A stretch of DNA of 25,836 nt from a virus: the IMG/VR virus record IMGVR_UViG_3300013014_000118, positions 1 through 25,836 of that record, one strand, 5' to 3'. The notes beneath the pieces are model-generated. The model had not been told where the DNA came from. It did no database searches and was given only the letters and a program-made list of their open reading frames with translations. The position numbers were made by a program, and so were the translations under genes. Positions 1-25,836 of this stretch are shown one piece after another; position 1 is the first letter of the stretch; the number at the start of each line of letters is the position of its first letter.

Positions 1-1
1 T

Positions 2-511
2 GGCGACCCAGCTTTTCGAATCCAATCCAGCGCGGGTAATTGTTATGTTGTGAATCGGGCTTCAACGTCTGCAATGGACTTGCTCAATGCGATGAATGGG
101 CCAATGACGTTTGGTACTAACAACACAGAACGTATGCGTATTGACGCTAGTGGAGTAGTTACTATTACCGGATCTATATCTGCTAGATATACCACAAAGT
201 CTATTGCAGCCGCTAGTGCAGCCTCAGTAACACCAGATGTTTCTGCTTATAATCAATACTCTTACACAGCACTTACTGCTGCTTTAACTATTAACGCACC
301 TATTGGAACACCTTTAGACGGTGATAGACTTACACTTAGAATTAAAGACGATGGTATAACAGCACAGACGCTTTCTTGGAATGCAATCTATAGAGTTATA
401 GGAACTGTACTTCCAACCTTAACCGTGTTGAGTAAACTGCTTTATGTTGGTTGTGTATACAATGCAGCAGATACTAAATGGGATGTAACTGCTGTTGCTA
501 GAGAGGCGTAA
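2..511 (+). CDS. Small tail-fibre-like virion protein, 5' end cut by window edge
   Basis: The reading frame is open to the left edge, so the true start lies outside the window. A GTG at 50 is in frame, but the codons before it look equally coding, so I do not treat it as the start. About 169 residues are visible. Near the N-terminal side is NTERMRIDASG, a motif family common in phage fibre proteins. The last ~90 residues (LTINAPIGTPLDGDRLTLRIKDDG through the LLYVGCVYNAADTKWDV segment) match the C-terminal domain of the protein at 4058-4648, which has LTIANPTGTPYDGQTLIYRIKDNG and VLYMMCIYNSVAAVW at the same spacing. The two are therefore paralogues in that domain. The stop at 509-511 is 3 bases before the giant gene, so the pair is probably co-transcribed. 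A role as an adhesin or fibre subunit is inferred from composition and neighbours; no enzymatic motif is seen. Confidence 0.7.
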   Translation, partial: GDPAFRIQSSAGNCYVVNRASTSAMDLLNAMNGPMTFGTNNTERMRIDASGVVTITGSISARYTTKSIAAASAASVTPDVSAYNQYSYTALTAALTINAPIGTPLDGDRLTLRIKDDGITAQTLSWNAIYRVIGTVLPTLTVLSKLLYVGCVYNAADTKWDVTAVAREA

Positions 512-514
512 TAA

Positions 515-3500
515 ATGGCTAATAGATATTGGGCCGGAGGAACAGGCACTTGGGACAATAGCGCAACTGCAAACTGGAGCTCTGCACTTCCACTAGCATT
601 AGCTACTACATCATGTTCAGGCACTACACTAACGACAACAGGTTCTCCCGCACTTGTTGTTGGGATGACTGTGCGATCATCTACTAACGTAAGTCTTGGA
701 ACAATTAGTAGCGGTTCTGCAAATACTTGGACTGTCACAATTGGCGGCACATATGCATCTCAAAGTATGACAGCAGCAACAATAGGTGCATCTGCTCCTA
801 CTTCAGTAGATAGTGTGTTCTTTGGAACTACATCCAGCGGTGCAGCTTATACAGTAACTATTGGCTTGACTGCTGTTGCACCTAACTGTTTAGATTTTAC
901 TGCAGTAGGTGCAACCGGTGGTACCGTTACATTCTCTTCAGCAGCAACAGCAGTTCTTAATGTATATGGTTCTTGGACTAGTGCTGCTACAGGTGTTGCA
1001 TTTTCAACAACAAATGGGGCTGTACTTAATTTTTTAGCAACTACTACTGGTAAAACGATTACTACTAATAATATTAGTCTTGGCACTATGGGAGTTTTCT
1101 TTAATGGTGTCGGAGGTGGTTGGACACTGGGAAGTGCTTTCACTGTAGCTACTAGTGGAACTACGATAACAGCAGGTTCGTTTAGTACAGGAAACTTTCA
1201 GTTTACTGGCTCAGGGTTTCTTAGTACTGGCACAGGTGTTAGGTCATTAACACTTGGAAGTTCAACAGTTAACTTGTCTGGCACAAACGTATTTAATTTT
1301 ACAATCGCAACTAATTTAACATTCGACGCCGGTACATCTACAGTTAATTGTAGTGGCGCAAGTCCTACATTTACAGGTGGAAGTTTCACTTTTAGAACAG
1401 TTAACTTGACAAGTACGGCAATTGCTAATGCAACAATATCAGGAGCACATACATTTACAACTCTTGCATTTACTAGTAAAGCTGCAGCTGGTCTTGGAAA
1501 TATCATATTTGGAGCAAATCAGACTATAACAGGCACGCTAACTTTAGGTACTGCAAACGCCGGCAATAATAGATTTTTTGTTCAAAGCGATATTATAGGG
1601 ACCCAAAGAACATTAACTGTAGCTACAATAGCAGCATTATCAGATATAGACTTTAGCGATATTGTTGCAGCAGGTGCATCTGCTGCTTCTCCTTGGACAG
1701 GTACTCGCTTGGGTAATTGTAAAAATAATAGCAATATCACTTTTACTACTGCTAAAACTGTATATTATTCATCTTCGGCAGGCGCAAGTGCTAGTTGGAC
1801 AGGAGCAGTGTGGGCAACTAGCTCAGGAGGTTCTGATTTTAGTATAAACAATTTTCCTTTAGCACAAGATACTATCATTATTGATAATGCAGGTGCAACA
1901 ACTGGCGATGGTTTAAGAACAGATGGTATTATAACACTTAGCGCCGGTTGGAATATAGGAACTTTTCTATCTACAAGAACAAGTGCGTATAGCTTAAGTC
2001 AAGGTAATAACGATCCTGTTGTGTATGGAGATTTTACTTTAAGCTCTGGAATAAGTTTTACAGTATTGACTAGCCCTACATGGACTTTTTCTGGGCAAGG
2101 TGTTACTCAGAATATAACCACAGCTGGTAAGACGATGACTTTTACTAATTTTATTGTCAATTCACCAGGCGGTACTGTTAAACTATTAGATTCATATACT
2201 AGTGCAGTACCATCAGGTGCAACATCTGCAAATTTTACTTTAACAGGCGGTACATTAGACTTAAATAATTTTATAATTACAGCTAATGCTTTTGGAAATA
2301 GTAACAGTAATACAAGAACACTTGCCTTTGGAACAACTGGAAAGATAGTGCTATTTGGTAATGGTGGTACTGTATATTCATCGGCAACTGATACTGGTTT
2401 ATCTGTAACAGGAACTTCACCATTAGTTCAATTTACTTATTCTGGAGGTACGGGTTCAAGAAATATTACTATGTCTGGATTAACAGAGTCTCAGTCCATT
2501 AGCGTTGAGTTTTTAAATAATGCTACCGATACTGTTGTTATTCAGGGAACTACTGGTGCATATAGAAATATTGATTTTACAAACTTTAATGGAACAATTA
2601 CAACAGCAAATAGTCCGCGTGTTTATGGCAACCTTACACTAGGAACTAACGTACAGACCAATGCGTTTGCTGGTACTAGTCTTAACTTTGCTTCAACATC
2701 AGGCACCAAGACAATCACTTCAAATGGAATAGCTTTTGATGTTACAATGGGATTTATTGGTGTTGGCGGCACTTGGCAACTTATAGGCAATTTAACCAAT
2801 GGTTCAACTCGCGTAACAACAGCAACTGCTGGTACAATAGATTTAAATAATAATACATTAACAACTGGAAACTGGTCTTCGTCTGGAACCAGCACTCGAG
2901 CAATTACATTTGGCACTGGTAAAATAGTCATAGCAAATACTTCAGGAACAATCTATAATATTGATGATGCCACTGGTTATACATACACGGGAACCGGTAG
3001 ATTTGATTTTCCCAATGGTGGTAGTGGCACGACTAGAAATATTTATCATGGAATAACTAACGGCACCGAGGCTAATTCACCAAACATTTATGTTACTGGA
3101 GGCTCGGATACTGTTGTTATTCAAGGTGCTGGAAGAAAATATAAAACAGTAGATTTTACAGGATTTTCTGGAATTCCACAATTTAATGGAACACAGTATC
3201 TTTATGGAAATTTAGTTCTTTCTGCAACAGGTTCGAATGTTCCAGCCGACAACAACATTCTATATTTTGCTGCAACATCTGGCACAAAAACTATTACTAG
3301 CAATGGTAAAACAATCGATATGCCAATAACATTTGATGGTGTTGGAGGAACTTGGCAACTTCAAGATGCTTTGACTATTGGGTCAACTCGTACAACAACT
3401 CTAACAAATGGAACATTAAACTTAAATGGAATGACTGCAACATTAGGATTAAACTTTAGTTCGACTGGTACTGGGACAAGAACATTAAGTTGGGCCAATG

Positions 3501-3997
3501 CTGGTTCTGCACTTTTTTTGGGTTCTTGGACTGTTAGCGGAACAAACTTTACCACAACTCTAAACGCAAGTGTCAGTCAAGGTGGAATACAGACATCGGG
3601 TTCAGGACCCTTTACTTTTGCTGGTGGTGGTTATAATTACCCATACCTTTATGCTGGTGGAACTACTACAGTTTCAGATAATAATCAGTTTAATGGATTT
3701 AGTATTACTGCAGGAGCAACACTAAAACTTCCTTCGAGTGGAACTACTACTATATTAAACAATGTAATATCACAAGGTGTAAGTGGTAACTTAAGTGTGC
3801 TTAACGCTAGTACATCAGGAACTCAAGCTACACTTGCACTATCAAATGGTTTACGAATATCTCAAGATTACATATCATTACAAGACATCGGCGTATCTAC
3901 AGTCAATAGTTTGTTCCACGCTAAACCAAATTCAATTATTGGAACAAATGTAACCGGAGTAACTACGACGCTTGGAGAATTCCTAAGCTTTTTCTAA
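515..3997 (+). CDS. Giant repeat-rich adhesin/fibre-like protein A (1160 aa)
   Basis: This is a 1160-residue protein, extremely rich in Gly, Ser, Thr, Asn and Ala, with short alternating beta-strand-like stretches. That suggests a beta-helix or beta-solenoid fibre. It begins MANRYWAGGTGTWDNS, a start motif shared with the gene at 4894 and, from memory, with many phage and bacterial surface proteins. Parts in order: the RYW...GTW module (1-25); an insert of about 68 residues absent from protein B (~27-94); a first solenoid block (~100-360); a central block with NFPLAQDTIIIDN near 446; three supermodules starting near 532, 729 and 922, each with a K-T-I/M-T motif, GVGGTWQL-like and TxxLN segments and TRTL; and a C-terminal block with LPSSGTTT shared with protein B. 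GAGG within the preceding gene (503-506) can serve as ribosome site. No signal peptide, membrane segment or enzyme motif is seen. A host-recognition or decoration role is inferred. Confidence 0.85.
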   Translation: MANRYWAGGTGTWDNSATANWSSALPLALATTSCSGTTLTTTGSPALVVGMTVRSSTNVSLGTISSGSANTWTVTIGGTYASQSMTAATIGASAPTSVDSVFFGTTSSGAAYTVTIGLTAVAPNCLDFTAVGATGGTVTFSSAATAVLNVYGSWTSAATGVAFSTTNGAVLNFLATTTGKTITTNNISLGTMGVFFNGVGGGWTLGSAFTVATSGTTITAGSFSTGNFQFTGSGFLSTGTGVRSLTLGSSTVNLSGTNVFNFTIATNLTFDAGTSTVNCSGASPTFTGGSFTFRTVNLTSTAIANATISGAHTFTTLAFTSKAAAGLGNIIFGANQTITGTLTLGTANAGNNRFFVQSDIIGTQRTLTVATIAALSDIDFSDIVAAGASAASPWTGTRLGNCKNNSNITFTTAKTVYYSSSAGASASWTGAVWATSSGGSDFSINNFPLAQDTIIIDNAGATTGDGLRTDGIITLSAGWNIGTFLSTRTSAYSLSQGNNDPVVYGDFTLSSGISFTVLTSPTWTFSGQGVTQNITTAGKTMTFTNFIVNSPGGTVKLLDSYTSAVPSGATSANFTLTGGTLDLNNFIITANAFGNSNSNTRTLAFGTTGKIVLFGNGGTVYSSATDTGLSVTGTSPLVQFTYSGGTGSRNITMSGLTESQSISVEFLNNATDTVVIQGTTGAYRNIDFTNFNGTITTANSPRVYGNLTLGTNVQTNAFAGTSLNFASTSGTKTITSNGIAFDVTMGFIGVGGTWQLIGNLTNGSTRVTTATAGTIDLNNNTLTTGNWSSSGTSTRAITFGTGKIVIANTSGTIYNIDDATGYTYTGTGRFDFPNGGSGTTRNIYHGITNGTEANSPNIYVTGGSDTVVIQGAGRKYKTVDFTGFSGIPQFNGTQYLYGNLVLSATGSNVPADNNILYFAATSGTKTITSNGKTIDMPITFDGVGGTWQLQDALTIGSTRTTTLTNGTLNLNGMTATLGLNFSSTGTGTRTLSWANAGSALFLGSWTVSGTNFTTTLNASVSQGGIQTSGSGPFTFAGGGYNYPYLYAGGTTTVSDNNQFNGFSITAGATLKLPSSGTTTILNNVISQGVSGNLSVLNASTSGTQATLALSNGLRISQDYISLQDIGVSTVNSLFHAKPNSIIGTNVTGVTTTLGEFLSFF
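2108..3495 (+). repeat. Three diverged ~195-residue supermodules in protein A
   Basis: Anchor segments recur at 2108 (QNITTAGKTMTF), 2699 (SGTKTITSNGIAFD) and 3278 (SGTKTITSNGKTID), that is at residues 532, 729 and 922. The spacing is 197 and 193 residues. Around each anchor the order is conserved: a DTVVIQG / YGNL segment before it in copies two and three, then GGTWQL-like, then G-T-L-N-L-N-like, then TRTL/TRAI. The repeat is visible in protein, while the DNA copies are diverged. A related anchor (TGKTITTNN, near residue 179) lies in the N-terminal block. The outer limits are approximate. Confidence 0.7.
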
Positions 3998-4012
3998 GTC
4001 AATACATTTCGA

Positions 4013-4020
4013 TATAAATA
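4013..4020 (+). promoter_or_regulatory. T4-type late promoter before second fibre cassette
   Basis: An exact TATAAATA lies in the 60-base gap between protein A and the next gene. With T4 late spacing (motif at -13 to -6) transcription would begin near 4026, giving a leader of about 32 bases that contains the strong ribosome site AGGAG before ATG 4058. This would give the second fibre cassette its own late transcript. Confidence 0.75.
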
Positions 4021-4057
4021 AACCATAGCCGAGTTCAAATTAAAAAGGAGAGCGAAG

Positions 4058-4648
4058 ATGGCATTAAAAATTTCAGGCACCACAGTCGTAAGTCACGGTG
4101 GTGGTGGTATAACTACTAACATTCAGCTTGGTGGTTCTTCACTTACAGGCAATACACTCGGAGCCAATAATACAGCTATTGGTTATTCATCTGGTACTGC
4201 TATAACATCGGGAAGTAATCTAACAGTAATTGGTGCATCTGCCGCAGCATCTTCTGCTACAGCAACCAATGAGATTACACTTGGCAACACGAGTGTTACC
4301 AGATTAAGACTACCAGGATTATCTAAAAACGTTGGTTCGCTGATATCTATCGCATCAATTGCGTCTATCGCAGTTAACTCTGATACAACTGATAGATATT
4401 TTATAACGGCACAGGCTGCTAATCTTACTATAGCAAATCCAACTGGTACTCCATATGATGGTCAGACTCTCATATATAGAATTAAAGATAACGGAACAGT
4501 GCGAACTATAACATTTGGTACTTCGTTTATTGGAGTCGGTGGCGCCATATTACCTGCTAATACTACTGCAAATAAAGTATTATATATGATGTGCATATAT
4601 AATAGTGTAGCTGCTGTTTGGCAGGTGCTTGGTGTAGTTCAAGAATAA
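4058..4648 (+). CDS. Small tail-fibre-like protein with YadA-head-like repeats
   Basis: A 196-residue protein. AAAAGGAG lies 7 bases before ATG 4058, downstream of a late promoter. Residues ~35-75 carry short repeats of the type NNTAIGYSSG / SNLTVIGASA, then NEITLGNTSVTRLRL. These resemble the left-handed beta-roll repeats of YadA-type adhesin heads and of many phage fibre proteins. In other phages the NEITLGN segment often precedes a self-cleaving S74 chaperone domain, but none is present here. Instead the last ~90 residues form the same domain as at the C-terminus of the gene ending at 511. This is probably a trimeric fibre or adhesin subunit, inferred from the repeat type. It sits directly before a 72-residue gene and giant protein B, mirroring the pair at 2-3997. 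Confidence 0.75.
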   Translation: MALKISGTTVVSHGGGGITTNIQLGGSSLTGNTLGANNTAIGYSSGTAITSGSNLTVIGASAAASSATATNEITLGNTSVTRLRLPGLSKNVGSLISIASIASIAVNSDTTDRYFITAQAANLTIANPTGTPYDGQTLIYRIKDNGTVRTITFGTSFIGVGGAILPANTTANKVLYMMCIYNSVAAVWQVLGVVQE

Positions 4649-4659
4649 TGGAGAATATA

Positions 4660-4878
4660 ATGCAAGACGTAATTAACACACTAGACAATGGATACATTCA
4701 GCATATTTTTGAGATTACTCAAGATGGTCACACATATCGTGATGCGATAGTAATGCCTCAAGAACAATATGATGAATTAAGCGCAGAAGAGATTGCTACT
4801 ATGAAGCAAGGTCGATTTGATAACTGGCTTGCGATTATTAACGCACCTCCAGTTGAAGAACAACCAATTGTAGAATAA
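4660..4878 (+). CDS. Small hypothetical protein (72 aa) inside the fibre cassette
   Basis: A 72-residue, mostly polar and acidic protein starting MQDVINTLDNGY, with FEITQDGHTYRDAIVM and a helical-looking LSAEEIATMKQGRFDNW segment before a Pro/Glu-rich tail. I chose ATG 4660 because GGAG (4650-4653) lies 6 bases upstream. An in-frame ATG at 4648, overlapping the previous stop, has no comparable site and would add four residues. I recall proteins of this look beside tail genes of marine T4-like phages but cannot assign a function. Size and position between two fibre genes would suit a small assembly chaperone or minor virion protein; this is inference. No counterpart exists in the first cassette, where the giant gene follows after 3 bases. 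Confidence 0.75.
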   Translation: MQDVINTLDNGYIQHIFEITQDGHTYRDAIVMPQEQYDELSAEEIATMKQGRFDNWLAIINAPPVEEQPIVE

Positions 4879-4893
4879 ACATAAGAAGATAAT

Positions 4894-7800
4894 ATGGCAG
4901 ATAGATATTGGGTCGGCGGCAGCGGTACGTGGAACGCTACATCTACAACAAACTGGTCTACCGCATCAGGGCAGGCTGGTGGCGCGTCTGTGCCAACTGC
5001 ATCTGATAATGTAATAATCGATGCTAATAGTGGATCGACTAAATCTCTTGTTATGAGTGGAGCAACTCTTACCTGTCTAAACTTTAGCATTACTACAACT
5101 GGCTGGTCATTAGCTAATAGTTCTACATACACTTTGACTGTTTCCGGTGATTTTTTTATAGCTTCTGGAAATTCTACATCTGGCACTGGCCTTGCATGTG
5201 ATATAATATTTGCGTCTTCATCAATACAAACTTTAACGACAAATGGAATTAGTTTTAATGCTCGCTTATATATCAATGGCATTGGTTCTGGAGGATTGCA
5301 ACTTGTAGGGTCACTTTTACAAGGAACTACTAGCGCAACAGCTGGTGTAACTTTAAATAGTGGTACATTTAATACTAATAATTACAATGTAACGACGTCA
5401 AGAACAATACTTAAAAGTCCAGGAACTGCAACTAGAAGTCTAATATTAGGCACTAGCACAATAACAGGTTATTACTCATGGGATTTGTCTAGTACTACTG
5501 GATTAACATTTAGTGGCGCAAGTTCCACTATTTATATTACTTCTGGAGACTTCTTAGGAGGTAGCCAAACATATGGAAATGTAACACTTGATCCTAAAGG
5601 CAGCCACATTGACATCACAGGAGCTAATACATTTAATAACCTTAATATCATAAGTAATAATTCAAGTTCTTCCACGGATTTGATTGTATTATACTCTAAC
5701 CAAGTTATCACCGGAACTCTAAGTTTTCCAAAGAGTACAGCTACCAGCGGCAATTATAGATATCAATTTAAGTCTAGCGTAAGAGGAGTTGCTCGAACTA
5801 TTACTGCTGCAGCAATTGATGCAACAACTCTATCGAATATAGATTTTCAAGATATAACTGCAGCTGGAGTTTCAGCCCCTTGGCCTGGAAGTAGTGGTAT
5901 TAATATTGGAGATGCCGGTGGAAACACAAATATAACGTTTAGAGCTGGAAGAACTGTTTTTTTTAATAATAGCACTACTGACGCCGATGGATTTGGTGGC
6001 GGTAGCAGTTCTCCTCATTGGGCACTTACTTCTGGAGGAACTCCAAGCGCTGCAAATTTTCCATTAGCACAAGACTCTATAGTTATAGATAACAACAGCG
6101 CCATGGGAATTCCGGAGAATGGAACTTGGACCAATATAGGTTGGCGTATCTATAATGGCGATTATTTTATAAATAACGTAACGTTTACAAAAACTGCAAC
6201 TTGGGAGATTGGATATTTTGGTAGTAATGGTTTATTTATTCTAGGAAATCTAAGTATTACCGGTGGAATGATTCAACATGGAACTGACCCTACAGAATTT
6301 AATTTCGATGGTACTGTTGCACAAACTATTTCAATTAATCCTACAACACCTTATTCTCCTGGTGAACTTATATTATATCTTCGTGGATTAGGATCTTATA
6401 ATATAGTTGCGAATACATCGATTGTAAATTCATACATTTATCATACTGGTGGAACGCTTGATGTTAGTTCTGGGTTAACGTGTTATTTCTTCAGTTCTAG
6501 CTCAAATCTTACTCGTACATTATCGTTCGGAACTACTGGAACAATTACAACTACAGTATCTTGGGCAAGTGTCAGTATAGATATTGGCACCACTAAAGGT
6601 TTGACTATTACTGGAACTTATTCGCAGAGTTCATTTTTATTTTTTAACGGTGGCACCCTTACATCATATGGTGGATTAAATTTTAATACTAGTAACTCAG
6701 ATTATACGACAATCGATGATTTTGCAGCATTATCTTTTGACTTAAACCTAAATACTAACACATATAATGCGTATGGTGGCCATTACAAAAATGTAACCAT
6801 TGGTGCCGATAAAAGAGCTTGGGGTAGTTTTCCATTAAAAATACTTGGAAATTTGACAATGGGGAGTGGTGCTCAGGCAACACAAGCGGGTAGTGCTTTA
6901 TATCTTAGGTCCAACTCTGCTAGAACTATAACAAATGGTGGTAATACTCATTTAGGTGCGTGGTACTTTGAAAGTGATGCAGGTTTAGGTTCGTGGACTA
7001 TGCAAGATGCATATATCAATAATAGTTCTAGCAGTTATAGCGGATCAGTAATTTTATCTGGCGGAACCATTAACCTAAATGGTTTCGCAATGACGATTAG
7101 AGATATCTCATCAACTGGCATTATAACTAGAAGCATTACAACAAACGTTGCTACAACAATATCACTTACAGGAACTCCGACTTCGCCATATGATGGTGTG
7201 TTACTTGATTTTAGCGATCCTACAAATTTAACTCTAAGTAGTAACATAACATTTAAACCATCTGCCACGATATCGTCTGGTGTTAGATCATTACTTTCAG
7301 GTGCTTTTGTAGAAGGTAATGCACCATCGATCTCATCAGCTGCTGGTACTGGAACTTATATCCTCCTTGGCGGAACAAATCCTGCATGGAATAATTTAAA
7401 CTTTACTGGGTATAGTGGAGCATTTACTTTAGCGGCTGATACTAAACTATATGGTAGTTTGACTATTCCAAGTGCTGCAGGAACTATGAATGGCACTTCA
7501 TATACACTAACTTTCAGTGGAACTTCAGGTACTAAGACTATAGCGTCTGGAGCTAACCTTATAGATATAGGCGCTCTGACATTTGATGGCGGTGCTACAT
7601 ATCAGTTATCTGCAGCATTGACATGCGGAACATTGTGTGGTGTTACGCTAACATTAGGTACATTAAATCTTAATGGATTTAATCTTACTTGCGAAACTAT
7701 TGCTAGTAGTAATAGCAATGTGCGCACGCTAGCATTTGGTACTACAGGATCTATTACATGCACTGATATTACTGGTACTACTGTCAATTTTAATACTTCT

Positions 7801-8838
7801 ACGAACTTAACTGTGACTGGTACTGCACCACTCATTACATTAAGCCAAACTGCTACGACAGTAGGTCGAACTGTTTACATGCCGGCCGTTGGAGAATCTT
7901 CCGCAATTAGTTTAACTATAACTGGTGGTTCTGATGCCATTACTATAAGAGGAACTTCCGGAGCATACAATAATTTAACATTCAGTAGTTTCACTGGATC
8001 TATGACTACTGCGAATAGTCCTATCATTTACGGCAACTTAACTATGCCAGCAACGATGACAACTGTTGCAAGTACAACTACTCTAACATTTGGAGCAACG
8101 TCTGGAACAAAGACAATATCGACTAATGGTATTACAATAGACTTTCCAGTAACATTAAGCGGAGTGAATGGCACATTTCAATTATCTAGCGCATTGACTC
8201 TTGAAAGTACTAGAACACTGACGCTAACTAGTGGAACATTTGATAGTAATAGTTTTGATGTAACAACAGGTTTATTTAGTTCTTCAAACTCAAATACACG
8301 ATCGATAGCTTTTGGTGCAAGTCAATGGACTATAACTGGAAGTGGAACTGCTTGGAATACTGCAACATCTACTCAGTTAAATACATCGTCAAATCAATAT
8401 ATTGCAACTATTAGTATGACATCTGCATCTGCTAAGACTTTTGCTGGTGGTGGTAGTTATTGGCCGATATTAGATCAAGGTGGTGTTGGAGTATTAACTA
8501 TCACTGGTAATAATAATTTTACTAAACTACAAAGAAGTATAAATGGTAATACTATAGCACTACCTTCTTCTGGTACTACTACAGTAGAAAGTTTCTCTCT
8601 AAGTGGAGTTAGCGGTAATCTTAATATATTAAAGTCTAGCACTGATGGTATACAAGCAACTTTAGCATATACTGGATCATCGCGCATATTTCAAGAATAT
8701 ATGAATATTAAAGATATAAACTTTACGCCAGCTACATATCTAACTATAAGCAATTCATTTAATTCTGGAAATAATTCTGGCATTGGCGGGTTTGCAGGAG
8801 GAAATAGTTCTTTATTGCTATTCTTTCAAAATTTATAA
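4894..8838 (+). CDS. Giant repeat-rich adhesin/fibre-like protein B (1314 aa)
   Basis: A 1314-residue paralogue of the protein at 515-3997. It starts MADRYWVGGSGTWN and has the same Gly/Ser/Thr/Asn-rich, beta-solenoid-like composition. Parts in order: the RYW...GTW...NWS module; a first solenoid block with an anchor near residue 111; the central block with NFPLAQDSIVIDN near residue 388; four supermodules starting near 476, 677, 878 and 1070; and a C-terminal block (FAGGGSYWP, LPSSGTTT, SGVSGNL) colinear with that of protein A. It lacks the ~68-residue N-terminal insert of protein A and has one more supermodule, which together account for most of the length difference. No catalytic motif, signal peptide or membrane span is seen. 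A fibre or adhesin role is likely but unproven. The stop overlaps the late promoter of the gp13 transcript. Confidence 0.85.
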   Translation: MADRYWVGGSGTWNATSTTNWSTASGQAGGASVPTASDNVIIDANSGSTKSLVMSGATLTCLNFSITTTGWSLANSSTYTLTVSGDFFIASGNSTSGTGLACDIIFASSSIQTLTTNGISFNARLYINGIGSGGLQLVGSLLQGTTSATAGVTLNSGTFNTNNYNVTTSRTILKSPGTATRSLILGTSTITGYYSWDLSSTTGLTFSGASSTIYITSGDFLGGSQTYGNVTLDPKGSHIDITGANTFNNLNIISNNSSSSTDLIVLYSNQVITGTLSFPKSTATSGNYRYQFKSSVRGVARTITAAAIDATTLSNIDFQDITAAGVSAPWPGSSGINIGDAGGNTNITFRAGRTVFFNNSTTDADGFGGGSSSPHWALTSGGTPSAANFPLAQDSIVIDNNSAMGIPENGTWTNIGWRIYNGDYFINNVTFTKTATWEIGYFGSNGLFILGNLSITGGMIQHGTDPTEFNFDGTVAQTISINPTTPYSPGELILYLRGLGSYNIVANTSIVNSYIYHTGGTLDVSSGLTCYFFSSSSNLTRTLSFGTTGTITTTVSWASVSIDIGTTKGLTITGTYSQSSFLFFNGGTLTSYGGLNFNTSNSDYTTIDDFAALSFDLNLNTNTYNAYGGHYKNVTIGADKRAWGSFPLKILGNLTMGSGAQATQAGSALYLRSNSARTITNGGNTHLGAWYFESDAGLGSWTMQDAYINNSSSSYSGSVILSGGTINLNGFAMTIRDISSTGIITRSITTNVATTISLTGTPTSPYDGVLLDFSDPTNLTLSSNITFKPSATISSGVRSLLSGAFVEGNAPSISSAAGTGTYILLGGTNPAWNNLNFTGYSGAFTLAADTKLYGSLTIPSAAGTMNGTSYTLTFSGTSGTKTIASGANLIDIGALTFDGGATYQLSAALTCGTLCGVTLTLGTLNLNGFNLTCETIASSNSNVRTLAFGTTGSITCTDITGTTVNFNTSTNLTVTGTAPLITLSQTATTVGRTVYMPAVGESSAISLTITGGSDAITIRGTSGAYNNLTFSSFTGSMTTANSPIIYGNLTMPATMTTVASTTTLTFGATSGTKTISTNGITIDFPVTLSGVNGTFQLSSALTLESTRTLTLTSGTFDSNSFDVTTGLFSSSNSNTRSIAFGASQWTITGSGTAWNTATSTQLNTSSNQYIATISMTSASAKTFAGGGSYWPILDQGGVGVLTITGNNNFTKLQRSINGNTIALPSSGTTTVESFSLSGVSGNLNILKSSTDGIQATLAYTGSSRIFQEYMNIKDINFTPATYLTISNSFNSGNNSGIGGFAGGNSSLLLFFQNL
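6319..8325 (+). repeat. Four diverged ~200-residue supermodules in protein B
   Basis: Anchor segments recur at 6319 (AQTISINPTT), 6922 (RTITNGGNTH), 7525 (SGTKTIASGANLID) and 8101 (SGTKTISTNGITID). These are residues 476, 677, 878 and 1070, so the spacing is 201, 201 and 192 residues. Each anchor is followed by a GGT/LGT/SGT-(L/I/F)-(N/D) segment and then TRTL, TRSI or VRTL. The same module occurs in protein A. The limits are approximate. Confidence 0.65.
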
Positions 8839-8841
8839 ATA
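8834..8841 (+). promoter_or_regulatory. T4-type late promoter for gp13-gp14-gp15-gp17
   Basis: An exact TATAAATA that contains the stop codon of giant protein B (TAA at 8836-8838). T4 spacing predicts a start near 8847, leaving a leader of only about 10 bases that begins at the AGGA ribosome site. No other late motif is seen until after gp17. Confidence 0.75.
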
Positions 8842-8856
8842 CAAAAAGGATTAAGC

Positions 8857-9597
8857 ATGGCCGTAACATCTAGAATAGAATTAATAGAATATTGTTTAAG
8901 AGCACTAGGTGAACCTGTTGTTGAAATCAATATTGATGAACAACAAGTTGAAGATCGTGTTGATGAAGCTATTGAATACTTTCGCCAATATCACTTTGAT
9001 GGTATTGAAAAAGTATACCTGAAGCATGCTATCACTCAGCAAAATATCACCGATAAGTATATCGTCGTGCCTGACTTAATCTATGGTATCACTAAAGTTT
9101 ATCCGATAGCATCTGGTACTTCAACCTCTAAGTCAATCTTTGACTTACAGTATCAACTTCGACTTAACGATCTCTATGATCTAACCAGTACGTCTGTGAT
9201 GTACTACACTCAGGTAATGAGCCATCTCGCATTACTAGACTTAACTCTTAATGGTCATCCACTTTATAGATTCAATCGTTTAAACAATAGACTCTACATC
9301 GATACAATGTGGCAAGAGAAGATGGAAGTTGGTAGTTATATTTTAGTGGAGTGTTATCGCGCGTTGGATCCTGCAGATGCTCCGCGCATGTACAACGAGA
9401 CTTGGATTAAGCACTATACGACTGCGTTAATCAAGAAACAATGGGCTGTTAATCTTAAGAAATTCTCTGGTCTGCAATTGCCCGGTGGAGTATCAGTTGA
9501 TGGTCCAGCATTGTATTCTGAAGCAGTATCAGAGATTAAAGAGCTTGAAGACGAGATAATGAATAAGTCCGCACCTCTTGATTTTTTCCTTGGTTAA
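8857..9597 (+). CDS. gp13: Neck protein gp13
   Basis: A 246-residue protein matching the T4 gp13 neck family, somewhat shorter than T4's 309 residues. The N-terminal pattern (IELIEYCLRALGEPVVEINID followed by a QVEDRVDEAIEYFRQYHFDG block) is typical of gp13 in T4-like phages of cyanobacteria and other aquatic hosts. The C-terminal half with NETWIKHYTTALIKKQW is also characteristic. Together with gp14 it closes the filled head and forms the collar that accepts the tail. The start is well supported by AGGA 6 bases upstream. It leads a run of four head-tail and packaging genes, with gp14 only 2 bases after its stop. Confidence 0.92.
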   Translation: MAVTSRIELIEYCLRALGEPVVEINIDEQQVEDRVDEAIEYFRQYHFDGIEKVYLKHAITQQNITDKYIVVPDLIYGITKVYPIASGTSTSKSIFDLQYQLRLNDLYDLTSTSVMYYTQVMSHLALLDLTLNGHPLYRFNRLNNRLYIDTMWQEKMEVGSYILVECYRALDPADAPRMYNETWIKHYTTALIKKQWAVNLKKFSGLQLPGGVSVDGPALYSEAVSEIKELEDEIMNKSAPLDFFLG

Positions 9598-9599
9598 TT

Positions 9600-10247
9600 A
9601 TGCCTAATGTATATTTTTCACATGGCACTAGAAACGAACAATATCTTCTTGAAGATTTGATCGTAGAGTCTATCTCTATCTGGGGACAACAATTCTACTA
9701 CATTCCTAGAACACTAGTTGCTAAGGACGAGATTCTCGGCGAAGACCGTCTGTCTAAATTTAAAGATGCATATCCAATTGATATGTACTTAGAATCAGTT
9801 GATGGATTTGAGGGACAAGGCGCTTTTATTCAAAAGTTTGGTTTGATGATGGAGCAGTCTGCAACGCTAACATGCGCTCGTCGTACTTGGGAACGAGTTG
9901 TTGGTAAACACGGAACAACTGTTCTACCTAATCGTCCATGCGAAGGCGATTTATTATATTTTCCACTGACTAAAGGTTTATTTGAAATTAAGTTTGTGGA
10001 TCATCAAGATCCATTTTATCAATTGAGAAAGCTATACGTCTATAAAATTCAAGTAGAACTATTCCAATATGCATCTGAGAAAATGGAAACTGGAATTCCT
10101 GATATTGACGTGTTTCAAACACTTAAGACATATGATACTACGTTGCAAACAAACATTGATGTAGTTGATTCATATGGTGACAACACTAAGTTTAAAAGTC
10201 AATCTATTCCGATAGTGTTTGACACAAATAATCCTTTTGGTGAATAA
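9600..10247 (+). CDS. gp14: Neck protein gp14
   Basis: A 215-residue protein of the T4 gp14 neck family (T4: 256 residues). Family features are the N-terminal FSHGTRNEQYLLEDLIVESI stretch, IWGQQFYYIPRTLV, and the GDLLYFPLTKGLFEIKFVDH segment, which is strongly conserved among T4-like phages. It acts with gp13 at the head-tail connector so that a completed tail can join the DNA-filled head. It starts 2 bases after the gp13 stop and is followed after 1 base by gp15. Such spacing suggests translational coupling. Confidence 0.92.
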   Translation: MPNVYFSHGTRNEQYLLEDLIVESISIWGQQFYYIPRTLVAKDEILGEDRLSKFKDAYPIDMYLESVDGFEGQGAFIQKFGLMMEQSATLTCARRTWERVVGKHGTTVLPNRPCEGDLLYFPLTKGLFEIKFVDHQDPFYQLRKLYVYKIQVELFQYASEKMETGIPDIDVFQTLKTYDTTLQTNIDVVDSYGDNTKFKSQSIPIVFDTNNPFGE

Positions 10248-10248
10248 C

Positions 10249-10980
10249 ATGCTAAACAATAATATTTTTTATCATGGTATAACACGCAAAGTAATTATTG
10301 CATTTGGAAGTCTATTCAGTAGTATTCGCATTGAACGTAAGAACAATGGAGTGACCGCTCAGACTCTTGCAATCCCAATATCATATGCACCGAAGGAAAA
10401 GTGGTTAGTTCGTATTGAGCAAGATCCAATGCTGGAGAATCACGTATATACAACATTGCCTAGACTATCATTTGAGATCACCAGTCTAACTTACGATGCA
10501 TCCCGCAAAACAAATAGAATGAATTACATTACTATTAATGATGCAACTAGTGCACATAATAAAATATACGCACCGGTACCATATAATATCGATATATCAC
10601 TATATGCTTTAACTAAAACTCAAGAAGATGGATTGCAAATCATTGAACAGATATTACCTTATTTTACTCCGGAATATACTCTATCATTAAAGCCTATTCC
10701 TAATAATGATATTATTATGGATGTTCCTATTATTCTTGAAAATATATCAGTGCAAGATGATTATGATGGTGATTTTCAAACCAGAAGATTTGTAACATAT
10801 ACAATTAACTTTACACTTAAATGTAATTTCTATGGACCTGTAACTGATGGTAAGATTATTAATAAGACTACAGTGTCTATAAACGATATAATAGATAGTA
10901 ACATAGATAATGCTATTAATACTGGAATTGGAAATGTTACAACTACTACTAGCACTGATAGTTGGACTGAAAATATATAA
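10249..10980 (+). CDS. gp15: Tail terminator / sheath stabiliser gp15
   Basis: A 243-residue protein (T4 gp15: 272). ATG 10249 follows the gp14 stop by one base, and GGTGA just upstream is a weak ribosome site. The frame remains open upstream to a TTG at 10219, but that would overlap gp14 and lacks support. N-terminal NNNIFYHGITRKVIIAFGSLFSSIRIER and the central APKEKWLVRIEQDP and LPRLSFEIT segments are family hallmarks. gp15 caps the tail tube and sheath and binds the neck. The C-terminus is Thr/Asn-rich (TTTTSTDSW). The next gene, three bases on, is the large terminase; the small terminase gene 16 that lies here in T4 is absent. Confidence 0.9.
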   Translation: MLNNNIFYHGITRKVIIAFGSLFSSIRIERKNNGVTAQTLAIPISYAPKEKWLVRIEQDPMLENHVYTTLPRLSFEITSLTYDASRKTNRMNYITINDATSAHNKIYAPVPYNIDISLYALTKTQEDGLQIIEQILPYFTPEYTLSLKPIPNNDIIMDVPIILENISVQDDYDGDFQTRRFVTYTINFTLKCNFYGPVTDGKIINKTTVSINDIIDSNIDNAINTGIGNVTTTTSTDSWTENI

Positions 10981-10983
10981 TAC

Positions 10984-12576
10984 ATGAGTGATAGTTTAAA
11001 ATCTTATAATTCTAATAGTGGTCTTAAAGCTGCTGGCCAAGTTATAGGTTTCACAAAAGAACAACTTGAAGAATATTTAAAGTGTGCTGAAGATCCTATC
11101 TATTTTATAAACAATTATTGTATGATTGTTTCACTTGATCAGGGTTTAATACCTTTCAAGTTATATCCATGTCAAGTAAATAAGATCAACGTCATCCACA
11201 ATAACCGTAAGGTTATTCTAATGGAAGGTCGTCAGCAAGGTAAGACCACATCATCTGCTGCTTACATTCTTTGGTACACAATATTTCAACCGAGTAAGAC
11301 AGTTGCTATTCTTGCTAATAAGGCAACTGCAGCTAGAGAAGTGTTGTATCGTTACCAATTAATGTATGAGAATCTTCCACTATGGATGCAGCAAGGTGTT
11401 ACAACTTGGAATAAAGGCGATATTGAATTAGAGAATTTATCAAAGGTATTCACCGCTGCAACATCAGCATCGGGTATTCGTGGTAAGTCTGTCAATATGT
11501 TGTATGTTGATGAAACCGCAATTATCCCAAACACAGTTGCAGAACAATTCTTTGCTTCAGTTTATCCAACAATTTCTGCCGGTGAAACTACTAAGATTCT
11601 TTTAAGTTCAACTCCTTTAGGATATAATCATTTCTGGAAATTTTGGAATGATGCTGAGAATGATCGTAATGGATTCGTTCCATTGTTTATTCCATACACA
11701 GAAATTCCAGGAAGAGATGCAGCATGGGCAAATGAACAACATAGACTACTCGGTGATATTAAATTTAATCAAGAAGTATTGTGTACTTTTCTTGGTTCGA
11801 GTTTAACACTAATTAATTCTAATACGATTTCTCAAATGTCTCCTGGATCTATAATATATAGTAAGGATGGATTTGATGTATATGAAAAGCCAATTGCTGA
11901 ACATGTATATACACTAACTGCAGATACTGCAAAAGGAGTTGGTGGTGACTATTCTGCATTTGTTGTAATTGATATGACAGAGTTACCATATAAACTAGTT
12001 GCAAAATACAGAGACAATAGAATTAGTCCTATGCTATATCCTGCTGTTATAAATAAAGTAGGCAGAGAATATAATACTGCGTATGTTCTAATAGAAATTA
12101 ATTCTTCAGAACAAGTTGCAGATATTTTATATAGTGAATACGAATATGATAATGTTGTAATGGTAAATAGAAGTGGTGATGGTCAGACAATATCGGGTGG
12201 TTTTGGTGGCGGTAAGACTCAATTAGGAGTTATCACCGATAAGAAAGTCAAACGTATTGGATGTTCAAACTTTAAATCATTAGTTGAGGAAAAACGATTG
12301 TTGATTCCTGATGCTGATGTTATATCTGAGATTTCTACCTTTATTCAAATAAAGAATAGTTATGAAGCAGATGAGGGTTATCATGATGATCTAGTAATGC
12401 CTTTAGTATTGTTTTCGTGGGCTACCACTAGTCAATATTTTAAAGACTTAAGTAATCACAATATTAGACAAGTGATGTATGAGAATCAAATGAAACAGAT
12501 CGAGATGGATTTAACTCCGTTTGGTTTCCTAGATGATGGACAGCGTACGGAAGATGGCCTTATGGCTAACTTCTAA
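10984..12576 (+). CDS. gp17: Large terminase subunit gp17 (packaging ATPase/nuclease)
   Basis: A 530-residue DNA-packaging motor protein (T4: 610). ATPase domain: Walker A GRQQGKTT at 82-89, Walker B LYVDE at 173-177 with the catalytic Glu, and coupling motif LSST at 207-210. Nuclease domain: D314 in LTADTAKG, E371 in LIEIN, and the HDD pair at 467-469. D314 to E371 is 57 residues, the same spacing as D401-E458 in T4. The protein translocates DNA into the prohead through the gp20 portal and cuts it at headful length. A small linker with SGGFGGGKTQ near 404-413 separates the second and third nuclease motifs. The frame is intact, with no intron or intein sign. Confidence 0.96.
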   Translation: MSDSLKSYNSNSGLKAAGQVIGFTKEQLEEYLKCAEDPIYFINNYCMIVSLDQGLIPFKLYPCQVNKINVIHNNRKVILMEGRQQGKTTSSAAYILWYTIFQPSKTVAILANKATAAREVLYRYQLMYENLPLWMQQGVTTWNKGDIELENLSKVFTAATSASGIRGKSVNMLYVDETAIIPNTVAEQFFASVYPTISAGETTKILLSSTPLGYNHFWKFWNDAENDRNGFVPLFIPYTEIPGRDAAWANEQHRLLGDIKFNQEVLCTFLGSSLTLINSNTISQMSPGSIIYSKDGFDVYEKPIAEHVYTLTADTAKGVGGDYSAFVVIDMTELPYKLVAKYRDNRISPMLYPAVINKVGREYNTAYVLIEINSSEQVADILYSEYEYDNVVMVNRSGDGQTISGGFGGGKTQLGVITDKKVKRIGCSNFKSLVEEKRLLIPDADVISEISTFIQIKNSYEADEGYHDDLVMPLVLFSWATTSQYFKDLSNHNIRQVMYENQMKQIEMDLTPFGFLDDGQRTEDGLMANF

Positions 12577-12587
12577 AATAGAGTATA

Positions 12588-12595
12588 TATAAATA
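12588..12595 (+). promoter_or_regulatory. T4-type late promoter for gp18
   Basis: An exact TATAAATA 12 bases after the gp17 stop. T4 spacing predicts a start at about 12601, giving a leader of about 44 bases before ATG 12645. Confidence 0.8.
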
Positions 12596-12600
12596 AAGAT

Positions 12601-12618
12601 AGACATCAACAGATGTTT
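12601..12618 (+). other. Stem-loop at predicted 5' end of gp18 mRNA
   Basis: Bases 12601-12607 (AGACATC) pair with 12612-12618 (GATGTTT), including one G-U pair, around the four-base loop AACA. The stem starts exactly where the late promoter predicts transcription to begin. A terminal 5' hairpin can protect mRNA from 5'-end-dependent decay, which would suit a highly expressed sheath gene. The stem is short and AU-rich, so its stability is uncertain. Confidence 0.45.
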
Positions 12619-12644
12619 CATTGCATAATAACAGGAGTTTAAAC

Positions 12645-15023
12645 ATGCCTTTTCAACTAAGCCCAGGAGTAGCCGTTGTAGAAAAAGATTTTTCTTCAAT
12701 CGTGCCAGCAGTATCTTCTTCGGCTGGAGCCTTCGCTGGACCATTTGCTTGGGGCCCAGTAGAAGATCCAGTTAGAGTTTCATCTGAAACCGATCTAGTA
12801 TCGCGTTTTGGAGCACCAACCGATGCAAACTATTCATCATTTTTCACAGCAGCTAATTTCTTAGCGTATACTAATAACCTTTTAGTTTCTAGAACAAACG
12901 CGCCAAATCTTAAAAATGCAGTAGAAACCATGTCTGGTACTGTTTTACAAGCAAATGTTGTTCTTACAAGCGCAGGTTCTGGATATGCTAGTAGTGATAC
13001 ACCTATTGTAACATTTAGTGCACCACAATTGGCCGGAGGCGTTAGAGCTACGGGTACTGTGAATTCTACTGTTGTTTCTACTGCTAGAACTATCACAGGT
13101 ATTACTGTTACAAACGCAGGTTCTGGTTATACAAGTGCTCCTACTATCACCATTAGTGCAGGTGCTACAGGAACTGCTGCTACAGCGCAAATAACAACAT
13201 TTCCACTTGTTGCTACAAAGATTAAAAATGCTACTGACTATATAAATTCATATTCTGCAAGCGTTAATTCTGGAATCTATGGTGCATTTGCTGCTAAATT
13301 TCCTGGATCTAGAGGAAACGGTCTCCGTGTAATAGTATTAGATGCTGGTAATTGGGCTTTAGCACCAGATACTGTTAAACAAGCATTTAATGGTGCTCCT
13401 GGAACTAGTGCATGGGCTGCACAGACTGGCAATCTAAATATCACTACTGCGAACGATGAACTTCATATCGCAGTATATGACGCAACTGGTACATTTAGTG
13501 GAACTCCTGGTACTATTTTAGAAAAATATTCTTTCTTATCTAAAATATCAGATGCAAAAAGAAGTGATGGTTCTAACAATTATTATAAGAGTGTAATTAA
13601 TTCACAGTCAAAATATATTTGGTTGCTAGCACATCCTAATACTTATTTGTCTGATCCACTAAGTAATGCTATTGTTACACTTGGTGCTACAGTATTCAGT
13701 CCTTATGTTGCTGCATCTGGTCAAACAGCTGCTGTTCCAGCTAAAATCACTACATCTGATACTACTCAATTTGCACAAATTGCTGCGTATAAAACTTTCT
13801 ATGATGCAGCTCCTGATAAGAGTGTACGTCAGATTAATGTAACTGGTACAAGTTCAAATAATAATGTATACACAGTAACCAGCATTACTCCAGTTTATAA
13901 TACTGCTACACCACCTGCTGTGACTAGTTATGTAATCGCAGTAACATCTACAGTAGTTGTTGCAGAAACAGCTGCTACTGCTAGCGTAGTATCTATTTCT
14001 AAACCTGGTTGGGGGTCGAGCACTATTGGAGTAAAAAATTCTCTTGGATCCGATGAACTAGGTGTGCTAGCGCGTCTATTTGATATTTCTCTAATCGGTG
14101 GTGTCGATGATTTTGATGCTGCAGATAGTGATGTACAAACTGCGTACTCTGTCTACGCAAATGCAGATCAATATGACATCTCACTAATTCCAGCTGGTAA
14201 CGTTTCACCTGCTACAGCGAAATATATCTTAGACAACGTTGTTGAAGGTTCTACCGGTGTCATCGGACGCAAAGATTGTGTATTGTTTATCTCTCCACGT
14301 AATGTAGATGGTACTCCTATCACATCAACAGGTTCAACTGCAACAGCAGCATTGATTGCTTATCATGATGCTACCAACATTAATAGTTCATATGCTGTAA
14401 TGGATTCTGGTTTTAAATATCAATATGATCGTTACAATGATTCATATCGTTATGTTCCATTAAATGGCGACATTGCTGGTCTATGCGCTCGCACTGATTA
14501 CTCTGCAGACCCTTGGTTCTCTCCAGGTGGTTTCAATCGTGGTCAAATTAAGAACGTAGTTAAACTAGCATTCAATCCAAGTCAAACAGATCGTGATGTA
14601 TTGTACTCAGCTGGTATTAATCCAGTTGTTACATTCCCAGGTCAAGGCACTATCCTTTATGGTGATAAGACTATGTTGACTAAGCCAAGTGCATTTGATC
14701 GTATCAATGTTCGTCGCTTGTTTATTGTTCTTGAAAAATCAATCGCTGTAGCTGCTAAGTTTCAGATGTTTGAATTCAATGATGGTTTTACTCGTGCACA
14801 GTTTAAGAATCTAGTTGAACCATTTCTAAGAGATGTACAAGGTCGCCGTGGTGTTACTGACTTCCGTGTTAAGTGCGATGAAGCTAATAATACTGGAGAA
14901 GTTATTGACCGTAACGAATTTGTTGCTGATATCTTTATCAAACCTAACCGTTCTATCAACTACATCACGCTAAACTTCATTGCAGCACGCTCTAGTGTAA
15001 GCTTCGAAGAAATTGGTGCCTAA
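12645..15023 (+). CDS. gp18: Tail sheath protein gp18
   Basis: A 792-residue contractile sheath subunit, clearly longer than T4 gp18 (659). ATG 12645 has AGGAG 7 bases upstream. The N-terminus (SPGVAVVEKDFSS, GAFAGPFAWGP) and the C-terminal third (YQYDRYNDSYRYVP, DIAGLCARTD, ILYGDKTM, FDRINVRRLF, VIDRNEFVA, RSINYITLNF) match the T4 family closely. The extra length lies in the variable outer part. Residues ~100-185 hold two similar units, each with AGSGY then a P-x-(I/V)-T segment. Residues ~365-463 hold a Thr/Val-rich beta segment. In T4 the corresponding N-terminal region is an outward protruding domain, so these are probably surface elaborations. The protein contracts on infection to drive the tube through the envelope. 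Confidence 0.96.
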   Translation: MPFQLSPGVAVVEKDFSSIVPAVSSSAGAFAGPFAWGPVEDPVRVSSETDLVSRFGAPTDANYSSFFTAANFLAYTNNLLVSRTNAPNLKNAVETMSGTVLQANVVLTSAGSGYASSDTPIVTFSAPQLAGGVRATGTVNSTVVSTARTITGITVTNAGSGYTSAPTITISAGATGTAATAQITTFPLVATKIKNATDYINSYSASVNSGIYGAFAAKFPGSRGNGLRVIVLDAGNWALAPDTVKQAFNGAPGTSAWAAQTGNLNITTANDELHIAVYDATGTFSGTPGTILEKYSFLSKISDAKRSDGSNNYYKSVINSQSKYIWLLAHPNTYLSDPLSNAIVTLGATVFSPYVAASGQTAAVPAKITTSDTTQFAQIAAYKTFYDAAPDKSVRQINVTGTSSNNNVYTVTSITPVYNTATPPAVTSYVIAVTSTVVVAETAATASVVSISKPGWGSSTIGVKNSLGSDELGVLARLFDISLIGGVDDFDAADSDVQTAYSVYANADQYDISLIPAGNVSPATAKYILDNVVEGSTGVIGRKDCVLFISPRNVDGTPITSTGSTATAALIAYHDATNINSSYAVMDSGFKYQYDRYNDSYRYVPLNGDIAGLCARTDYSADPWFSPGGFNRGQIKNVVKLAFNPSQTDRDVLYSAGINPVVTFPGQGTILYGDKTMLTKPSAFDRINVRRLFIVLEKSIAVAAKFQMFEFNDGFTRAQFKNLVEPFLRDVQGRRGVTDFRVKCDEANNTGEVIDRNEFVADIFIKPNRSINYITLNFIAARSSVSFEEIGA

Positions 15024-15026
15024 TTA

Positions 15027-15049
15027 AATTGGCGGGAATCCCGCCAATT
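15027..15049 (+). terminator. Perfect 10-bp hairpin after gp18, possible terminator or 3' stabiliser
   Basis: AATTGGCGGG (15027-15036) pairs perfectly with CCCGCCAATT (15040-15049) around the loop AAT, four bases after the gp18 stop. It is the strongest hairpin I found in the window apart from the one after gp23. No T-run follows: the next bases are CCTATAAATAA, the gp19 late promoter. It may therefore act as an RNA 3'-end stabiliser or processing site rather than a classical intrinsic terminator. Confidence 0.55.
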
Positions 15050-15051
15050 CC

Positions 15052-15059
15052 TATAAATA
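15052..15059 (+). promoter_or_regulatory. T4-type late promoter for gp19
   Basis: An exact TATAAATA directly after the gp18 3' hairpin. It predicts a start near 15065 and a leader of about 17 bases that includes the AGGAG ribosome site of gp19. Promoter and hairpin together fill almost the whole gp18-gp19 gap. Confidence 0.8.
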
Positions 15060-15081
15060 AGAGTAATAAGGAGTCACACTA

Positions 15082-15669
15082 ATGGCTAACATTTCAGATT
15101 TTAAAGCACAACTTACCGGTGGTGGCGCTCGCGCTAATCAGTTCCGAGTAGAGTTAGCATTCCCTTCATATGTATCAGCAGGTCCTATTGTTGGCTTGAA
15201 GACTCAGTTCTTATGCAAGTCAGCTCAATTACCAGGTTCAACTATTGACAACGTTCCACTTCAATATCGTGGACGTGCTGTTAACATTGCTGGTGAGCGT
15301 ACATTTGCACCATGGACTATCTCAGTATATAACGATACAGATTTTGCTATTCGTAATTCAATGGAACAATGGTCTAATGGCGTACAGAATTATACAACTA
15401 GCAATGGTCGTGTAAATCCACGTGATTATCAAGTAGACTTAAACGTACACCAATTAGATCGTAATGGTGCTATTGTTAAGACTTACACATTCATCGATGC
15501 ATATCCAACTGAAATTGGTGCAATTGCTCTTGACTTTGACACATCAAATGCAGTTGAAATATTCGACGTTACGTTTACATATAACTACTGGACTTCTAAT
15601 ACATCAACTAATGGTGGTGTTGGTGTTAATGTTTCTATTGACACTCCAATAGGTTCATTCCCAATCTAA
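15082..15669 (+). CDS. gp19: Tail tube protein gp19
   Basis: A 195-residue protein (T4 gp19: 163). It has AAGGAG before the start and begins MANISDFKAQLTGGGARANQFRVEL. The diagnostic middle is FLCKSAQLPGSTI, then YRGRAVNIAGERTFAPW, then VYNDTDFAIRNSMEQWSNGV, a pattern typical of T4-type tube proteins. Stacked hexameric rings of this protein form the inner tube through which DNA passes, and the gp18 sheath assembles around it. The C-terminus, with a Gly/Val-rich NGGVGVNVS segment, accounts for some of the extra length. gp20 follows 16 bases later without its own late motif, so it is probably co-transcribed. Confidence 0.95.
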   Translation: MANISDFKAQLTGGGARANQFRVELAFPSYVSAGPIVGLKTQFLCKSAQLPGSTIDNVPLQYRGRAVNIAGERTFAPWTISVYNDTDFAIRNSMEQWSNGVQNYTTSNGRVNPRDYQVDLNVHQLDRNGAIVKTYTFIDAYPTEIGAIALDFDTSNAVEIFDVTFTYNYWTSNTSTNGGVGVNVSIDTPIGSFPI

Positions 15670-15685
15670 TTAGAAACGATATATA

Positions 15686-17221
15686 ATGAAAGTTTTTGGT
15701 TTTGAAATTCAGCGTAAGAAACAACCTGAACCATTATCGATAGTTGCTCCATCACAAGATGATGGTTCAACTGTTGTAACGTCGACAGCTGGTTATTATG
15801 CTCATGTGATGAACATGGATGATACGATTAAAGGTGAAAACGACCTTATTCGTAGATACCGCGAAGTATCACAATATCCAGACTGCGATAGTGCTATTGA
15901 TGATATCACTAATGAAGCTATTATTGCAGAAGAAGATCATGCACCAGTTGAAATTGTTCTAGATGATCTAAAAGTTTCAGCTGGAATTAAAACCAAGATC
16001 ACTGACGAGTTTAAGAACGTCATGGCTCTTTTGAAATTCGATCAAAAAGGTCATGACATCTTTCGTAATTGGTACATTGATGGTAGACTATACTATCAGA
16101 TTTTAGTAGATGAAGCAAATCCTAAAAATGGTATCGCTGAACTAAGACCAGTTGATTGCCGTAAGATTCGCAAGATTAAGAATGTACAAAAACAAAAGAA
16201 TCCACAAGGCGTGGACATTATTAAGAAAATAGAAGAGTACTATCTTTATAACGATAAGGGTATTACAGAATCCACAAGTCAAGGAATTAAACTTCCTATG
16301 GATTCTATTCTCTATACTCCATCAGGAGTAGTAGACCAAAATACAGGTCTTATGCTATCATATTTGCATAAGGCCATTAAGTTAGTGAATCAACTTAAAA
16401 TGATGGAAGACTCTTTAGTCATCTATCGTATTAGTAGAGCACCAGAACGTAGAATTTTCTATGTTGACGTTGGTAATCTACCAAAACAAAAAGCTGAACA
16501 ATACGTCAATGATTTGATGAATAAGTTCCGCAACAAGGTTGTTTACGATGCAACTACCGGCGAAGTCCGTGATGATCGTAAACACATGTCTATGATGGAA
16601 GACTTCTGGATGCCACGTCGTGAAGGTGGTAAAGGCACAGAGATTACTACACTTCCGGGTGGACAAACTCTTGGTCAAATTGAAGACATTCAGTTCTTTC
16701 AGAATAAACTATATCAAGCATTGAATGTTCCAATGAGTCGTCTAAAAGGCGATGGCGGATTCAACATGGGGCGTTCATCTGAGATTACTCGCGATGAGAT
16801 TAAGTTTACTAAGTTTGTTTCACGTATACGCAAAAAGTTTTCAAATTTATTTTTAGATGCACTAAAGATTCAGTTAGTGCTAAAAGGAATAATTAATATT
16901 GATGACTGGGAAGATATGTCTCAGACTATTCGGTTTGATTATATGAAGGATAATCACTTTGCCGAGATTAAAGAAAATGAAATCATGCAAGGTAGAATTA
17001 ATCTATTGACTTCTCTAGATCCATTCGTTGGAAAATATTATTCTCCAACATACATTAAACGTAATATTCTTATGCTTAATGATGAACAGATTGAAGAGAT
17101 CGACGCAGAGAATGAAACACATAACGCTGCTAAACAAGCAACTGAAGTAAATGATATGATGGTAAAAGGTCAAGCCCAAGCTGATATCAGTAAAATGAAA
17201 GACACTGGAGATGAAAAATGA
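15686..17221 (+). CDS. gp20: Portal vertex protein gp20
   Basis: A 511-residue portal protein (T4: 524). Family landmarks are DDTIKGENDLIRRYREVSQYPDCDSAIDDI near residues 46-75, the FRNWYIDGRLYYQ segment, RISRAPERRIFYVDVGNLPK and QKAEQYVNDLMNKFRNK in the middle, DFWMPRREGGKGTEI, LPGG, and LNVPMSRLKGD. The last ~40 residues are acidic and helical. Twelve copies form the ring at one prohead vertex that starts head assembly, docks the gp17 packaging motor and later carries the neck. The stop overlaps the start of the next gene (ATGA), a coupling arrangement that ties the prohead core gene to the portal. Confidence 0.96.
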   Translation: MKVFGFEIQRKKQPEPLSIVAPSQDDGSTVVTSTAGYYAHVMNMDDTIKGENDLIRRYREVSQYPDCDSAIDDITNEAIIAEEDHAPVEIVLDDLKVSAGIKTKITDEFKNVMALLKFDQKGHDIFRNWYIDGRLYYQILVDEANPKNGIAELRPVDCRKIRKIKNVQKQKNPQGVDIIKKIEEYYLYNDKGITESTSQGIKLPMDSILYTPSGVVDQNTGLMLSYLHKAIKLVNQLKMMEDSLVIYRISRAPERRIFYVDVGNLPKQKAEQYVNDLMNKFRNKVVYDATTGEVRDDRKHMSMMEDFWMPRREGGKGTEITTLPGGQTLGQIEDIQFFQNKLYQALNVPMSRLKGDGGFNMGRSSEITRDEIKFTKFVSRIRKKFSNLFLDALKIQLVLKGIINIDDWEDMSQTIRFDYMKDNHFAEIKENEIMQGRINLLTSLDPFVGKYYSPTYIKRNILMLNDEQIEEIDAENETHNAAKQATEVNDMMVKGQAQADISKMKDTGDEK

Positions 17222-17388
17222 ATACACGTGATTTAGTAGATGCTTTAATTTCCGGCGATTCAATTGATATTGAACACGCCTTTGATGCTACCATGGCTGA
17301 AAAGCTATCGTCTAGTTTAGATGCGTATAGAGTTCAAGTAGCACAATCTATGTTTAACCCTACCGTAGCGGTCGAAGATTCAGAATAA
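17218..17388 (+). CDS. gp67: Prohead core protein, gp67-like (56 aa)
   Basis: A 56-residue protein whose ATG overlaps the gp20 stop. The sequence MNTRDLVDALISGDSIDIEH, then AFDATMAEKLSSSLDAYRVQVAQSMF, follows the pattern of T4 gp67 (an N-terminal helix of the type LIEAIKSNDL...A...F..AMA..., then a helix ending in a basic or hydrophobic IARNFL-like segment). The gene position directly after gp20 is also that of T4 gene 67. T4 gp67 has a long acidic tail and 80 residues; here the tail is only VAVEDSE. gp67 is an internal scaffold component that is degraded by the gp21 protease on maturation. The assignment rests on synteny plus a short similarity. Confidence 0.75.
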   Translation: MNTRDLVDALISGDSIDIEHAFDATMAEKLSSSLDAYRVQVAQSMFNPTVAVEDSE

Positions 17389-17406
17389 ATCTAATCTCTA
17401 TTTGAT

Positions 17407-17414
17407 GATAAATA
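17407..17414 (+). promoter_or_regulatory. Probable late promoter (GATAAATA variant)
   Basis: GATAAATA differs from the T4 late consensus only at its first base and fits the NATAAATA form known from cyanophages. It lies in the 45-base gap after the gp67-like gene and predicts a start near 17420, just before the AAGGA ribosome site of the gene at 17434. It is flanked by a short TTGAT/ATCAA inverted repeat. Confidence 0.55.
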
Positions 17415-17433
17415 TAATCAATAAGGAACTAAT

Positions 17434-17865
17434 ATGGCGGTCGTAAAAAGCTTTTTAAAATTAACAGAAACAGATTGTGTAGTTAAAGTTGCAGGTACTG
17501 CTGCTTCTTCTACTATTAGTTTAGCAACTGATTTGCTTCGTTCAACTGAAGCACTTACTGCAGGAGGTACTCCAACAGTAGTAATTACTACGTTGACTTG
17601 GAGTGGCTCAGCTGCTGGTGTAATTACAATTGTTAGAAACGGCGTGACTGTATTTACCCTTCTTAGTGCAGCATCTGGTCAATTAGATCTTAGCGGTCAA
17701 TTCTGTGTTGCAGATAACACAGAAGCAACATCTGATATCGTTGTAACAATTAGTGGTGGTCAAGCTGAACTAATGATACGTTTACAAAAAGTAACTGGCT
17801 ACTCAAGCAAAATTGAAACTGCACAGTTCAGTGTATATGATAACACCTCAGCAGTAGGAAGCTAA
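17434..17865 (+). CDS. Unknown beta-rich protein between prohead genes
   Basis: A 143-residue protein I do not recognise. AAGGA lies 8 bases before ATG. The sequence alternates short hydrophobic strands with Thr/Ser/Gly turns (VKVAGTAASSTISLATDLL, VVITTLTWSGSAAGVITIVRNG, SDIVVTISGGQAELMIRLQKVTGY), which suggests a small all-beta or beta-sandwich fold. There is no signal peptide, membrane span or coiled coil. It occupies the slot of T4 gene 68 (a prohead core protein), but gp68 is helical and charged, so it is unlikely to be that. Its own likely late promoter and its position between gp67 and gp21 suggest a capsid-associated or decoration protein; that is inference. gp21 starts 2 bases after its stop. 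Confidence 0.8.
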   Translation: MAVVKSFLKLTETDCVVKVAGTAASSTISLATDLLRSTEALTAGGTPTVVITTLTWSGSAAGVITIVRNGVTVFTLLSAASGQLDLSGQFCVADNTEATSDIVVTISGGQAELMIRLQKVTGYSSKIETAQFSVYDNTSAVGS

Positions 17866-17867
17866 TC

Positions 17868-18521
17868 ATGTATCTAATTAAAGAAGTTGTAGAAACAGTT
17901 AACCTTATTACCGAAAACAAACTCGGTAAAGGTAAAGAATATTTTATTGAAGGTGTATTCCTTCAATCAGAAGTAAAGAATCGTAACGGTCGCATGTATC
18001 CAGAATCTACAATGGATAAAGAAGTTGCACGTTATATGCTTGAAAAAGTAAATAAGAATACTGCCTATGGAGAACTTGGTCATCCAGATTCTCCATCTAT
18101 CAATTTAGATAGAGTATCACATATGATCGTCGACCTTCGTAAAGAAGGTACTAATTATATTGGTAAAGCAAAGATCATGGAAACGCCAATGGGCAATATT
18201 GCACGAAGCCTTCTTGAAGGCGGAGCAAATCTCGGTGTTTCCAGTAGAGCACTTGGTTCCCTTCGTATGAATAAAGAAGGTATTCAAGTTGTTCAAGACG
18301 ATTTCATGCTGTCAACAGCAGCAGACATCGTTGCAGATCCTTCAGCACCAGATGCTTTCGTAAGAGGTATCATGGAGTCGGCAGAGTGGGTTTTTGTTGA
18401 TGGACGCTTTGAACAAAAGCATATTGAACAAACTAAGAAACTTATTCAGAATGTTCCATCTAAGCGATTGAACGAAGTTTCCGTACAAGCATTTCAGAAT
18501 TTTCTGAATAATCTAAAGTAA
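17868..18521 (+). CDS. gp21: Prohead core protease gp21
   Basis: A 217-residue serine protease of the T4 gp21 family (T4: 212). FLQSEVKNRNGRMYPES near residues 31-47 is a strong family signature. The catalytic His is H72 in GELGHP. The catalytic Ser is in GVSSRALGS (S125 or S126; by family pattern the Ser preceding SR). A later LSTAADIVADPSAP segment is also conserved. The enzyme is built into the prohead core and, once assembly is complete, cleaves gp22, gp67 and the gp23 N-terminus, making room for DNA. The last residues overlap an AATAAATA late-promoter motif for gp22. Confidence 0.95.
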   Translation: MYLIKEVVETVNLITENKLGKGKEYFIEGVFLQSEVKNRNGRMYPESTMDKEVARYMLEKVNKNTAYGELGHPDSPSINLDRVSHMIVDLRKEGTNYIGKAKIMETPMGNIARSLLEGGANLGVSSRALGSLRMNKEGIQVVQDDFMLSTAADIVADPSAPDAFVRGIMESAEWVFVDGRFEQKHIEQTKKLIQNVPSKRLNEVSVQAFQNFLNNLK

Positions 18522-18531
18522 TAAATAAATA
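18520..18531 (+). promoter_or_regulatory. Probable late promoter for gp22-gp23 (tandem AATAAATA)
   Basis: Two overlapping AATAAATA matches lie at 18520-18527 and 18524-18531, beginning within the gp21 stop codon. They fit the NATAAATA form. The second predicts a start near 18537, about 18 bases before gp22 and just before its AGGAG site. No exact TATAAATA lies before gp22 or gp23, so this is the best candidate for the capsid transcript. Confidence 0.5.
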
Positions 18532-18554
18532 ATCTAGTTTAGGAGAATAAACAA

Positions 18555-19385
18555 ATGTCTATCGAACAAAAAATTGCTGACCTTCTTGAAGAATCAAAGA
18601 AGTTGCAAGATGAACAAGTTGAAGAAAACGCAGAAGCTGCTATTGAAGAAGCTGATTCTGAAGAACTTACAATCGACGTATCTGAAGACGTTGCCGCTCT
18701 AATTAACGGCGAAGAACTATCAGAAGAATTTAAAACTAAAGCTGCTACAATTTTTGAAGCAGCTGTAGTAACTCGAGTTAAGCAAGAAATTGCTAAGCTT
18801 GATGAACAGTTTGAGACTTCACTTGCTGAACAAGTTGAAGAAATCAAAGAGGGTCTTGTTGAAAAAGTTGATGGATATCTCAACTACGTAGTTGAGCAGT
18901 GGATGACAGATAATGAGCTTGCCCTTGAGAATGGTATGAAGAGTGATATCATGGAGAGCTTCATCACCGGTATGAAAGGTCTTTTCGAACAACACTACAT
19001 TGATGTACCTGAAGAAAAGTTTGATGTTCTAGGCGAAATGCAAGAAGAGATTAGTTCTGTAAAGGCTAAACTTGACGAACAATTAGCAAATAACGTTGAA
19101 TTGACTAAACAAGTAAATGAAATGAAGAAAGTTGCTGCGATTGCAGAATCTGCAGCTGGAATGGTTGATACCGACGTAGATAAGTTCAGCGGCCTAGCTG
19201 AAGAACTTGCCTTCGAAGATGCTGATACCTTTAAGACGAAACTTCAAACCATTAAGGAAAATTATTTTGGTAAGAAGGTAAGTAAGACTGTTAGTTCAGT
19301 CGTGACAGATGAGCCAGTGCAACTTTCTGAAGAAACTATCAGTCCTAGAATGGCTGCTACTCTTCGTGCACTTGGTAAAAAATAA
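18555..19385 (+). CDS. gp22: Prohead scaffold core protein gp22
   Basis: A 276-residue, strongly acidic, Glu/Lys/Ala/Leu-rich protein, close to the length of T4 gp22 (269). The ribosome site is AGGAG. The N-terminal ~40 residues (IADLLEESKKLQDEQVEE and following) and most of the rest are predicted helical with heptad-like spacing. A Trp-containing segment near 115-125 (YVVEQWMTDNELALENG) and SFITGMKGLFEQHYIDVPEEK are typical of the gp22 family. The C-terminus TISPRMAATLRALGKK is basic. It forms the transient inner scaffold on which gp23 assembles and is then digested by gp21. It lies 24 bases upstream of the capsid gene. Confidence 0.92.
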   Translation: MSIEQKIADLLEESKKLQDEQVEENAEAAIEEADSEELTIDVSEDVAALINGEELSEEFKTKAATIFEAAVVTRVKQEIAKLDEQFETSLAEQVEEIKEGLVEKVDGYLNYVVEQWMTDNELALENGMKSDIMESFITGMKGLFEQHYIDVPEEKFDVLGEMQEEISSVKAKLDEQLANNVELTKQVNEMKKVAAIAESAAGMVDTDVDKFSGLAEELAFEDADTFKTKLQTIKENYFGKKVSKTVSSVVTDEPVQLSEETISPRMAATLRALGKK

Positions 19386-19409
19386 ACATCCATTAAAAGG
19401 AAAAATAAA

Positions 19410-20684
19410 ATGGCAACCCGTCAAGAATTAATCAAAAAGTGGTCTCCAATTTTGGAAGCTACAGAAGCTACACCTATTCAGTCTAGCTATCGTAAAGAAG
19501 TAACTGCGGTTCTTCTAGAAAACCAAGAACGCGCAATGTCTGAGACCTATCAAGCTCTTAACGAAGCAACTCCTGCTAACGCTGGTGGTGATGGTGTTTC
19601 TCTAGGTGGCGCTGGTACCAATGCAAATATGGCTGGTTATGATCCAGTTCTTATTTCCCTAGTACGTCGTGCAGCTCCACAGATGATCGCTTATGACATC
19701 GCTGGTGTACAACCAATGACTCAACCTACAGGTTTGATCTTTGCTATGAAAAGCAAGTACGCTACTCAAGGTGGTACTGAAGCACTTTTCAACGAAGCAG
19801 ATACTGACTTCTCTGGTGCAGCATCTCCTGCTCACGCTGGTTCTAACCCACTAAGCGGTACATATACAACTGGTACTGCTATGACTACAGCAACCGCTGA
19901 AGGTCTTGGTGATACTACTGCATTTGGTCAGATGGCATTCAGCATCGAAAAGACTACTGTAACCGCTCAAACTCGTGCATTGAAGGCAGAATATACTGTT
20001 GAATTAGCACAAGACTTGAAAGCAGTTCACGGTCTTGACGCTGAAGGCGAGTTAAGCAACATTCTTTCAAGCGAAATCTTGAACGAAATCAACCGTGAAG
20101 TTCTACGTACAGTATACGTTGGTGCTAAGGTTGGTGCTCAAGTTGGTACAGCAACTGCTGGTACTTTCGACTTGGACGTTGATGCTAACGGCCGTTGGTC
20201 TGTTGAAAAATTCAAGGGTCTAATGTTCCAAATCGAACGTGAAGCTAATGCAATTGCTCAACAAACTCGTCGTGGTCGTGGTAACTTCATCATCTGTTCT
20301 TCAGATGTTGCAAGTGCTCTAGCAATGGCTGGTGTTCTTGACTATGCTCCTGCATTGTCTACTGGTCTAAACGTTGACGAAGCAAGCACCACTTTCGCTG
20401 GTGTTCTAAATGGTAAGTATAAAGTGTATGTTGATCCATACTCTGCTAACCAAGCTGCTACTCAGTTCTTCGTTGCTGGTTACAAAGGTACTTCCGCATT
20501 CGACGCTGGTCTTTTCTATTGCCCATACGTGCCACTAGAAAAAGTTCGTGCTATCGATCCAGCTACATTCCAACCAAAAATTGGTTTCAAAACCCGTTAT
20601 GGTATGGTAGCAAATCCGTTCACTAGCTTGTCTTCTGGACAAAACATCTACTATCGCAAGGTAGCAGTTACCAACTTGATGTAA
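19410..20684 (+). CDS. gp23: Major capsid protein gp23
   Basis: A 424-residue major head protein with the HK97-type family signature of T4-like phages, shorter than T4 gp23 (521). The N-terminus LIKKWSPILEATEATPI, then SSYRKEVTAVLLENQE, is the delta region removed by gp21. A candidate cut site fitting (L/I)-x-E is LNE at 50-52, before ATPANAGG. Mature-region landmarks are AGYDPVLISLVRRAAPQMIAYDI, GVQPMTQPTGLIFAMKSKY, EYTVELAQDLKAVHGLDAE, and the C-terminal RYGMVANPF. Codon use is richer in C-ending codons (AAC, TTC, GAC) than in the fibre genes, as expected for the most abundant protein. A strong terminator follows at 20716. Confidence 0.97.
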   Translation: MATRQELIKKWSPILEATEATPIQSSYRKEVTAVLLENQERAMSETYQALNEATPANAGGDGVSLGGAGTNANMAGYDPVLISLVRRAAPQMIAYDIAGVQPMTQPTGLIFAMKSKYATQGGTEALFNEADTDFSGAASPAHAGSNPLSGTYTTGTAMTTATAEGLGDTTAFGQMAFSIEKTTVTAQTRALKAEYTVELAQDLKAVHGLDAEGELSNILSSEILNEINREVLRTVYVGAKVGAQVGTATAGTFDLDVDANGRWSVEKFKGLMFQIEREANAIAQQTRRGRGNFIICSSDVASALAMAGVLDYAPALSTGLNVDEASTTFAGVLNGKYKVYVDPYSANQAATQFFVAGYKGTSAFDAGLFYCPYVPLEKVRAIDPATFQPKIGFKTRYGMVANPFTSLSSGQNIYYRKVAVTNLM

Positions 20685-20715
20685 TCGAGTTAAGTCTACG
20701 TAAGATAGACATTTT

Positions 20716-20743
20716 AAAAGGGAGGCTTCGGTCTCCCTTTTTT
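20716..20743 (+). terminator. Rho-independent terminator after gp23
   Basis: AAAAGGGAGGC (20716-20726) pairs with GTCTCCCTTTT (20731-20741) around a TTCG tetraloop closed by C-G, the very stable C(UUCG)G type. A six-T run (20738-20743) follows or overlaps the end. This is a textbook intrinsic terminator 31 bases after the gp23 stop. It should end the capsid transcript before the recombination genes. Confidence 0.93.
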
Positions 20744-20745
20744 CG

Positions 20746-20753
20746 TATAAATA
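20746..20753 (+). promoter_or_regulatory. T4-type late promoter abutting the tube-like gene
   Basis: An exact TATAAATA two bases after the terminator T-run. T4 late spacing places +1 at 20759, which is the A of the next gene's ATG. The transcript would therefore have no leader. No ribosome site is visible before the ATG. Confidence 0.75.
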
Positions 20754-20758
20754 ACAAT

Positions 20759-21280
20759 ATGGCTACACAAATTCCAGAAAACATTAACCCATTATCACCT
20801 AATGGATACTTGTTTTCGCTTCAAAGATTATCAACATTGAGTTACTTTTGTCAAGAAGTTTCTATACCGGCTATCACTCTTCCTGAAGCTATGCAAGTAA
20901 CTCCATTTTCTAGAGTACCATTATCTGGTGATCAGATTGACTTCGAACCTCTTAGAATACAGTTCTTAATTGACTCTAAGATGGAAAACTATAAAGCAAT
21001 TCACAATTGGATTATAGGATTAGGATTTCCAGAAGATTATGCACAATATACTACTACCATTGGAGGTGCAGTACCAGCATCTTTAAGTGAAGTAGCACAA
21101 TCCTCTTCAGATGCTACATTAGTTATATTAGGTAATGACAATAACATCATTCAAACTATTCAATTTGCAGATTGTATTCCGCAAAGTTTAGAGAGCATAA
21201 CGTTTACATCCACGAGTCAAGATGTGACATATTTAATTGGAAGCGCAAACTTTTCTTATTCTTATTATAAATTCGTTTAA
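20759..21280 (+). CDS. Tail-tube-like structural protein (gp3-position protein)
   Basis: A 173-residue protein with the layout of a T4-type tube protein: NGYLFSLQRLSTLSYFCQEVSIPAITL, then VTPFSRVPLSGDQIDFEPLRIQFLIDSKMENYKAIHNWIIGLG. Compare gp19 here (FLCKSAQLPGSTI, YRGRAVNIAGERTFAPW, YNDTDFAIRNSMEQW). The shared Cys...(L/I)P pattern, the extended strand with Phe-x-Pro-(W/L), and the helix ending in W point to a gp19-like fold. In T4-like cyanophages a protein at this place between gp23 and uvsY is, to my memory, often labelled gp3 (tail completion). It could equally be a tube-cap or initiator protein. It is the first gene of a late transcript that continues to uvsY-uvsW. The next in-frame Met is at residue 44 or so, so ATG 20759 is the likely start despite having no leader. 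Confidence 0.75.
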   Translation: MATQIPENINPLSPNGYLFSLQRLSTLSYFCQEVSIPAITLPEAMQVTPFSRVPLSGDQIDFEPLRIQFLIDSKMENYKAIHNWIIGLGFPEDYAQYTTTIGGAVPASLSEVAQSSSDATLVILGNDNNIIQTIQFADCIPQSLESITFTSTSQDVTYLIGSANFSYSYYKFV

Positions 21281-21313
21281 TTATTGGCCGAAAGGCTATC
21301 ACTGAAATACATT

Positions 21314-21751
21314 ATGAACATTGAAGAACTTCATGACCTCTGGGACGTTGATTGCAATATCAACAGCGATCATCTTGATCGTGAGTCAGTTAAAAGCCCA
21401 CAACTTCACGCAAAATATTTACGCTTTCTTATTCAACATAAGATGAAGCTATCTGCGCTTACAGCAGAATACAATACACTTCGGCAAAAGAAATTTCGTT
21501 ACTATCGTGGCGAAATGGGTAAAGACGAACTCATTGAACTTAATTGGAATCAATGGCAAGGTGTTAAACCACTAAAGAACGAAATGGATGAATTCCTTGA
21601 AGGCGACTCTGATCTGAATAGGATCAACATAAAGAGCGCATATATAAAAGGAATGGTAGAAGCATTAGAGTCTATCCTTGGTCAAATAAAATCCCGTGAT
21701 TGGCAAATTAGAAATGCCATTACTTGGAAACAATTCGTTGCTGGTGCATAA
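21314..21751 (+). CDS. uvsY: Recombination mediator UvsY
   Basis: A 145-residue protein of the UvsY family (T4: 137). ATG 21314 gives the expected N-terminus (MNIEELHDLWDVDCNI); the frame continues upstream to a TTG at 21284, which would add ten residues and has no better ribosome site. Family features are the LHAKYLRFLIQHKMKLSALTAEYNTLRQKKFRYYRG stretch (helix with many basic residues, around residues 30-65) and the C-terminal segment ending ESILGQIKSRDWQIRNAITWKQF. UvsY loads the RecA-like UvsX recombinase onto gp32-coated single-stranded DNA. No Shine-Dalgarno sequence is evident, so it may rely on coupling to the gene upstream. Its stop shares a base with the uvsW start. Confidence 0.92.
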   Translation: MNIEELHDLWDVDCNINSDHLDRESVKSPQLHAKYLRFLIQHKMKLSALTAEYNTLRQKKFRYYRGEMGKDELIELNWNQWQGVKPLKNEMDEFLEGDSDLNRINIKSAYIKGMVEALESILGQIKSRDWQIRNAITWKQFVAGA

Positions 21752-23232
21752 TGATTACAATTGAGAAGATAAACAACGTTCACTTACGGATCTATTCTGA
21801 TCCTTCAATCACACAAGAACTGTCGGAATTCTTTACTTTTCAAGTAGAGGGTTATAAGTTTACGCCTGCTTATAGAAGTGGACAGTGGGATGGGAAGATA
21901 CGCATGTATGATATGTACCGTAAGACACTATACGTTGGTCTTCTAAAATATGTTATTGGATTTGCAGAACGTAATCAATACGAAATTAAGTACACTAATG
22001 AAGTACTACCAGTAAGTACTATTACTCGAGAAGAGATTGTAGAGTATGCTAAGTGGCTTAACCCTAGTTCTCGCGGAGTGCCGATTGAGATCTATGACTA
22101 TCAAGTAGACGCAGTATATAAGGCTCTAACAGATGAGCGTACATTATTGCTATCACCTACTGCATCTGGTAAATCATTTATCATTTACACTACGATGAGA
22201 TGGCACCTTGAAAATAAGAGGAAGTGTATTGTTATCGTTCCAACCACATCATTGGTCGAACAATTGTACGCAGACTTTGCAGATTACTCTTCCGTTAATG
22301 GGTGGAAGACCGATAGACACTGTCAGAAACTATATAGTGGATTTACTAAGGATGTGCAAGCAGATGTACTAATCACTACATGGCAATCAATCTATAAGCA
22401 ACCCTCTGCTTGGTTTAACCAGTTTGATGTTATCTTTGGCGATGAGGCTCACAACTTTAAAGCAAAATCTCTTACTTCAGTCATGGATAAGATGGTTAAT
22501 GTACAATATCGTATAGGTACTACTGGTACACTCGATGATAAGAAGGTACATAAACTTGTTCTAGAAGGAATCTTTGGACCAATTCATAAAGTTATTTCTA
22601 CTCGTGAGTTGATGGATTCAAATAGAGTTGCAAATCTAAAGATTACTTGTATCGTACTAAAATACGACGATACATCTTGTAAAATAATGAATAGAGCTCA
22701 GTATCCAGATGAGATTAACTTTATCATTGGGCATGAAAAGCGTAATCGTTTTATTCGTAATCTCACGCTAAATTGTGAAGGCAACACTTTGGTGCTATTT
22801 CAAATGGTTGCTAAGCATGGTAAGATTTTACATGAAATGATTGCTGCTAAAGCTGGTGATAAAAGAAAAGTATTCTTTATCTATGGCGGAACTGATACAG
22901 ATGCTAGAGAAGAAGCTCGTAAGCTTATGGAGAATGAAACTGATGCTATCTGTATTGCTTCATTCGGTGTATTCTCAACAGGTATAAATATTCCATCAAT
23001 AGAAAATGTTATCTTTGCTTCACCGAGTAAGTCTAAGATTCGTAATCTGCAATCTATTGGTAGAGGATTAAGACTGAAAGAAGGTAAGACTCATTGCAAT
23101 CTATATGACATTAGCGATGATCTACATTGGAAGTCTTATAAGAATCATACTCTTGGTCACTTAGCAGAAAGACTAAAGACTTATTCTGAAGAAAAGTTTG
23201 TCTATAAGATTGTCGAGGTACCAGTTGAATGA
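21751..23232 (+). CDS. uvsW: DNA/RNA helicase UvsW (superfamily 2)
   Basis: A 493-residue helicase. ATG 21751 overlaps the uvsY stop by one base (TAATG). The N-terminal domain (residues 1-90, with FFTFQVEGYKFTPAYRSGQWDGKIRMYD) matches the T4 UvsW DNA-binding domain. Motor motifs are Q-motif-like IYDYQ (114-118), Walker A SPTASGKS (135-142), DEAH (231-234), TTGT (257-260) and C-terminal QSIGRGLRLKEG (motif VI with two Arg). UvsW unwinds R-loops and branched recombination and replication intermediates, and in T4 switches replication from origin- to recombination-dependent mode. Neighbour uvsY works in the same pathway, and gp47/gp46 lie downstream. Confidence 0.95.
   Translation: MITIEKINNVHLRIYSDPSITQELSEFFTFQVEGYKFTPAYRSGQWDGKIRMYDMYRKTLYVGLLKYVIGFAERNQYEIKYTNEVLPVSTITREEIVEYAKWLNPSSRGVPIEIYDYQVDAVYKALTDERTLLLSPTASGKSFIIYTTMRWHLENKRKCIVIVPTTSLVEQLYADFADYSSVNGWKTDRHCQKLYSGFTKDVQADVLITTWQSIYKQPSAWFNQFDVIFGDEAHNFKAKSLTSVMDKMVNVQYRIGTTGTLDDKKVHKLVLEGIFGPIHKVISTRELMDSNRVANLKITCIVLKYDDTSCKIMNRAQYPDEINFIIGHEKRNRFIRNLTLNCEGNTLVLFQMVAKHGKILHEMIAAKAGDKRKVFFIYGGTDTDAREEARKLMENETDAICIASFGVFSTGINIPSIENVIFASPSKSKIRNLQSIGRGLRLKEGKTHCNLYDISDDLHWKSYKNHTLGHLAERLKTYSEEKFVYKIVEVPVE
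23215..23218 (+). promoter_or_regulatory. Ribosome site selecting a TTG start
   Basis: GAGG inside the end of uvsW, six bases before TTG 23225. No in-frame ATG occurs until 23267, which would cut off the conserved-looking first strand (YVVFKLISGEQ). The site therefore decides for the TTG start. Confidence 0.6.
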
Positions 23233-23572
23233 ATATGTAGTATTTAAACTAATATCGGGAGAACAAATGATTGGTGTTCTGCTGAATGATATTAGCGAAG
23301 GAATCGTTGTACTAGATCCTATAATTGTAAAGATGGTACATATTGTTCGAGATGGAGAACATGTTGAACAAGCTGTTACATCACGGTTCTGTCAGTTTGC
23401 AGAAGACAATGTATTTGCTTTTAGCTATAAGAATCTAATCTACAAGAAGAAGCTAGATCCTAATATGATACAGTACTATGCTCGTATTATAAAGTTGATG
23501 GAATCGGAAGATAATATCCAACCAGCCAAAGAAGAACCAGTTAATATACCTAGCGATAGAATTCTTCATTAA
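23225..23572 (+). CDS. Small beta-barrel-like hypothetical protein downstream of uvsW
   Basis: A 115-residue protein overlapping the end of uvsW by 8 bases. TTG 23225 is chosen because of the well placed GAGG and the lack of an in-frame ATG before residue 15. The N-terminus NEYVVFKLISGEQMIGVLLNDISEGIVVLDPIIVKMVHIV is a run of short beta strands with a KLISGE...I.V motif. I recall this from small Sm-like or barrel-like proteins encoded near uvsW in aquatic T4-like phages, but their function is unknown to me. The middle (FCQFAEDNVFAFSYKNLIYKKKLDPNMIQYYARII) ends in a helix, followed by a Pro/Glu-rich tail. It is probably co-expressed with uvsW. An RNA- or protein-binding role is only a guess. 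Confidence 0.75.
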   Translation: MNEYVVFKLISGEQMIGVLLNDISEGIVVLDPIIVKMVHIVRDGEHVEQAVTSRFCQFAEDNVFAFSYKNLIYKKKLDPNMIQYYARIIKLMESEDNIQPAKEEPVNIPSDRILH

Positions 23573-23599
23573 TCTTGAAATCCATAGATTTATTATACC

Positions 23600-23650
23600 A
23601 CTGCTTTGCGCAGTTGTACAATCTAAATGCGTCTAAACACTATTGTACAA
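23600..23650. other. Paired TTGTACAA palindromes and a small hairpin upstream of gp55
   Basis: The perfect 8-base palindrome TTGTACAA occurs at 23614-23621 and 23643-23650, 29 bases apart, each followed by T. The second overlaps the -35 element. Directly before the first lies a 5-bp stem ACTGC/GCAGT (23600-23604 with 23610-23614) around TTTGC. Two spaced palindromes at a promoter suggest operator half-sites or duplicated -35 elements. No regulator can be named. Confidence 0.4.
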
Positions 23651-23672
23651 TGTTTATTCTCTAGTGTATAAT
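23643..23672 (+). promoter_or_regulatory. Host-type (sigma70-like) promoter for gp55 operon
   Basis: -35 TTGTAC (23643-23648) and a perfect -10 TATAAT (23667-23672) are separated by 18 bases. Transcription would start near 23679, leaving a short leader with GGAG (23688-23691) before ATG 23697. This is distinct from the TATAAATA sites elsewhere. It fits early or middle expression of the late sigma factor and the recombination genes behind it. The rest of the 124-base gap contains only the palindromes described at 23600-23650. Confidence 0.7.
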
Positions 23673-23696
23673 AGAGAAAACCACAATGGAGTCCTA

Positions 23697-24293
23697 ATGG
23701 CAACCCACTACGTCAACAACGCCCAGATGCTTGAGTTCATCAAGGATTACCGGGAAAAACTGTTAGCTGCTAGAGCTAACTCGACTGATATCCCTCGTAT
23801 TCCAGAATACCTTGGCGAATGTATTCTAAAGATCGCTACTGGTCTAAGTAGGAAGTCGAACTTTATCAACTACTCGTATAAAGACGATATGATTCTAGAT
23901 GGAATTGAAAACTGCATCCAATGCATGCACTCCTTCGATCCAGAGAAATCCTCAAATCCATTCTCCTACTTTACACAAGTAATCTATTTTGCTTTTCTTC
24001 GTCGCATTGCTAAGGAAAAAAAGCAATCGTACATCAAGGGTAAACTTATTCAAGACATGGCTTTTGACTCCTTTGATTTACAAGGACATGATGATGACGT
24101 AGATTTTAAGAATGCTTACACTGCATTTATTCAAGCTAACTCCAACTTCGACGATTCGTTTATAAAAAATAAAGAAAAGAAAAAGAAAGAAAAACTTGAA
24201 CAGTCACTTGCTAATTTTATTGATGACACAAAGATAATTCCAAACGAAGATAACAATCCTTTCTTTAGTGATGAAATTTCACATGGCCGATAA
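23697..24293 (+). CDS. gp55: Late transcription sigma factor gp55
   Basis: A 198-residue sigma factor (T4 gp55: 185). ATG 23697 has GGAG five bases upstream; the frame stays open upstream to 23643, but that covers the promoter. Residues ~35-115 are a near-textbook gp55 core (IPRIPEYLGECILKIATGL, RKSNFINYSYKDDMILDGIENCI, DPEKSSNPFSYFTQVIYFAFLRRIAKEKKQ), equivalent to sigma region 2, which binds core RNA polymerase and the -10-type TATAAATA. A lysine-rich stretch (KNKEKKKKEK) near 157-168 is coded by an A-rich tract. After it, the C-terminal tail SLANFIDD...NNPFFSDE is a plausible place for the sliding-clamp contact known in T4 gp55; that is inference. It should switch on the late promoters seen in this window. 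Confidence 0.95.
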   Translation: MATHYVNNAQMLEFIKDYREKLLAARANSTDIPRIPEYLGECILKIATGLSRKSNFINYSYKDDMILDGIENCIQCMHSFDPEKSSNPFSYFTQVIYFAFLRRIAKEKKQSYIKGKLIQDMAFDSFDLQGHDDDVDFKNAYTAFIQANSNFDDSFIKNKEKKKKEKLEQSLANFIDDTKIIPNEDNNPFFSDEISHGR

Positions 24294-24435
24294 AGATTGG
24301 TTAGATAAAGTAGCATTAGCAGCATCCGTTTATTGTGAGTTGCCAAATACTAATGAAGCAGAGATTGATAAGTTTATTGAATTTTTATTTTATGCATATG
24401 GGTATGATAAGGTCTTAGAGGTAAAGAAACGATGA
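24283..24435 (+). CDS. Small hypothetical protein (50 aa) between gp55 and gp47
   Basis: A 50-residue reading frame that overlaps the end of gp55 by 11 bases and whose stop overlaps the gp47 start (ATGA). The sequence starts MADKDWLDKVALAASVYCEL, followed by a second helix-like stretch EAEIDKFIEFLFYAYGYDKVLEVKKR. It looks like two amphipathic helices. I do not recognise it. The exact nesting between two real genes with coupling overlaps at both ends argues that it is translated. It may be a small regulator or an accessory protein of the adjacent sigma factor or nuclease, but nothing in the sequence decides this. Confidence 0.7.
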   Translation: MADKDWLDKVALAASVYCELPNTNEAEIDKFIEFLFYAYGYDKVLEVKKR

Positions 24436-25487
24436 GAGTAGCAATCATAACAGATCAACACTTTGGCGCTCGTGGCGATAGTATACAGTGTCTAGATTAC
24501 TATGAGAATTTTTATGCAAATGTTTTCTTTCCTAAATTAAAGGAAGAAAACATTACTACAATGCTTATTCTTGGCGATACTTTTGATCGTCGTAAATTTA
24601 TAAACTTTAATACACTTTCTCGCACTAAGAAGATGTTCTTCGATAAGGCTTTCGAAGCTGGTATCCTAATCACTATGATTGCTGGAAATCATGATACGTA
24701 TTTTAAGAACACCAACGAAGTCAATAGTCCTGAACTAACATTAAAAGAGTACAGTAACATTGTCATTGTTACAAGACCAGAAACCGTTAATGTTTTTGGA
24801 ACACCTGTTTGTTTTCTCCCTTGGATCTGTGCAGATAACTATGCAGATTCAATGAATGAAATTAAGAACACTACAGCTGAGATTTGTATGGGTCACCTTG
24901 AGATCTCAGGTTTTGCAATGTATAGAGGAGTAGAATCTCATGACGGATTATCTAAAGAGTCGTTTAATAAGTTTGATATGGTTTTTTCCGGACACTATCA
25001 TCATCGTTCTGACGACGGCCATGTGTTTTATCTTGGCAACCCGTATGAATTAACATGGCAGGACTATAAAGATCCTCGAGGTTTCCATCTCTTTGATCTT
25101 GATACTCGTAAATTGGAATTCATTCAGAATCCATATAGTCTATTTGAACGCTATGAATATGATGATACTAAAGAAGATCCAGACGGAGTTGATACAAGCT
25201 TTGTAACTGATAAGTATGTAAAGATAGTTGTTATTAATAAGACTGACTTCTATAAATTTGATAAGTTTATCAATCGAGTTTATCTTCGTAATCCACTCGA
25301 AGTAAAGATCATTGAAAATTTCTCAGAGTTTAGCGACGGTCAGGTTGATGAGAACATCAACTTAGAAGATACGTCGAGTGTATTGTCTGATTATATCGAC
25401 TCTGTTGAAACTGACGTCGACAAAGATAAGGTGAAGAATTTTATGAAAGCTTTATACACTGAAGCACTTAATAAGGATGTTGTCTAA
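24432..25487 (+). CDS. gp47: Recombination nuclease subunit gp47 (Mre11/SbcD family)
   Basis: A 351-residue metallophosphoesterase nuclease (T4 gp47: 339). Metal-binding motifs in order: D8-x-H10 in ITDQH, GDTFDRR with D49, GNHD at 85-88, GH at 154-155, and GHYHH at 187-191. With gp46 it forms the Mre11/Rad50-like complex that resects double-strand ends to give 3' single strands for UvsX-UvsY recombination, and in T4 it also helps degrade host DNA. The acidic C-terminal region (after ~230) is less conserved and probably carries the gp46-binding helices. The ATG overlaps the stop of the 50-residue gene, and the stop overlaps the gp46 start by one base (TAATG), so the three are translationally coupled. 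Confidence 0.95.
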   Translation: MRVAIITDQHFGARGDSIQCLDYYENFYANVFFPKLKEENITTMLILGDTFDRRKFINFNTLSRTKKMFFDKAFEAGILITMIAGNHDTYFKNTNEVNSPELTLKEYSNIVIVTRPETVNVFGTPVCFLPWICADNYADSMNEIKNTTAEICMGHLEISGFAMYRGVESHDGLSKESFNKFDMVFSGHYHHRSDDGHVFYLGNPYELTWQDYKDPRGFHLFDLDTRKLEFIQNPYSLFERYEYDDTKEDPDGVDTSFVTDKYVKIVVINKTDFYKFDKFINRVYLRNPLEVKIIENFSEFSDGQVDENINLEDTSSVLSDYIDSVETDVDKDKVKNFMKALYTEALNKDVV

Positions 25488-25836
25488 TGCTGATTTTTAA
25501 AACGTTGACTTGGCAAAACTTTCTATCAACAGGTAATTCGGCAAACACAATCATCCTCAACAAATCTGCAAGTACTTTAGTCATTGGCAAGAATGGCGAA
25601 GGTAAGTCTACGATGTTAGACGCATTAACGTTTGCGCTGTTTGGTAAACCATTCCGTAACATCAACAAACCACAATTGATAAACTCGATTAATGGTAAAG
25701 GTTGTGTAGTTACTATTGAGTTTGAAATTGGCACTGCACAATATAAAATTGTTCGTGGAATTAAACCCGGTATTTTCGAGATTTATCTTGATGGTGTTAT
25801 GATTAACCAAGACGCAGCAGCTAAAGATTATCAAAA
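25487..25836 (+). CDS. gp46: Recombination nuclease ATPase gp46 (Rad50/SbcC family), 3' end cut by window edge
   Basis: Only the first 116 codons are in the window; T4 gp46 is about 560 residues. The N-terminus (MLIFKTLTWQNFLSTGN) followed by Walker A GKNGEGKS (34-41) and then MLDALTFALFGKPFR is the classic Rad50/SbcC/gp46 N-terminal ATPase start. The protein is an SMC-like ATPase with a long coiled coil that controls the gp47 nuclease. Its ATG shares one base with the gp47 stop. The coiled coil, zinc hook and Walker B lie beyond the right edge. Confidence 0.95.
   Translation, partial: MLIFKTLTWQNFLSTGNSANTIILNKSASTLVIGKNGEGKSTMLDALTFALFGKPFRNINKPQLINSINGKGCVVTIEFEIGTAQYKIVRGIKPGIFEIYLDGVMINQDAAAKDYQ

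Follow-up and report, generated by a model that had tools for sequence, protein, structure and literature searches.

Paired fibre and adhesin genes linked to an aromatic C-terminal tail: a candidate modular host-recognition cassette present twice in a T4-like phage fragment

How receptor-binding proteins can be swapped between phages while tail assembly stays intact is a long-standing question. Among the closest described systems are the branched tailspikes of the Ackermannviridae, where the TSP4-type complex of CBA120 provides a modular and exchangeable scaffold for further receptor-binding proteins (PMC8825819). The role of the XD1 domain in T4 gp10 and TSP4 is unclear, perhaps that of a spacer, and it is not described as a docking surface (PMC8825819). 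In the long tail fibre of T-even phages, the gene for the adhesin gp38, which sits on gp37, lies directly downstream of the fibre gene. In phage Pam3, the adjacent genes gp24 and gp25 encode a fibre and its chaperone, with the second required for the first (PMC9608196).

The window, meaning the whole stretch of 25,836 bases analyzed here, is a fragment of a T4-like phage. Two cassettes of a fibre gene (S) and a giant gene (G) stand in tandem immediately upstream of T4-type neck genes. Downstream of the neck genes, and in T4 order, follow the large terminase, sheath, tube, portal, prohead, and major capsid genes. The major capsid protein is 60-63% identical to those of Pelagibacter phage Mosig, Methylophilales phage Melnitz, and cyanophages. 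In T4, genes 9, 10, 11, 12, and wac precede gene 13. The slot upstream of gp13 varies among related contigs and holds assorted fibre and lectin-like genes. Three of these contigs (L023, L027, L030) encode LamG/concanavalin-like proteins in place of the S-G cassette; these have a common C-terminus, QNFxAxRxRxGI, perhaps a second shared C-terminal tag. The features of the window are as follows:

2..511, + strand: S1, 3' part of a fibre gene whose 5' side is cut by the contig end
224-508, + strand: S domain of S1, its last ~95 residues
515..3997, + strand: G1, predicted beta-solenoid protein of 1160 aa with a RYW N-terminus (AF2 model, beta-helix matches)
3971..3994, + strand: aromatic C-terminal tail of G1, LGEFLSFF, with low confidence and a loose structure when G1 is modelled as a monomer
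4013..4020, + strand: late promoter-like site TATAAATA, ahead of S2
4058..4648, + strand: S2, fibre protein of 196 aa, with YadA/Hep-Hag-like repeats and then the S domain (4334-4645)
4660..4878, + strand: X, acidic protein of 72 aa (pI 4.1), with its own start at 4660 between S2 and G2
4894..8838, + strand: G2, RYW protein of 1314 aa (open reading frame, similarity to G1)
8809..8835, + strand: aromatic C-terminal tail of G2, SLLLFFQNL, diverged (from sequence)
8834..8841, + strand: late promoter-like site TATAAATA, ahead of the gp13 homologue and closing the S2-X-G2 unit
8857-9597, + strand: gp13 neck homologue, setting of the cassettes
9600-10247, + strand: gp14 neck homologue, setting of the cassettes

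An earlier note on this DNA had described the four S and G reading frames as they stand here but overlooked the X gene and the aromatic tails. Most of the resemblance that it saw between the cassettes is borne out. The S proteins share the proposed C-terminal domain of ~90 residues, with 42% identity across the final 86 residues (E 4e-18) and an alignment score of 190, where shuffled sequences reached at most 60. The giants have the claimed similarity beyond composition, at 36% identity over 565 residues (E 1.6e-59; score 1207 against 346 for shuffles), and also a common 24-residue RYW N-terminus. A repeat supermodule of ~195 residues is recovered as a best self-match at an offset of 200 residues in both G1 and G2, and the DNA is as strongly diverged as stated, with almost no similarity left. 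Two points need amendment. The NFPLAQD block is present in both giants, but it is near-invariant among 26 family members and hence marks the family rather than the pair. Likewise, the order of the genes holds for both cassettes, but the term "small" is unproven for S1, since the contig end cuts its 5' side and S proteins at other loci are 120-1194 aa long, with a median of 400.

The S domain forms the C-terminal end of the protein in 176/176 cases. An alignment of S extended to its distant members contained no stretch suitable as a scan query. No Pfam family matches S above threshold. PHROG 3030 profiles match the C-terminal part only of S1 (4.6e-19), S2 (2e-13), and the S protein of the close relative L028 (5.8e-14). 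The N-terminal regions of S proteins are long and of fibre type, with matches to tail fibre and tailspike PHROGs.

The S2-X-G2 genes are preceded by TATAAATA at 4013 and followed by another copy at 8834 before gp13, the arrangement expected with T4-type late promoters, so they look like a late transcription unit. The window has nine such sites, eight of them on the + (coding) strand, with 3.8 expected. From these motifs, T4-type late promoters seem to be in use across the window. Further sites at 12588, 15052, and 20746 lie just upstream of the sheath gene, the tube gene, and the gene at 20759.

Structure prediction relates both proteins to known phage components. In the monomer model of S2, residues 93-196 form an all-beta domain (pLDDT 95-98) and the remainder is disordered. 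PDB matches with Z from 8.6 to 5.8 comprise the Pa223 capsid spike, KP1 gp10, T4 gp10, CBA120 TSP4 residues 79-180, and T4 gp9, with a tailspike depolymerase, CpaA, and StcE within the same range; a gap to Z 3.6 follows. Comparison of the S domain with gp9, gp10, the KP1 gp10-like chain, and TSP4 79-180 gave VIA Z scores of 5.8-8.0 over 89-97 residues. Its matches include 6o38 and 4dny, also listed by DALI for XD1, and the CBA120 paper lists gp9, gp10, CpaA, and StcE for XD1 (PMC8825819). The S domain is thus predicted to fold like the XD1 domain of T4 gp9/gp10 and CBA120 TSP4, at the level of fold only given the middling Z scores. An assignment of S as an XD2-type docking domain was rejected, as the matched TSP4 stretch (79-180) is XD1. 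A phmmer search of PDB chains with S2 and G2 returned nothing significant.

The AF2 model of G1 (mean pLDDT 85) is almost all beta and forms a beta-solenoid. Autotransporters, tailspikes, and lyases match it with VIA Z scores of 10-15.5, chiefly within residues 1-411 and 823-1150; Foldseek E values were not significant. As modeled, G1 is a parallel beta-solenoid like the right-handed beta-helix adhesins and tailspikes. Its last seven residues have a pLDDT of <50, which fits a peptide in need of a partner.

Relatives were searched with G1, G2, the G N-terminus, X, and S as queries. S-X-G proved to be a recurrent unit in other contigs: the 140 distinct RYW proteins of the first pass have S and X upstream in 46 cases, S in 15, and X in 32, with X partly undercalled. 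The proposal of a fibre/adhesin pair beside the neck genes is upheld by the adjacency of S and G in dozens of phage contigs and in cultured phages; the finding named in the earlier note as evidence against it, that the small and giant genes are never neighbours, is the opposite of what is seen. The close relative L028, with a gp13 87% identical, has a single S-X-G cassette at the same position, and another contig (L017) has a single S-G cassette. The cassette is not tied to T4-like phages, since S followed by G, adjoining a host-specificity protein, is also found in the Methylophilaceae siphophage P19250A. Carriage of S by prophages looks rare, as a scan of genome contigs gave a single locus, in a Micavibrio MAG, where the next gene ends SSMFLAM.

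Two of the contigs contain giants of separate interest. In L009 (836-16696), S and X are followed by one reading frame of 5286 aa that starts with RYW and ends GKFFNFFFFD, among the largest phage adhesin candidates met in this analysis. In Limnohabitans phage DC31 (L018; PQ492658), an unannotated RYW giant directly after X (9001-13119) runs off the record end; the annotation as deposited instead gives two small CDS in antisense there.

The informative part of G at these loci is its last residues. Where S stands upstream, G proteins terminate in an aromatic tail with the consensus GNF[FL]x[FM]F, and those without S end otherwise. At viral loci selected by S, the strict tail is carried by the next complete reading frame (150 aa or longer) in all 46 of 46 distinct cases, compared with 0/220 of the other reading frames of the same loci; some of the data were already known when the strict pattern was defined, and many of these loci are related, some being near-copies. 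A looser rule, fixed before the S-selected loci were seen, was positive for 42/42 RYW neighbours. At loci selected by G, the tail is present in 17/22 cases with S upstream versus 2/27 without (Fisher p 6e-7), and the cases of S without tail are mostly near misses such as GGNFLMLL. A set of 96 RYW proteins comprises 45 with S and tail, eight with S only, three with tail only, and 40 with neither. Across the tree of these proteins, built from their N-terminal 260 residues, S and the tail switch jointly: an independent-pairs test gave nine supported pairs, with 7.7 in the same direction and 0.0 in the opposite (median p 0.008). Variants of S and of the tail do not co-vary significantly (partial Mantel r 0.12, p 0.09). 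There is one counterexample (L346), where a distant S-like gene is followed by a 292-aa reading frame lacking the tail, and two loci (L231, L243) have a tail and no detected S. Neither the aromatic tail nor the RYW motif was found described in the open-access literature searched. A different recurrent C-terminus, (L/I)RSFTERxRx, occurs on RYW proteins without S in seven contigs (L102, L110, L124, L126, L127, L157, L192) and is possibly a different docking tag.

The tail is also found on bodies unrelated to the RYW proteins. When IMG/VR was scanned for DNA encoding GNFFxMF followed by a stop, in-frame ends were found on RYW solenoids, Gly-rich adhesins, a LamG-like protein, and others. Among the complete proteins selected in this way, S is upstream in 16/20. 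Seven distinct non-RYW tail proteins have S; six of these lack X and one has it at a distance. The rarity of X on non-RYW proteins, together with the 16/20, associates S with the tail and X with RYW. The X family is found immediately upstream of RYW proteins, and in the window X is present in cassette 2 and missing between S1 and G1. X was rejected as the partner of the tail, for no link between them was detected at the G-selected loci or in the tree-controlled test of the 96 RYW proteins.

Cultured phages follow the same order. The G protein of P19250A, directly after S, ends NTGNFFFMF. In Tsukamurella phage TPA4 (orf28-orf29) and mycobacteriophage Melville of the Melville/Charlie group (gp20-gp21), S is followed by proteins ending NGTFFAFF and AGNFFAFF, respectively; the Melville-type S is common to about 26 records. 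Bixzunaviruses have a variant tail, GNFFPLIxA, after S. The S and tail-protein genes overlap or abut in TPA4, in Melville and its relatives, and in Bixzunaviruses. Melville (L343 3551-8279) and LilSpotty (L347 1569-6297) are identical over 4729 bp from a point within the S gene onwards, which in sequence has the character of a recent recombination at the adhesin locus. As a natural swap the comparison is uninformative, since the identical 4729 bp reach well past the pair.

On this basis, we consider it fairly probable that these loci are modular host-recognition cassettes in which an adhesin is docked on a fibre end by a portable C-terminal plug, and that the window has two copies in a variable slot upstream of the neck genes. 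The linkage of S with the tail is shown; the physical docking of the tail on S, the location in the virion, receptor binding, and the role of X are what we infer from the patterns above. The lack of matching between S and tail variants, the tail-less neighbour in L346, the tails of L231 and L243, and the spacer role suggested for XD1 speak against this reading. S would be a fibre protein anchored to the phage tail by its variable N-terminal part, with the conserved XD1-like domain at its end. G would be a long beta-solenoid adhesin, probably monomeric, with a hydrophobic/aromatic plug (GNF[FL]x[FM]F-COOH) made up of its last ~8 residues. This plug would dock on the S domain that terminates the fibre, such that any plug-bearing protein could be mounted. 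X, small and acidic, may serve as a helper or cap for RYW solenoids specifically. With two cassettes in tandem, two adhesins would be mounted, and two putative host specificities are a possibility. The broader proposal, that this terminus is a general docking tag for unrelated adhesins on XD1-like fibre ends in phages of Proteobacteria and Actinobacteria, with plug-and-socket exchange of receptor-binding proteins, stands in our judgement at about even chances.

The linkage of S and tail might have other origins. S, or its C-terminal domain, could be a folding partner that binds the hydrophobic tail during assembly only, similar to how gp25 of Pam3 embraces gp24 at its distal part. The operon order is the same, the S-tail linkage is tight, and small fibre chaperones are often encoded beside their fibre (PMC9608196). 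This is nonetheless unlikely given the fibre-type N-terminal regions of S, which reach 1194 aa (median 400) and match tail fibre and tailspike PHROGs; X would be the better chaperone candidate, yet it tracks RYW and not the tail. Distinctly less plausible is that the tail makes contact with the surface or membrane of the host, for instance by mimicking the outer-membrane protein C-terminal signal, with S merely a fibre that is usually co-inherited. The tail, being short, hydrophobic, and mostly F-ending, is loosely like that signature, but such contact leaves unexplained why the tail is lost without S in nine independent comparisons, and the tail also occurs in phages of hosts with another type of outer envelope, namely mycobacteriophages and the Tsukamurella phage. 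Common descent of the locus alone, with no functional tie, is disfavoured as highly improbable: many loci do come from related phages and the sample is partly near-copies, but the association survives the independent-pairs test and the tail is on unrelated bodies in phages of both Actinobacteria and Proteobacteria.

The earlier note regarded the two cassettes as duplicated, while also allowing for two related acquisitions. Duplication fits G poorly and is still compatible with S. The careful 20-row G tree marginally rejects a forced clade of G1 and G2 (AU p 0.040). For S, a forced clade of S1 and S2 is not rejected (AU p 0.124). S1 groups with the S protein (support 100/92) and G1 with the G protein (100/99) of L064, another T4-like contig, which encodes a gp13 homologue and has its own S-X-G cassette; this shared nearest kin favours exchange of whole cassettes. 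Two acquisitions fit the trees better than one tandem duplication. A tandem duplication in this lineage, with fast divergence of G2 and S2 thereafter, is a doubtful alternative: S2 and G2 have long branches, a clade of S1 and S2 is not rejected, and a quick 78-row G tree did not reject G1 and G2 (p 0.987), although its free tree was under-optimised and it was left out of the history inference. Against duplication are the kinship with L064, the rejection in the 20-row tree, and the presence of X in cassette 2 only.

If plug docking is true, the C-terminal tag would predict the genes of tip adhesins and of their fibre, and host-recognition proteins of uncultured phages could be identified from sequence only. 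It would also provide a first working role for PHROG 3030, the RYW solenoids, and X; for the window copies of the latter two there is no matching Pfam or PHROG entry (no family covers G1 or G2, with nothing above threshold).

The described systems resemble the cassette in different respects. PHROG 3030, the C-terminal part of which the S domain resembles, has no assigned function. gp38 shares the position of an adhesin gene directly downstream of a fibre gene and is a separate tip protein on the fibre end, and some of the tail-bearing proteins here are Gly-rich. However, the Gly-rich domain of gp38 differs from G1 and G2, which are predicted beta-solenoids with no Gly-rich Pfam match; a sub-threshold Gly_rich_2 match was seen only for the P19250A G protein. 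To our knowledge, gp38 is not attached via a C-terminal aromatic peptide. The Pam3 pair is alike in its adjacent genes, but gp25 acts as a chaperone and has a helical trimerisation domain, a description that S and G do not share (PMC9608196). The likeness to CBA120 TSP4-N, which has XD domains in common with T4 gp9/gp10, lies in an XD1-like tail protein as putative scaffold. XD1 is internal in gp9, gp10, and TSP4, followed by XD2/XD3 or a fibre-binding domain, whereas the S domain is C-terminal throughout. The CBA120 partners dock by N-terminal head/XD2 regions onto XD2/XD3, while the partner here would be linked by a C-terminal peptide.
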